Shown: piece by piece, positions 1-64,000 of the stretch
Layout: every line of letters starts with the position of its first letter
How positions within the stretch are numbered: the first letter of the stretch is position 1
From: Sphingomicrobium sp.
GTDB lineage: Bacteria > Pseudomonadota > Alphaproteobacteria > Sphingomonadales > Sphingomonadaceae
Assembly (NCBI GenBank): GCA_030447545.1
Contig: JAUJOV010000004.1
Span: 26,214 to 90,213, forward strand
Direction: 5' to 3'
Length of the DNA: 64,000 nt
Notes under the pieces: model-generated
Seen by the model: only the letters and a program-made list of their open reading frames with translations
The model's database searches: none
Told to the model about the DNA's origin: nothing
Program-made: the position numbers and the translations under genes

Positions 1-1
1 G

Positions 2-433
2 GTGCTGGACCGCGCCTTCCGGTCCGGCGGCTACCCGCTGGTCGAGGGCTATACCCGCGACGACTATCGCAGGAGCTTCGCCAAGATGATCGACCTGGTC
101 GGCGCGCTGCACCGGGCAGGAGTGCCGATCGTCGCCGGCACCGACGGCTGGGGCATCGAGCTGGTCCGCGAGCTGGAGCTCTACGAGAAGGCGGGAATGA
201 CCCGCGCCGAAGCGCTGCAGACGGCGACGATCGTCCCGGCGCGGGTGGTCGGCGCGGACAAGCGCACCGGCTCGATCGCAGTCGGCAAGGAAGCCGACCT
301 GGTACTGGTGGACGGCGATGCGTCGAAGGACCTCGGCGCGCTTCGCCGCACCCTCGTGGTGGTCAGCGACGGCTATGTCATGGATGCGGACGAGTTGCGC
401 AAGGCGGCGGGCTACACCGGGCGCCCGAAGTAG
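2..433 (+). CDS. Amidohydrolase family protein, C-terminal part (5' end outside window)
   Basis: ORF GVPIVAGTDGWG...AGMTRAEALQTATIVPARVVGADKRTGSIAVGKEADLVLVDGD, typical of the C-terminus of metal-dependent amidohydrolases. Confidence 0.8.
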   Translation: MLDRAFRSGGYPLVEGYTRDDYRRSFAKMIDLVGALHRAGVPIVAGTDGWGIELVRELELYEKAGMTRAEALQTATIVPARVVGADKRTGSIAVGKEADLVLVDGDASKDLGALRRTLVVVSDGYVMDADELRKAAGYTGRPK

Positions 434-507
434 GTCGCCCGGCCCGATTGAAAGCGGGCGCGCGCCTCTCTACCTATCGCCCCGCTTCGTTGTTCAGGGG
501 AAACGAG

Positions 508-1116
508 ATGACCGCAGTGCGTCGCTTCGGGTTGCTGGCACCTCTTGCCGCTGTCGCTCTTGCGGGCTGCGGCCTCAACGCCGTCCCGACCGCCGAGGAG
601 CGGGTCAACGCCGAGTTCGCCAACCTCGAGGCCGAGTACCAGCGCCGCAACGACCTGATCGGCAATCTGGTCGAGACCGTTCGCGGTGCGGCGAAGGGCG
701 AGGAGCAGATCCTGACGCGCATTACCGAGGCGCGCGCCAGGGCGACCTCGGTCAACCTCAGTCCCGACCAGCTCGACAATCCCGAAGCGGTGCGGGCCTA
801 CAACCAGGCGCAGGCCGGCCTGTCGCAGGCCCGAAGCCTGCTCGGCACGATGATCGTCGAACGCTATCCGCAGCTTCAGAGCCAAGGCCGTTTCGCCGAC
901 CTGATGGTGGCGCTCGAAGGGACCGAGAACCGCATCCGCACCCAGCGCCGCGACTACAATGAGGCGGTTCGGCAGTACAACACGACCATCCGCACCTTCC
1001 CCAATGCGATCGGCGCGAAGATCTTCTACGGCGCCGAGCCCAAGGTGCCGTTCGAGGCTGCCGAAGGCGCCGAGCAGGCGCCACGCGTAGATTTCGGCAC
1101 CGGCAACGCGAGCTGA
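508..1116 (+). CDS. LemA family lipoprotein
   Basis: Lipobox LAGCG; RRNDLIGNLVETVRGAAKGEEQILTRITEARARA and YNTTIRTFPN motifs of LemA. Confidence 0.9.
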   Translation: MTAVRRFGLLAPLAAVALAGCGLNAVPTAEERVNAEFANLEAEYQRRNDLIGNLVETVRGAAKGEEQILTRITEARARATSVNLSPDQLDNPEAVRAYNQAQAGLSQARSLLGTMIVERYPQLQSQGRFADLMVALEGTENRIRTQRRDYNEAVRQYNTTIRTFPNAIGAKIFYGAEPKVPFEAAEGAEQAPRVDFGTGNAS

Positions 1117-1128
1117 GGCGCGCACCCA

Positions 1129-1206
1129 TTCGTCATCGCGAGGAGCGCAGCGGCTTGGGCGTACAGCGACTCATCCTGGATTGCTTCGCTGCGCTCGCAA
1201 TGATTG
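1129..1206. repeat. REP-like imperfect palindromic element (TCGTCATCGCGAGGAGCGCAGCGG ... CTTCGCTGCGCTCGCAATGATTG)
   Basis: Imperfect inverted repeat read directly; resembles the dispersed CGTCATTGCGAGGAGC...GCAATGACG repeat known in alphaproteobacteria. Confidence 0.7.
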
Positions 1207-2018
1207 TGGCGCTGCTGTTCGCCGCGCCCGCAGCCGCCCAGACCTTCCCCGAGCTCACCGGCCGAGTCGTCGACCAGGCGAACCTGCTCAGCCCCGAGCA
1301 GGAGCTCGACCTTTCGACCAAGTCGCAGGCCCTCGAGGCGCAGAGCAAGCGGCAGTTCGTCGTTGCGACCGTTCCCAGCCTCCAGGGATATGAGATCGAG
1401 GATTACGGCTACCGGCTCGGCCGCCACTGGGGCATCGGCAGCAAGGAGGAGGACGACGGAGTGATCCTCCTCGTCGCGCCCAACGAGAAGAAGGTACGAA
1501 TCGAGACCGGCTATGGCGCGGAAGGCTTCCTTCCCGACATCCTCGCCGGCCGGATCATCCGCGACGTCATCCTTCCGCGCTTCCGCGCAGGCGACGTGCC
1601 GGGCGGGATCATGGCCGGCGCCGACGCGATCCTGCGGCAGATGTCGCTCCCGTCCGATGAGGCCGAACGCAACGTCGCCGAGGCCGAGCGAAGCCAGGCG
1701 CAGCCCGCCCAGCAGGGCGGCGGTTTCCTTCCCGTCATCTTCATCATGATCATCGCCTTCATGATGCTCGGATCGCTGGGCCGAAGGGCGCAGGGACGGC
1801 GCTACCGGCGCGGCCGCCGCGGGCGCGGGTTCGACAGCGGCGACGCCGCAATCCTGCTCTGGGGCCTCAGCGCGCTGAGCCAATCGCGCGGCCGCGGCGG
1901 CTGGGGCGGCTGGGGCGGCGGCGGCGGCTTCGGCGGCTTCGGCGGGGGCGGCGGGTTCGGCGGCTTTTCGGGCGGGGGCGGCGGCTTCGGCGGCGGCGGC
2001 GCTTCGGGGGGCTGGTGA
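1155..2018 (+). CDS. TPM domain-containing protein (YgcG family), Gly-rich C-terminus; start may be ATG at 1200
   Basis: FPELTGRVVDQANLLSPEQELDLSTKSQALEAQSKRQFVVATVPSLQGYEIEDYGYRLGRHWGIG; TM segment; GGWGGWGGGGGFGGFGG tail. Confidence 0.9.
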   Translation: MGVQRLILDCFAALAMIVALLFAAPAAAQTFPELTGRVVDQANLLSPEQELDLSTKSQALEAQSKRQFVVATVPSLQGYEIEDYGYRLGRHWGIGSKEEDDGVILLVAPNEKKVRIETGYGAEGFLPDILAGRIIRDVILPRFRAGDVPGGIMAGADAILRQMSLPSDEAERNVAEAERSQAQPAQQGGGFLPVIFIMIIAFMMLGSLGRRAQGRRYRRGRRGRGFDSGDAAILLWGLSALSQSRGRGGWGGWGGGGGFGGFGGGGGFGGFSGGGGGFGGGGASGGW

Positions 2019-2689
2019 TGCATCTCAGTCACGAGGATCATGCAAAGGTCAGCGCGGCGATCGCTGCCGCGGAATCCAGCAGCGATGGGGAGATCGTCGC
2101 GGTCGTGAGCGACTGCAGCGACCCCTATCACGACGTTGCGCTTCACTGGGCGGTGCTGGTGCTGATCGCCACGATCGCAATCTTCGCGGCGGCGCCGCAG
2201 GTGCTTCACTTCTGGCGCGACACATTGCTCGGCGGCTGGCGGCCGGAGCCCGGATTCGGTGAGCTGCTGACGCTGGCGATGATCCTTGCGGTGGCGAAAT
2301 ACACCGCGGTGCTGCTGATCCTGCGGTACAAGCCGCTGCGGCTCGCGCTGACTCCGCGCGCCACCAAGGCGCGGCGCGTCCGCCGCCGCGCGATCGCGAC
2401 CTTCAAGGCGGGCGCCGAGCGGCGAACCATCGGCCGCACCGGCATCCTCATCTATCTGTCGATGGGCGAGCACCGCGCCGAGATCGTCGCCGACGAGGCG
2501 ATCACGAAAGTGACTAGTCCCGAAACCTGGGGTGAGGCGATGGCGGCGCTGCTGGTCGAGGTGAAGACGGGTCGGCCGGCCGACGGCATCGTCGCAGCGG
2601 GGGAGAAGGTGGGGGCGGTGCTTGCCGAGCACTTCCCGCGCTCCGCCGAGGACACCAACGAAAGTCCCGACAAGCTGATCGAGCTATGA
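2015..2689 (+). CDS. TPM domain-containing membrane protein (second TPM paralog)
   Basis: Overlaps upstream TPM gene stop; ISAAIAAAESSSDGEIVAVVSDCSD...GILIYLSMGEHRAEIVADEAI. Confidence 0.85.
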   Translation: MMHLSHEDHAKVSAAIAAAESSSDGEIVAVVSDCSDPYHDVALHWAVLVLIATIAIFAAAPQVLHFWRDTLLGGWRPEPGFGELLTLAMILAVAKYTAVLLILRYKPLRLALTPRATKARRVRRRAIATFKAGAERRTIGRTGILIYLSMGEHRAEIVADEAITKVTSPETWGEAMAALLVEVKTGRPADGIVAAGEKVGAVLAEHFPRSAEDTNESPDKLIEL

Positions 2690-3201
2690 TCGAGGACGCC
2701 GACGCTCCGCTCGAGACCATGTGGCGCGGCAAATATGTGAGCGCCCTCAAGCGCGGCCGCTGGGAGTATGTGTCGCGCACCGGCAGCACCAACGCAGTCG
2801 TCGTGCTCGCCGAGCACGACGGCAAGGTGATCCTCGTCGAGCAGTACCGCGTGCCCGTCGGCGGCCGCTGCCTCGAGCTTCCCGCGGGCCTGGTCGGCGA
2901 CGAGGACCCGGACGCGACCGTCGAGGACACCGCCGTCAAGGAGCTCGAAGAGGAGACCGGCTTCACCGCCGAGCGGATCGAGCGGCTCGGAGAGTTCCAC
3001 AGCTCGCCAGGAATGCTCGCCGAAAGCTTTACGCTGGTGCGCGCGCACGGGGTCCGCAGGATCGGCGAGGGCGGCGGCACGCATGAGGAGGACATTGCCG
3101 TCCACCTCGTCGCGCGTTCCGATGTTCCCGACTTCGTCCGGCAGCGTCGTGACGCCGGAGCAGCCGTGGACGTGAAGCTGCTGATCTTCATGAACTTCTG
3201 A
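2686..3201 (+). CDS. NUDIX hydrolase (ADP-ribose pyrophosphatase-like)
   Basis: Nudix-box-like DATVEDTAVKELEEETGFTAERIERLGEF; LVEQYRVPVGGRCLELPAG. Confidence 0.9.
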   Translation: MIEDADAPLETMWRGKYVSALKRGRWEYVSRTGSTNAVVVLAEHDGKVILVEQYRVPVGGRCLELPAGLVGDEDPDATVEDTAVKELEEETGFTAERIERLGEFHSSPGMLAESFTLVRAHGVRRIGEGGGTHEEDIAVHLVARSDVPDFVRQRRDAGAAVDVKLLIFMNF

Positions 3202-3316
3202 GCCGTGCGGTCAGTCTGGGTTCACTCGGCTATGCCAATGTGCGGTCACGATTGTGGGCTTGGCCGAGCCCGCCGCGCTTCCTACAGCGCGCTCAGCATT
3301 TACGAAGGGTGTTTTC

Positions 3317-5548
<2,232 letters not shown>

Positions 5549-5554
5549 GCGAGG

Positions 5555-6432
5555 CTAGCCTGGCCAGTTGAACGCCTGTGCGCTGCGCACCATCGCCGCG
5601 GTCGACTGGCTGAACGGCCGGCCCGGGACGCTGAGCAACGCGACCGTCCGCTCGATTGCCGGGTCGACGATCGGGCGCTGGACGAGCTCGGGAACCGTGA
5701 CCGAATATTCGGGCATTACCGCAATGCCGATGCGCGCGAGCACCATCGCCTGGACCCAGTCCTCGCGCTCCGAGCGGAAGCGCGCATAGAGCTCGACCTT
5801 GCAGTCGCCGCACACCGCGGTGAACATCTCGCGCATCTCGCACGAGAGGCGGTCGACATAGGCTGGCCCGACAGGTCCCTGAGCGCGACGCTGTTGCGCA
5901 AGGCCAGCGGATGGTCGGGCGGAAGCACGGCGACATATTTCTCGCTGTACAGCGGGTGCGCGTGGAAGCTCCTGGGCACGCCCTCGAACGGATTGACGAT
6001 CGCAAGGTCGAGCTTGCCCTCGTCGAGCTGGTTGATGATCTCGCCGAGCGCGCCCTCGGTGACCTCGACCTCGACCCCCTCGAAGCTCGACTGGAAAGCC
6101 GCGAGATAGCGCGCCAGCCGGACGGAGCCGATCGTGCCCAGCACGCCGAGGCGCACCGGCACCTTGTCGAGCAGCCGGTAGTCCTGCGCGATGCTCTGGG
6201 CGCGCTCGGCCTGCTCCTGCATCTGGCGAAGCGTCGGCAGGATCGAACGGCCGAAGTCGCTCAGGCGGATGCGCTTGCCCTCTCGCGTAAAGATCGATGC
6301 TCCGAGCTCGTCTTCGAGGCTCTTGACCGCCTTGGTCAGCGCCGGCTGCGAGACGTTGCAGCGCTCGGCCGCGCGTGTGAAGTTCAGGGTCTCGGCCGCC
6401 GCGAGCACATAGCGGATCTGGAACAGCTCCAT
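5555..6432 (-). CDS. LysR family transcriptional regulator (frameshifted near 5870)
   Basis: MELFQIRYVLAAAETLNFTRAAERCNVSQPALTKAVKSLEDELG HTH; C-terminal half (LSCEMREMFTAVCGDCKVELYARFRSEREDWVQAMVLARIGIAVMPEY) continues in another frame. Confidence 0.85.
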
Positions 6433-6553
6433 CGCGTGCCCCTTTACTCCGGTGGGCTTCCGATAACCGCCGGTTATCCAACAATGCCCAACTTTTTCTG
6501 TCGGCGCACCCCCTGAAGCGGTAATTTCGCGGCAAGACAGGAGGAGAAAAGCC

Positions 6554-6817
6554 ATGTCGGTGTTCATGGTCGAACGTGATCTCAAGGGAATTGCGATTGC
6601 CGATCTCGCCGGCGCGCAGAAGGCCGCGATCGGCAAGGCCGAGGAGATGCGCCAGCAGGGCTGCAACGTCCGCTACATCCGCACCACCTTCGCCCCCGAG
6701 GACGGCCGCTGCATGTGCCTGTTCGAGTCGAGCTCGGAAGCGGACGTGAAGCGCCTCAACCACGAGGCCGGGCTGCCTTACAACCGGGTCGTGCCCGCTC
6801 TCGACCTGACGCCCTGA
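6554..6817 (+). CDS. DUF4242 (SCO4226-like) domain protein
   Basis: MSVFMVERDLKGIAIADLAGAQKAAIGKAEEMRQQGCNVRYIRTTFAPEDGRCMCLFES. Confidence 0.75.
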   Translation: MSVFMVERDLKGIAIADLAGAQKAAIGKAEEMRQQGCNVRYIRTTFAPEDGRCMCLFESSSEADVKRLNHEAGLPYNRVVPALDLTP

Positions 6818-6860
6818 TCGGGAGCGGTGAACCGCCGCGGGGCCGGCGCGTTGCTGTCCC

Positions 6861-7712
6861 ATGGCTCGCCTGATCCACCTTTCCGATCTTCATTTCGGTG
6901 CCCACGATCCGCGGCTGGTCGAGGCGGTCGCCGCCCGCGTCGACGAGGAGAAGCCCGACCTCGTCGTCATCAGCGGCGACTTCACCCAGCGCGCGCGCAC
7001 CGCCCAGTTCGAGGAGGCTTGCCGCTTCCTCGACCGGCTTCGCGAAGCGGGTCATGATGTGCTCGCCGTCCCCGGCAACCACGATGTGCCGCTGTACGAC
7101 GTGCTCCGCCGCTTCCTCTCGCCGCTGACCCGCTACAAGCGCTTCATCGACGACAGCCTGTGCCCGTTCCACGAGCTTCCCGGGGCTACGGTGCTCGGAA
7201 TCAACACCGCGCGCTCGCTGACCTTCAAGGACGGGCGGATCAGCCACGAGCAGATGAGCTTCATCCGCGACACCTTCGCCCGGACGGACCCCGAGGCGAT
7301 CCGGGTGCTGGTCACGCACCACCCCTTGTTCGCCTTGCCCGTCGGCGAGACAGGCGAGGTCGCGCGCGCGGTCGGCCGCCGCGAGCGTGCGCTCGACGCG
7401 CTCGCCGATGCGGGCGGCGACCTGCTGCGCGCCGGCCCTCAACACACGACCGCGATCCACCGCGCGCGCGCCCACGCGACCCGCGCCGGGGCGGCGCGGG
7501 GCGGTCCGGCGGGCCCCCCGACCTCGACGCGGGTTCGCGACGAGGAGCAGAGCTTCAACCGCATCGACATCGACGGCAAGGCGGTGATCCTGACGGTGCA
7601 GACGTGGCACGAAGACAGGTTCGCCTCCGCAGCCGAGCAGAGGTTCGAGCTCGAGGACGGCCACTGGCGCATCGCGGGCGCCGAGAAGAAGCTCGACGAG
7701 CCGGCGCACTAA
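6861..7712 (+). CDS. Calcineurin-like metallophosphoesterase (likely local compensating frameshifts ~7435-7520)
   Basis: LIHLSDLHFGAHD, VVISGDFTQRAR, VPGNHDVPLY motifs; expected GHxH segment appears garbled (LLRAGPQHTTAIHRARAH). Confidence 0.88.
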   Translation: MARLIHLSDLHFGAHDPRLVEAVAARVDEEKPDLVVISGDFTQRARTAQFEEACRFLDRLREAGHDVLAVPGNHDVPLYDVLRRFLSPLTRYKRFIDDSLCPFHELPGATVLGINTARSLTFKDGRISHEQMSFIRDTFARTDPEAIRVLVTHHPLFALPVGETGEVARAVGRRERALDALADAGGDLLRAGPQHTTAIHRARAHATRAGAARGGPAGPPTSTRVRDEEQSFNRIDIDGKAVILTVQTWHEDRFASAAEQRFELEDGHWRIAGAEKKLDEPAH

Positions 7713-7746
7713 TGGCTCCAGCGCCCCTCGCTTAGACAAGCGCCCC

Positions 7747-8606
7747 ATGGCCGGCGCCGACACCCAGTTCGACGTGAACGACTTCGTCCGCGCGCGTGCT
7801 CGCCGAGGACCTGGGCTCGGGCGGCGACGTCACGTCGGCCGCGACCATCGCCGCAGACGCGCGCTTTTCGGCCGAGCTCGCCTGCCGCGAACCGATCACG
7901 CTGGCCGGGCTCGAGGTGGCCGCAGCCTTCTTCTGCGCGCTCGACCGGGACGTTCAGATCGAGCGGCTCGCCTCCGACGGCGATGGGCTCGAAGCAGGCG
8001 CGGTCCTGATGCGCCTCGAAGGCAATGCCCGCGCAATGCTGGCCGCCGAGCGCTCGGCGCTCAACACGCTCCAGCATCTGTCGGGCATCGCCATTCTCAC
8101 GCCGATACGTCGATGCGATCGCGGGCACCGGCGCAACCCTGCTCGACACGCGCAAGACCATCCGGGCCTGAGGCTGCTCGACAAATATGCGGCGCGCATG
8201 GGCGGGGCCGAAAACCACCGGATGCGACTCGACGACGGCGTGCTGATCAAGGACAATCATATCGCGGTCGCCGGCGGGATCGCCGAGGCGGTGCAGGCCC
8301 GCGAAGGCGGCAAGCCTGCGCCTCGCGGTCCAGGTCGAGGTCGACCGGCTCGACCAGATCGAGCCCGCCCTTGAGGCCGGCGCCGACCGGCTGCTGCTCG
8401 ACAATATGCCCCCCGACGTGCTGCGCGACGCGGTTGCGCTGGTCGCCGGCCGCGTGCCGCTCGAGGCATCCGGTGGAGTGACACTCGAGACCATCCGCGC
8501 GATCGCGCAGACCGGCGTCGACTATATCTCCGTGGGCCGCATCACCCAGTCGGCCCCGGCCGTCGACATCGGCCTCGACTACAGGCTTGCGGCGCCGGAC
8601 GCTTAG
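7747..8606 (+). CDS. nadC: Nicotinate-nucleotide pyrophosphorylase (carboxylating), with at least 3 frameshifts
   Basis: VLAEDLGSGGDVTSAATI; AERSALNTLQHLSGIA; LLDTRKTIPGLR (reconstructed); RLDDGVLIKDNHI; LLLDNMPPDVLRDAV; EASGGVTLETIRAIAQTGVDYISVG. Confidence 0.9.
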
Positions 8607-8623
8607 GAACCGCCAACGGGCCA

Positions 8624-10085
8624 GTGAATTGTTCGCATCTGCGTCGCGGCGTCCTATATGGGCGCCGAACCCACTCGGGAGAAACGCGCGTCAAGGGGCT
8701 CCAGCCCATCCAATATGCCGGGCAAGAGGTCTGGCCGCTGATCGAAGGCAAGGGCGTCTCGGCGACAAACCATGCAAGCTCGGGCGCCTGGGCGGCGGCC
8801 GGCGGCATCGGCACGGTCTCGGCGGTCAACGCCGACAGCTACGACCCCGAAGGGCGCATCATCCCCCAGGTCTACCAGGGGATGACCCGCCGCGAGCGGC
8901 ACGAGGAGCTGATCCACTACGGCATCGAAGGCGCCGTCGCGCAGATCGAGCGCGCCTATGAGATCGCCGACGGCAAGGGGCTGCTCAACGTCAACGTGCT
9001 GTGGGAAATGGGCGGCGCGCAGACCATCCTCCACGGCCTGCTCGAGCGCACCCGCGGCAAGGTCGCCGGGGTCACCTGCGGCGCCGGAATGCCCTACAAG
9101 TTGAGCGAGATCGCCGCCTCCTACGGCGTCTATTACCTGCCCATCATCAGTTCGGGCCGCGCCTTCCGCGCGCTGTGGACGCGCGCCTATTCGAAGGCCG
9201 CCGAGTGGCTCGGCGGGGTGGTCTATGAGGATCCATGGCTGGCCGGCGGCCACAATGGCCTCAGCAATGCCGAGGACCCGCGCCAGCCAGGGGACCTATC
9301 CGCGGGTCAAGGAGCTGCGTGAGACCATGAGCGAAGGGGGCATCCCCGACAGCGTCCCGATCGTCATGGCCGGCGGCGTCTGGCGCCTGGACGAGTGGGA
9401 GCACTGGATCGACAATCCCGAGCTCGGCCAGATCGCATTCCAGTTCGGCACCCGCCCGCTGCTCACGCAGGAAAGCCCGATTCCGCCGGGATGGAAGGAG
9501 CGGCTGATGACGCTCGAGGAAGGCGACGTGCTCCTGCACCGCTTTTCGCCCACGGGCTTCTATTCGTCGGCCGTGCGCACGCCCTTCCTTCGCAACCTCG
9601 AAGCGCGCAGCGAGCGCCAGATCGCCTTCACCAAGGAATCGATCGGCGATCATGCGTTCGAGCTCGACGTCGGCATCGGCACCAAGAAGAATTACTGGGT
9701 CACCAAGGGCGACCTGCAGCACGCGCGCGAATGGCATGCCCAAGGCTTCACCCGGGCGATGAAGACCCCCGACGACACGCTCGTGTTCGTCACTCCGGAG
9801 GAAGAGAAGATCATCCGCCGCGACCAGGCCGAATGCATGGGCTGCCTGTCGCAATGCGCCTTCTCGTCCTGGGCCGACAATGAAGAATCGACCGGCCGCC
9901 TCGCCGACCCGCGGTCTTTCTGCATCCAGAAGACGCTCCAGGACATCGCCCACGGCGGCCATGTCGACGACAATCTGATGTTCGCCGGCCATTCGGCCTT
10001 CCGATTCAAGAGCGACCCCTTCTATTCCAACGGCTTCGTGCCTACGGTGAAGCAATTGGTGGACCGCATCCTGACGGGGGCCTGA
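8624..10085 (+). CDS. NAD(P)H-dependent flavin oxidoreductase / nitronate monooxygenase-like (frameshift ~9285)
   Basis: YAGQEVWPLIEGKGVSATNHASSGAWAAAGGIGTVSAVNADSYD; GVTCGAGMPYKLSEIAA; PIVMAGGVWRLDEWE; two overlapping ORFs join. Confidence 0.85.
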
Positions 10086-10090
10086 GCCAG

Positions 10091-10563
10091 GTGAAACGGG
10101 GGGTAATCGCTGCAGTCATTCTCGCGCTGGCGGTGCCCGCCGCCGCGCAGGACAAGCAGCCGCCCTACTGGGCGTCGATCGCATCGGGCGAAGCGATGAT
10201 GCGCACGGGGCCTGGCAGAACTATCCCGGCATCTGGCTGTACAACCGCCGAGACCTGCCGATCCGGGTGGTCAAAACCTACCCCAACTGGCGGATGATCG
10301 AGGACCCGGACGGCGACCGCGGCTGGATGCTGGTTAGCCTGCTCAGTGACCAGCGCACCGCGATCGTCAGGCCCGGCGACCCGCGCCCGATCCATGCCGA
10401 AGCGTCAGCCACCAGCCCAGTCCGTTATCGGGCCGAACATGGCGTCGTCGGCCGCATCCAACACTGCCGCAACGGCTGGTGCCGCATTGCCGTCGGCAGA
10501 CGCGAAGGCTTCATCAGCACGTCTGACATCTGGGGGGTGGGTGCCAACGAGACTGTCGACTGA
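10091..10563 (+). CDS. SH3-like domain periplasmic protein (frameshift ~10215-10260)
   Basis: N-terminal signal peptide; MMRTGPG-(N)YPGIWLYNRRDLPIRVVKTYPNWRMIEDPDGDRGWMLVSLLS once frame corrected. Confidence 0.8.
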
Positions 10564-10566
10564 TCG

Positions 10567-11336
10567 TCACATCTCAAACAACATGCGCCCCATCCACAGC
10601 GCCATTCCAATCATCATCAGATTCTCGGTCAGCGAGATGAAGCCGAGCGGCACGTTGCTGGATCCGCCGACGCAGGCGCATTTGAGCTCCCGCTTGTCGA
10701 CATAGACCGCCTTGAACACCGAGACGGCACCGACAGTGCCGATGAAAAGAGCCATCGGGACGGACAGCCAGTTCAGGGCTCCGGCAACCATCAGCACGCC
10801 CGCGGTGCCCTCGGCGAACGGGTAAACGTAGCTGTAGGGAACCCACCGTTTCGCCAGCAGATCGTAGTTCAGGAACATGGTCGCGAAAGATTCGATGTTC
10901 TGCAGCTTAAGGAGCGCCAGCACACACATGGAAAAGGCGATGAACCATTCGGCTCCCCGCACCGTGAACAGGCTTCCGGTCACGGCATAGCTGGCGGCGA
11001 GCGCCATCAGCGCCGTCATCGCGAACAGCGCGGCCACCGGCGTGTAGCTGGTCGCCTTCGGATCGCGGACCGGCTTACCAAGAAACGCCAGAAGGTCGTC
11101 GTAGCCGCCGATACGCTGCCCATCGATGAAGATTTGGGCGTCGTCGCGACGCCGTGCTGCGCCTTGAATGCGTCGGTTTCCTCGCGTGTCCTCAGATGAT
11201 GGTCTTCGACGTCGAAGCCCGACCGTTTGAGCATATCGACGGCTTTCAGACCGTAGGGGCAGGTGTGGTGCGGCATGACCATGCGGTGGATGACCGCCCT
11301 GCGCTCACTCTTCGGCGGGTTTGACATGTCCGACAT
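10567..11336 (-). CDS. Glutaredoxin domain fused to MauE/DoxX-like membrane domain (frameshift ~11130)
   Basis: HHTCPYGLKAVDMLKRSGFDVEDHHLRTREETDAFKAQHGVATTPK joins in the other frame to IFIDGQRIGGYDDLLAFLGKPVRDPKATSYTPVAALFAMTALMALAA...MauE-like TM region. Confidence 0.75.
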
Positions 11337-11365
11337 TGCAATCTCCTTGCGGATGAGTCGGCCCT

Positions 11366-11397
11366 TAGATACGGTCCGTACCGCGGTACGGAGTCAA
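11366..11397 (-). promoter_or_regulatory. MerR-type promoter/operator (TTGACT-N20-TATCTA with perfect 16-bp palindrome CCGTACCGCGGTACGG)
   Basis: TTGACTCCGTACCGCGGTACGGACCGTATCTA on minus strand; closely resembles mer operator TTGACTCCGTACATGAGTACGG. Confidence 0.75.
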
Positions 11398-11560
11398 GGC
11401 CTGACGATCGCCAGGCTCGCAGCGGCCGCGGGATCGGGCCTCGAGACGGTGCACTTGTAGCAGCGGCGCGGCCTGATCGAGACTCCAACGCGTAATGGCG
11501 GCATTCGCCGCTACGGCTCCCAACGGCGCGGCGCCTGCGGCATCCAATAGGCGCGGGGCG
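11397..11560 (+). pseudogene. Decayed/truncated merR-like regulator
   Basis: LTIARLAAAAGSGLETVHL*QRRGLIETPTRNGGIRRYGS: MerR N-terminal HTH with in-frame stop and no recognisable C-terminus. Confidence 0.65.
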
Positions 11561-11607
11561 GCGAGCTCCACGCTCGTTCAGATCAGGAGCTGAACATCTT
11601 TCGAACC

Positions 11608-12807
11608 TTAGTCGACCAGCTCGACCGCTACCGCCGTCGCTTCGCCGCCGCCGATGCACAGGCTTGCGACACCGCGCCTCGCGCCGCGCTGCTTGAGCGC
11701 ATTGACGAGGGTCACGAGAATGCGCGTTCCGCTGCAGCCGATCGGGTGCCCAAGCGCAGTCGCGCCGCCGTGGATGTTGATCTTCTCGTGGGGGATGCCG
11801 AGGTCCTTCATCGCGAACATCGCGACGCAGGCGAACGCCTCGTTGACTTCCCACAGGTCGACTTCGCCCGCCTTCCAGCCGGCCTTGGCCAGCACCTTCT
11901 CGATTGCGCCGATCGGTGCGACGGTGAACTGCGCGGGCTCCTGCGCATGCGCAGCGGTCGCGACGATTCGCGCGACCGGCTCCAGGCCCTTTTCCTTCGC
12001 CGTGGATTCGCGCGCCAGCACCACCGCGGCGGCGCCGTCGGAGATCGACGAGCTGGTGGCGGCGGTGATCGTCCCTTCCTTGTCGAAGGCGGGCTTGAGC
12101 TGCGGGATCTTGTCAGGGCGCCCGCGACCCGGCGCCTCGTCGGTATCGACGACCGTCTCGCCCTTGCGGCCCTTGATGGTCACCGGGACGATCTCGTCGC
12201 CGAACCCCCCATTGTCGATCGCGTCCTTCGCCCGGCGCAGGCTCTCGATCGCGTAATTGTCCATCTGCTCGCGGGTCAGCTGATATTCGTCCGCCGTGCA
12301 CTGCGCGAAGCTGCCCATCGCGCGGCCCTCGTCATAGGCATCCTCGAGCCCGTCGAGGAACATGTGGTCGTACACCTTGTCGTGGCCGATGCGCGCACCC
12401 GAGCGCATCTTTTTGAGCAAATCGGGCGCGTTGGTCATCGACTCCAGCCCGCCCGCGACGATCACGTCGGCATTGCCGGTGCGGATTGCCTCGTCGCCCA
12501 TGATAACCGTCTGCATGCCCGACCCGCATACCTTGTTGACCGTGGTCGCCTGCACCGACTTGGGCAGCCCCGCCTTGAGCGCGGCCTGCCTGGCCGGCGC
12601 CTGGCCAAGGCCCGCGGGAAGCACGCAGCCCATATAGATGCGGTCGATCTCGCCGCCCTCAACGCCCGCGCGCTCGACCGCCGCCTTGACCGCGGTCGCG
12701 CCGAGGTCGGTCGCCGAGGCATCGGCAAGGGCGCCCTGCATCGATCCCATCGGGGTGCGCGCGTAGGAAAGGATTACGGTCGGGTCGGACGAGAGGGTGC
12801 TGGCCAT
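11608..12807 (-). CDS. Acetyl-CoA C-acetyltransferase (thiolase)
   Basis: VNKVCGSGMQTVIMG; INIHGGATALGHPIGCSGTRILVTL; CIGGGEATAVAVE; intact. Confidence 0.93.
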   Translation of the reverse strand: MASTLSSDPTVILSYARTPMGSMQGALADASATDLGATAVKAAVERAGVEGGEIDRIYMGCVLPAGLGQAPARQAALKAGLPKSVQATTVNKVCGSGMQTVIMGDEAIRTGNADVIVAGGLESMTNAPDLLKKMRSGARIGHDKVYDHMFLDGLEDAYDEGRAMGSFAQCTADEYQLTREQMDNYAIESLRRAKDAIDNGGFGDEIVPVTIKGRKGETVVDTDEAPGRGRPDKIPQLKPAFDKEGTITAATSSSISDGAAAVVLARESTAKEKGLEPVARIVATAAHAQEPAQFTVAPIGAIEKVLAKAGWKAGEVDLWEVNEAFACVAMFAMKDLGIPHEKINIHGGATALGHPIGCSGTRILVTLVNALKQRGARRGVASLCIGGGEATAVAVELVD

Positions 12808-12912
12808 GGGGTTCTCCGGAGTCGCGGGGGGTGCGCGGGACATAGGCAGTGCGCCCGCCTTGTCCAAGCCCGAGCCGCTCTGCTAGCGCCGCACCCGGAC
12901 AGGAGAGCTTAA

Positions 12913-14050
12913 ATGACAGGCCCCGGGCTCGACTTTGCCCTCGGCGAAATGGCCGACGCGATCCGCGAGACGACCGAACGGTTCGCTCGCGACAAGATCG
13001 CGCCGATCGCCGCCGAGATCGACGAAACCGACGAGTTCCCGCAGGCTCTGTGGCCGCAGATGGGCGAGCTCGGCCTCCACGGGATCACGGTCGAGGAGGA
13101 ATGGGGCGGGCTTGGCCTCGGCTATCTCGAGCATGTCGTCGCCCAGGAGGAGGTCGCGCGCGCGTCGGCCTCGGTGGGTCTGAGCTACGGCGCCCACTCG
13201 AACCTGTGCGTCAACCAGCTCCGCCGCTGGGGCAATGACGAGCAGAAGCGCAAATATCTGCCGCGGCTGATCAGCGGCGAACATGTCGGAGCCCTCGCGA
13301 TGAGCGAGGCGGGCGCGGGCAGCGACGTCGTCGGAATGAAGCTCAAGGCCGACAAGTCGGGCAACGGCTACCGCCTCAACGGCACCAAGTTCTGGATCAC
13401 CAACGGCCACCATGCGGACACGCTGGTGGTCTACGGCAAGACCGGGGAGGGCCGCGGGATCACGGCCTTCATCATCGAGAAGGGGATGGACGGCTTCTCG
13501 GTCGGCCAGAAGGTCGACAAGCTCGGGATGCGCGGTTCGCCGACCAGCGAGCTGGTGTTCGAGGACTGCTTCGTCCCGCCCGAGAACGTGCTGGGCGAGG
13601 AGAATGAAGGGTCGCGGTGCTGATGAGCGGCCTCGACTATGAGCACCGTGCTTGCCGGGATCCAGATCGAGATCATGCAGGCCTGCCTCGACGTGGTCCT
13701 GCCCTACGTCCGCGAACGCAAGCAGTTCGGAAAAGCGATCGGCAGTTTCCAGCTGATGCAGGGCAAGGTCGCGGACATGTACATCGCGCTGAACAGCGCG
13801 CGCGCCTATGCCTACCAGGTCGCCAAGGGTGCGACGCGGGGCAGACGACGCGCTTCGACGCCGCGGGCGCGATCCTGCTCGCATCCGAGAATGCGGTGCG
13901 CGTCGCCAACGAGGCGGTGCAGGCACTGGGCGGCGCCGGCTACACCAAGGACTGGCCGGTCGAGAACAGCGCTATTATCGCGACGCCAAGCTGCTCGACA
14001 TCGGCGCGGGCACCAGCTGGATTCGCCGAATGCTCATCGGCCGCGAGCTG
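12913..14050 (+). CDS. Isovaleryl-CoA dehydrogenase-like acyl-CoA dehydrogenase (multiple frameshifts after 13610)
   Basis: [136 protein letters not shown]. Confidence 0.88.
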
Positions 14051-14051
14051 A

Positions 14052-15657
14052 TCGGCGCAGGCGCTCCGAAGCTCGACACGAAGATCAACCGCGACAGCGA
14101 CGAATATCGCGCGCGCTTCGACCACAATCGGGCGCTCGCCGACAAGCTTCGCGCCGACGTCGCCGAGGCCTCGAACGGAGGGCCCGAAAAGCACCGCCAG
14201 CGCCACGTCGAGCGCGGCAAATTGCTCCCGCGCGACCGCGTCGAGCGACTGCTCGACCGAGGCTCGCCCTTCCTCGAGATCGGCCAGCTCGCCGCTCACG
14301 ATCTCTACGATGGCGAGGTTCCCGGCGCCGGCATCATCTGCGGCATCGGCCGGGTGTCGGGCCGACAGGTGATGATCGTGTGCAACGACGCGACGGTGAA
14401 GGGCGGCACCTATTACCCGCTCACGGTCAAGAAGCATCTGCGCGCGCAGGAAATCGCCGAGCATAACCGCTTGCCGTGCGTCTATCTGGTCGACTCGGGC
14501 GGTGCAACCTTCCGCACCAGGCCGAGGTCTTCCCCGACCGCGATCATTTCGGCCGCATCTTCTACAGCCAGGCGAACATGAGCGCGCAAGGCATCGCCCA
14601 GATCGCCTGCGTGATGGGCAGCTGCACCGCGGGCGGCGCCTACATGCCGGCGATGAGCGACGAGAGCGTGATCGTGCGCAACCAGGGCACGATCTTCCTC
14701 GGCGGTCCGCCGCTGGTCAAAGCCGCGACCGGCGAGGAGATCAGCGCCGAGGACCTCGGCGGCGGCGATTTACATGCGCGTAAGTCGGGCGTGGTCGACC
14801 ATCTCGCCGAAAACGACGAACACGCGCTGACGATCGTGCGCGACATCGTCCTCGCACCTCGGCAGCGACACGGGCGCCGACGTCGAGCTGCGCGAGCCGC
14901 GCCCCCTGCGTTCGACCCGCAGGAGCTGTACGGCATCATTCCCGAGGACGTGGGCGCGCCTTATGACGTGCACGAGGTGATCGCGCGCCTCGTCGACGGC
15001 AGCGAGTTCCACGAGTTCAAGCCGCTCTACGGCTCGACACTCGTCACCGGCTTCGCCCCACATCTGGGGAATTCCCGTCGCGATCCTCGCCAACAACGGC
15101 ATCCTGTTCTCGAAAGCGCGCTTAAGGGCGCGCATTTCATTGAGCTCGCCGCGCAGCGCCGCATTCCCCTGCTGTTCCTGCAGAACATCTCGGGCTTCAT
15201 GGTCGGCGGCAAATATGAGGCCGAGGGCATCGCCAAGAACGGCGCGAAGCTCGTGACGGCCGTTGCGACCGCGCAGGTGCCCAAGATCACCGTCCTGATC
15301 GGCGGCAGCTTCGGCGCCGGCAATTACGGCATGGCCGGCCGCGCCTATTCCCCCCGCTTCCTGTTCACCTGGCCCAACTCGCGCATCAGCGTGATGGGCG
15401 GCGAGCAGGCTGCGAGCGTCCTCGCAACGGTCCACCGCGACGCCGACAAATGGACGGACGAGGAAACCGAAGCCTTCAAGGCCCCGATCCGCCAGCGCTA
15501 CGAGGAAGAAGGCAACCCTTGGCACGCGACCTCGCGGCTGTGGGACGACGGGATCATCGACCCCGCCCAGACCCGCGACGTGCTTGGACTCGCCTTCGCA
15601 GCGACGCTCAACGCGCCGATCCCGGAGCGCCCGCAGTTCGGCGTGTTCCGGATGTGA
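14052..15657 (+). CDS. Methylcrotonoyl-CoA carboxylase carboxyltransferase (beta) subunit, frameshifted
   Basis: [113 protein letters not shown]. Confidence 0.9.
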
Positions 15658-15756
15658 GGGTGACGAGCGACCTCGCGTGCCGCTGTCCTACAGCCGACCT
15701 CCTGCGCTAAGGCCGCCGGCGTGACTGCAGTTCGATTCCACAAACCCTCGCTGTCT

Positions 15757-15795
15757 CGCGTGCGCGTACGCGCGGCGCGCGCGCGCGTACGTGTA
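15757..15795. repeat. Alternating purine-pyrimidine (CG/TG/TA) tract with inverted repeat CGTACGCGCG...CGCGCGTACG; Z-DNA-prone
   Basis: cgcgtgcgcgtacgcgcggcgcgcgcgcgcgtacgtgta read directly; one phase break. Confidence 0.75.
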
Positions 15796-15823
15796 GGGTC
15801 GCTGCGTTTGCTGCGTTTCGCGC

Positions 15824-17701
15824 ATGCTGACGTCGCTGCTCATCGCAGATCGCGGCGAGATCGCGTGCCAGATCGTCCGCACCGCGCGGCGGATGGGTAT
15901 CCCCACGGTCGCGGTCTATTCCGACGCGGACGCCAACGCGCTGCACGTGCGCCAGGCGGACGAGGCGGTGCATATCGGAGCGAGCGCGGCGCGCAGTCGT
16001 ACCTGCGCGGCGAGCGGATCATCGAGGCGGCGAAGCAAGCCGGCGCCGAGGCAATTCACCCCGGCTACGGCTTCTTGAGCGAGAACGCCGACTTCGCGCA
16101 GGCGGTGATCGACTCCGGCCTGATCTGGGTCGGCCCGAAGCCCGACAGCATCCGCGCGATGGGCCTGAAGGACGCGGCGAAGAAATTGATGGCCGACGCG
16201 GGCGTGCCGGTGACTCCCGGCTACCTTGGCGAGAACCAGGACCCGCAACGGCTCAAGCAGGAAGCGGACGCGATCGGCTGGCCGGTGCTGATCAAGGCGG
16301 TCGCCGGAGGAGGCGGCAAGGGCATGCGCAAGGTCGACCAGCCGGCCGCATTCATGGAGGCGCTCGACAGCTGCAAACGGGAGGCGGCGAGCGCGTTCGA
16401 CAACGACATCGTGCTGCTCGAAAAATGGATCGAGTCCGCGCCACATCGAGGTGCAGGTGTTCGGCGATTCGCACGGCAATGTCGTCCATTTGTTCGAGCG
16501 CGACTGCTCGCTCCAGCGCCGCCACCAGAAGGTGATCGAGGAAGCGCCCGCGCCGGGCATGGACGAAGCCACGCGCGAGGAGGTCTGCTCGGCCGCGGTG
16601 CGCGCGGCGAAGGCCGTCAACTATGAAGGCGCCGGCACCGTCGAGTTCATCGCGGACGCGAGCGAGGGCCTGCGTGGCAACCGCATCTGGTTCATGGAAA
16701 TGAACACCCGCCTCCAGGTCGAGCATCCGGTGACCGAGGAGATCACGGGCGAGGACCTGGTCGAATGGCAGCTGCGCGTCGCATCGGGCGAGCCGCTGCC
16801 GAAGCGCCAGGACGAGCTGTCGATCACCGGCCATGCGATCGAAGCCCGGCTTTACGCGGAGGACCCGGCGAAGGGGTTCCTGCCGAGCGTCGGAACGCTC
16901 GAGCATTTCGAGCTTGGCGAGGCCGGCCGCATCGAAGCCGGGGTCGAGGAGGGGGACGCGATCTCGCCCTTTTACGACCCGATGATTGCCAAGCTCGTCG
17001 CTCGCGGCGACACGCGCGACGAGGCGATCGATGAGCTCGCCGCAATCCTCGACAGGATCGAGGTGTGGCCGGTCAGGACCAACGCCGCCTTCCTGTTCAA
17101 CGCCGTGCTGCAACCTAAGTTCGAGGCTGTCGAGATCGACACCGGGTTCATCGAGCATCACCTCGACGAGCTCCTGCCGGACGCGCAGCCCGACGATTCG
17201 ATTTGGCGCGCCGCGGCCGCCGTCGCGCTTGCGGTGGAGGAGCAGGAGGAGGCGCTTTCCGGCCTCGCCGGCTTCCGCCTGAATGCAGAGCCGCAAAACA
17301 GCGTCGCACTGGCGCTGGGCGGCGAGTTCCGCACGGTGCGGACTGGCGACGAAGACATGGTGGCAGTCTCGGGCTTCCGCGACGCGGAGCGGATCGTCGT
17401 CTTCTATGAAGGGCAGGCATACGAGTTTGGGCTCACGGCGCGCGGCTCCGTCGGCGGCCACGGAGCTGCGGATGGACTGCTCGCCGCCCCGATGCCGGGG
17501 AAGGTCACGAGCGTTGATGTTTCGCCGGGCGACAGGGTTGTCAAAGGTCAACGTTTGCTCACGCTTGAAGCGATGAAGATGGAGCACGGGCTCACGGCCC
17601 CGTTCGACGGAGTGGTCGCGGAAGTCTGCGCCGAGGCCGGCGCTCAGGTGGTGGAAGGCGCGGTCCTGGCCAAGGTTGAGCCTGAAAGTTCCCCGGCGTA
17701 G
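15824..17701 (+). CDS. Methylcrotonoyl-CoA carboxylase biotin-carboxylase/BCCP (alpha) subunit, frameshifts near 15990 and 16435
   Basis: [75 protein letters not shown]; biotin site LEAMKMEHG. Confidence 0.92.
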
Positions 17702-17796
17702 GCCGGGGCCCAGTCATCGCAGCCCCCGCTTAATGCCGGGGAAGCGATTTTTTATTTTGCCTTCGGGCGGTCTGGACCCCGGCCTTCGCCGGCGAA
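17689..17796. repeat. BIME/REP-like element with long inverted arms (TTCCCCGGCGTAGGCCGGGGCCCAG ... CTGGACCCCGGCCTTCGCCGGCGAA) and internal hairpin followed by T-rich run
   Basis: 25-nt arms at 17689-17713 and 17772-17796; internal cccccgcttaatgccgggg then gattttttatttt. Confidence 0.7.
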
Positions 17797-17808
17797 CAAG
17801 GAGGAAGA

Positions 17809-18588
17809 ATGCAGATTTCCGGCATTTCCGTAGTCGTCACCGGCGCCGCGTCCGGCCTCGGCGAAGCCACGGCTCGGGAGCTTGCCCGGCGCGGCGCTAA
17901 GGTGGCCGTGTTCGACCGCGACGCCGACAAGGGCGAGCGCGTCGCAGCCGACATCGGCGGCATCTTCTGCCAGGTCGACGTGACCAGCGACGATGCGGTC
18001 GCCGCCGGCTTCGGCCGCGCCCGCGACGCCCACGGGCAGGAGCGGGTGCTGGTCAATTGCGCCGGCGTCGCCCCTGCAGCCAAGACGGTCGGCCGCGACA
18101 AGGAGACCAAGCAGCCCAGGCTCCACGCCATGCACCAGTTCGAGATGGCGATTCAGATCAACCTGATCGGCACCTTCCGCTGCATCGCTTATTCGGCATT
18201 CGGAATGGTCGGCCTCGACCCGTTCGAGGACGGTGAGCGCGGGTGCATCGTCAACACCGCCTCGGTCGCCGCGCAGGACGGGCAGATCGGCCAGGCCGCC
18301 TATTCGGCCTCCAAGGGCGGTGTTCTCGGCATCGCGCTGCCGATCGCGCGTGACCTGATGAACGATGGGATTCGCGTCAACACCATCCTCCCGGGCGTGT
18401 TCAAGACGCCGATGGTCTCCGGCATGCCCGAGCATGTGCAGGAGGCGCTCGGGGCTCAGGTGCCTTTCCCGAAGCGGCTGGGCCGTCCGGAGGAATATGC
18501 GGCGCTAGCCTGCTTCATGGTCGAGAACCCGTACATGAACGCGGAAAGCGTGCGGCTCGACGGCGCGATCCGAATGGCGCCGCGATGA
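17809..18588 (+). CDS. SDR family NAD(P)-dependent oxidoreductase (3-hydroxyacyl-CoA dehydrogenase type II-like)
   Basis: VVTGAASGLGEATAREL; YSASKGGVLGIALPIARDL; intact ORF. Confidence 0.88.
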   Translation: MQISGISVVVTGAASGLGEATARELARRGAKVAVFDRDADKGERVAADIGGIFCQVDVTSDDAVAAGFGRARDAHGQERVLVNCAGVAPAAKTVGRDKETKQPRLHAMHQFEMAIQINLIGTFRCIAYSAFGMVGLDPFEDGERGCIVNTASVAAQDGQIGQAAYSASKGGVLGIALPIARDLMNDGIRVNTILPGVFKTPMVSGMPEHVQEALGAQVPFPKRLGRPEEYAALACFMVENPYMNAESVRLDGAIRMAPR

Positions 18589-19412
18589 GCCAGGACCGCC
18601 AGCTCCTCGAGCAGCTCGCCCTCGCCGCGCGTGAGGCCGGAGACGCGATCCTCGCAGTGGTCGCGCGCGGCTTCGGGGTCGAGCACAAGCAGGACCAGTC
18701 ACCCGTCACCGAGGCCGACAAAGCGGCAGAGCTGATCATCCTCGCCGCGCTCGCCAAAGCGGCCCCGGGAGTGCCGGTGATCGCCGAGGAAGAGGTGGCG
18801 GCCGGCCGGATCCCGGCGCGCGGAGATACCTATTTTCTGGTCGATCCGCTCGACGGCACGAAGGAATTCGTCCGGGGTGGAGATGATTATACGGTCAACA
18901 TCGGGCTGATCGCGGGCGGCACGCCGGTGCTCGGCGCAGTCTTCGCTCCGGCGACTCGGCGGCTGCACCTGGGCCTGGTCGGCGAGGGCGCATGGCTCGA
19001 GGATGGCGAGGGGCGGCGCGAGATCGCCACCCGCACTCCGGGCGAGCAGCTCGTCGCCGTCGCCTCCAAGTCGCACTTCAACCAGCCCACGGCCGCCTAT
19101 CTCGCCGCGGCCGCCGGCGAGTGCGACTATGTCGCGATCGGGTCGAGCCTCAAGTTCTGCATCGTCGCGGAAGGGCGCGCCGACATCTACCCGCGGCTTG
19201 GGCCGACCAGCGAGTGGGACACGGCCGCGGGCCACGCGGTGCTGCTCGCCGCGGGCGGGCGAGTGGACGGCCCCGACGGCCAGCCGCTCGCCTACGGCAA
19301 GCGCGCCTTTCTCAACCCGGGGTTCGTCGCGACCGGCGGCCTTCCCGCACCCGCGGTCGGCCCTTACCTCGAGCCATTGTCGCGCGGCGGCGACTTGCCG
19401 GAAGGCGTCTGA
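18585..19412 (+). CDS. cysQ: 3'(2'),5'-bisphosphate nucleotidase
   Basis: VTEADKAAELIILAAL; VIAEEEVAAGRIPA; FLVDPLDGTKEFVRGGDDYTVNIGLI; WDTAAGHAVLLAAGG. Confidence 0.9.
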   Translation: MSQDRQLLEQLALAAREAGDAILAVVARGFGVEHKQDQSPVTEADKAAELIILAALAKAAPGVPVIAEEEVAAGRIPARGDTYFLVDPLDGTKEFVRGGDDYTVNIGLIAGGTPVLGAVFAPATRRLHLGLVGEGAWLEDGEGRREIATRTPGEQLVAVASKSHFNQPTAAYLAAAAGECDYVAIGSSLKFCIVAEGRADIYPRLGPTSEWDTAAGHAVLLAAGGRVDGPDGQPLAYGKRAFLNPGFVATGGLPAPAVGPYLEPLSRGGDLPEGV

Positions 19413-19690
19413 TCATCGGGCGGCGGCTTCCTGCGCACGTCCCACGCGGCCGAGGGATCATCGCCATGCTCGGGCGGCTCGAGCCGCCCCGACACTAGCC
19501 GTCCACTCAGCGCCTCGACCTCGCTCCGGGCGGCCTCAAGGCGAGCGTAGAGCTCGACCGCTTCCGCATTGCGGCCGCTGCCGGCGCCGAGTTGCCAGGC
19601 GACCTGCTGCGCCTCGTCGATCGCTCGGGCGAGCTCGAGCAGCCAGCGCGCTCTCTCGGCCGCAGCATGTGCTTTGTTGGACTCGCTCAC
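19364..19690 (-). CDS. Small hypothetical helical protein overlapping cysQ 3' end
   Basis: SESNKAHAAAERARWLLELARAIDEAQQVAWQLGAGSGRNAEAVELYARLEAARSEVEALSGRL; GTG start, coherent composition. Confidence 0.55.
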   Translation of the reverse strand: MSESNKAHAAAERARWLLELARAIDEAQQVAWQLGAGSGRNAEAVELYARLEAARSEVEALSGRLVSGRLEPPEHGDDPSAAWDVRRKPPPDDQTPSGKSPPRDNGSR

Positions 19691-19842
19691 AGCCAGACTC
19701 CCGCTGCACGGCGAGTATGCACGCCCGGTTACCGGCCGCGCCAAACATGATCCGTTGTGGATTCGATTTCGGGCTGACTTTGCTCCGCATTGCGAAGTAA
19801 CAACGTTGTCGCTCGGTCCCGGTTTGTCAGAGGAATAGTCTG

Positions 19843-20763
19843 ATGGATGCGATTTCGGCCGAAGCCTTCTCCAATTCCTATTCCGGTCCCGCGCCAGTTC
19901 TTGTTGCAGGCGACAGCGAGGCGACCCTTCAGCGCGGTGTCCGCACAGTCGAAGCATCGGGTCTGCGCATCGGCGCGACAATGCTTCTCGACCAGGCGCC
20001 GGAGCGCATCCGGTCGCAGGCGTCCGCTTCCGCTTTGTGGGTCGAGCTCGACTCGGACGGCGGAGCGGCGATGGACCGCCTGCTCGACCAGGTCAGCGAG
20101 GAAGCGGCCGACGGCCGCTATGCCGCCGTCGTCGCCGCGCCGGGTAGCCTTGTCGATCCCCTGCTCTCGCGAATCACCAGCGCCGAGGTCGAGCTGGTCA
20201 TCGACGGAAGCGACGCCGAACGCGCCGCAGCGCTCGCGATCGCCTCGTCGGGCGTGCATCGCGCGGCTCGGCTGTCGGACGTCGCGGCCGACCAGAACAG
20301 CGCGCGCCTGCGGCAATTGAGCGCCGAGGTCAGCCGCATCGCCTCGACTCTTGCGCGCCTGTCGTCCGTCCCCGGCGAGGGGCCCAAGTCGTTCAGCCCG
20401 CACCCGCCGGGTGAAGTGCCGAACCTCTCGCCCGAGCAGGTGCGCGCGGTGATCCGCGCCCGCCGCCTTCGCGGCCGCTTCTTCTCCGAAGACCTGTTCG
20501 CCGATCCTGCCTGGGACATGCTTCTCGACCTGCTCCAGGCCGAGATCGCGCAGCTGCGCGTGCCGGTTTCGAGCCTGTGCATCGCCGCCGCCGTGCCCGC
20601 GACGACCGCGCTTCGCTGGCTCAAGACGATGACCGACAAGGGCCTGTTCGTCCGCCGCGCCGACCCGCATGACGGCCGCCGGGTGTTCGTCGAGCTTGCG
20701 CCCGACACGAGCATGACGCTGCGCCGCTACTTCGCCGACGTCGGTCCGGTCCAGGTCATCTAG
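19843..20763 (+). CDS. Winged-helix (MarR-like) protein with N-terminal receiver-like domain; hypothetical
   Basis: C-terminal LRVPVSSLCIAAAVPATTALRWLKTMTDKGLFVRRADPHDGRRVFVELAP reads as MarR-like wHTH. Confidence 0.7.
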   Translation: MDAISAEAFSNSYSGPAPVLVAGDSEATLQRGVRTVEASGLRIGATMLLDQAPERIRSQASASALWVELDSDGGAAMDRLLDQVSEEAADGRYAAVVAAPGSLVDPLLSRITSAEVELVIDGSDAERAAALAIASSGVHRAARLSDVAADQNSARLRQLSAEVSRIASTLARLSSVPGEGPKSFSPHPPGEVPNLSPEQVRAVIRARRLRGRFFSEDLFADPAWDMLLDLLQAEIAQLRVPVSSLCIAAAVPATTALRWLKTMTDKGLFVRRADPHDGRRVFVELAPDTSMTLRRYFADVGPVQVI

Positions 20764-21008
20764 CCCCTCTCCCGTTCCCGGGAGAGGATGAGCCGCGAAG
20801 GGGGAGGGCGAGGGCCGCTCGCCCGCCCCTCGCCTGGGCGTGCGCACCCAGCCGTTCGCGGCACAGAGAGCAGGCGCCGGAGTGACAGGCGCGCAATCGC
20901 CTCCCCGCATCCCCGTGCACGATGCAGCCGCGCTCGCCGCTTGCTGCGGCAATTGTATGGGTGGCAGCGGCGTCAGGAAGAACCGGGTTGCAGAACATCA
21001 AGTCGCGA

Positions 21009-22490
21009 ATGGCAAGGGCGAGTCTGTGGATCAGCGTCAGCCGCGCGGCGACCAGCGTGCTGACGATCATCAGCACGATCATCCTCGCAAGGCTGCTGCT
21101 TCCGGCGGATTTCGGGATCGTCGCGCTCGCGATGACCATCGTCGCAGTGCTCACCGCCATGACCCAGACGTCGATGGCATCGGCCATCATTCACCTCAAG
21201 AATCCCACCGACGATCACTATCACACCGCCTGGACGCTCGGCGTGGGCCGGGGGATCGTGCTCGCCCTTATCCTGGCGCTGATCGCTCGGCCGGTTTCCA
21301 ACCTCTACCGTGCGCCCGAGCTTGAGGACGTCATTTATTTTCTAACCCTGACCGCACTGATGACGGGCGCTGCCAACCCCCGGCTGATCAAGCTCCAGAA
21401 GCAGCTGATCTTCCGCCAGGTCTTCTACGTCACCGTAACCCAGTCCGTCGTGACCCTCGTCGCATCGGTCGCGCTCGCCTACACCTACCGCAGCTATTGG
21501 GGGATCGTCATGGGCACGGTCGCGGGACAGGCGGCGAGCCTCGCGGTCTCCTATATGCTCTTCCCGTTCCGGCCACGCTTCAGCTTGAAGCACTTCCGCG
21601 AACTCTGGTCCTTCTCGATGTGGACTTCGCTCAGCCAGATCGTGAACACGGTCAACTACCGGTTCGACCACCTGCTGATCGGCGCTTTCCTCAGTCGCTC
21701 GATGCTCGGCTACTACAGCGTCGGGAGCCGCCTCGCGAACTTGGCGAGCCGGGAGACGGTCCTGCCGCTGACACAGGTGTTGTTTCCCGCCTTTTCTCTC
21801 GTTTCAGGCGAACAGGAGCGGCTGCGCCAGGCTTATCAACGCAGCCAAGCCACCGTCACAGCTCTGGCATTGCCCGCGGGGATCGGTCTTGCGCTGATCG
21901 CCGAGCCGCTGGTCTTGCTGGCAATGGGCGAGCATTGGCGTCCGGCCGTGGCGGTCGTGCAGGTGCTTGCGTCGCTCTACGCCGTGCAGACGCTCATTCG
22001 CCTTGCCAATCCGCTCGCGATGGCAATCGGCCAGACTCAGTTGCTCTTCAGAAGGTCGCTCCAGATGTTCCTGCTGCGCCTCCCGCTGGTCAGCACCGGC
22101 ATGTATCTCTGGGGCTTCAGCGGGCTTCTCGCAGGCCGGCTCGTCGCCGGCGTCGCGGCGATCCTCATCAACATGCATATGGTGCGGACGCTGATCGGCG
22201 TGCCGTACGTGGAACAGCTGCGGGTCAACGGACGATGCTTCGGCGCGACCCTGGCGATGATCGGAGCGATGACTGGCGTGAAGTCCCTGCTTGCGCAGGA
22301 CGCAAGCACGGCCGGCCTGGCGCTAGCCGTCGTCGTCTCGATCGTCGCCGGAGCAGCCGCCTACCTGGCCGCCACTGCTCTGCTTTGGCTCGTCCAGGGG
22401 CGGCCTCGCGGGCCCGAAACGGAAGCTGCGGAATTGCTCCGGCGCTTCAGACGCCGTGGTGCCAAGGCCCCCGTAGCGCCGGTGCACTGA
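21009..22490 (+). CDS. Oligosaccharide flippase / lipopolysaccharide biosynthesis protein (Wzx-like MATE/MOP)
   Basis: Multi-TM; SRAATSVLTIISTIILARLLLPADFGIVALAMTIVAVLTAMTQTSM; YRFDHLLIGAFLSRSMLGYYSVGSRLANL. Confidence 0.88.
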   Translation: MARASLWISVSRAATSVLTIISTIILARLLLPADFGIVALAMTIVAVLTAMTQTSMASAIIHLKNPTDDHYHTAWTLGVGRGIVLALILALIARPVSNLYRAPELEDVIYFLTLTALMTGAANPRLIKLQKQLIFRQVFYVTVTQSVVTLVASVALAYTYRSYWGIVMGTVAGQAASLAVSYMLFPFRPRFSLKHFRELWSFSMWTSLSQIVNTVNYRFDHLLIGAFLSRSMLGYYSVGSRLANLASRETVLPLTQVLFPAFSLVSGEQERLRQAYQRSQATVTALALPAGIGLALIAEPLVLLAMGEHWRPAVAVVQVLASLYAVQTLIRLANPLAMAIGQTQLLFRRSLQMFLLRLPLVSTGMYLWGFSGLLAGRLVAGVAAILINMHMVRTLIGVPYVEQLRVNGRCFGATLAMIGAMTGVKSLLAQDASTAGLALAVVVSIVAGAAAYLAATALLWLVQGRPRGPETEAAELLRRFRRRGAKAPVAPVH

Positions 22491-23240
22491 CCGGAGGCCC
22501 AGGCACTAGAAAGAAACGAACCCAGTCCCAGCTGCGCTCGTCCTGCGCGACCTTTTCGAGGGCGACCATCGTCGAATAGCGTCCCTTGGTAACCAGTCGG
22601 TCATAGAGGCCGTTGGGCACCAGCCCGCCGAGGATGGCGTCTGGAACCGCCGTGACGACTCCGCTCGACAGGCGCCCGCGCCAGGAGCGCTCCGATTGCG
22701 CCAGCACTTTTGTAAGCGGGATATTTCGAGAAGTAGTTCACCGCCTTGCCGACCGCGGGCTTGCTGCAGTCGTCGATGACGATGATCCCGGCGACCTTGA
22801 TCATCAGGTTGGCGTAGAACAGGTCGATCAGCGTGTGATCGAACGTGTGCCAGCCGTGGATGAACACGAAGTCGAAGGTCCCGCGCCGCTCCTTGGCGAG
22901 GCGCGGAAGCGCGAATTCGGACCCCTATTCGATCAGTTCGACGAAATCGATGCCCTCCCGCCTCAAATTCTCCAGGCCGATGCCACGCCAGGTCGTGTTC
23001 TGGAACGGATCGACGATGACGTGATGGGCGCCCTCGCGGCCCTTGAGCGCGCCGCAGATGTGCAGCGCCGACAGCCCGTAGGCGCAGCCCACTTCGGCGG
23101 TTCGCAGAATCTACGGCCTGCTCGAGATGAGGTCGGAGATGAACCTGCCCTCGAGCCGGTCGATGTTGGCACGCAGCGGATATGCGTTGCCCTCCCGATC
23201 GTGGACGGGTCGGTTTGGTATATTTGATCGAGAACTTCGC
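22447..23240 (-). CDS. Class I SAM-dependent methyltransferase (Methyltransf_24-like), frameshifted
   Basis: Reconstructed MSEVLDQIYQTDPSTIGREGNAYPLRANIDRLEGRFISDLISSRP..RTAEVGCAYGLSALHICGAL..; FDFVFIHGWHTFDHTLIDLFYANLMIKVAGIIVIDD across three frames. Confidence 0.7.
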
Positions 23241-23249
23241 TCATTTCGC

Positions 23250-24143
23250 GCACTCCGTGCTCCCGCCCGACGAAAGGAAGTGTTCCGCCTGAAGTCCGGG
23301 CTGACGAACGGCGGTTCAAGTGAATATCCCACCGCAGCGAAGAAGCGGATCATCTCGGGGAAGGCGCGCTGGACGAACTCGGCCTCTTGGCCGTAATTCG
23401 CGGCCCACTCATCGAGATAGCCTTTGTTGTGGTCGCTGATTGTCTCCTCGAGCGGGGCGGGGCGCACGCCCGCAAGCGCGAAGACCCGGTCGAACCAGGC
23501 GCGTTGATCGCCGACGATGTCCTCGTAGCGGAGGACCAGCGCATTCTCGAGCGGCGCTGCGTCCACCAGCCTGCGGTACCCAACGTAGCAGTGGAGCAGA
23601 AGCTCCGGGACCGTGGCCCTCGATAGCTTCCGGGTGGCGAGTGCAACGCAGGCGGGGTGGCGCAGGATGAACAGGAACCGCGCCTCTGGGAAAACGTGCC
23701 GAAGAAAGGGGTAGCGAACCAAGTTGGAAGGCGATTTCTCGAGAAGAATCTGCTTACCCAAGTCGTAATACGCGCCCCACTCGCGCAGGAGCGTCGCGGT
23801 CTGCTCCTCGCTCCAGGTGGGGATCAGGTCGTCGAGCGAGGATTTAAGATCGAGGGCGAGCAGACCCGGGCCCGCCGAACTCGCGAGCGGTCGGGAACAA
23901 GGATTGCAGATGCTGCCCCTCATCCTCGTGCACGCCCGTGTCGCTAAAGCCGCTCATATCGGGATGTTGTGCGAGCGCCCGATGAACTATCGACGTTCCG
24001 CTGCGGTGAAGGCCGCCGATGAAGAGGAAGCGGTCGCTGGTAATCGCCGGAGGTTCAGCCAGCGGCGCGGGCCTGCGAGCGTCCTTGACGGCACGCGCCA
24101 GGCTCCAGGCAACGCGCTGCACGTTGCAGATCGTCGCCGGCAC
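23250..24143 (-). CDS. Sulfotransferase family protein (frameshift ~23870)
   Basis: DRFLFIGGLHRSGTSIVHRALAQHP (5'-PSB-like) plus LEKSPSNLVRYPFLRHVFPEARFLFILRHPACVAL (3'-PB-like). Confidence 0.8.
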
Positions 24144-24149
24144 CGATTT

Positions 24150-24595
24150 CGCCGCGTGGGGCGCGCCGTACCTGCGCCTCTACTATCAAGTCGCCGTGTC
24201 CCCACGTCGTTCGCAAGCGCGCCTATCTCAGCCGCACTTCGCACCTGCTCGAGCTGTTCGGACCCGCGTGGGGCACCCAGGGCTATGTGATCACACGCGA
24301 GGCGGCCGAGACGCTGGTGCCCTTCTGCCGATCGGTCACGCGACCGGTGGACGACCAGCTCGACCGCTTCTGGGAGCACGGCATCCCCAGTCTGTGCCTG
24401 TTCCCTTTCCCGCTCATCGAGGAGGCGCGCCCCTCGATGATCGGCAACGACCGCTTCGTCGCGACCGAAACCTCATTGAAGCGCAAGGCGCTGCTGCTGC
24501 GCGAGCTCTCCGGCCGCCGCCTCGCCATTCTGCGCCGCCGGCGCCACCGGCAGGACTGGACGGCCGTGCGGTTTGCCGGGGCGACGGGCGGCTAG
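24150..24595 (+). pseudogene. Truncated glycosyltransferase family 25 remnant (C-terminal part only)
   Basis: VRKRAYLSRTSHLLELFGPAWGTQGYVITREAAETLVPFCRSVTRPVDDQLDRFWEHGIPSLCLFPFPLIEE; no N-terminal half and a frame break. Confidence 0.6.
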
Positions 24596-25426
24596 AGCAA
24601 CCAGCCCGCGAACCGCTGGCCGGTGAAGCCTCTCAGCCGGGCAACCTCGTCGACGAAGTGGGCCGCGATCGCCGAGCGGTCCGCGGCATCGAGCGTCGGT
24701 TTTTCGATCGGGCACGACAGCAGCCGCCTGGCGCCACCCGCCGGCAAGCTGCCGGCCCGAGGTCGTTGCGGGCAGGAGGCGTTTCACCGCCCTGTAGGCC
24801 GCCTGCAATGCGCGGCCCGTCGCAGTGAACTCGCGCTTGCCCTGCGAGCGGTGGAACCTGCGGCTGAAGACGTCGGAGTCGAATGCCTCGTTTACGCCGA
24901 GGAAGCGGTAGATTTCGCGCATGCACTCTCTCGGCCGGACCGCCAGCTCGTCATAATCGACGACCAGGATCTGCGACTTGTCGTAATGCTGCAGATATTG
25001 CGAGATTTGCGTCCAGTAACGGCTGCGGTGGTAGAACGGGGCCTCAGGGTCGAGCAGCGCCTCGCGCACCCCGAGCTTCGTCCGACCGGTCTGCCGCGCG
25101 TGCACATTTTCCGAGAGCATCCGGTCGACGGGATCGCGCACGACGTAGATCAGCTTCGCCTCGGGGATGAGCGAATGCATCCGCTCGGGAACTCCCTTGA
25201 ACAGCGGAAAGGCGGTGTAGTTGGGCGAGGATTCGCCCCTCAGCGGCGCGTCGGAAGGAAATTGGGAGCGATACCAGTCGAGGCCGCGCCGCCACTGCTT
25301 CTCGGCGACGAAGAAATCGAGTTCCTTCGTCTCCGACATGCAGATATCCGGATGCGCATCGAGATATTGGTGCAGGCTGGACGTCGCGCATTTCTGCGCA
25401 CCCACGACGATCAGGTTCGGCAGCAT
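24593..25426 (-). CDS. Sulfotransferase domain protein (frameshift ~24740)
   Basis: LPNLIVVGAQKCATSSLHQYLDAHPDICMSETKELDFF; PEAKLIYVVRDPVDRMLSENVHA; HYDKSQILVVDYDEL. Confidence 0.88.
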
Positions 25427-25498
25427 CGGCCTGTCTGCCAGCTCACCGGCCCCCAGGCCCAATCGGTCACATGAACTTGAATTCTCCTCTCGCGGGAT

Positions 25499-25574
25499 TG
25501 GTGGGCGGTGACGGGCTCGAACCGCCGACCCTCTCGGTGTAAACGAGATGCTCTACCAGCTGAGCTAACCGCCC
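25499..25574 (-). tRNA. tRNA-Val (anticodon TAC), CCA encoded
   Basis: GGGCGGTTAGCTCAGCTGGTAGAGCATCTCGTTTACACCGAGAGGGTCGGCGGTTCGAGCCCGTCACCGCCCACCA on minus strand; full cloverleaf. Confidence 0.97.
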
Positions 25575-25647
25575 TCATGCGCCGCGGCGCCGCCCAGCCG
25601 TGCCATGGCGAGCGCCCGCGTGCAAGGCGGCGGGCGAGCGCTCCTTT

Positions 25648-26235
25648 TCAGCGCTTGCCCATGCTCCGGATCGCCTGCTCGACCAGCGGCTCGTCGGCTG
25701 CCGCGTCGTGGCGCTGCGCGATCAGCCGGGCTGCGGCGTCGCGCGCCGCATTGACGGCCGTCGCCCGCAGCTGCTCGACGGCCGAGCGCTCTTCCGCCGC
25801 GATCTTCTCCTCGGCCATGCGCTGGCGGCGTTCGACCAGTGCCTCGGCATTGTCCCGCGCCCGCACCAGGATTGCGTTCGCTTCGTGCCGCGCGCGCTCG
25901 ACGATGGCCGCCGCCTCGGCCTCCGCGGCTGCGGACTTGGCCGCATATTCGGCCTTCAGCGCCTCGGCGTCCTTGCGCAGCGCCTCGGCCTCGGCAAGCT
26001 GGCTCTTGATCACGGCGATCTTCGCGTCGAGCGCCTTGCCGATGGCCGCGGGCACGCGCTTCCAGACGATCAGGGCGATCACCAGGATCATCGCCAGCGA
26101 GATCGCCATCGGCGCGGTCAGGAATCCGAACGCGGTGGGCTGGGCGTGATCGCCGGCGGGCTCGTGCCCTACGGTCGCGACGGCCTCGGGATGCTCGGCC
26201 GCCTGGCCGGGCTCGACGGGATGCGGATTAGCCAT
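25648..26235 (-). CDS. atpF: F0F1 ATP synthase subunit B
   Basis: Single TM then charged helix AAIGKALDAKIAVIKSQLAEAEALRKDAEALKAEYAAKS; operon context. Confidence 0.9.
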   Translation of the reverse strand: MANPHPVEPGQAAEHPEAVATVGHEPAGDHAQPTAFGFLTAPMAISLAMILVIALIVWKRVPAAIGKALDAKIAVIKSQLAEAEALRKDAEALKAEYAAKSAAAEAEAAAIVERARHEANAILVRARDNAEALVERRQRMAEEKIAAEERSAVEQLRATAVNAARDAAARLIAQRHDAAADEPLVEQAIRSMGKR

Positions 26236-26719
26236 GGAGCGCCGCCTTGACCATCGGCTCGGCCTCGCGCGACTCGATTCGCTTGCCGGTGAGCTTTGCC
26301 ACCAGCTCGCTCACCGCTTCGGCCGCAACGGGTTCGAGCTCGCGGCGGGCCTGCTCGGCCGAAGTGCGGATGCGCGCCTCGGCTTCGGCGAGCCGCGCGA
26401 CGAGCTCGTCGTCGATCGCCTTGAGGCGCTGCTCGGCCTCGCGCCCGCCCTGCTGCTTGGCTTCCTGGGCAAGCCTCATGGCCTCGCTCCGGCTCGCGTC
26501 GATCCGCTCGCGCCAGGCGGCTTCGGCGCTTTCCGCTTCCTCCCGCGCGCGCTGCGCGGCGGCGAGGTCCTCCCCGATCTTCCGGTCGCGCGAGTCGACC
26601 ACCGACTGGATCTTCGACACCATCCCGCGACCGATCGCGAAATAGATGATGCCGAACACCAGCAGCAGCCAGAACAGCTGCGAGAAGAAGATGTAGGGGA
26701 GTTGCTCGATCTGAGGCAT
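26228..26719 (-). CDS. F0F1 ATP synthase subunit B'
   Basis: MPQIEQLPYIFFSQLFWLLLVFGIIYFAIGRGMVSKIQSVVDSRDRKI. Confidence 0.92.
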   Translation of the reverse strand: MPQIEQLPYIFFSQLFWLLLVFGIIYFAIGRGMVSKIQSVVDSRDRKIGEDLAAAQRAREEAESAEAAWRERIDASRSEAMRLAQEAKQQGGREAEQRLKAIDDELVARLAEAEARIRTSAEQARRELEPVAAEAVSELVAKLTGKRIESREAEPMVKAALHG

Positions 26720-26766
26720 TTGCCCTGTCCGTCAGCCGGCGGGTGCCCGCCGGTCGCGCGCAAGAA

Positions 26767-26994
26767 TCAACGCGCGTAGAGGATGATCATCGCGACCGCG
26801 AACGCGATCAGGCCGAGCAGCTCGGCGGCGGCGAAGCCGATGAACAGCCGGCCCTGCTGGCTGTCGGCGGCGGCCGGGTTGCGAAGCGCGCTCTCGAGGA
26901 ACGAGCCGAACACATTGCCCACGCCGACTGCGGCAGCGCCCACGCCGATTGCGGCAAGGCCCGCGCCGATCACCTGTGCGGAAGCGAAATCCAT
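26767..26994 (-). CDS. atpE: F0F1 ATP synthase subunit C
   Basis: AQVIGAGLAAIGVGAAAVGVGNVFGSFLESALRNPAAADSQQGRLFIGFAAAELLGLIAF. Confidence 0.97.
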   Translation of the reverse strand: MDFASAQVIGAGLAAIGVGAAAVGVGNVFGSFLESALRNPAAADSQQGRLFIGFAAAELLGLIAFAVAMIILYAR

Positions 26995-27016
26995 CTGAAA
27001 CTCCTCTTGGGTAAGA

Positions 27017-27796
27017 CTAGTGAAGGTTTACTGCGTCGTTGAGGTACAGCGTCGTCAGAAGCGCGAACACATAGGCCTGGATGGCGCTGACCAGCAGCTC
27101 GAGCGCGCTCACGCCGATGATGAACAGGAAGCTGAGGATCCCGACGCCCCAGCCCATCGGGCCGCTGTTGAAGCCGTTCACGACGAAGCTTCCGAACACT
27201 TCCATGAGGATGTGCCCGGCGATCATCGCGACGAACAGCCGAAGCCCGAGGCTGAAGGGCCGCACCATGAACGAGATGAACTCGATCGCGGCGATCAGCG
27301 GCACCATGATCTTGGGCGTGCCGTGCGGGATGAACAGCGAGAAGAAGTGAAGCTTGTGGCGCGCGAAGCCGACGATCAGCACGATCGAGAAGCTCATCAC
27401 CGCAAGCACGCCGGTGATGCTGAAATGGCTGGTGGTGGTGAACTGGTGCATGCCCGGAATGATCGCCAGCGGCATCAGGCCCAGAAGGTTGGCGACCAGG
27501 ATGAACATGAACAGCGAGAAGATGAAGGGCATGAACTTGCGGCCTTCGGGACCGATGTTCACGCGCACCAGATCGTCGATGAAGCCGGTAACGCCCTCGA
27601 CCGCCATCTGCCAGCGGTCGGGGACCAGCTGGCGCTTCATTCCCGTCGCCATGAAGCCGAAGATCAGCGCAAGCGTGATCAGCAGCCACAGCGAGCTGTT
27701 GGTGAAGCTGATGTCGTAACCGGCGACGTTCAGCGGGAGCAAAGGCTCCACGGTGAACTGGTGCATCGGGTCGATCTTGCCTTCTTCAGCGGCCAC
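27017..27796 (-). CDS. atpB: F0F1 ATP synthase subunit A
   Basis: MHQFTVEPLLPLNVAGYDISFTNSSLWLLITL...LSLGLRLFVAMIAGHILMEVFG. Confidence 0.97.
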   Translation of the reverse strand: MAAEEGKIDPMHQFTVEPLLPLNVAGYDISFTNSSLWLLITLALIFGFMATGMKRQLVPDRWQMAVEGVTGFIDDLVRVNIGPEGRKFMPFIFSLFMFILVANLLGLMPLAIIPGMHQFTTTSHFSITGVLAVMSFSIVLIVGFARHKLHFFSLFIPHGTPKIMVPLIAAIEFISFMVRPFSLGLRLFVAMIAGHILMEVFGSFVVNGFNSGPMGWGVGILSFLFIIGVSALELLVSAIQAYVFALLTTLYLNDAVNLH

Positions 27797-27812
27797 GCAG
27801 CTTTGTACCTTC

Positions 27813-28148
27813 TTACGAGCTTGCCCCGGGACCGGAGCCCGGCGGCGTTTTCGAAACCCGCATGACGTTCACCACGCCGACGCCGAATCCGACGAACAGC
27901 AGCACCAGGAAGAACGCCGGAAAGGTCCCGAACAGAGTGTCGAGGCCCCATCCGATGATCCCGCCGCCCGCCGGAGCACCGATCAGGTGGCTGAACATCA
28001 GCTGCCAAACCCGATTGCCCGGGTAGAGCGCTGCCTTGCCGGTCCTTTTCGCTTCCGCCTGCTGCACCCGCTCGAGCCGCTGTTCGAGCGAATCGAGCCG
28101 TGTGTCTGGTGGAAGCTTCGGATCCTGCCCGGTCTCGTCCGTCGCCAT
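27813..28148 (-). CDS. ATP synthase-associated AtpI/AtpZ-like protein
   Basis: Two TM; LIGAPAGGGIIGWGLDTLFGTFPAFFLVLLFVGFGVGVVNVMR. Confidence 0.85.
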   Translation of the reverse strand: MATDETGQDPKLPPDTRLDSLEQRLERVQQAEAKRTGKAALYPGNRVWQLMFSHLIGAPAGGGIIGWGLDTLFGTFPAFFLVLLFVGFGVGVVNVMRVSKTPPGSGPGASS

Positions 28149-28314
28149 GACCTTCCCTCAAGCATCGCCCCGGCCTTGAAGCGGGCAAGCAAGGAACGAG
28201 GAACATGGCGGCGGCCGAGGCCGCCAAGGCGCCGCCCCTTTATGAACCGGCCTTCGGCAAGTCAACCGCCGCGCGGGAAGGGCGGGGGAGGTGGCTCGGG
28301 GCTGCTTCGGCCGG

Positions 28315-28701
28315 TCAGCCGCAATAATCGGGCTGCGGCGCGGGTTCGCCGGGGCGCCGCCTGCGCCACACGCCGTCGGCCAGCATATAGGCCTCGCCCA
28401 CCGCAAGCGCGGCGAGCAGCTCGCACCCCGTGGCGATGCCCGCGGCCTGAGTCGTTGCTCCGCGGCGGAGGGCAAGCGTCGAGTACAGCGCTCGCCTGCG
28501 GATGTTGATCGCCCCGACCTGCCGCTGGACCACGGCGGGCGGCGTGGACGCATAGCCCAGATAGCCGTCGAAGCGCTCGCCGACCTGGCCAGCGCGGCGG
28601 GCGGTCGCGAGCTCGGGATAGTTCTGCGCAACGGTCGGCGCCGCGGCGGTCCCGAGGCCGATCGCGACGCAACACGCAACAAGGCCCATGCGCATCGTCA
28701 T
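28315..28701 (-). CDS. YdbL family (DUF1318) periplasmic protein
   Basis: ATARRAGQVGERFDGYLGYASTPPAVVQRQVGAINIRRRALYSTLA; operon with YnbE/YdbH-like genes. Confidence 0.8.
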   Translation of the reverse strand: MTMRMGLVACCVAIGLGTAAAPTVAQNYPELATARRAGQVGERFDGYLGYASTPPAVVQRQVGAINIRRRALYSTLALRRGATTQAAGIATGCELLAALAVGEAYMLADGVWRRRRPGEPAPQPDYCG

Positions 28702-28931
28702 TGTCTGTTCCCCGGCGGCTGGGTCTGCGGGAAAGCGTCGGGGTTCTGCCGGATCAGGTCGCGCGCATCCTGCTGCAGCCGGACAAGCACTTCCTGAGTG
28801 ATGTCCACGTTGAGGTTGATCTCGATAGGCTTGTCGGGCGATTCGACGGTCACGCAGCTCGCCAGCGGCAGCGTGATCGCGGCCGCAAGCAGAGCGGCTC
28901 GCCTCGGGATGGTGCGGTGTGACATCTTCAT
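28698..28931 (-). CDS. YnbE family lipoprotein
   Basis: LASCVTVESPDKPIEINLNVDITQEVLVRLQQDARDLIRQNPDAFP. Confidence 0.88.
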   Translation of the reverse strand: MKMSHRTIPRRAALLAAAITLPLASCVTVESPDKPIEINLNVDITQEVLVRLQQDARDLIRQNPDAFPQTQPPGNRQ

Positions 28932-31900
28932 CTCTCGCTTGCAGTGGGGGGGTGGGTCGATGGCGTGACCTGTTCGGCCGGCGGTTGCGTCTGCGTCTGG
29001 TCGGCGTCTTTCTCGATCGTGCGAGTCTCGGTGACGATTCCCGGGGCGTCGATCGGGAAGGGCATCACGGGTGCGATCACGGCCGTCGGATCCCTGAAGC
29101 CCTTGGCGGTCTGGATCAGGGCGCGGAACGGACCCTTGATGTTGAGGTTGACCCGCAGCGGCACCTTCCGGAGCGCGTTGCGGACCAGCCCGGAGATGAA
29201 TCCGCCTTTTCTGGCGCCGAGCGAAAGGTCGCTGATCGTAAAGCGGGTCGCGAACTCGCCGGCGAGGTCGCCGTCGAGGCGAATGATCATCGAGCGGTAG
29301 TGGATGTCGCTGAGCAGGTCGAACGCGATTCCGGCCGCGAGTCCGGCCTTGGGTCTGGGGCCGGTGTAGGCGAAGTGACCGCCGGGCAGGCGCGAATCCA
29401 GCCGTCCGCCGACGATTCGGCCGCCGCTTTCGTCGAAGATCATCGGCAGGACGCCGTCGAACGTGCCGGTGATCTCGAGGCCTTCGAACCCGAGGCTGTC
29501 GACGAACTGCTTGGCCTCGAAACCGATGAGCTGGAAGGTCAGCCGCTTGGCGCTCGGCCGGCCGAAGTTGAGGATCGTCTCCTGGAGGACCAGCTGGCCG
29601 CCCATGAACGGCCATGAGCCGCGCTCGACCTTCACCAGCTGGTTGCGCAGCAGCTGATAGCGGATCACCCCGTTCTCCACGGGGATTCCGGGGTTGATCG
29701 AGCGGACCGCGGCGACCTGGCCCGGAGCGGTCTCGAGGGCCAGCAGGTCGGTGAAGTGAACCGAGGTGCTAAGGCCCGTGACCGGCCCGAACGGCGCTGC
29801 CAGATCCATGTTCGCGGTCTGGAAATCGCCGGTCGAGGTGACGTTGCCCTTGCCGCTCCAGTTGATCCGTCCCTGGCCGCTGACCGTCCCTTGGACGAGG
29901 GCAATCACGCCTTCGGTGAGCCGCGTGATCTCCTCGGGCTGGAGGTTGGCGCCGAATGTAATGCCCGGCACGTCGAGGATCGCGCCGCCGGTGCCGCTTG
30001 CAAGGTCGTGGCGGATCGTCACGTCGCTGATCTTCACGCCGCTTTCCGGGTGGAACAGGGTCCCGCCCGCGCGGACATCCTTGCCGCCGATCCTGACCGA
30101 GAAATCATTGCTTCGAAGCGCGTAGAAGCGCGGCGGGTCCTCGCCCCGATCGGTCAGCGTCAGCGAGCCGTCGACGTTGAGATCGCCGCGCCTGAAATCC
30201 CATCGCCCGTCGGCCTCGCTGACCAGCAGCGGAATGTTGCCGATCGTCGAAGTCGCATCGGCGAACGTGCCGGTGATGCCGCGGCCGCTGAAGGTCCCCT
30301 GCAGCCGGTCGGCATTGAAGGCGACGGGCGCGTCGGGGTCGCCGAGGCGCAGGCCCATGTCGGTGAACGCGAAGTCCTTGCCCACAAACCGGGCGGTGTC
30401 GGCCCTGACGCCGAGCGGCGATTTCCCAAGCCGGCCGTCGAGGCTGAGGTTGTTGGTCGTCGCCGCCATCCGGAGCTCGCCGCCCGGGCCCTGCGACACG
30501 ATCGCCGGGCCGATCGGGCAGAGCGGCAGGCGGGTCGGACCGAACTGGAACTCGCCCATCTGGAAGAAGCGCCAGCTCGCGACGACGCAGCTCTGGCCGA
30601 CCGTGAAGCGGCCGCCGGCGCCCAATCGGCCGTTGAGCGGCAGCCTGAGCCCGGCCACGCGGCCGTCGGGGAACGGGGCGTCGAGCAAGGCGACGGTGTC
30701 GAACTCGGTCGCTCCGCCGGCCGTTGCGCTGAAGCGGATCGGGGCGAGCGCGAGACGCGACTCGCCCGCGCTATAGGGGGCGATCCGTGCGACGCCGTTC
30801 AGCGGGCCGCCCGGCCGCGGCTGGCGAAGCAGCACCTGCCCGGTCGGCAGCCCGCCGCCGGCCATCTGGATAAGGCCGTCGATGCGCAGGCGCCCGGATG
30901 GCCAGTAATAGGTCACACCCTCGCCCCCCGACACTCGCGCGCGAGCTCCCGCGTCGGTGCGCACGTTGGCGCTTTCGATGCGGGCCGCGCCGCCACCGGG
31001 GAAGTTGACGATCCGGATGTCGCCCGCAGCGTCGAATTTGCTCGCCGTCCGGTCGATCGCAGTGCCGATCGCGGTGGCGATCTGCCCCAGAGGCGTCCCC
31101 CGCGCTGCCGCAAGCGGCTCGGTGACGCCGGCGAGCACGCTTTTCGCCAGCCCCGCATCCTGGGCGGAATATTCGCCGATCATCGCCAGAGTGCCGGCTT
31201 CGGCCCCGAGCAGGTAGCGGCCCTGGACGCGCGTGCGCTCGGCGGACATCGGGCCGAGGCGCGAGCGTTGCGCGGCGGCGTCGATCGAGCCCGCCACCGT
31301 GTCGAGCGTGCCCTTGAAGTCGATGTTGCCGGTGAGGGCGGCGAGGCCGTTCGCCCCCGCCACCAGCCGCGGCGTGGCCATCTGTCCGCGGCCCTGGAAT
31401 CGCGTGAACGATTCGTTGAAGCGGCTGTTGAGGTCGAAGCGCGGTGAATCCATCTCGAAATTGCTCGCCGGGCAGGCGAACTGCTGCGCGACGAAAGGCC
31501 CGTCGACGTGCGGGCTGCGCGCGACCACTTCGATGTTCGTATGGGCGTGGAACGCGTGGGCGAAGCACCTGCCGAAGATCAGGTGCGGGCTCGATGCCGC
31601 AAGCACTCCCTTGAACCCGCCGGTGAGATTGCCCGCGCCGGCAAGCGAGAAGCCGAGCGGGCCCGCAGGCGTCTGGAGGCTGATGCTGGTGTCGGCGACG
31701 TCGATGACGATGTTGGGAAGCTCGAACGGCTTGTCGGTCGGGGGCGGGAGAAGCTTGCTGACCTCGCCCCAAACGACCCGGCCGTTCACCACCTTGCCTT
31801 CCAGCCGCACTCCGCGAGCGACGATCCGGTAGACCCGGACGCTTCCGGCCAGGGTCCAGCGCAGCTGGATCAGGGCATGGCGCGCGACGAGGTCCGGGTC

Positions 31901-32170
31901 CTTGGGATCGCCAATGACGAGGTTGCTGATCTGCTGGGTGCGCAGCCCGACCCGGTCGAGGTCATAGGTCGCCTGAACACCCCTCTGCTCGAACTGGCGC
32001 TGAAGCACCTCCCCGGCAATCGGGCGGCGCGCGATCCACAAGCCTGCGATGGCGAGCAGGAACAGCAGGATGAGCCCCAGCGCGGCAATCGCGGCAATGC
32101 GCTGCCAGCCGCGGCGCCGGACTATAACCGAATCACCGTCTTCATCCCCGCCTGGGCTCCGCCGTGCCAT
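28928..32170 (-). CDS. YdbH family AsmA-like intermembrane lipid-transport protein
   Basis: ~1080 aa, one N-terminal TM, repetitive beta-rich sequence, 4-bp overlap with YnbE. Confidence 0.82.
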   Translation of the reverse strand: MARRSPGGDEDGDSVIVRRRGWQRIAAIAALGLILLFLLAIAGLWIARRPIAGEVLQRQFEQRGVQATYDLDRVGLRTQQISNLVIGDPKDPDLVARHALIQLRWTLAGSVRVYRIVARGVRLEGKVVNGRVVWGEVSKLLPPPTDKPFELPNIVIDVADTSISLQTPAGPLGFSLAGAGNLTGGFKGVLAASSPHLIFGRCFAHAFHAHTNIEVVARSPHVDGPFVAQQFACPASNFEMDSPRFDLNSRFNESFTRFQGRGQMATPRLVAGANGLAALTGNIDFKGTLDTVAGSIDAAAQRSRLGPMSAERTRVQGRYLLGAEAGTLAMIGEYSAQDAGLAKSVLAGVTEPLAAARGTPLGQIATAIGTAIDRTASKFDAAGDIRIVNFPGGGAARIESANVRTDAGARARVSGGEGVTYYWPSGRLRIDGLIQMAGGGLPTGQVLLRQPRPGGPLNGVARIAPYSAGESRLALAPIRFSATAGGATEFDTVALLDAPFPDGRVAGLRLPLNGRLGAGGRFTVGQSCVVASWRFFQMGEFQFGPTRLPLCPIGPAIVSQGPGGELRMAATTNNLSLDGRLGKSPLGVRADTARFVGKDFAFTDMGLRLGDPDAPVAFNADRLQGTFSGRGITGTFADATSTIGNIPLLVSEADGRWDFRRGDLNVDGSLTLTDRGEDPPRFYALRSNDFSVRIGGKDVRAGGTLFHPESGVKISDVTIRHDLASGTGGAILDVPGITFGANLQPEEITRLTEGVIALVQGTVSGQGRINWSGKGNVTSTGDFQTANMDLAAPFGPVTGLSTSVHFTDLLALETAPGQVAAVRSINPGIPVENGVIRYQLLRNQLVKVERGSWPFMGGQLVLQETILNFGRPSAKRLTFQLIGFEAKQFVDSLGFEGLEITGTFDGVLPMIFDESGGRIVGGRLDSRLPGGHFAYTGPRPKAGLAAGIAFDLLSDIHYRSMIIRLDGDLAGEFATRFTISDLSLGARKGGFISGLVRNALRKVPLRVNLNIKGPFRALIQTAKGFRDPTAVIAPVMPFPIDAPGIVTETRTIEKDADQTQTQPPAEQVTPSTHPPTASER

Positions 32171-32319
32171 CAAGCTTAACAAACCCTCCCGTGGGGCCAC
32201 CGTTCCGTTGGCGGCATGAACTGCGGGTTAAGCCTGTTCTAGAGCAACACTTTCCAGATTGGCGAGCGCTCGTTAGTACTTGCCGGGCTCGGTGTCGGCT
32301 CGCTTCAACTGGGGGCGGC

Positions 32320-33018
32320 ATGCACGGGCGCGTCACGACAACGGGCGGGGAGGAGCCAGGCAAGGGCCACCGCGAGCGGCTGCGCAGGCGGCTGTTCGAA
32401 GGAGGGGCGAGGGCGCTGCTCGACCACGAGCTGGTCGAATATCTGCTCGCGCTGGCGATCCCGCGCCGTGACACAAAGGACCTCGCCCGAAGGCTGATTG
32501 CCCAGTTCGGCGGAATCGGGCCCTTGCTCGCGGCCGATGCCGAGACGCTGAAGCGCGAGGGGTTGACCGAAGGCGTGGTCGCCGCGCTGAAGATCGCGCA
32601 GGTGACGGCGCTTCGTCTGCTCGAGACCCGGATGGAAGGCCGGCCGGTGCTGTCGAGCTGGGACGCGCTCGGCGATTATCTCCACGCGGCCATGGCCCAT
32701 TGCCCGGTCGAGGAGGTGCGCGTCCTGTTCCTCAATGCCAAGAACATGCTGATCGCCAACGAAGCGCTGTGGCGCGGCTCGGTCGACGAAGCTTCGGTGC
32801 ATGTGCGCGAAGTGATGAAGCGCGAGATCGCTCACGGGGCGACCGCGATCATCATCGTCCATAACCATCCGAGCGGCGACCCCAGCCCAAGCCAGCAGGA
32901 CATCCGGCTGACGCGTGAGCTGGTCGAGGCCGGACGGCACATGAAGGTGACCGTCCACGACCATGTGATCGTCGGCGCTGGGGGGCGCTCGAGCCTGAGG
33001 GCATTGGGGCTGATGTGA
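32320..33018 (+). CDS. radC: RadC family JAB domain protein
   Basis: HRERLRRRLFEGGARALLDHELVEYLLALAIPRRDTKDLARRLIAQFG; AIIIVHNHPSGDPSPSQQDIRLTREL. Confidence 0.93.
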   Translation: MHGRVTTTGGEEPGKGHRERLRRRLFEGGARALLDHELVEYLLALAIPRRDTKDLARRLIAQFGGIGPLLAADAETLKREGLTEGVVAALKIAQVTALRLLETRMEGRPVLSSWDALGDYLHAAMAHCPVEEVRVLFLNAKNMLIANEALWRGSVDEASVHVREVMKREIAHGATAIIIVHNHPSGDPSPSQQDIRLTRELVEAGRHMKVTVHDHVIVGAGGRSSLRALGLM

Positions 33019-33056
33019 TTTGATGCACCGAAGCGGCTCTGCTAGCCGGGCGCCGC

Positions 33057-34379
33057 ATGATCCCCCGCTATTCGCGCCCCGAGATGACCTCGATCTGGTC
33101 GCCCGAGAACCGATACCGAATCTGGTTCCAGATCGAGATGTTCGCGGCCGAGGCAATGGGGCGGATCGGGATGATTCCCGCCGAGGATGCGGCCAGCCTC
33201 CGCGCGGCTTACGACCAGGACCTGCTGTGCGAGTTCGAGGTCGGCGCGTTCGACCTGATCGAGGCCGTCACCAAGCACGACGTAATCGCCTTTTTGACCT
33301 GGGTCGGCAACAAGCTCGGGCCCGAGGCGCGCTGGCTTCACCAGGGGATGACCAGCTCGGACGTGCTCGACACTGCGCTTGCAGTCCAGATGACTCAGGC
33401 AGCGGATCTGCTGATCGAGGACCTCGACGAGCTGCTTGCCGTACTCAAACGCCGCGCATTCGAGCACAAGCTGACGCCGACGATCGGCCGGAGCCATGGA
33501 ATCCATGCGGAGCCTACCAGCTTCGGCCTGAAGCTTGCGCAGGCCCACGCCGAGTTCGACCGCAACCGCAGGCGCCTGGTTGCGGCGCGGGAGGAAATCG
33601 CGACCTGCGCCATTTCCGGAGCGGTCGGAACCTTCGCCAATGTTCCGCCGGAGGTCGAGGCGCATGTCGCCGAGCAGCTCGGCCTCAAGCCCGAGCCGAT
33701 TTCCACCCAGGTGATCCCGCGTGACCGCCACGCGATGTTCTTCGCGACCCTGGGCGTGATCGCCTCGTCGATCGAGCGGCTCGCAGTCGAGATCCGGCAT
33801 TTGCAGCGCACCGAAGTGCTTGAAGCGGAAGAATATTTCTCGCCCGGTCAGAAGGGCAGCTCGGCAATGCCGCACAAGCGCAATCCCGTGCTGAGCGAGA
33901 ACCTCACCGGCCTGGCACGGATGGTCCGGGGCGCTGTCATGCCAGCAATGGAAAATGTGGCGCTGTGGCACGAGCGGGACATCTCCCACTCGTCGGTCGA
34001 GCGGTTCATTGCTCCCGACGCGACGATCACGCTCGACTTCGCGCTCGCGCGGCTCACGGGCGTGGTGCGGCGGCTGCTCGTCTATCCCGAGCGCATGCGC
34101 CGCAACCTCGAGCGCATGGGGGGGCTCATCCACTCGCAGCGAGTGCTTCTTGCGCTTACTCGTGCGGGGCTAAGCCGCGAGGACAGTTACGCGCTGGTCC
34201 AGCGCAACGCGATGAAGGTGTGGGAATCCGACGGAAAGCTGTCGCTGCTCGAGCTGCTCAAGAGCGACGCCCAGGTCGTCGCGCATCTGAGTGCCGAGGA
34301 GCTCGATGCCCTGTTCAACCTCGACTATCACCTGAAGCAGGTCGACGCGATCTTCGAGCGAGTGTTCGGTAGCGCCTAG
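33057..34379 (+). CDS. purB: Adenylosuccinate lyase
   Basis: MIPRYSRPEMTSIWSPENRYRIWFQIE; GSSAMPHKRNPVLSENLTGLARM signature. Confidence 0.97.
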   Translation: MIPRYSRPEMTSIWSPENRYRIWFQIEMFAAEAMGRIGMIPAEDAASLRAAYDQDLLCEFEVGAFDLIEAVTKHDVIAFLTWVGNKLGPEARWLHQGMTSSDVLDTALAVQMTQAADLLIEDLDELLAVLKRRAFEHKLTPTIGRSHGIHAEPTSFGLKLAQAHAEFDRNRRRLVAAREEIATCAISGAVGTFANVPPEVEAHVAEQLGLKPEPISTQVIPRDRHAMFFATLGVIASSIERLAVEIRHLQRTEVLEAEEYFSPGQKGSSAMPHKRNPVLSENLTGLARMVRGAVMPAMENVALWHERDISHSSVERFIAPDATITLDFALARLTGVVRRLLVYPERMRRNLERMGGLIHSQRVLLALTRAGLSREDSYALVQRNAMKVWESDGKLSLLELLKSDAQVVAHLSAEELDALFNLDYHLKQVDAIFERVFGSA

Positions 34380-35317
34380 TGGCTGTGCGACGTGCCGCCG
34401 TGGCTGTGCCCGGCTGAACGCGGCGGGTTGCGCAGGCTTTCGTACACCGCCTGCACGAAATTGTCCGGCTTCACGAAGCCGCTGGGCATTCCGTAGCGCG
34501 CGGCAGGCTTGGCGGCCTGGATCTGCGTGAGCGACCGACCCGCTGCAATTCCCGCTGCGACCTTGGTGCGAACGTCGACGAGCATGTCGCGATAGGCGAT
34601 GAGGTCGGCACGAGAGGCCATCGGGCCGTGACCCGGGATGATCCTGGTGTTCGGCCCGGCCAATCCCAGCGCGCGATTGACGGCGGCGATCAGCCCGTCG
34701 ATCGAGCCGTTGGAGCTCAGGTCGATGAACGGGAAGGACATGCGGTGGAAGAAGGTGTCGCCCATGTGCAGCACGTCACCCTTGCGCCAGTGGACAAGCG
34801 AATCCCCGTCGGTGTGAGCGTTGGGCACGTGGATCACGTGGATCGTGTCGCCGTTGAGGTGCAGGGTCACGCCCTCTGCGAATGTCACGACCGGAAGTGC
34901 GCCTTTGGGTGACGCGGGGAACGTCTGGTTCAACGCCCTCAAGAACTGATCGGTCGACATGCGCGTGCGCACATTGTCGTGCGCCATGATGACTGCGCCG
35001 AGCTTGCCGAAATTCTCGTTCCCGCCGGTGTGGTCGCCGTGCCAGTGGGTGTTGACGACGAAGCGAACGGGGCCCGGATCGAGCGTCCGCACTGCTGCAA
35101 CGATCCTCTCGTTCAGCGGCGCGAACTGGTCGTCGATCAGCACATTGCCGTCTTCACCGTAGAACAGGCCGATGTTGCCGCCCGCGCCGAACAGCACTGC
35201 CACGCCGGGCGCGATCTGTTTCGCCTTCATCTGCACCTTTGAGAAATCCTGCTGCTGGGCAGCAGTCGGTGCGCTGGCAAGAACGAGAAGCGCTGCCAGC
35301 AGAGTGAGGGCATGCAA
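34376..35317 (-). CDS. MBL-fold metallo-hydrolase with signal peptide and His-rich C-terminal tail
   Basis: VNTHWHGDHTGGNENFG, HTDGDSLVHW, HMGDTFF, IIPGHGPM; C-term SAGHSHGGTSHSH. Confidence 0.92.
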   Translation of the reverse strand: MHALTLLAALLVLASAPTAAQQQDFSKVQMKAKQIAPGVAVLFGAGGNIGLFYGEDGNVLIDDQFAPLNERIVAAVRTLDPGPVRFVVNTHWHGDHTGGNENFGKLGAVIMAHDNVRTRMSTDQFLRALNQTFPASPKGALPVVTFAEGVTLHLNGDTIHVIHVPNAHTDGDSLVHWRKGDVLHMGDTFFHRMSFPFIDLSSNGSIDGLIAAVNRALGLAGPNTRIIPGHGPMASRADLIAYRDMLVDVRTKVAAGIAAGRSLTQIQAAKPAARYGMPSGFVKPDNFVQAVYESLRNPPRSAGHSHGGTSHSH

Positions 35318-35405
35318 AATCCCTCCTGGTCAGGAGCGGCTGGATAGCGCGGTTCGATGTCGCAAGGAATTCTTCTCGGGCGACGGAACTGCGCTTCGCC
35401 AGTAG

Positions 35406-36521
35406 TCAGGCGCCGAGCATCTCCCGGATGCGGCTGAAGAAGCTCTTCGAGGCGGGGCGCCGTCGCCCGTCTCGGTTCCGCGGAATTCCTCGAGCAGCTT
35501 CTTTTGCCTGGAGCTGAGCTTTGTCGGCGTCTCCACCAGGATCTGCGCGACCAGGTCGCCGCGGCCGCGGCCGTTGAGGACGCTCATGCCGGCGCCGCGC
35601 TGGCGAAGCTGCTCGCCCGACTGGATGCCCGCCGGGATCCTGATGTCGACGGGCCTGCCGTCGATGCCCGGAAGGCTGATCGAGCCGCCGAGCGCGGCCG
35701 TCGTGAAGGTCACGGGACATTCGGCGACCAGCGTGGTGCCGTCGCGCGCATAGACCGGGTGCCGCTTCATGTGGACGAAGATGTAGAGGTCGCCGCTCGG
35801 CCCGTTGCGCACACCCGCTTGCCCTCGCCGGCGACGCGGATGCGCGTGCCTTCGTCGACCTCGCCGGGGATCTTGACCGACAGCTTGCGGCGCTTGAGGG
35901 CGCGTCCTTCGCCGCTGCACATCCGGCACGGGTCGGCGATGACTTCGCCGCTGCCGCGGCAGGTCGGGCAGCCGCGCTCGACGACGAAGAAGCCTTGTTG
36001 CGCGCGGACCTTGCCCGCACCGCCGCACGAGCCGCAGGTGCGCGCGCAGTCGGACGAGTTCGTGCAGCCGCGGCCCCGACAGGTCTCGCACTGCGAATTG
36101 GTTTCGATGGTGATGCTCGATCTTGAACCCGGCGAATGCCTGCTCGAGCGTCAGCTCGAGGTCGTAGCGCAGGTCGGCGCCGCGCGCCGGGTTCGCGCGG
36201 CCCGAACGCGGGTCCATGAAATCGCCGAAGATCGACGAGAAGATGTCGGAGAAGCTGTCGAACCCGCCTTGTCCGAACGGGTCCTGGGCGCCGCCGTTCT
36301 GGAACGCGGCCTTGCCGAACCGGTCGTACGCCGCGCGTTTCTGCGGATCCTTGAGCACGTCATAGGCTTCGTTGATCGCCTTGAAGCGCGCCTCCTGGTT
36401 GCTGCAGCCGTTGTGCCGGTCGGGGTGATGTTCCTTGGCCAGCCTGCGGTAGGCGGACTTGATGGTCGCGGGTCCGCGGTCCGGGGAACTCCAGCAGATC
36501 GTAATAGTCCTGCTCGACCAT
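35406..36521 (-). CDS. dnaJ: Chaperone protein DnaJ (several frameshifts)
   Basis: MVEQDYYDLLE; RFKAINEAYDVLKDPQKRAAYDRFGKAAF; G/F region; zinc-finger CxxCxG fragments in other frames; VECPVTFTTAALGGSISLPGIDG. Confidence 0.92.
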
Positions 36522-36573
36522 CAATCGCCCCCGGTACGCGCGGCCGATACCGGCGTTTCAGCCGGCATCGCGA

Positions 36574-38496
<1,923 letters not shown>

Positions 38497-38566
38497 GTCT
38501 CGTCCCTCTTCTAATGCCCCGCTTCGGCCCCTTCGCAAGGCAGCCGAGCTGTTGATTTCGGGGGCG

Positions 38567-38594
38567 ATATAGGTGGCGTTCAGGCGCCTACAAG
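38567..38594 (-). promoter_or_regulatory. Putative RpoH (sigma-32) heat-shock promoter upstream of dnaK: CTTG-N17-CCTATAT
   Basis: CTTGTAGGCGCCTGAACGCCACCTATAT on minus strand, ~70 bp upstream of dnaK ATG; matches alphaproteobacterial RpoH consensus CTTG-N17-CyTATnT. Confidence 0.75.
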
Positions 38595-38632
38595 GAGCCG
38601 AGGAAGCGAGAGTTGACTGTTGCCGGCAAGCG

Positions 38633-39379
38633 CTAAGGCATCACCATCCCGCCGTTCACGTGCAGTGTCTGGGCCCGTGACATAGCCCGTCTCGCGGCTG
38701 GCGAGATAGACGGACGGCGGCGCCGATGTCCTCGCCGCTGCCCATCGCGCCGAGCGGGATCTTCGACAGGGATTGCCTCGCGCTGCTGGTCGTTGAGCGC
38801 CTCGGTCATCGCCGAGGTCATGAAGCCGGGCGCAATCGTGTTCACCGTGACGCCGCGGCTCGCGAGTTCCTGCGCGACGGCCTTGGTCAGCCCGACCAGC
38901 CCCGCCTTCGACGCCACATAATTGGCCTGCCCCGGATTGCCGGTGAGGCCGACCACCGACGTGATCGAGATGATCCGGCCGAAGCGCGCGCGCATCATCG
39001 GCTTGGCCGCCGCGCGCATCAGCCGGAACGCAGCCTCGAGGTTGATCTGGATCACGTCGGCGAACTCCTCGTCCTTCATCCGCATCAGCAGATTGTCGCG
39101 AGTGACGCCCGCATTGTTGACGAGGATGTCGAGCTTGCCGCCCAACGCCTCAACCGCCTGCGGTACGAGCTGGTCGACCGCGGCTGCATCCGAAAGATTG
39201 CAGGGCAAGGCGACATGGTCGCCGCCGAGTTCGGCGCGGAAGCCATCGAGCTTGCCGGCATTGCACCCCGAGACCGCCAGCCGCGCGCCCTGCGCGCTCA
39301 ACGCCTTGGAAATCGCGCTGCCAAGCCCGCCCGAAGCACCGGTCACCAGCGCGGTCATTCCCGAAAGGTCGAACATCAT
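38633..39379 (-). CDS. fabG: 3-oxoacyl-ACP reductase FabG (frameshifts ~38690-38780)
   Basis: [130 protein letters not shown]. Confidence 0.93.
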
Positions 39380-40312
39380 GCGATCTCCCTCGCCAGCGCC
39401 TCGACGTCCTCGATCGACACGATGCTCGTGACCTTCGCGTCCGGGGCGATGCGCTTGACCATCGGGCCCAGCACCTTGCCGCCGAGCTCGACGAATTCCT
39501 CGACACCCGTTTGCGCCATGTTGGCGATGCTCTCGCGCCAGCGGACCATGCCGGTCACCTGCTCGACCAGCAGGCCCCGGATCGCGTCGGGGTCGCTCTC
39601 GGCCTGAGCGGTGACGTTGGCGAAGACGGGCACGGTGGGGGGCGACGACCACATGGCCCAGCGCATCGCGCATCGCTTCGGCAGCGGGCTTCATCAGCGT
39701 GCAGTGGAACGGTGCCGATACCGGCAGTGGCACAGCGCGCCTGGCCCCCATGTCCTTCGCGATCTCCACCACCCGGTCCATCGCACCCTTGTGCCCGGAC
39801 AGCACGACCTGGCCCGGGTCGTTGTCGTTGGCGACCGTGCAGATCTCCCCTGCGCCGCAGCCTCGGCGATCCGCCGCGCGAGCGGCAGGCCGGTGCCGAG
39901 CAGCGCGGCCATCGCGCCCTGGCCGACCGGCACCGCAGCCTGCATCGCCTGCCCGCGGAGCTTGAGCAGCCGCGCGGTCGTTGCAACGTCGAACGAGCCT
40001 GCTGCGCAAAGGGCCGAATATTCGCCGAGCGAATGGCCGGCGACGAACTGCGCCGCCCTGGCAAGATCGAGCCCTCCTTCGCGGGTCAGCGCGGCGAACA
40101 CCGCAAGCGAATTCGCCATGATCGCCGGCTGCGCGTTTTCGGTGAGCCTGAGCTCCTCGTCGGGTCCTTCGCGCATCAGCCGGAACAGGTTCTGGCCGAG
40201 CGCCTCGTCAACCTCGCCGAACGTGCTCGCGCGCGGCGCGGCTCGCACCGGCCAAAGCGGCGCCCATGCCGACAGCCTGGCTGCCCTGTCCCGGAAAGAG
40301 GAATGCGCGCAT
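39376..40312 (-). CDS. fabD: Malonyl-CoA:ACP transacylase FabD (frameshifted)
   Basis: MRAFLFPGQGSQAVGMGAALA; VAGHSLGEYSALCAAGSFDVATTARLLKLRGQAMQAAVPVGQGAMAALLG; VEEFVELGGKVLGPMVKRIAPDA. Confidence 0.93.
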
Positions 40313-40381
40313 CGGGGGTCCTGTTTGCCAAGAGAAGGCGCGCCGATTGCACAGCCCCCGCGAAGCTGCAACACCCGCCCG

Positions 40382-41729
40382 ATGAACCGCGAGACGCAAG
40401 CACCGCCCCGCCAGATCGGCTTTGATCGCGCTCGCGCTGGTCGTCGGCAACATGATCGGCTCGGGCATCTTCCTGCTCCCAGCCAACCTCGCGCCGTTCG
40501 GAGTCAACGCGATCTACGGCTGGGTCGTGACCATTGCCGGCGCATTGTGCGTGGCGACTGTGTTCGCGGCGCTTGCGCGGGCGATGCCCGAGGCGGCCGG
40601 ACCGTACGACTACGTCCGCAGCGCGCTCGGTGAGCCGCCGGCCTTTTTCGTCATGTGGAGCTACTGGATCGCAATCTGGGTCGGCATCGCCGCCGTCGCA
40701 ATCGCCGCGGTCAGCTACTTGAGCTCGCTTACGCCCGCAGCGTTCGAGGCGCCCGGGATTGCAGCGGCGGTGGCAAGCGGCTTCGTCATCCTGTTCGCAG
40801 TGATCGCCTGCACCGGCGCCCGGGCTGCAGGCGGGGTCCAGATCGTGACCAGCATCATCAAGGTGCTTCCACTGATTGCTGCGGTCGTGCTTGCGCTCGT
40901 CGTGTTCGCAAGGGGGGACGAGCCGGCGCAGCTTGCGCCTGCGCCGCTTACGCTCGGCGGGATCTCGGGCGCGGCAGCGCTGACGCTCTGGGCGATGCTG
41001 GGGTTCGAATCCGCAAGCGTCCCGGCAGAGCGCGTTCGCGATCCGCAGCACACGATTCCCCGCGCGACCCTGCTCGGCACATTGATCGTCGGCCTGATCT
41101 ATCTTGCAGCATCCAGCGCCGTCTTCCTGCTGCTGCCGTCCGACGTCGCGGCGCAATCGAGCGCTCCGTTCGCCGACCTTGTCGGCAGCTTCTGGGGCAC
41201 CGGCGCTGCGACGGCAGTCGTCTTCTTCGCGGCGATCTCCGCCCTCGGCGCGCTCAACGGATGGGTGCTGCTCCAGGGCGAGGTCCCGCTGGCGCTCGCG
41301 CGTCGCGGCGTTTTCCCGCGCTGGTTCGCGGCGGTGAACCGCAGGGGCATGCCGGTGCGCGCGCAGATCCTCGGAACCAGCCTGACGGTGGCGCTGATCG
41401 CGTCCAACTATTCGCGCGGACTGACCGAGCTGTTCGGCTTCGTCATCCTTCTGGCGACCGTCGCGAACCTCGTGCTCTACCTGTTCGTCACGGTCGGCGC
41501 GTTTCGGCTGATGGCGCTCGGACGGCTGCCGCGTGGGCTGCTCGCGCTCGTGACCCTGCTCGGCCTCCTCTTTGCCTTGTGGACCTTGTGGGGCGCTGGA
41601 GCGGAGGCGACGGGCTGGGGCGCGGTGCTGCTGGCGACCGGAATTCCGGTCTATCTGCTCATGAGGCGCGCTTCGACCAGCCGGCCGGGGGAGGCGAGCC
41701 CAGCCGCGCCTCCGGGATCAGCCGCCTGA
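40382..41729 (+). CDS. APC superfamily amino acid permease (possible frameshift ~40420)
   Basis: LIALALVVGNMIGSGIFLLPANLAPFGVNAIYGWVVTIAGALCVATVFAALARAMPEAAGPYDYVRSALG; ~12 TM. Confidence 0.9.
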
Positions 41730-42858
41730 GCTTTTGCGCAAAGCTCCTCAGGCACACTTCGCTCGTGCCCAGCGGCCCCGCCACATAGCTCTGCGACTGC
41801 ATGCCCAGCTGCACGCGCGCGATCAGCTCGGTGTCCTCGGCGTTGACTCGCCGGTTGATCCGCCAGTTGAGATAGCGCGCGACTTTCATCTCGCGGCGCC
41901 AAGGATAATCAGGGGCGTCGGGAAGCGCATAGCTGATCTCGCGGATCACCGTCTCGGTCGCGCTCACCGGAATGAACTGCATGAAATCGACCTGATCCGG
42001 GTAGATGTCGAACGCGACGTTGGGGAACAGCTTGTAATAGAGCCACTTGCGTCGATGGCTCGGCGGAAGGTGATCAACCGCGGGAAGATAGCGCTGGTAC
42101 GCCCGTTCGGACGGGTTGTCCGAATCCTGTTCGACCAGCTCGCCCTCCATCCGGTCGACGTGATCCTGCGCCTCGATCGCATAGTTGCGGCCGAACAGCC
42201 GGCTGAGGCCCGGATGCCCGACGGGGATGTGCAGATGGTCCGAATAATTGTCGGCGATCGTTTTCCAGTTGAGCGGGCGCGGCCGAAGCGTGACTCGCCC
42301 GATCGCGCGCAGCTCGGCGAAGCGATAAAGCGCGACCTCTTCCTCGTATGGCGCCATCATTTGCGCGACCGATGGCGCTCCAGGCTGCAGGGTCACGAAC
42401 AGGAAACCGTGCCAGGCTTCGAGCGGCACCGGCACAAGCCCCAGCTCGTCGGGCCGGAGACTTGGATATTCGCGCCGGTGCGGCACTCCGATCAGCCGCC
42501 CGTCGCGCGCATAGCTCCACGCGTGATAGGGACAGGTCAGCACCTTCGCGCAGCCGCCGGTGCCGTCGACGAGGCGCGACCCGCGGTGCCGGCATACGTT
42601 GCCAAAGGCGCGCGCCGCGCCGTCGTCGCCGCGGATCACAACGACGCTTTCGCCCAGATAGTCGAGGCTTCGCCACTCCCCCGGCTGTGCGATGTCACTC
42701 TCGTGACAGACCAACTGCGGCGCCGACTTCAGGAACGCGCGCTGCTCAGCCTCGAAGAATTCCGGATCGTGGTACAGCCAGCCCGGCAGGCTCATGTCGT
42801 CTAGCGGGTCGAACTCTTCTGCGCTGGGGGACGAAACGGAACGAAGATGCGTGGCCAT
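41659..42858 (-). CDS. Rieske [2Fe-2S] aromatic ring-hydroxylating oxygenase alpha subunit
   Basis: Rieske motif CRHRGSRLVDGTGGCAKVLTCPYHAW; NWKTIADNYSDHLHIPVGHPG. Confidence 0.93.
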   Translation of the reverse strand: MATHLRSVSSPSAEEFDPLDDMSLPGWLYHDPEFFEAEQRAFLKSAPQLVCHESDIAQPGEWRSLDYLGESVVVIRGDDGAARAFGNVCRHRGSRLVDGTGGCAKVLTCPYHAWSYARDGRLIGVPHRREYPSLRPDELGLVPVPLEAWHGFLFVTLQPGAPSVAQMMAPYEEEVALYRFAELRAIGRVTLRPRPLNWKTIADNYSDHLHIPVGHPGLSRLFGRNYAIEAQDHVDRMEGELVEQDSDNPSERAYQRYLPAVDHLPPSHRRKWLYYKLFPNVAFDIYPDQVDFMQFIPVSATETVIREISYALPDAPDYPWRREMKVARYLNWRINRRVNAEDTELIARVQLGMQSQSYVAGPLGTSEVCLRSFAQKLRRLIPEARLGSPPPAGWSKRAS

Positions 42859-42920
42859 GATGCCCTATATCCTCACCACCGCCCCGCGGGGAAGCGGGCC
42901 GATGCGCGTCCTTTGGGGTC

Positions 42921-42952
42921 GAACGTCCGCTTTCGACCCATTGGCGACATGA
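42921..42952. repeat. Short dispersed-repeat fragment (GAACGTCCGCTTTCGACCCATTGGCGACAT)
   Basis: Resembles a common intergenic repeat of sphingomonads from memory; only one copy seen here. Confidence 0.35.
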
Positions 42953-43043
42953 GCGCAACGGCTAACGGAGCTATTTGGTGGTATCACGTTCGTCCCACCC
43001 GTAGAGGAGCAGTGCTAGCCAGGGACTTGAGCGGCGCACTTGA

Positions 43044-43319
43044 ATGAGGCATTCAATGAGAACACCCCAGATCGTCGGCCTGGCCGCAGCCTTGATCGCC
43101 CTTTCGGCCTGCAGTGAAAGTCCGCGCGAATCCGCGGAGAATGTCGAGGCCAACGCGGAGGCGAGGGCGGAGAACATCGAAGATGCGGCGGAAGCGGCAC
43201 CCAGTGAGGCCGCCGAGGCAAATCTCGAGAACCAGGCAGACCTCGTGCGCAACCTTGGAGACGAGAGCGCCGATGCCGTTCGCAATGGCAGCGGCGCAGA
43301 GACAAACGCCAGCGAGTGA
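43044..43319 (+). CDS. Small Ala/Glu-rich lipoprotein
   Basis: Lipobox ALSACSES; low-complexity acidic helix repeats. Confidence 0.65.
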   Translation: MRHSMRTPQIVGLAAALIALSACSESPRESAENVEANAEARAENIEDAAEAAPSEAAEANLENQADLVRNLGDESADAVRNGSGAETNASE

Positions 43320-43557
43320 GTTGCATCGCCAGCTCCTGTCCGCTTTTCACCCAAGACAGAGGTTGGCCTCAGGTCAGGTAAAGCCGCCGCTCTCCATGGC
43401 CTTGGTGAGCTTGAGCAGGCTTCACATCCGCGCCCGCTTCGACTATGGCGCGGCTCACGAGGGGCGGCTGCGGCTGCCCCGCTTGCATTTTGAACGACAG
43501 CCGGAGGGGCGTCGCATCGGGCGGCGTCAGCGATCGGCCAAAAGAGAGAAGTGAAAC

Positions 43558-43995
43558 ATGCCGCTCTACGAGCATGTTTTCCTCGCGCGTCAGGACCTCG
43601 CCCAGGCCCAGGTCGACGCGCTGGCGGAAAACGCAACCAAGATCATCGAAGACAATGGCGGGAAGGTCGCAAAGACCGAGACCTGGGGTCTTCGAAGCCT
43701 TGCCTATCGAATCGCGAAGAACCGCAAGGCGCATTACGTGATGCTCGACGTCGATGCGCCGGCTCAGGCGATCGCCGAGCTCGAGCGCCAGACCAACATC
43801 AACGAGGACGTGATCCGCTTCCTCACCCTGCGTGTGGACGAGCACGAAAAGGGGCCGTCGGCGATGATGCGCCGAAGCGAGCGCGACCGCGGTGACCGCG
43901 GTGACCGGGGTGATCGGGGTGATCGGGGTGATCGGGGTGATCGCGGCGATCGCGGCGGCTGCGGCTTCCGCCGCGAGGAAGAGGGAGTCGAGTAA
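43558..43995 (+). CDS. rpsF: 30S ribosomal protein S6 with (DRG)8 tail
   Basis: [97 protein letters not shown]. Confidence 0.97.
43885..43956 (+). repeat. In-frame 9-bp tandem repeat (8 units, GAYCGSGGY) encoding (Asp-Arg-Gly)8 in rpsF
   Basis: gaccgcggt x2, gaccggggt, gatcggggt x3, gatcgcggc x2. Confidence 0.95.
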
Positions 43996-44220
43996 ATGGC
44001 CCGAGCATTTTTCCGCCGCCGCAAGAGCTGCCCCTTCTCGGGCAAGGAAGCGCCGAAGATCGATTACAAGGATGTGCGCCTGCTCCAAGGCTTCATGTCC
44101 GAGCGGGGCAAGATCGTCCCGAGCCGAATCACTGCGGTGTCATCCACCAAGCAGCGCGAGCTCGCGCGGGCGATCAAGCGCGCCCGCCATCTCGGCCTTC
44201 TGCCCTACGTCGTGAAATAA
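43996..44220 (+). CDS. rpsR: 30S ribosomal protein S18
   Basis: [74 protein letters not shown]. Confidence 0.98.
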
Positions 44221-44234
44221 GGAGCGCTCAAGCC

Positions 44235-44834
44235 ATGGAAGTTATCCTGCTCGAGCGCGTCGAGAAGCTTGGCGGCATCGGCGATGTCGTGAACGTCAAG
44301 AACGGCTTTGCGCGCAACTATCTGCTGCCCAACAAGAAGGCGCTGCGCGCCAACGAGTCGAACCGCAAGCTGTTCGAAGCGAACCGCGCGCGGATCGAGG
44401 CCGACAACGCCGAACGGCGGTCGGGTGCCGAGCAAGCGGCCAAGGGCGTAGACGGCAAGTCGGTCCAGCTGATCCGCCAGGCATCGAACACCGGCCAGCT
44501 CTATGGCTCGGTGTCTGCGCGTGACATCGTCGAAGCGCTCGAGGCCGAAGGCGCCACGGTGACCAAGAGCCAGGTCGTGCTCGACCGGCCGATCAAGTCG
44601 ATCGGCGTGCACGAGGTGAAGGTCGCGCTTCACCCCGAAGTTGCGGTGACCGTGCGGGTCAACGTCGCCCGCTCGCCCGAGGAGGCCGACCTCCAGGCGC
44701 AGGGAGTCGACGTGCTCGCGCAGATGTTCGACCGCGAAGCGGCGCCCGCCGTCGCCGAGGATCTGGCGCCCGCCGAGGAGGACGAGGACGCCGCGCCGTC
44801 CGAGCCCACCGAGACTGCCGAGGACCAGCAGTAG
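44235..44834 (+). CDS. rplI: 50S ribosomal protein L9
   Basis: [40 protein letters not shown]. Confidence 0.98.
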
Positions 44835-44856
44835 CCTCGTCTGTAGTTCGAAAATC

Positions 44857-44889
44857 GGGTCCGCTGGAGCGATCCGGCGGCCCTTTTGT
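44857..44889 (+). terminator. Rho-independent terminator after rplI
   Basis: gggtccgctgga-gcga-tccggcggccc stem (one bulged T) followed by ttttgtt. Confidence 0.75.
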
Positions 44890-44927
44890 TGTGTTCCTGG
44901 AGCCCAGCGGGGCGATGGAGGACGCAA

Positions 44928-45414
44928 ATGGCGGAGAGAGACCAGAACGAAGGCAGCGGCCAGCAGCCGCCCGTTGGCAAGCAGGACGACAAGCAGATTG
45001 CCGGCCAGGCGGGTCAGCAGCCGAGTGGCGCGCAGGGACAGCAGCCGCTTGGCCAGCAGGGCGACTTCGGCGATCAAAGCCCGCAAGCGCAGAGCGGCGG
45101 CCAGAGCGCGACCGGTGAGACGCTAAGCGAAGGCAGCGAGCCGGACCTGGGCGGCGGCGACGTCGGGCCCGGCGGCTATTCGCCCGAGAGCGGCGCGTCC
45201 GACCTGGGCGGCGGCGAGACCGGTCTCGGCGATCTGGGCGGCGGCTTTGTCGGCAGCCAGAGCGGCGAGGATCTCGGGCGACTATCTGCAGCGCGACGGA
45301 AACCCCGACGGGGGCTTTGCCGAGCAGGGCCGCGGAGCGCCTGACCAGGGCGATGTCGAGCGCGGGACCGAGCGTTCGGACAATCGCGACAGCGACATCG
45401 AAGGGGGCGCCTGA
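44928..45414 (+). CDS. Low-complexity Gly/Gln/Asp-rich hypothetical protein (frameshift ~45275)
   Basis: MAERDQNEGSGQQPPVGKQDDKQIAGQAGQQPSGAQGQQ...DLGGGETGLGDLGGGFVGSQSGEDLG|DYLQRDGNPDGGFAEQGRG. Confidence 0.6.
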
Positions 45415-45443
45415 GCCGCTGCCGCCGAGGCTGCAGCCCGGGC

Positions 45444-45941
45444 TCAGCCGATGCGGTAGTAAATCGCGAGACGGTCGAGCGCGAGGGTAAGCACCAGCTT
45501 GCCCGCGCGCGCGGTCCAGCCGAGCGCGCTCTCCGCCTCGCGCATGCCTTCGCCTGCGCACACCACGCGCCACAAAATGTCTGCGAGGCCCGGCCCGGCG
45601 GCGTCGATGGCCGCGTGGAACCGGTCCTTGGCGTCGATCTGCGCCCCGTTCAGGTCCATTCCAGCCGAAGAGCCGCCGCGGCGCCCGCTGACCGGCGCTG
45701 CACTCCACGCCATGGTCACGCTCGGTGACAGCTGGGCGCGCTCCCAGGCGGCGCGCAGCCGCTCGCCGGCGTCGAGCAGGAGGCGGCCGACCAGCCCGCG
45801 CGCAAAGAGCCAGCCAAGCGGCGAGTCGGCCAGGTTGACGGTGACCGAGCGAGCCGGGCGGCGCCCGCGCTGGCCCTTGGGAGCCTCGTCGCCATCAATC
45901 GCCCGCTCCACCAGCAGACGCCCGTAACTCCGCTGCGCCAA
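45444..45941 (-). CDS. DUF6456-like hypothetical protein
   Basis: DLNGAQIDAKDRFHAAIDAAGPGLADILWRVVCAGEGMREAESALGWTARAGKLVLTLALDRLAIYYRIG. Confidence 0.7.
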   Translation of the reverse strand: MAQRSYGRLLVERAIDGDEAPKGQRGRRPARSVTVNLADSPLGWLFARGLVGRLLLDAGERLRAAWERAQLSPSVTMAWSAAPVSGRRGGSSAGMDLNGAQIDAKDRFHAAIDAAGPGLADILWRVVCAGEGMREAESALGWTARAGKLVLTLALDRLAIYYRIG

Positions 45942-46042
45942 GTCGCCCTCCCATCCGCCACCCGATTCGCAGGGGTCTTGGCAATTATATACTTGACGTA
46001 GAATAAGAGAGGACGCATAAGGGTTTCCAGAAGGAAGCCCCG

Positions 46043-46951
46043 ATGTTCGATCTAACCAATCCGATTTTCCAAGATGCCGACAAAGCCCGCGAGCATCTGG
46101 AGAGCATCAACTGGCCCAACGGCCCGTTCTGCCCGCACTGTGGCGAGACAGAGAACGTGCATCGCCTCCAGGGCAAGTCGCACCGCGCCGGCCTCATCCA
46201 ATGCAATTCGTGCCTGAAGAACTTCACCGTCACAGTCGGCACCGTGTTCGAGCGCTCCAAGATCTCGCTCAATAAGTGGATGCTCGCCACCTACCTGCTA
46301 GCCTCCAGCAAGAAGGGCATCAGCGCGCATCAAATCCACCGCATGCTTGGCGTCACCTACAAGACGGCGTGGTTCATGATGCACCGCGTCCGTGAGGCCA
46401 TGAAGGACGATGGTTCTCCGCTCGGCGGCCCTGGCCAAGTGATCGAGAGCGACGAAGTGATCGTTGGCGGCAAGAAGAAGCGCCGCTTGTCGGGCAAGGT
46501 CGCGCCGAAGAAAAAGGTCGTGACGCTCGTCGAGCGCGGCGGTCGCGCCCGTTCGTTCCATATCACGCACATTGACCATACGAACATTCGCGCCGCGCTG
46601 GTCACGAACTGCCACCGCTCGTCGCACCTGCGCACGGACGATGCGCGCTTCTACAATCGCATTGGCGAAGAGTTCGCCAGCCATGAAACCACGCTGCACT
46701 CAAACCGCGAGTTCAGCCGTGGCGACGGCAACCACAGCAACACCGCCGAGAACTTCTTCAGCATCCTGAAGCGCGGAGTTGTCGGCACCTACCATCACTG
46801 GTCGGCAACCCACATTCACCGCTATTTGGCCGAGTTCGATTTCCGCTACAGCAGCAAAGACGACAGCGATCGCGAGCGCGCCGACGCCATGCTCAAGGGA
46901 ATCGTCGGCAAGCGTCTCACCTATCGGCGGACTGACAAGCTCGCCGCCTAG
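46043..46951 (+). CDS. IS1595 family (ISXO2-like) transposase
   Basis: Zinc ribbon CPHCGETENVHRLQGKSHRAGLIQCNSC; KWMLATYLLASSKKGISAHQIHRMLGVTYKTAWFMMHRVREAM; DDE-type region ESDEVIVGGKKK...HSNTAENFFSILKRGVVGTYHHWS. Confidence 0.96.
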   Translation: MFDLTNPIFQDADKAREHLESINWPNGPFCPHCGETENVHRLQGKSHRAGLIQCNSCLKNFTVTVGTVFERSKISLNKWMLATYLLASSKKGISAHQIHRMLGVTYKTAWFMMHRVREAMKDDGSPLGGPGQVIESDEVIVGGKKKRRLSGKVAPKKKVVTLVERGGRARSFHITHIDHTNIRAALVTNCHRSSHLRTDDARFYNRIGEEFASHETTLHSNREFSRGDGNHSNTAENFFSILKRGVVGTYHHWSATHIHRYLAEFDFRYSSKDDSDRERADAMLKGIVGKRLTYRRTDKLAA

Positions 46952-47005
46952 CTATTACAAGCCCCCACGCTTCATTGGGAAGCCGCGCAAGCGCTGGACA
47001 CAGTA

Positions 47006-47530
47006 CTAGCCCGCAAAAAAGCATATCATCGCCAGCCCCCCGATCAGGAGTGAAACTGCCACAATGCAGAGCGCAGCAAGAACCAGACGACCGTTCTTCC
47101 CCATGATGTCTTTGTTCTCGCCCGTCTTGCGATGCAGGTCCTCCGCTAGGTCAGCGAGACGGGTCGCTTCGTCCTTCTTTGAAGCGATATCGCGCTTCCA
47201 AGCGCCCGGTCTGGTTCCCGGGTAGTTCCAGGCAACAGGGCGAGCAGCATACACGGTCAACGCTAAGGCTATCAGAAAGCCGGTCGCGCAGATGAGAGCC
47301 GTAACGGCCAGAAAGTCTTGCCGAGGGTGCGCGAGCAACAGAGCCGCCGCTCCACTCGCCAGTGCAACAATCACAGCCGACAAAAACCCGGCTAACACGA
47401 GCGCGCGTTGATCAGCTGCCAGCGCAGCCGTAAGCTGGCTCTGAAGTCTCAATTCAGCCGATTCGACGACCTCTCTTAGAAGCGCTGTGTCAGTGCTCTT
47501 GTAAGACGCAGTTTCAGTTTCAACCGACAT
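47006..47530 (-). CDS. Transposon passenger: 3-TM membrane protein with SLATT/DUF5706 (Pycsar effector)-like layout
   Basis: Hydrophobic segments ALVLAGFLSAVIVALASGAAALLLA, FLAVTALICATGFLIALALTVYAA and LVLAALCIVAVSLLIGGLAMICFFAG separated by a charged helix; family assignment is inference. Confidence 0.6.
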   Translation of the reverse strand: MSVETETASYKSTDTALLREVVESAELRLQSQLTAALAADQRALVLAGFLSAVIVALASGAAALLLAHPRQDFLAVTALICATGFLIALALTVYAARPVAWNYPGTRPGAWKRDIASKKDEATRLADLAEDLHRKTGENKDIMGKNGRLVLAALCIVAVSLLIGGLAMICFFAG

Positions 47531-47544
47531 AGGATTCCCCTAAT

Positions 47545-47709
47545 ATGGCCGCGCCCGACCCCGACGAGCGAGAAACCAAAGTTCACAAGCCGGACGACCA
47601 CGTCGAGAAGCGTCATGACGACGGGCAGGGCGACCGCTTCAACGAAGCGAATGAAGATGATGACGGCAAGTCGGATAGCGGTGGCGACGATTCTGAGAAG
47701 GATGGCTAA
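47545..47709 (+). CDS. Transposon passenger: small acidic protein (54 aa)
   Basis: MAAPDPDERETKVHKPDDHVEKRHDDGQGDRFNEANEDDDGKSDSGGDDSEKDG translated directly. Confidence 0.5.
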   Translation: MAAPDPDERETKVHKPDDHVEKRHDDGQGDRFNEANEDDDGKSDSGGDDSEKDG

Positions 47710-47846
47710 CTCTTAGCTTTCGCGGCGCGTTGCCGCCCCAGCTTGCTATCCTTGTGCGGCTTGGGAGGAGTCGCGAGCATTCGCTTGAGGGCAGCTTCCG
47801 CGCGTGCCCTGGTTTCGGCGTCGGAGTAGCCTTCATTGGGTGCCAC
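47706..47846 (-). CDS. Transposon passenger: small basic protein (46 aa, GTG start)
   Basis: VAPNEGYSDAETRARAEAALKRMLATPPKPHKDSKLGRQRAAKAKS; coherent coding composition, frame not in supplied ORF list. Confidence 0.5.
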   Translation of the reverse strand: MAPNEGYSDAETRARAEAALKRMLATPPKPHKDSKLGRQRAAKAKS

Positions 47847-48438
47847 CGTTCAACCTCCTACCGACCGAAATTCGTTCCTAGCAGGCATTGGCCACATTTG
47901 TCTTCAATGGGCGCTTATTGAAATGAGCCTTCTGGCAATCATTGCTGCCGCCGAACACATACGCTTGGAAAAAGCTTACACCCGTTACGGTGGTCAAGAC
48001 ATGCTTCCGCGGCTGAATATGGCGATCAACCTGACCAAAGAAGCAAAATGGCCCCGCCGCCTCATCAAGCGTCTTGAAGCCATACGCGCCGCGCTTCAGG
48101 GCGGGTTGGCAGATCGCCGCAATCTGTTTGTGCATGGCGTCCATGCGGCGGGAAATGCACCAGGCGAAGTGCGGCTCACCATGGTCCGCTGGAAAGGCAA
48201 AAAGCGCCACCAGTACGTGACTCTGGTGGACGCTTTGGACCTAGCCAACAAGCTCGCCATTCTCGCGCAGGAAATCCATAGCATCGACCGTGACTACGGC
48301 GTCTGGAAGTTCGGCTCCCACTACGAGGAAGACCGCGGCGAGCAAATCCGCCAAACTAAGGCCGCTACTCGGTTCATACGCGCACACAACGTTAAGCGCG
48401 CGATCAAACTGCTCCTCGCTAATCTGAAACCTTGGTGA
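47836..48438 (+). CDS. Transposon passenger: HEPN-like helical protein with RNLFVH (Rx4H) motif
   Basis: GHICLQWALIEMSLLAIIAAAEHIR...LEAIRAALQGGLADRRNLFVHGVHAAG; motif is HepT/HEPN-like; family assignment is inference. Confidence 0.6.
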   Translation: MGATVQPPTDRNSFLAGIGHICLQWALIEMSLLAIIAAAEHIRLEKAYTRYGGQDMLPRLNMAINLTKEAKWPRRLIKRLEAIRAALQGGLADRRNLFVHGVHAAGNAPGEVRLTMVRWKGKKRHQYVTLVDALDLANKLAILAQEIHSIDRDYGVWKFGSHYEEDRGEQIRQTKAATRFIRAHNVKRAIKLLLANLKPW

Positions 48439-48602
48439 TTCACCACACTGGTGAGCGCCGGCCTGTCGGCCCGAATCAGTGGCCAACTGAAACTCCTACG
48501 TCAAGTATATAATTGCCGGGGTCTTGCCACATCGGCAAAAGTGTAGGACAGAGGAAAAACCGCTCTGGTTATAAAAAAGAGCCGCAAAAGGGGGCTTTGA
48601 GG

Positions 48603-49169
48603 ATGATCACTCGAATCCGCGAAGTGCGCAGGGCACGCGGAATGACGCTCGACGATGTCGCAAAGCGCTGCAGCCCGCCGACCACTCCGCAAACTGTCGG
48701 CAGGCTCGAGACCGGCACGCGCACGGTGTCGATCGGCTGGCTCAACCGGATCGCCGAGGCGCTTGGCGTCGAGGCAGCGGACCTGGTCGAGGGCGGCGGC
48801 GAAAAGTCGGAGCTTCCCGTGGTCGCGGTGCTCGGCGCCGGAGGCGCTGCGGCCCCCAAGCGCACCGCGGTCGTCGTGCCGCCGCGCAGCGGCCCCGGGC
48901 AGGTCGCGATCATCGCCGCGGCCAGTCTGGGCGACTATCGCTCGGGCGACGAGATCTGGTGCGAGACGCTCGAGGCGGCGCAGTACGGCCGGGCGCTCAA
49001 CCGCGACGTGCTGGTCCCCAGGCCTGCGGGCCGCTTCCTGTTCGGCCGGCTGATCGGCCGCGAGGAAGGCAAGCTCCATCTGCTCCCGCCGGGCGCGGGC
49101 GGGCGTCAGTCGGTGGTCGCCGATCCGCCGTGGATCGCCGTCGCATCGAAGCTGGTGCGGAGCCTTTAG
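48603..49169 (+). CDS. XRE family helix-turn-helix regulator with C-terminal sensor-like domain
   Basis: TRIREVRRARGMTLDDVAKRCSPPTTPQTVGRLETGTRTVSIGWLNRIAEALGV. Confidence 0.85.
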   Translation: MITRIREVRRARGMTLDDVAKRCSPPTTPQTVGRLETGTRTVSIGWLNRIAEALGVEAADLVEGGGEKSELPVVAVLGAGGAAAPKRTAVVVPPRSGPGQVAIIAAASLGDYRSGDEIWCETLEAAQYGRALNRDVLVPRPAGRFLFGRLIGREEGKLHLLPPGAGGRQSVVADPPWIAVASKLVRSL

Positions 49170-49218
49170 CGGCCGCGGCGGTTCTCAGCGCCCGAGCCGG
49201 CTTTCAGGAGCGCGACGC

Positions 49219-49323
49219 ATGTTCTTCTTCTTCAACAACCGTATGGGCTGCGGGACGTCGCTGCTGATCACCGCGGCGGGAACGCTTCTGCTGCTCCTGC
49301 TGATGGGCTGGATCAACTTCTAA
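49219..49323 (+). CDS. Small single-TM protein (34 aa)
   Basis: MFFFFNNRMGCGTSLLITAAGTLLLLLLMGWINF; translated directly, not in ORF track. Confidence 0.55.
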   Translation: MFFFFNNRMGCGTSLLITAAGTLLLLLLMGWINF

Positions 49324-49328
49324 AGCGC

Positions 49329-49757
49329 TTACTGCTGGTGCTGGCCGCCTTCTGCGCTGACGCCCTCCAGCGCATGCTCTGCACATTCGTCGTCGGCCTC
49401 CCGGCTGAGGTCGCCGAGGCTGATGATCCCGCACAGCCGCTCGTTCTCGTCGAGCACCGGAAGCCGCCGCACCTGCGCTTCGGCCATCCTCATCGCGACT
49501 TCCTCGACGTCGTCGTGGATCCGGGCGCAGACCACGCCGGTCGTCATCAGCTCGCGCACCGGGGTGTCGGGGCCGTGGCCGTGCGCCACTCCGCGAACCG
49601 CAATGTCGCGGTCGGTGATCATGCCGATCAGCCGGTCGCCCTCGGTCACGGGAATCGAGCCCGAGTCGGAGCTGAGCATGAACGACGCCGCCTCGCGCGC
49701 GGTCTGGTCGGGCCGCACCGTCTCGACTTCGCGAGTCATTACATTGCTGACTTTCAT
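49329..49757 (-). CDS. CBS domain-containing protein
   Basis: Two CBS repeats: MKVSNVMTREVETVRPDQTAREAASFMLSSDSGSIPVTEGDRLIGMITDRDIAVR...VREL MTTGVVCARIHDDVEEVAMRMAEAQVRRLPVLDENERLCGIISLGDL. Confidence 0.92.
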   Translation of the reverse strand: MKVSNVMTREVETVRPDQTAREAASFMLSSDSGSIPVTEGDRLIGMITDRDIAVRGVAHGHGPDTPVRELMTTGVVCARIHDDVEEVAMRMAEAQVRRLPVLDENERLCGIISLGDLSREADDECAEHALEGVSAEGGQHQQ

Positions 49758-49826
49758 GGGAATCTCCTGCTTGAACGGCAGGTCAACGCATGAGGGCCCG
49801 CGCTATTTCCGCACCCCTGACGAGCG

Positions 49827-51848
49827 TCAGGGCAGGTTCTCCGTCAGCAGGTCGTAGGTCGCGACCAGCTCGTCCTTCTGGTTGAAGATCTCGACCGCCC
49901 AGCGCACCTGGCCCGTCTCCTCCGACTTGATCGACTTGGCGCGCACGCTGAGCTCGACCCGCATCGAATCACCCGGATAGAGCGGGGTGAGGAAGCGCAG
50001 GTTCTCGAGGCCGGTGTTGGCAAGCACCGGACCCGGATCGGGATCGACGAACAGCCCGGCGGCGAAGCTCAGGACCAGATAGCCGTGGGCGACGCGGCCC
50101 TCGAAGATGGGCGAGGCCCTGGCTGCTTCCTCGTCCATGTGCGCGTAGAATTTGTCGCCGGTGAAGTGGGCGAAATGCTCGATGTCCTCGAGGCTGACGG
50201 TGCGGCTTTCGGTATTCCACGTGTCGCCGATGGAAAGCTCGCTCATCCTGAGCCGGAACGGGTGGGTTTCGATCGCGCGCTTGGGTGCGCCGGGCACGTA
50301 TTGGCCGGTGATCGCTGCGATCATCAAAGGCGAAGACTGGAGCGCGGTGCGCTGCATGTAGTGCTTGACGCCGCGGATGCCGCCCATTTCCTCGCTTCCG
50401 CCGGCGCGGCCGGGGCCGCCGTGGACCAGCACCGGCAAGGGCGACCCGTGGCCGGTCGATTCCTTGTGGTTGGTGCGGTCGATGATCAGCATGCGCCCGT
50501 GATAGGCCGCGGTCGAGGCGATGAAGTCGCGCGCAGCCTCGGGCGAATGGGTGAAAAGCGACAATGCGAGGCTGCCGCGGCCGCGGTTGGCAAGCGCGAT
50601 TGCGTCAGCAAGGTCGCGGTACGGCATGATGGTCGAGACGGGCCCGAACGCCTCGACGTCGTGAACCGCCTCGGCGCCCCACGGGTCGTCGGTGCGAAGC
50701 AGCACCGGCGGGAAGAAGGCTCCGCCGGGGATCGGCGGGTCGGCCGAGGGGTCGCCGGCAACGACCCGCGCCCCAGCGGCCTCAAGCTCGGCGATCTTCT
50801 GGCGGACATCGTCGCGCTGGGCGAGGCTGACGAGCGCGCCCATGCGCGTGTCTTCCGAGCGCGGGTCGCCGACCTTCGTCTTGGACAGGCGCTCGCCAAG
50901 CGCCTGCTCGACCGCGTCGAGATAGTCTGCCGGGGCGATCGCGCGGCGGATCGCGGTGCATTTCTGGCCCGCCTTGACCGTCATTTCGATCGCCACTTCG
51001 CGCACGAAGAGATCGAACTCGGGCGTGCCGGGCGCCGCGTCTGGGCCGAGGACCGAGGCATTGAGGCTGTCCTGCTCGGCGATGAAGCGTACCGATTCGC
51101 GCATCACCGCGGGGTGATTGCGCAGCTTCGACGCAGTCTTCGCCGAGCCGGTGAAGCTTACGATGTCCTGGCCGGTCAAATGGTCGAACAGGTCGCCGAC
51201 TCCGCCGACGATCAGCTGGACCGAGCCCGGCTGAAGCAGGCCCGTGTCGATCATCACGCGGAAGGCCGCTTCGGCGACAAAAGCGGTGGCGGACGCCGGC
51301 TTCACGATCACCGGCACGCCCGCGAGCAGGGCGGGGGCGAGCTTTTCGAGCATGCCCCAGACGGGGAAGTTGAACGCGTTGATCTGGACAGCGGCGCCCT
51401 GGAGCGAGGTGTAGACGTGCTGGCCGACGAACGTGCCGGTCTTCGACAGGGGCTCGAGCGGCCCGTCGAGCAGGACGTGCGCGTCGGGAAGGTCGCGGCG
51501 GCCCTTCGACGAGAAGGAGAAGAGCGTGCCCGCGCCGCCCTCGATGTCGATCCAGCCGTCCTTGCGCGTCGCCCCGGTCAGGTAGCTGAGCTCGTACAGC
51601 TCCTCCTTGCGCGCCATGATGGCGAGGCCAAGGCCCTTGAGCATTCGAGCGCGCTCGTGGAACGTCATTCGGCGCAGCGCGGGCCCGCCGACTTCGCGCG
51701 CGTGGCGGAGCATCCCGCCAAAATCGAGCCCACCCGATCCTGTTGTGGCGACGGCGGCACCGTCGATGGCGCTCGCGAGCTCGGCAAGATTGCCGGTGCC
51801 GGCGGTCCAGTGATCGAGGGCATAGTTGAGCAGTTGCGCGGTCTTCAT
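49827..51848 (-). CDS. paaZ: Phenylacetic acid degradation bifunctional protein PaaZ (oxepin-CoA hydrolase / semialdehyde dehydrogenase)
   Basis: ALDH domain INAFNFPVWGMLEKLAPALLAGVPVIVKPAS plus C-terminal MaoC-like hydratase VSLEDIEHFAHFTGDKFYAHMDEEAA. Confidence 0.93.
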   Translation of the reverse strand: MKTAQLLNYALDHWTAGTGNLAELASAIDGAAVATTGSGGLDFGGMLRHAREVGGPALRRMTFHERARMLKGLGLAIMARKEELYELSYLTGATRKDGWIDIEGGAGTLFSFSSKGRRDLPDAHVLLDGPLEPLSKTGTFVGQHVYTSLQGAAVQINAFNFPVWGMLEKLAPALLAGVPVIVKPASATAFVAEAAFRVMIDTGLLQPGSVQLIVGGVGDLFDHLTGQDIVSFTGSAKTASKLRNHPAVMRESVRFIAEQDSLNASVLGPDAAPGTPEFDLFVREVAIEMTVKAGQKCTAIRRAIAPADYLDAVEQALGERLSKTKVGDPRSEDTRMGALVSLAQRDDVRQKIAELEAAGARVVAGDPSADPPIPGGAFFPPVLLRTDDPWGAEAVHDVEAFGPVSTIMPYRDLADAIALANRGRGSLALSLFTHSPEAARDFIASTAAYHGRMLIIDRTNHKESTGHGSPLPVLVHGGPGRAGGSEEMGGIRGVKHYMQRTALQSSPLMIAAITGQYVPGAPKRAIETHPFRLRMSELSIGDTWNTESRTVSLEDIEHFAHFTGDKFYAHMDEEAARASPIFEGRVAHGYLVLSFAAGLFVDPDPGPVLANTGLENLRFLTPLYPGDSMRVELSVRAKSIKSEETGQVRWAVEIFNQKDELVATYDLLTENLP

Positions 51849-51983
51849 GGGCGCGCGCTGTACGACGAACATCACGGCTTCCCAAGCCCTCCGGAGCGAT
51901 TGGAAAGGCTTTGCAGGCCCTTGCTTTCAGGCCTGAGCTTTCCGTGCTTCACCTCCATCCAGCCCCGCCCTACGGAAGAGCGG

Positions 51984-52349
51984 ATGAGCCGCCTCCTGAT
52001 TCTGCGCATCGCTTTCTGGGCGGCCGCCTTCTTCTCGCTGTACATGGCGTGGCTGCCGGATCCGCCGCAGGTGCCCGGGACCTACGGCGACAAGGTCCAG
52101 CACATGCTCGCCTTTGCGACGCTCGCGATGCTCGCCTCGCTCGCGTACCCCGCGGTAAGCCTTGTCGCCATCGGCCTGGCTTTGTCGTCATTCGGCGCAG
52201 CGATCGAGCTCATCCAGACGATTCCGTCGATCAGCCGCGACGGCTCCTTCGGTGACCTGGTCGCGGATATCGGAGGAGCGACGGTCATCCTGCTGCTGGT
52301 CGCCCGCACGCGCAGGCGGATGGCGGCCAGCGCCGACCAGAAAGGCTGA
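51984..52349 (+). CDS. VanZ-like family protein
   Basis: YGDKVQHMLAFATLAMLASLAYP; IELIQTIPSISRDGSFGDLVADIGGATVILLL. Confidence 0.8.
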   Translation: MSRLLILRIAFWAAAFFSLYMAWLPDPPQVPGTYGDKVQHMLAFATLAMLASLAYPAVSLVAIGLALSSFGAAIELIQTIPSISRDGSFGDLVADIGGATVILLLVARTRRRMAASADQKG

Positions 52350-52420
52350 CCTGGGGCTTGCGCCCGGGCTGCTCCTGCGGCAATTCAGCGGCAGGGCAAA
52401 ACCGCGGCTTGGGGCCATAA

Positions 52421-53008
52421 ATGCACAATATATTCAAAGCTTTGGCGTTAACTGCAATTTGCGCGCTCGCCGCCTGCTCGACGGTCAGCAAGGCGCCGGT
52501 GAAGCAGGCCGCTGCGCCAGCCGCGGCCAAGCGCGCGGGCGAGCCAATTCCCTATCGCTGGACCCACGGTCACGCGGAAAAGGCGCACAAGGCGATGCTC
52601 GCGACCTTCGCCCGCGGCGGCCTCAAGCCCGGCGAATATGTCTGGACGACGCAGGTGCCCAAGCAAGGCGAGACCAGGATCGTGATCGATCTCATGGCCC
52701 AGATGGCCTATGCCTTCCGCGGCGAGCAGTTGGTCGGCGCATCCACCATCTCGACCGGCAAGAAGGGCAAGGTCACGCCGCTCGGCTACTGGCCGGTGCT
52801 CGAAAAGAAGAAGTTCCACCGCAGCCGCAAGTACAACAATGCGCCGATGCCCTTCATGCAGCGGCTCGACCAATATGGCATTGCGCTGCACGGCGGGGCG
52901 AACCCCGGGTATCCGGCGAGCAACGGCTGCGTGCGGCTGCCGATGAAGTTCGCCGAGAAGCTCTACGCGCTGACGAGTGTCGGAACGCAGGTGGTGATCG
53001 AAGGCTAG
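52421..53008 (+). CDS. L,D-transpeptidase (YkuD) lipoprotein
   Basis: Lipobox LAACS; YGIALHGGANPGYPASNGCVRLPMKFAEKLY active-site motif. Confidence 0.92.
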   Translation: MHNIFKALALTAICALAACSTVSKAPVKQAAAPAAAKRAGEPIPYRWTHGHAEKAHKAMLATFARGGLKPGEYVWTTQVPKQGETRIVIDLMAQMAYAFRGEQLVGASTISTGKKGKVTPLGYWPVLEKKKFHRSRKYNNAPMPFMQRLDQYGIALHGGANPGYPASNGCVRLPMKFAEKLYALTSVGTQVVIEG

Positions 53009-53670
53009 CTTTCGCGCAGCAATCGGTAGCCGAGCGTGAAGCTCGCGACATTGTAGCTCGCGTGCATCCACATCGCGAGCAGAAGGCTGGTGCTCAGCAA
53101 ATAGGCGCCGCCGAGCACCAAGCCGGCAATGGTTGCGAAGACCATGCCGACGCGGCCGAGATAGCCGTGGGCGACCCCGAACAGCAGGCTTGATATCAGC
53201 AAGGCGGGGCCAAGGCCCACCAGCCCCGCAAGGTACCAGAGGAGGAAGCCGCGGAAGGCGATTTCCTCGCCAATGGCCGCGAGGCTGCCGGAGGCGTAGG
53301 CGGGCGCGAGCTCGCGGCGGCTGTCGGGCATCAAGTGCGCATAGCGCCGGTAGTAGCCCAGCGCCGTCTGCCGGAAGGGCCCGGCGCTCAACCAGGCGGC
53401 CGCGAGCAGGAGCAGCGGCCAGGCTGCGGCGAGCGCAGCCGCGAGCACAGGCCGCTCTCCGGCCCAGCCGGTGAGACCGAACTCGCCGGCCGGACGGCCG
53501 GCGGCATGCCAGGCGAGCAGCACGGCCGCGCCAATCCCGAGGCCGGTGATTGCCCCGGCCTTGAAGAAGGCGAGCCGCGGCGAGCGCTTCAGGAATTCGG
53601 GGTCGGCAAAGGCCTGGGCCGCACAGACGAACAGGATCGCGCCGGCAAGGATATGGTCGATCGGCTCCAC
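53005..53670 (-). CDS. CPBP family intramembrane metalloprotease
   Basis: IGEEIAFRGFLLWYLAG; LFGVAHGYLGR; MWMHASYNVASF motifs. Confidence 0.9.
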   Translation of the reverse strand: MEPIDHILAGAILFVCAAQAFADPEFLKRSPRLAFFKAGAITGLGIGAAVLLAWHAAGRPAGEFGLTGWAGERPVLAAALAAAWPLLLLAAAWLSAGPFRQTALGYYRRYAHLMPDSRRELAPAYASGSLAAIGEEIAFRGFLLWYLAGLVGLGPALLISSLLFGVAHGYLGRVGMVFATIAGLVLGGAYLLSTSLLLAMWMHASYNVASFTLGYRLLRES

Positions 53671-53680
53671 CGGCGTGGTG

Positions 53681-54469
53681 TCAGCGGCCGAAGAAGCTCG
53701 GCGGGCGCTTTTCCAGGAAGGCCGCGACGCCTTCGCGATAGTCGTGCGTGAAGCCGAGGCGGCGCATCGCGTCGCGCTGGTGGTTTAGTTCCTGGTCGAG
53801 CGTGTGCGACCAGCTTTCCCGGATCATCCTCTTGATCGCAGCAAGGCCGAGCGGCGGGAGCGCGGCGAGCTTGTCGGCAAGCGCCTGGACTTCCGTGTCG
53901 AGGGCTTCGTCGTCGACGCAGTTCCAGATCAGGCCCCATTGCGCGGCGGTCTCCGCCGGCAGCGGCTCGCCGGTCAGCGCGAGGCCCATCGCGCGTGCCT
54001 GGCCGACCAGCCGCGGGAGCACCCATGTGCCGCCGCTGTCGGGAATGAGGCCGATCGCGGAGAAGCTCTGGATAAACTTCGCCGATCGCGCGGCGACGAC
54101 AATGTCGCAGGCGAGCGCGATGTTCGCGCCCGCGCCGGCAGCGACTCCGTTGACGCGCGCGATCACCGGCTGGGGAAGTGCGACGAGCTTGCGGATCAGC
54201 GGGTTCCAGCAGGTCTCGACGGTCATCCCGAGGTCGACCGGGTGATCGCCGGCGGCGACCGAGCGGTCGCCCAGGTCCTGCCCGGGGCAGAACCCGCGGC
54301 CGGCGCCGGTAAGGATGAGCACGCGCGCATCTCCCAGCAGAGTCGAGCGCGTCCTTGACCTCCGAGTGCATCTGGGCGTTGAACGCGTTGGCCTTGTCGG
54401 GGCGATTGAGCGTGATCCGGGCGATCGGCCCGTCAGCCTCGGGAAGATGATGGTCTCATATTCGGCCAT
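53681..54469 (-). CDS. paaG: Enoyl-CoA hydratase PaaG-like (frameshifts near N-terminus)
   Basis: ILTGAGRGFCPGQDLGDR; RVNGVAAGAGANIALACDIVVAARSAKFIQSFSAIGLIPDSGGTWVLPRLVG; YREGVAAFLEKRPPSFFGR. Confidence 0.88.
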   Translation of the reverse strand: MAEYETIIFPRLTGRSPGSRSIAPTRPTRSTPRCTRRSRTRSTLLGDARVLILTGAGRGFCPGQDLGDRSVAAGDHPVDLGMTVETCWNPLIRKLVALPQPVIARVNGVAAGAGANIALACDIVVAARSAKFIQSFSAIGLIPDSGGTWVLPRLVGQARAMGLALTGEPLPAETAAQWGLIWNCVDDEALDTEVQALADKLAALPPLGLAAIKRMIRESWSHTLDQELNHQRDAMRRLGFTHDYREGVAAFLEKRPPSFFGR

Positions 54470-54551
54470 GGCGCTCTCCCTTCGCGACTGACACGCGCCT
54501 ACGAACAAAATGGATGCTGAAACAAGTTCAGCTTGGGCGTAGGGGCGCGGC

Positions 54552-54981
54552 ATGAACGCGGGGACGAACTCGCCAACCGCGTCGCTCATGCGTGATGCTC
54601 CTCGGCCGAAGGCACCGGACCAACCTGGGGCATCGTGATCGAGGAGGCGCGGCTCGGCCGTGCTCGCCTGTCGATGGTTCTTCGCGAGGACATGCTCAAC
54701 GGCCACCGCACGGCGCATGGCGGCATCGTCTTCGCGCTTGCCGACACCGCCTTCGCCTATGTCTGCAACGGCAGGAACGAGCGCACCGTCGCGGCGCAGG
54801 CCGGAATCGTCTTCCTCGACAGCGCGCAGGCGGGCGAGACGCTGGTTGCGGAGGCGGAGGAGCTTTCGACCAGCGGGCGGAGCGGGTCACGCGCGTCGCG
54901 GTGCGCACCGTGGAAGGCCGCGCGATCGCCGAGTTCACCGGCTATTCGCGTACGATCGGCGGAGCGGTCGTCGAGATTTGA
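54552..54981 (+). CDS. paaI: PaaI-family hydroxyphenylacetyl-CoA thioesterase (frameshifted)
   Basis: [49 protein letters not shown]; end [29 protein letters not shown] in other frame. Confidence 0.85.
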
Positions 54982-55013
54982 ACGTTACAGCCCCAGAGGT
55001 TACATCGCGGCCA

Positions 55014-55993
55014 TGTATACGACCGAGCTTCAGAAGACGGCGAACATCGATAATCTCGAGGATCCCGAGCTGCTCGAGGCGTTCGAGGCGCGCGTCGCGG
55101 CGGACGAGTTCATCGAGCCCAAGGACTGGATGCCCGAAGCCTACCGGCGCACTCTGACGCGGCAGATCAGCCAGCACGCGCACAGCGAGATCGTCGGCAT
55201 GCTGCCCGAGGGCAACTGGATCACTCGCGCGCCCTCGCTTCGGCGCAAGGCGATCTTGCTCGCCAAGGTGCAGGACGAGGCGGGCCATGGCCTCTACCTT
55301 TATTGCGCGGCCGAGACGCTCGGCACCAGCCGCGACGAGATGACCGAGGGGTTGCTCGCCGGCAAAGCCAAGTATTCGACCATCTTCAATTATCCGACGC
55401 TCACTTGGGCGGACATCGGCGCGATCGGCTGGCTGGTCGACGGAGCGGCGATCATGAACCAGGTGCCGCTGCAGCGCACGAGCTACGGGCCATACGCGCG
55501 CGCGATGGTGCGCGTGTGCAAGGAAGAAAGCTTCCACCAGCGCCAGGGTTTCGAGATCATGATCGCGATGGCCAACGGCACGCCCGAGCAGAAGCGGATG
55601 GCTCAGGACGCGCTCAACCGCTGGTGGTGGCCCTCACTGATGATGTTCGGACCGCCCGACGAAATGAGCCCGAACACCGCGCAGTCGATGCGCTGGCGAA
55701 TCAAGCGCGAGACCAATGACGAGCTTCGCCAGAAGTTCGTCGACATCACTGTGCCGCAGGCGGATTTCCTCGGCCTCAGCATCCCCGACCCCGACCTCAA
55801 GTGGAACGAGGAGAAGGGCGGCTACGACTTCGGCGCTGTCGACTGGGACGAGTTCTACGCGGTAGTCCGCGGCGAAGGCCCGGTCGCCAGGGAGCGGCTG
55901 GAAGCACGGCAGAAGGCGTGGGACGAGGGCGCCTGGGTGCGCGAAGCCGCCGCTGCGTTCGAGGCCAAGCGGCGGACAAGGCAGGCAGCTTGA
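55014..55993 (+). CDS. paaA: 1,2-phenylacetyl-CoA epoxidase subunit PaaA
   Basis: [64 protein letters not shown]. Confidence 0.97.
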
Positions 55994-56274
55994 GCAGTGA
56001 CTGGCCGCTCTGGGAAGTTTTCGTCCGCAGCAAGGGCGGCCTTTCGCATCGCCACGTTGGCAGCGTTCATGCTCCTGACGCGCAGCTCGCGCTGCGCCAC
56101 GCGCGCGACACCTATACGCGGCGCATGGAAGGGGTGAGCCTGTGGGTCGTGCCGTCGAAAGAGATCATTGCAAGCGTTCCTGACGAGGCGGGGCCGATGT
56201 TCGAGCCCGCGGCCGACAAGATCTACCGCCATCCGACCTTCTACGACATCCCCGACGAGGTGAAGCACATCTGA
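55990..56274 (+). CDS. paaB: 1,2-phenylacetyl-CoA epoxidase subunit PaaB
   Basis: [50 protein letters not shown]. Confidence 0.97.
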
Positions 56275-57116
56275 TGCCGTCGCTGCCGCCGATCCGGCCC
56301 GAGGATGAGGCGGTCGCTCAGCGCGCACGGCTGACGGGGGTGTTCGACGCACCGGCCGAGCAGGCCGATTCGGCACGCTTCGATTATTTGCTGCGGCTCG
56401 GCGACGATGCCTTGATTCTGGGACAGCGTCTCGGTGAATGGTGCGGCCATGCGCCGGCGCTGGAAGTCGACCTTTCGCTTGCCAACCTCGCGCTCGACCT
56501 GATCGGCCAGGCGACGCACCTGCTCAACGAGGCGGGTGAGTGCGAGGGGGAGGGCAGGGACGGCGACGCGCTCGCCTTTCACCGGGACGTGCTCGATTTC
56601 AGGAACTGCCTGCTGGTCGAGCAGCCGAACGGCGACTTCGCGCGCACGATCGCGCGTCATCTTCTCTACTCCACATGGCAGCATATGCTGCTCGAGCGAC
56701 TGACCGGCTCGACCGATCGCTTCCTCGCGGAGTTCGCGGCCAAGGCGATCAAGGAAATCGCCTATCACCGCGAGCTCGCGGCCGAATGGAGCGTGCGCCT
56801 CGGCGACGGCACCGAGGAGAGCGCGCGGCGGATGGCCGACGGGCTCGACTGGTGCTGGCGCTTCATCCCCGAGTTGTTCGAGGTCGACGAGAGTCTCGAA
56901 GCGCTGATCGGCCGCGGCAGCGCGCCCGACCCACGGCAGTTCGAGGAAGCGTATCGCTCGAGCATCGCCACGGTGCTCGGCGAAGCGAAGCTGCAGGCAC
57001 CGGCCGACCAGCGCCCGATCCTCGGCGGCCGGCGCGGCCACCACAGCGAGCACCTCGGGCACCTGCTGGCGGCCATGCAGTTCCTTCCGCGCACCTACCC
57101 GCAAGCCCGCTGGTAA
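56274..57116 (+). CDS. paaC: Phenylacetyl-CoA epoxidase subunit PaaC
   Basis: LLRLGDDALILGQRLGEWCGHAPALEVDLSLANLALDLIGQATHLLNEAGE. Confidence 0.96.
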   Translation: MPSLPPIRPEDEAVAQRARLTGVFDAPAEQADSARFDYLLRLGDDALILGQRLGEWCGHAPALEVDLSLANLALDLIGQATHLLNEAGECEGEGRDGDALAFHRDVLDFRNCLLVEQPNGDFARTIARHLLYSTWQHMLLERLTGSTDRFLAEFAAKAIKEIAYHRELAAEWSVRLGDGTEESARRMADGLDWCWRFIPELFEVDESLEALIGRGSAPDPRQFEEAYRSSIATVLGEAKLQAPADQRPILGGRRGHHSEHLGHLLAAMQFLPRTYPQARW

Positions 57117-58189
57117 TGTCGGCCCGCTTCTACCCGCTGAAGGTGGCGGAAGTGGTTCCGGAAACTCCCGAGGCCAGTTCGATCCGGTTCCAAGTCCCGC
57201 CCGAGCTTCGCGAGACCTTCGCCTTCAAGGCCGGCCAGCACGTGACCCTGCGCGCCACGATCGACGGCCAGGATGTCCGCAGGAACTATTCGCTGTGCAC
57301 CGCGCCCGACGAGCAGGACTGGATGGTGACGGTCAAGCGCATCGCCGGCGGGCTCTTCTCCAACTGGCTGGGCGACAATCTCAAGGCTGGGGACACGCTC
57401 GACGTTATGCCGCCGCACGGGTCGTTCACGACCGACTTCGATTCAGGCACAAAGCGCCACCTGGTCGGCATTGCCGGCGGCTCGGGGATCACTCCGGTCA
57501 TGTCGCTTCTGCGGACCGCCATGAGGCGCGAGCCGGACAGCGAATTCACCCTGCTCTACGGCAACCGCGACAGCAGCTCGATCATATTCCTCGAGGAACT
57601 CGCCGGCCTCAAGGACCAGCACTTGGGCCGCCTGGGCCTCTATCATTTCCTCGCCGAGGAACAGGGCGACCTTCCGTTGTTCAACGGGATGCTCGATCGC
57701 GAGACCTGCGAGGAAGCGATCGACCATCTGATCGGCGATCCGGCCGCGGTCGACGGCTGGTTCATCTGCGGCCCCGGCCCCATGATGGATTCCGCCGAGG
57801 CGGCTTTGCTCGACCGCGGCGTTGAGCGGCAGCGGATCCACATCGAGCGCTTCACCGCCGACCGCCCGCCGGAGGCCGTCACGCGCGAGATGGCCGAGCT
57901 GCAGACGAAGGCCGCGGGGACGAGCCTTGCCGTGACCCTGGACGGTCGAACGCGGCGCGTGGCGTTCACTGAGGCCAATATCCTCGACAGCGCCTGCGCC
58001 GCGGGGCTGCCGGCGCCGTTCGCCTGCAAGGCCGGAGTCTGCGCAACTTGCCGGGCGAAGGTGACGAGCGGCAAGGTCGAGATGGCGTCGCGCTACGGCC
58101 TTACCGACGAGGAGATCGCCGCCGGTTATGTGCTGACCTGCCAGTCGGTCCCGGCCGGAGACGGCGTGGCAGTGGATTACGACGCCTAG
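57116..58189 (+). CDS. paaE: Phenylacetyl-CoA epoxidase reductase PaaE
   Basis: FYPLKVAEVVPETPEASSIRFQVPPELRETFAFKAGQHVTLRA; plant-type ferredoxin CKAGVCATCRAKV; TAATG overlap with paaC. Confidence 0.96.
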   Translation: MSARFYPLKVAEVVPETPEASSIRFQVPPELRETFAFKAGQHVTLRATIDGQDVRRNYSLCTAPDEQDWMVTVKRIAGGLFSNWLGDNLKAGDTLDVMPPHGSFTTDFDSGTKRHLVGIAGGSGITPVMSLLRTAMRREPDSEFTLLYGNRDSSSIIFLEELAGLKDQHLGRLGLYHFLAEEQGDLPLFNGMLDRETCEEAIDHLIGDPAAVDGWFICGPGPMMDSAEAALLDRGVERQRIHIERFTADRPPEAVTREMAELQTKAAGTSLAVTLDGRTRRVAFTEANILDSACAAGLPAPFACKAGVCATCRAKVTSGKVEMASRYGLTDEEIAAGYVLTCQSVPAGDGVAVDYDA

Positions 58190-58208
58190 GCGCGCTAAGC
58201 GCCATCCC

Positions 58209-59408
58209 ATGCTGAGCGAAACAGAGGCTCCGGTAAGGGGGCTTGCCGATCTTCCGCCGGTCCAGTCGGACTCGCTGCTCCAGCTCATCGCCCTGTGCGG
58301 CGCGGATCCGCGGCCGGAGAAGATCGACGTCGGGGTGGGCGTGTTCCGCGACGGCGAGGGACGCACTCCGATCCTCAACGTCATCAAGGAGGCCGAAGCC
58401 ATCCTGCAGCAACGGCAGGAGACCAAGTCCTACCTTGGAAGCTCGGGCGACAAGAGGTTCGCCGAGCTGCTTCGGCCCGTGCTGCTTGGCGAGCATGCGG
58501 GCGACCCGCGCATTGCCGGACTGCAGACTCCGGGCGGCTGCGGAGCGCTTCGGCTCGGCTTCGAGCTGATCGCGTCGGCCAACCCGGACGCCCGCGTTCT
58601 GGTCGGCGCTCCGACCTGGCCGAACCATCCGCCGATCATCCGCTCCGTCGGGCTGCAGATGGTCGAATATCCCTATTATGACCGCGATAGCGGCCGCATC
58701 CGCTTCGATGCGATGCGCACCGCGCTCGAGGATGCGCGCGCCGGCGATGTCGTGCTTCTGCACGGCTGCTGCCACAACCCGACCGGCGCCGATTTGTCGG
58801 ACGAGCAATGGGGCGAGATCGCGAGCATCTGCGCTACGCGCGGGCTGCTGCCGTTCGTCGATATCGCCTACCAGGGCTTCGGCCGCGGCCTTGAGGAGGA
58901 TGCTGCGGGCCTTCAGGCGATCCTTTCGGCATGCGACGAAGTCGTGATCGCGCAAAGCTGCGACAAGAATTTCAGCGTCTATCGCGACCGCGTCGGCGCG
59001 CTGTTCCTGAAGACCGCGTCCGCCGAGGCGACCGCGCGCGCAATGGCCCACGTGTTCCAGCGCGCCCGCGAAATGTGGTCGATGCCGCCCGATCACGGCG
59101 CGGCGGCAGTGCGCATTGTGCTCGACGACCTCGAGCTGAAGACACGCTGGCTTGGCGAGCTCGACACGATGCGGGGCCGGATCAATTCGCTGCGCCAGCG
59201 CATCGCCGCGGCCGACCCGCGGCTCGGCTTCATCGGCTCGCAGTTCGGCATGTTTTCGATGCTTCCGCTGAGCCGCGAGAAAGTTCTCGAGCTGCGCGAC
59301 CGCCACGCGATCTACATGGCCGACAGCGGGCGGTTCAACGTCGTCGGCATGAGCGATGGCCAGGTCGACCGGTTTACCGCCGCCGTGGTCGATGCCCTCC
59401 AAGGCTAA
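58209..59408 (+). CDS. tyrB: Aromatic amino acid aminotransferase
   Basis: DSLLQLIALCGADPRPEKIDVGVGVFRDGEGRTPIL; GCCHNPTGADLSDEQW; lysine-site region AQSCDKNFSVYRDRVG. Confidence 0.93.
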   Translation: MLSETEAPVRGLADLPPVQSDSLLQLIALCGADPRPEKIDVGVGVFRDGEGRTPILNVIKEAEAILQQRQETKSYLGSSGDKRFAELLRPVLLGEHAGDPRIAGLQTPGGCGALRLGFELIASANPDARVLVGAPTWPNHPPIIRSVGLQMVEYPYYDRDSGRIRFDAMRTALEDARAGDVVLLHGCCHNPTGADLSDEQWGEIASICATRGLLPFVDIAYQGFGRGLEEDAAGLQAILSACDEVVIAQSCDKNFSVYRDRVGALFLKTASAEATARAMAHVFQRAREMWSMPPDHGAAAVRIVLDDLELKTRWLGELDTMRGRINSLRQRIAAADPRLGFIGSQFGMFSMLPLSREKVLELRDRHAIYMADSGRFNVVGMSDGQVDRFTAAVVDALQG

Positions 59409-59415
59409 GCGACCG

Positions 59416-61473
59416 ATGGCCGAGCGCGACCCGGGCAGAGTTTCGGCGGAACTCGATTGGCGTGAGGTCGCAAGGCTGGTGCTCACCAGCCGCGAGATGG
59501 ACCGGCTCGAGGAAGAAGAGCTCGTACCCGCGAGGAAGGTCCTCTACCAGTTTTCGGCGCGCGGCCACGACATGGCGCAGGTGCTGCTCGGCCTGCAGCT
59601 GAGGGACGGCGACGCCGCCTGCGGCTATTACCGTTCGCGCCCGCTGCTGCTCGCGCTTGGAGTGCCGCTCGCCGACACGCTTGGGTCGGGCATGGGGCTG
59701 GCGGGCGGCTATTCGGACGGTCGGGACATCGGCGTCGTGTTCAACTATCCCAATCCCGGCGGAGCGCATGCGCTGCCGATGAGCGGCGGAGTGGGCGCGC
59801 AATATACGCCGGCGATCGGCTGGGCACAGGCGATCCAGTACAAGCGCAAAGTCCTTGGGCAGGGGCCGGATGATGCGCTTGCGCTGGTGCTCGGCGGCGA
59901 TGCGAGCTGCGCCACTGGCGGATTTTGGTCGGCGCTAACGATTGCAACGACACAACAATTGCCACTGCTCATCTACATCGAGGACAATGGCTACGGCATC
60001 TCGGTTCCGTCGGAATTTCAGACTCCTGGCAAGGATATCGCCGCCAACCTCGCGAGCTTCCGCGGCCTCGCCATCTTCAACGGCGACGGCACCGAGCCCG
60101 AGCAGGCTGCACAGCTGATCCGAGACGCCGTCGCGCACGTCCGCACCGAGCAAACGCCGGCCTTGCTTCGACTGACGGTGCCGCGGCTGGAGGGGCACAG
60201 CGCGCAGGACACGCAGAGCTACAAGAGCGAGGACGAGATCGCCGAGGAATGGACGCGCGACCCGCTGCCCAAGCTGAGGACCCACTGCGCGGCGCTCAAC
60301 ATCGACGATGACGATTGGGAGCGGCTCGAGCGCGAGGCGGCGTGGGAAGTGGGGGCGGCGCGCGCCGAGGCCGAATCGCGCGGGACTTCCGATCCGGTCC
60401 AGGTAACGGATCACGTGGTCTTCGAAGGCGAATTGCAGCAGGTCGGCGGGCTTTGGAACTCTGGCTTCGAACCTCCGCCTGTGACCGACGAGCCGCGGCC
60501 CGGGGGACAGCGGATCAACATGGTGACCGCCATCCGTCGTGTGCTCGACCAGGAGCTCGCGGCGAACCCCCGTGTGCTGCTGTTCGGGGAGGACATCGGC
60601 CCTAAAGGCGGGGTGCACGCGGTGACCTTGGGCCTGCAGGAGAAATTCGGCCGCACACGCGTGTTCGACACTTCGCTTAACGAAGAGGGCATCGTCGGGC
60701 GGGCGGTCGGCATGGCGCTCGCCGGGCTGATGCCCGTGCCCGAGATCCAGTTCCGCAAATATGCCGAGCCCGCGACCGAGCAGATTAGCGATTGCGGGAC
60801 GATGCGCTGGCGCACGCACAACCGCTTCGCCGCGCCGATCGTGCTTCGCGTGCCCGGCGGCTTCTTCAAGTGCGGCGACCCGTGGCACAGCCAGACCAAC
60901 GAAGTGCAGTTCGTGCACAGCCCAGGCTGGAAGGTGGCGGTGCCGTCGAACGCCGAGGACGCGGTCGGGCTGTTGCGCGCTGCGCTGCGGGGCAACGATC
61001 CCGTGCTCTTCTTCGAGCATCGCGCGATGTACGACGACAGCTGGGCGCGGCGGCCCTGGCCGGGCGACGATTACGTGCTGCCGTTCGGGCGGGCGAAGAA
61101 GACGCGGGATGGGGACCAGATCACCATGGTCACATGGGGCGCGATGGTCCCGCGCTGCGAGGCCGCGGCCGAGGGCGTGAGCGCCGATGTGATCGACCTG
61201 CGCACTCTGATGCCGTGGGATCGGGAGATGGTGCTGACAAGCGTTCGGCGAACGCGGCGCTGCCTGATCGTGCACGAGGATCTGCGCACGGGCGGCTTCG
61301 GGGCGGAGATCGCCGCTGTCGTTGCCGACGAGGCTTTCCTCGACCTCGATGCGCCCGTCGCTCGAGTGACAATGCCCGACATCCCGAGTCCGCATCATCC
61401 GCGGCTGCTCGAATCGGCGGTGCCGTCGATCCAGCGCATCCGCGAGGAGATCAACCGGCTGGTGGGCTTCTGA
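59416..61473 (+). CDS. 2-oxoisovalerate dehydrogenase E1, fused alpha-beta subunits
   Basis: E1-alpha (SRPLLLALGVPLADTLGSGMGLAGGYSDGRD, VLGGDASCATGGFWSALTIA) followed in one frame by E1-beta (INMVTAIRRVLDQELAANPRVLLFGEDIGPKGGVHAVTLGLQEKFG). Confidence 0.94.
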   Translation: MAERDPGRVSAELDWREVARLVLTSREMDRLEEEELVPARKVLYQFSARGHDMAQVLLGLQLRDGDAACGYYRSRPLLLALGVPLADTLGSGMGLAGGYSDGRDIGVVFNYPNPGGAHALPMSGGVGAQYTPAIGWAQAIQYKRKVLGQGPDDALALVLGGDASCATGGFWSALTIATTQQLPLLIYIEDNGYGISVPSEFQTPGKDIAANLASFRGLAIFNGDGTEPEQAAQLIRDAVAHVRTEQTPALLRLTVPRLEGHSAQDTQSYKSEDEIAEEWTRDPLPKLRTHCAALNIDDDDWERLEREAAWEVGAARAEAESRGTSDPVQVTDHVVFEGELQQVGGLWNSGFEPPPVTDEPRPGGQRINMVTAIRRVLDQELAANPRVLLFGEDIGPKGGVHAVTLGLQEKFGRTRVFDTSLNEEGIVGRAVGMALAGLMPVPEIQFRKYAEPATEQISDCGTMRWRTHNRFAAPIVLRVPGGFFKCGDPWHSQTNEVQFVHSPGWKVAVPSNAEDAVGLLRAALRGNDPVLFFEHRAMYDDSWARRPWPGDDYVLPFGRAKKTRDGDQITMVTWGAMVPRCEAAAEGVSADVIDLRTLMPWDREMVLTSVRRTRRCLIVHEDLRTGGFGAEIAAVVADEAFLDLDAPVARVTMPDIPSPHHPRLLESAVPSIQRIREEINRLVGF

Positions 61474-61474
61474 C

Positions 61475-62677
61475 GTGATCGAGGTCCGCGTTCCCGACGA
61501 GCAGGAAGGCACGAAGGCGGTCGTCCGATCGTGGCTCAGGCAAGTCGGTGACTCGGTCGCCCGGAACGATCCTCTGGTCGAGCTCGAGACCGACAAGGTC
61601 ACGCAGGAAGTGCCTGCGCCTGCCGCAGGTGTGCTTGCCGAGATCCTGCTCGACAAGGATGCGGAAGCCGTGCCGGGGGCGCTGTTGGGGAGGATCACTG
61701 CGGACGCCAAGCAACCCGCAACCGTTCGCGCTGAACCTGTCGAAGGGCTGTCTTCATCTCCACCACCTGAAGCAGGTCAGTCCCTCGACAAGCCAGGGGC
61801 GAACGGAGATGTGGAAACAAGGCTGAGTCCCTCCGTACGCCGAGCGCTTCAGCAGCACGGGATCGACCCGGCGCGGATCGAGGGGACCGGCCGGGACGGG
61901 CGGATCACGCGGGAGGATGTCGACCGGGCGGTGGCAGCCGCGACGGTGGTCAGCGTCGGCGAAGCGGCCACTGCCCAGCCGCGGCATTTCGCGTCTGAGG
62001 ACATCCCGCACGACCGGATGCGGCTCGCGATTGCCGAGAACATGGTCCGGGCGGTCAGCGGCCAGCCCCATGTCACCGCGGTGTTCGAGGCGGACTTCTC
62101 GGCGGTCGCGGCGCACAAGGCGGCGCTTGCCGCGCGAGGCGTGAAGCTCAGCTACACCGCCTACATGGTGAAGGCGGCTGCCGAGGCGATGGAAGTCGCG
62201 CCGGCGATCAACGGCCGGTGGGAAGAGGACCGGATCGCCATTTCGCCGACGATCGACGTGGGCGTCGGCACGGCACTTGGCGAGAAAGGCTTGGTCGTCC
62301 CCGTCGTCCGCGACGCCGGCAACCTATCGCTCGAGCAGATTGGCGCGAAGCTCGACGACATCACCCGCCGAGCGCGCGAAGCGCGGCTCGAACGCTCGGA
62401 CGTCTCTGGCGGGAGCTTCACCATCTCGAACCACGGCGTCTCGGGCTCGCTGCTCGCGGCGCCGATCATCCTCCACTCCGGCCAGGCAGCGATCCTCGGC
62501 GTCGGCAAGCTCGAAAAGCGCGTCGTGGTGCGCGAGGTGGGCGGCCAAGATGCGATCCTCGTCCGGGCGATGGCCTATGTGACCCTGACGATCGATCATC
62601 GCGTGGTCGACGGCCACCAGACCAACGCCTGGCTTACGCGCTTCGTCGAAATCCTGGAGAATTGGCCGCAGCCCTAG
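61475..62677 (+). CDS. Dihydrolipoamide acyltransferase E2 (branched-chain 2-oxoacid dehydrogenase)
   Basis: Lipoyl LVELETDKVTQEVPAPAAGVL; PSBD LSPSVRRALQQHGIDPARIEGTGRDGRITREDV; catalytic TIDHRVVDGHQTNAW. Confidence 0.95.
   Translation: MIEVRVPDEQEGTKAVVRSWLRQVGDSVARNDPLVELETDKVTQEVPAPAAGVLAEILLDKDAEAVPGALLGRITADAKQPATVRAEPVEGLSSSPPPEAGQSLDKPGANGDVETRLSPSVRRALQQHGIDPARIEGTGRDGRITREDVDRAVAAATVVSVGEAATAQPRHFASEDIPHDRMRLAIAENMVRAVSGQPHVTAVFEADFSAVAAHKAALAARGVKLSYTAYMVKAAAEAMEVAPAINGRWEEDRIAISPTIDVGVGTALGEKGLVVPVVRDAGNLSLEQIGAKLDDITRRAREARLERSDVSGGSFTISNHGVSGSLLAAPIILHSGQAAILGVGKLEKRVVVREVGGQDAILVRAMAYVTLTIDHRVVDGHQTNAWLTRFVEILENWPQP
61722..61806. repeat. In-frame palindromic repeat element inside E2 linker (29-nt imperfect inverted arms)
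   Basis: ccgttcgcgctgaacctgtcgaagggctg (61722-61750) vs cagtccctcgacaagccaggggcgaacgg (61778-61806); encodes VRAEPVEGLS...SLDKPGANG. Confidence 0.8.
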
Positions 62678-62730
62678 GAACCGCGCCGGTCGGCGCAGGG
62701 TTCATCGGGTCAAACCCGAGGAGCACGGCC

Positions 62731-63453
62731 ATGGCGCAATCCCGACGGACTCCCCCGAGCCAAGGGCGGCAAAGCCGACCGGACGGTGAAAGCCGCCAAA
62801 GCGAGAGCCGCGGCGCGCAGCGCGCGCTGATCGGCGCTGGCGTCGCAGTCGCTGCCGGGGCCGCGGCGCTGTTCTTCGCGCGCCGCACCGCCGATTGGCG
62901 CAACGGCGCTGGAAAGGGGATCAGCGATGCGCCCGACCATGTGCGGCGGGAGCGGCCGCAAGGGCTCGTCGGCCACAGCGTGACGATCAACAAGCCCCGC
63001 CAGGAATTGTACGATCGCTGGCGCGACTTCACGCGCTTCCCCGACTTCATGGACAATGTCGACCGTGTCGCGGACCTCGGCGACGGCCGCTCTCGCTGGC
63101 TGATCAAGGCGCCTGCGGGCGGCTACGTCGACCTCGTCACCCGAATCACCGAGGACCGGCCCGGGGAGGCCATCGCCTGGGCGAGCGAGCCCGAATCGCA
63201 GATAAGGACCGACGGCCGGGTCGAGTTCATCGACGCGCCGCCCGGGCGGGGCACGATGGTGCGGCTGAAGCTCAGCTACGACCCGCCCGCCCGGACGCTC
63301 GGACGAACCATCGCGAAGATTCTCCAGCGCGAGCCCAACGTCCAGGCGCGGCGCGACCTCAGGCGCTTCAAGCAGCTGATGGAAACGGGCGAGGTGCCGA
63401 CCAACGCCGGCCCGTCGGGCCGCGGCGAGCCTGTCACCGAACCAAGGATTTAG
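62731..63453 (+). CDS. SRPBCC (polyketide cyclase/dehydrase-like) family membrane-anchored protein
   Basis: TM ALIGAGVAVAAGAAALFFA; VTINKPRQELYDRWRDFTRFPDFMDNVDRVADLGDGRSRWLIKAPAG. Confidence 0.85.
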   Translation: MAQSRRTPPSQGRQSRPDGESRQSESRGAQRALIGAGVAVAAGAAALFFARRTADWRNGAGKGISDAPDHVRRERPQGLVGHSVTINKPRQELYDRWRDFTRFPDFMDNVDRVADLGDGRSRWLIKAPAGGYVDLVTRITEDRPGEAIAWASEPESQIRTDGRVEFIDAPPGRGTMVRLKLSYDPPARTLGRTIAKILQREPNVQARRDLRRFKQLMETGEVPTNAGPSGRGEPVTEPRI

Positions 63454-63463
63454 GAGACACGCA

Positions 63464-64000
63464 TGCGCGCACTCACCTGGCACGGCCGCCACGACGTCCG
63501 CGTGGAGACGGTCCCTGACCCCGAGATCGTCAACCCGCGCGACTGCATCATCCGCGTGACCTCGACCGCGATCTGCGGCTCCGACCTGCATCTCTACGAC
63601 GGCTACATCCCCGGCATGCGCGCCGGGGACGTCCTCGGCCACGAGTTCATGGGCGAGGTGGTCGAGGTCGGCCCGAAGAGCACGCTCGAGAAGGGCCAGC
63701 GGGTGATCGTGCCGTTCACGATCAGCTGCGGGGAGTGCTTCTTCTGCAGCAGGCAGCAGTTCAGCTGCTGCGACAACAGCAATCCGGCCGAGACCTCGGA
63801 CGCGACCAAGTTCATGGTCGGCTATCCTGCGACGGCCATGTTCGGATATTCGCACCTGACCGGCGGCTTTGCCGGCGGCCAGGCCGAATATGTCCGAGTG
63901 CCCTTCTCCAACGTCGGTCCGCTGGTGATCCCCGACGAGTTCGAGGACGACAAGGTGCTGTTCCTGACCGACATTCTGCCGACCGGCTGGATGGCCGCGG
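63464..64000 (+). CDS. Zinc-dependent alcohol dehydrogenase, 5' part (runs off window)
   Basis: [70 protein letters not shown]; structural zinc [15 protein letters not shown]. Confidence 0.93.

Follow-up and report, generated by a model that had tools for sequence, protein, structure and literature searches.

Insertion sequences (IS) are usually regarded as bare transposase genes. In the IS1595 family, transporter IS (tIS) are known from the work of Siguier, Gagnevin and Chandler (2009), which is considered here as reported in PMC3129680 and PMC8496243. The element analysed below lies in a window of 64,000 nucleotides (the whole stretch of Sphingomicrobium sp. DNA under study) and resembles these tIS in its IS1595 transposase, 8-bp target-site duplication (TSD), terminal inverted repeats (TIRs) and passengers unrelated to transposition. 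Measured against the tIS features given in the two later sources, the element and its relatives differ by a small core gene, a slot anchored at a start codon and defence-rich cargo. In the literature searched, which includes these two later sources, neither such a small gene nor the shared start codon nor the precise exchange is described.

Tn3-family transposons are known to carry toxin–antitoxin passengers; they are likewise small, and toxin-like genes, including the HEPN type, have repeatedly been gained next to a transposition-module gene (PMC7157771). In Tn3 elements, however, the passengers are two-gene pairs of the classical type II next to the resolution site, whereas in the group described here the small gene stays constant and the single gene opposite it changes. 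Tn7-like transposons carry defence cargo and ferry diverse systems, again with HEPN proteins among them (PMC8649781). The present elements differ in that they are 1.8-3.9 kb long, encode one transposase and usually carry a cargo of one or two genes.

Based on the comparisons below, we consider it probable that these elements are transporter IS with a start-codon-anchored, exchangeable cassette for defence or addiction genes, and that the small gene facing this cassette (small A) is a core gene rather than a partner-specific antitoxin.

The element in the window

Positions 45980-48517 constitute a complete IS1595-family element with about 1.5 kb of cargo (Table 1). The transposase combines an N-terminal zinc ribbon with a DDE domain, as seen in its profile matches to Zn_ribbon_IS1595 (1.4e-10), DDE_Tnp_IS1595 (1.7e-24) and NF033547 (6.9e-51), and 39 relatives all retain D137/D199/E236 as well as the four zinc cysteines. 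The family assignment is further reflected in the TIRs and the 8-bp duplication, GGGGTCTT, features shared with 106 related loci, and the genes without a role in transposition that lie between the TIRs are those of a tIS. An earlier note on this DNA, made from the letters alone, had already described a complete IS1595-family transposon with the transposase in the left ~1 kb, an exact 8-bp flanking duplication and perfect 21-bp TIRs. This description is borne out, save that the repeats, perfect as stated, are one base pair longer. The family traits that it named, 8-bp duplications and passenger genes in some subgroups, recur in the 106 related loci.

The host assembly (2.3 Mb, 70% complete) contains no other full copy, and one second, distant transposase. 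In relatives of the same genus the insertion site is uninterrupted, and lies between a DUF6456 gene and an HTH gene.

Table 1. Positions of the element's features in the window.
Feature	Position	Strand	Remark
Left target-site duplication, GGGGTCTT	45972-45979	no strand	Identical copy at 48518-48525
Left terminal inverted repeat, 22 bp	45980-46001	+	100% complementary to 48496-48517
IS1595-family transposase, 302 aa, intact, zinc ribbon and DDE domain	46043-46951	+	Domain matches, invariant residues
Predicted membrane (TM) protein, 174 aa, variable slot 1	47006-47530	-	No homologue in other elements
Acidic ORF, 54 aa, doubtful gene	47545-47709	+	No homologue found
Small A, 46-aa basic protein, GTG start after AGGAGG	47706-47846	-	Conserved core gene of the element group
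HEPN-like protein, 200 aa, motif R95-N-L-F-V-H100	47836-48438	+	Occupant of exchangeable slot 2
Head-to-head overlap of small A and HEPN-like start regions	47836-47846	no strand	Counterpart of the relatives' CATG, here CACC
Right terminal inverted repeat, 22 bp	48496-48517	-	Complement of 45980-46001
Right target-site duplication, GGGGTCTT	48518-48525	no strand	Equals left copy

All four cargo ORFs listed in the earlier note are present on alternating strands as described. Its proposal that they form one compact module is not sustained, as only small A and the HEPN-like gene have homologues in other elements. The single distant homologue of the membrane protein (L227, another genome) has no transposase nearby, and the protein was for this reason kept out of the conserved module; the acidic ORF has no homologue among the cargo of other elements. 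Both are lineage-specific or doubtful. Searches of the window cargo against Pfam, NCBIfam and PADLOC models returned no match, and thus no curated model of a known anti-phage system applies to this copy, whereas sibling elements do match such models. The direction suggested in the earlier note, an anti-phage or element-maintenance function, stands. The same note held that random, non-conserved cargo in related elements would speak against its idea; this is what is found for the large genes, while small A contradicts it. Unconserved large genes next to a conserved small one are the informative pattern.

Survey of related elements

Among 249 genomes of the order, 33 have transposase homologues; a reference-genome collection has them at 585 places, the best 80 of which were used. 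Extra loci were added to the set by searching with the small protein. The search handles were the transposase and small A because the HEPN-like family is too divergent: on its own, the HEPN-like protein gave no hits in genome contigs or plasmids. About 140 related loci were gathered in this manner, from alpha-, beta- and gammaproteobacterial hosts. Clear ends, defined as TIRs matching at at least 15 of 22 positions and TSDs at at least 7 of 8, were present at 106 of 143 transposase places, a count that includes L193 and L197, whose end assignments look spurious and were later set aside. The elements span 1.83-3.92 kb (median 2.44 kb). As none of the 106 elements with TIRs and TSD is a bare IS of about 1 kb, the carriage of cargo is the rule in this group. 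The only apparently bare relative, of about 1.0 kb and lacking a TSD, lies in a Pseudolabrys MAG (L198 4000-4990).

A conserved small core gene

Relatives of small A were found in about 100 of the about 140 loci (some 20 came from the small-A search itself, the remainder from the transposase alone), and the family is also matched in the window's own genome. They share the motif [DE]EVLRRMLxTPPKPH and a basic tail, and the predicted structure consists of one helix followed by a low-confidence tail. Identity by codon position (0.53/0.57/0.36), together with pS of 0.57 versus pN of 0.28 in closer pairs, indicates a genuine coding gene under codon-level constraint. Pfam and NCBIfam hold no family for it; among 21 members a single stray match to PatX was obtained (E=0.0068).

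Small A travels with the transposase. Distances in the two proteins co-vary, although the correlation is modest (Mantel r=0.24, P=0.0005), and small A or a second small gene, small B, stands beside 117 of the 138 transposases on the tree. The labels "A", "B" and "neither" are clustered on this tree (FastTree only), with 19 changes compared to 39.4 after shuffling and no value as low in 200 shuffles. TIRs, transposase and the ~46-aa small A make up a core that is inherited together. From this co-inheritance we infer that small A may be an accessory or regulator within the core, acting either on transposition or on the slot.

In a clade of more distant transposases, about 21 elements have small B instead of small A (L057-L072, L178, L200, L207, L208, L212). 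Small B is encoded on the plus strand and has the sequence QLDKFKELARELExDEDEARWDERLKKVAK, and the cargo of this clade includes PIN, DUF3800 and AAA/PDC-S46 genes.

The earlier note had also considered a toxin–antitoxin module. On such a reading the HEPN-like protein would be the toxin and small A its antitoxin. In keeping with this, small A sits tight against a putative toxin gene, the sibling cargo includes HEPN, PIN, ParE and SocA/Panacea types, and pairs such as HEPN-MNT do occur in Tn3 transposons (PMC7157771). Small A would then be a promiscuous antitoxin for many toxins. Still, small A directly follows the transposase, away from the slot, where an element carries a known defence gene (L111, L185, L204, L194); in the PD-Lambda-5 and NsnA-type elements it is placed in this way, apart from the cargo. 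Elsewhere it adjoins unrelated families, HNH proteins included, and it tracks the transposase tree and not its neighbour. A type II system is a specific pair inherited together; here the neighbour is swapped, and small A also occurs without a slot partner. As the neighbour varies in family or is missing altogether and small A stays with the transposase, a dedicated pair is not favoured, and we regard an addiction module of this kind as unlikely compared to a core gene facing an exchangeable slot.

The shared start codon

The gene to the right of small A is transcribed away from it. At 53 of the 99 small-A loci the two ATGs overlap by two bases in a CATG palindrome, compared to 35 of 966 control ATGs (3.6%, P=3e-49); the test required an opposite open frame of at least 80 codons, and comparable ATGs in the same cargo served as controls. 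A chance origin of the overlap is ruled out by these proportions. Among ten new loci from a class-wide search with small A, six show the overlap and eight have a transposase within 1.5 kb. Overlaps of divergent genes are reported to be strongly under-represented among prokaryotes (PMC2174442), which makes a recurrent start-codon palindrome unusual. In more than half of the small-A loci the slot begins at a codon that overlaps the small A start head to head. Three-base periodic conservation is seen on the small-A side of the junction, and the other side is not conserved.

Four earlier loci (L118, L121, L127, L131) combine small A with a CATG-linked ORF, and no full transposase was detected nearby. 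Each is a contig end, a decayed copy or a module that stands alone.

In the window, CACC is what remains of the decayed palindrome. The start of small A is GTG 47846 (the codon being the complement of 47844-47846), and the HEPN-like gene, which cannot start at the ATG, most simply begins at TTG 47836-47838 behind GGAG. With this start the N-terminal length equals that of the closest homologue, in L190. Many relatives likewise have an in-frame GTG, TTG or ATG 9 nt upstream of the CATG, so that the true overlap may be 11 bp instead of 2.

The divergent overlap may hold the slot gene at tight, low expression, because the leader of each transcript would be antisense to the start of the other. A stricter version, in which the small-A transcript acts mainly as antisense RNA on the slot mRNA at its 5' end and protein conservation is secondary, would equally draw on the overlapping start regions of opposite strands in most head-to-head cases. 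We consider it highly improbable, as conservation is at the protein level (codon position 2, pS>pN) and small A is kept where no slot gene lies opposite.

Exchange of the slot gene

Of the 12 pairs whose transposases are >80% identical, none has homologous slot-2 genes; among the remaining pairs the share is 3-10%. The elements in L051 and L147 lie in different genomes and have different TSDs. Over bases 1-1653 their identity is 94%, with a shared ATG at 1650-1652, and they carry unrelated genes thereafter. In this pair the recombination boundary is placed to within a few bases. In L110/L139 homology stops at the same ATG, and L157/L160 become similar again 12 bp ahead of the slot gene's stop. 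In diverged pairs, the boundary could merely reflect selection on small A. Taken together, these comparisons show a core and a slot that evolve separately, with the slot occupant replaced precisely at the shared start codon.

Unrelated slot proteins (L048, L137, L157, L201, L119, L206 and others) end in similar PPQSS-like C-terminal tails, which are perhaps DNA of the element's right end read as protein, or a right exchange boundary.

HEPN-like slot proteins and defence genes in sibling elements

HEPN superfamily RNases include Cas13, HepT and AbiF. Their motif, R-x4-6-H with a polar residue after R, is present in the window protein as RNLFVH. The HEPN-like profile aligns this motif with RNFYTH of Cas13b, which we take to be the catalytic HEPN1 motif, albeit in a weak match (E=0.038). 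An R[NDH]xxxH motif is found in 35 of 53 CATG-linked slot-2 proteins, versus 3.3 expected after shuffling, and an alignment of 32 HEPN-like members, the majority picked for this motif, has R95 and H100 invariant throughout. The model of the window protein (pLDDT 86.9) is mostly helical, with long helices and the motif at a helix end. Foldseek gave no match at E<0.001 against the PDB and only an unnamed protein (E=0.006) in BFVD. As the protein differs from described HEPN RNases in having neither a Pfam or PADLOC family nor a significant PDB neighbour, its HEPN identity is that of the invariant R-N-x-x-x-H motif and the weak Cas13b match; on these terms the earlier designation as a HEPN-like 200-aa protein holds. 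It is probably a ribonuclease of the abortive-infection or toxin type.

Other slot-2 occupants are HNH-like proteins and one unnamed family, and the slot-2 census in Pfam and PADLOC gave scattered weak matches only. Sibling elements with TIRs and TSDs carry known defence genes that are absent from the window copy: PD-Lambda-5_A in three cases (up to 3e-178), AbiLi (AbiL; 5e-46), PDC-S46 (5e-255), GmrSD and PD-T4-2/NsnA-type genes. SocA/Panacea, PIN, DUF3800, HEPN_MAE_28990, D12 and N6 methylases, ParE and GIY-YIG are also found in sibling cargo. The cargo would thus consist of genes that protect the host or the element, i.e. of defence or addiction genes.

The cargo could instead be selfish or neutral passengers with no defence role, with small A purely an accessory or regulator of transposition and the overlap a matter of compact packing. 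The presence of small A or B beside most transposases, with clustered labels, and the fast turnover of cargo are in keeping with this. We nonetheless judge it quite improbable: several known defence families occur in the sibling cargo, and the ORFs are long and intact with conserved R/H residues, unlike neutral passengers. Returning to the transporter IS with an exchangeable cassette, the constant transposase, mostly one tiny gene and varied cargo of the relatives suggest a miniature vehicle that moves and exchanges defence genes. A further-reaching proposal, that the CATG junction together with small A makes up a dedicated exchange slot of a non-integron kind, in which any gene inserted at the shared start codon would be expressed under restraint by the divergent small A, that the elements are a general vehicle for single-gene defence or toxin effectors across Proteobacteria, and that small A is its universal controller, is put forward as speculative.

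Most elements here thus combine a conserved, unannotated small gene with a fast-exchanged effector slot, separated by a nearly nucleotide-precise boundary. If the slot holds defence genes, the elements would offer a compact set to search for new anti-phage effectors, and the swapping of single defence genes could be tested on them as a model.

Insertion sites and element ends

The DUF6456/HTH intergenic region is an insertion hotspot, used at the identical nucleotide in about 7 of about 52 genomes of the genus and in L134. Its sequence is N5[CA]TT|GCCA beside a TTGCC-N5-GGC palindrome, and insertions occur in both orientations with different TSDs (window 45972-45979, L134, L224, L237, L238, L249, L266, L267). 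The TSDs are AT-rich in general (27% GC, versus 56% in the flanks; 103 element flanks) and are often located in the run of T that follows a terminator-like hairpin, or else are flanked by inverted repeats (e.g. L044, L070, L188, L191, L195). A clade with CCTA ends targets AGG-N8-CCT, a mirror of its own ends. Adjacent elements with the same 8-bp duplication are seen in L038 (3654-8580, AAGAGGCG) and in L171 (two elements), and L056 combines one left end with two right ends, which would fit insertion next to existing copies or a swap of ends.
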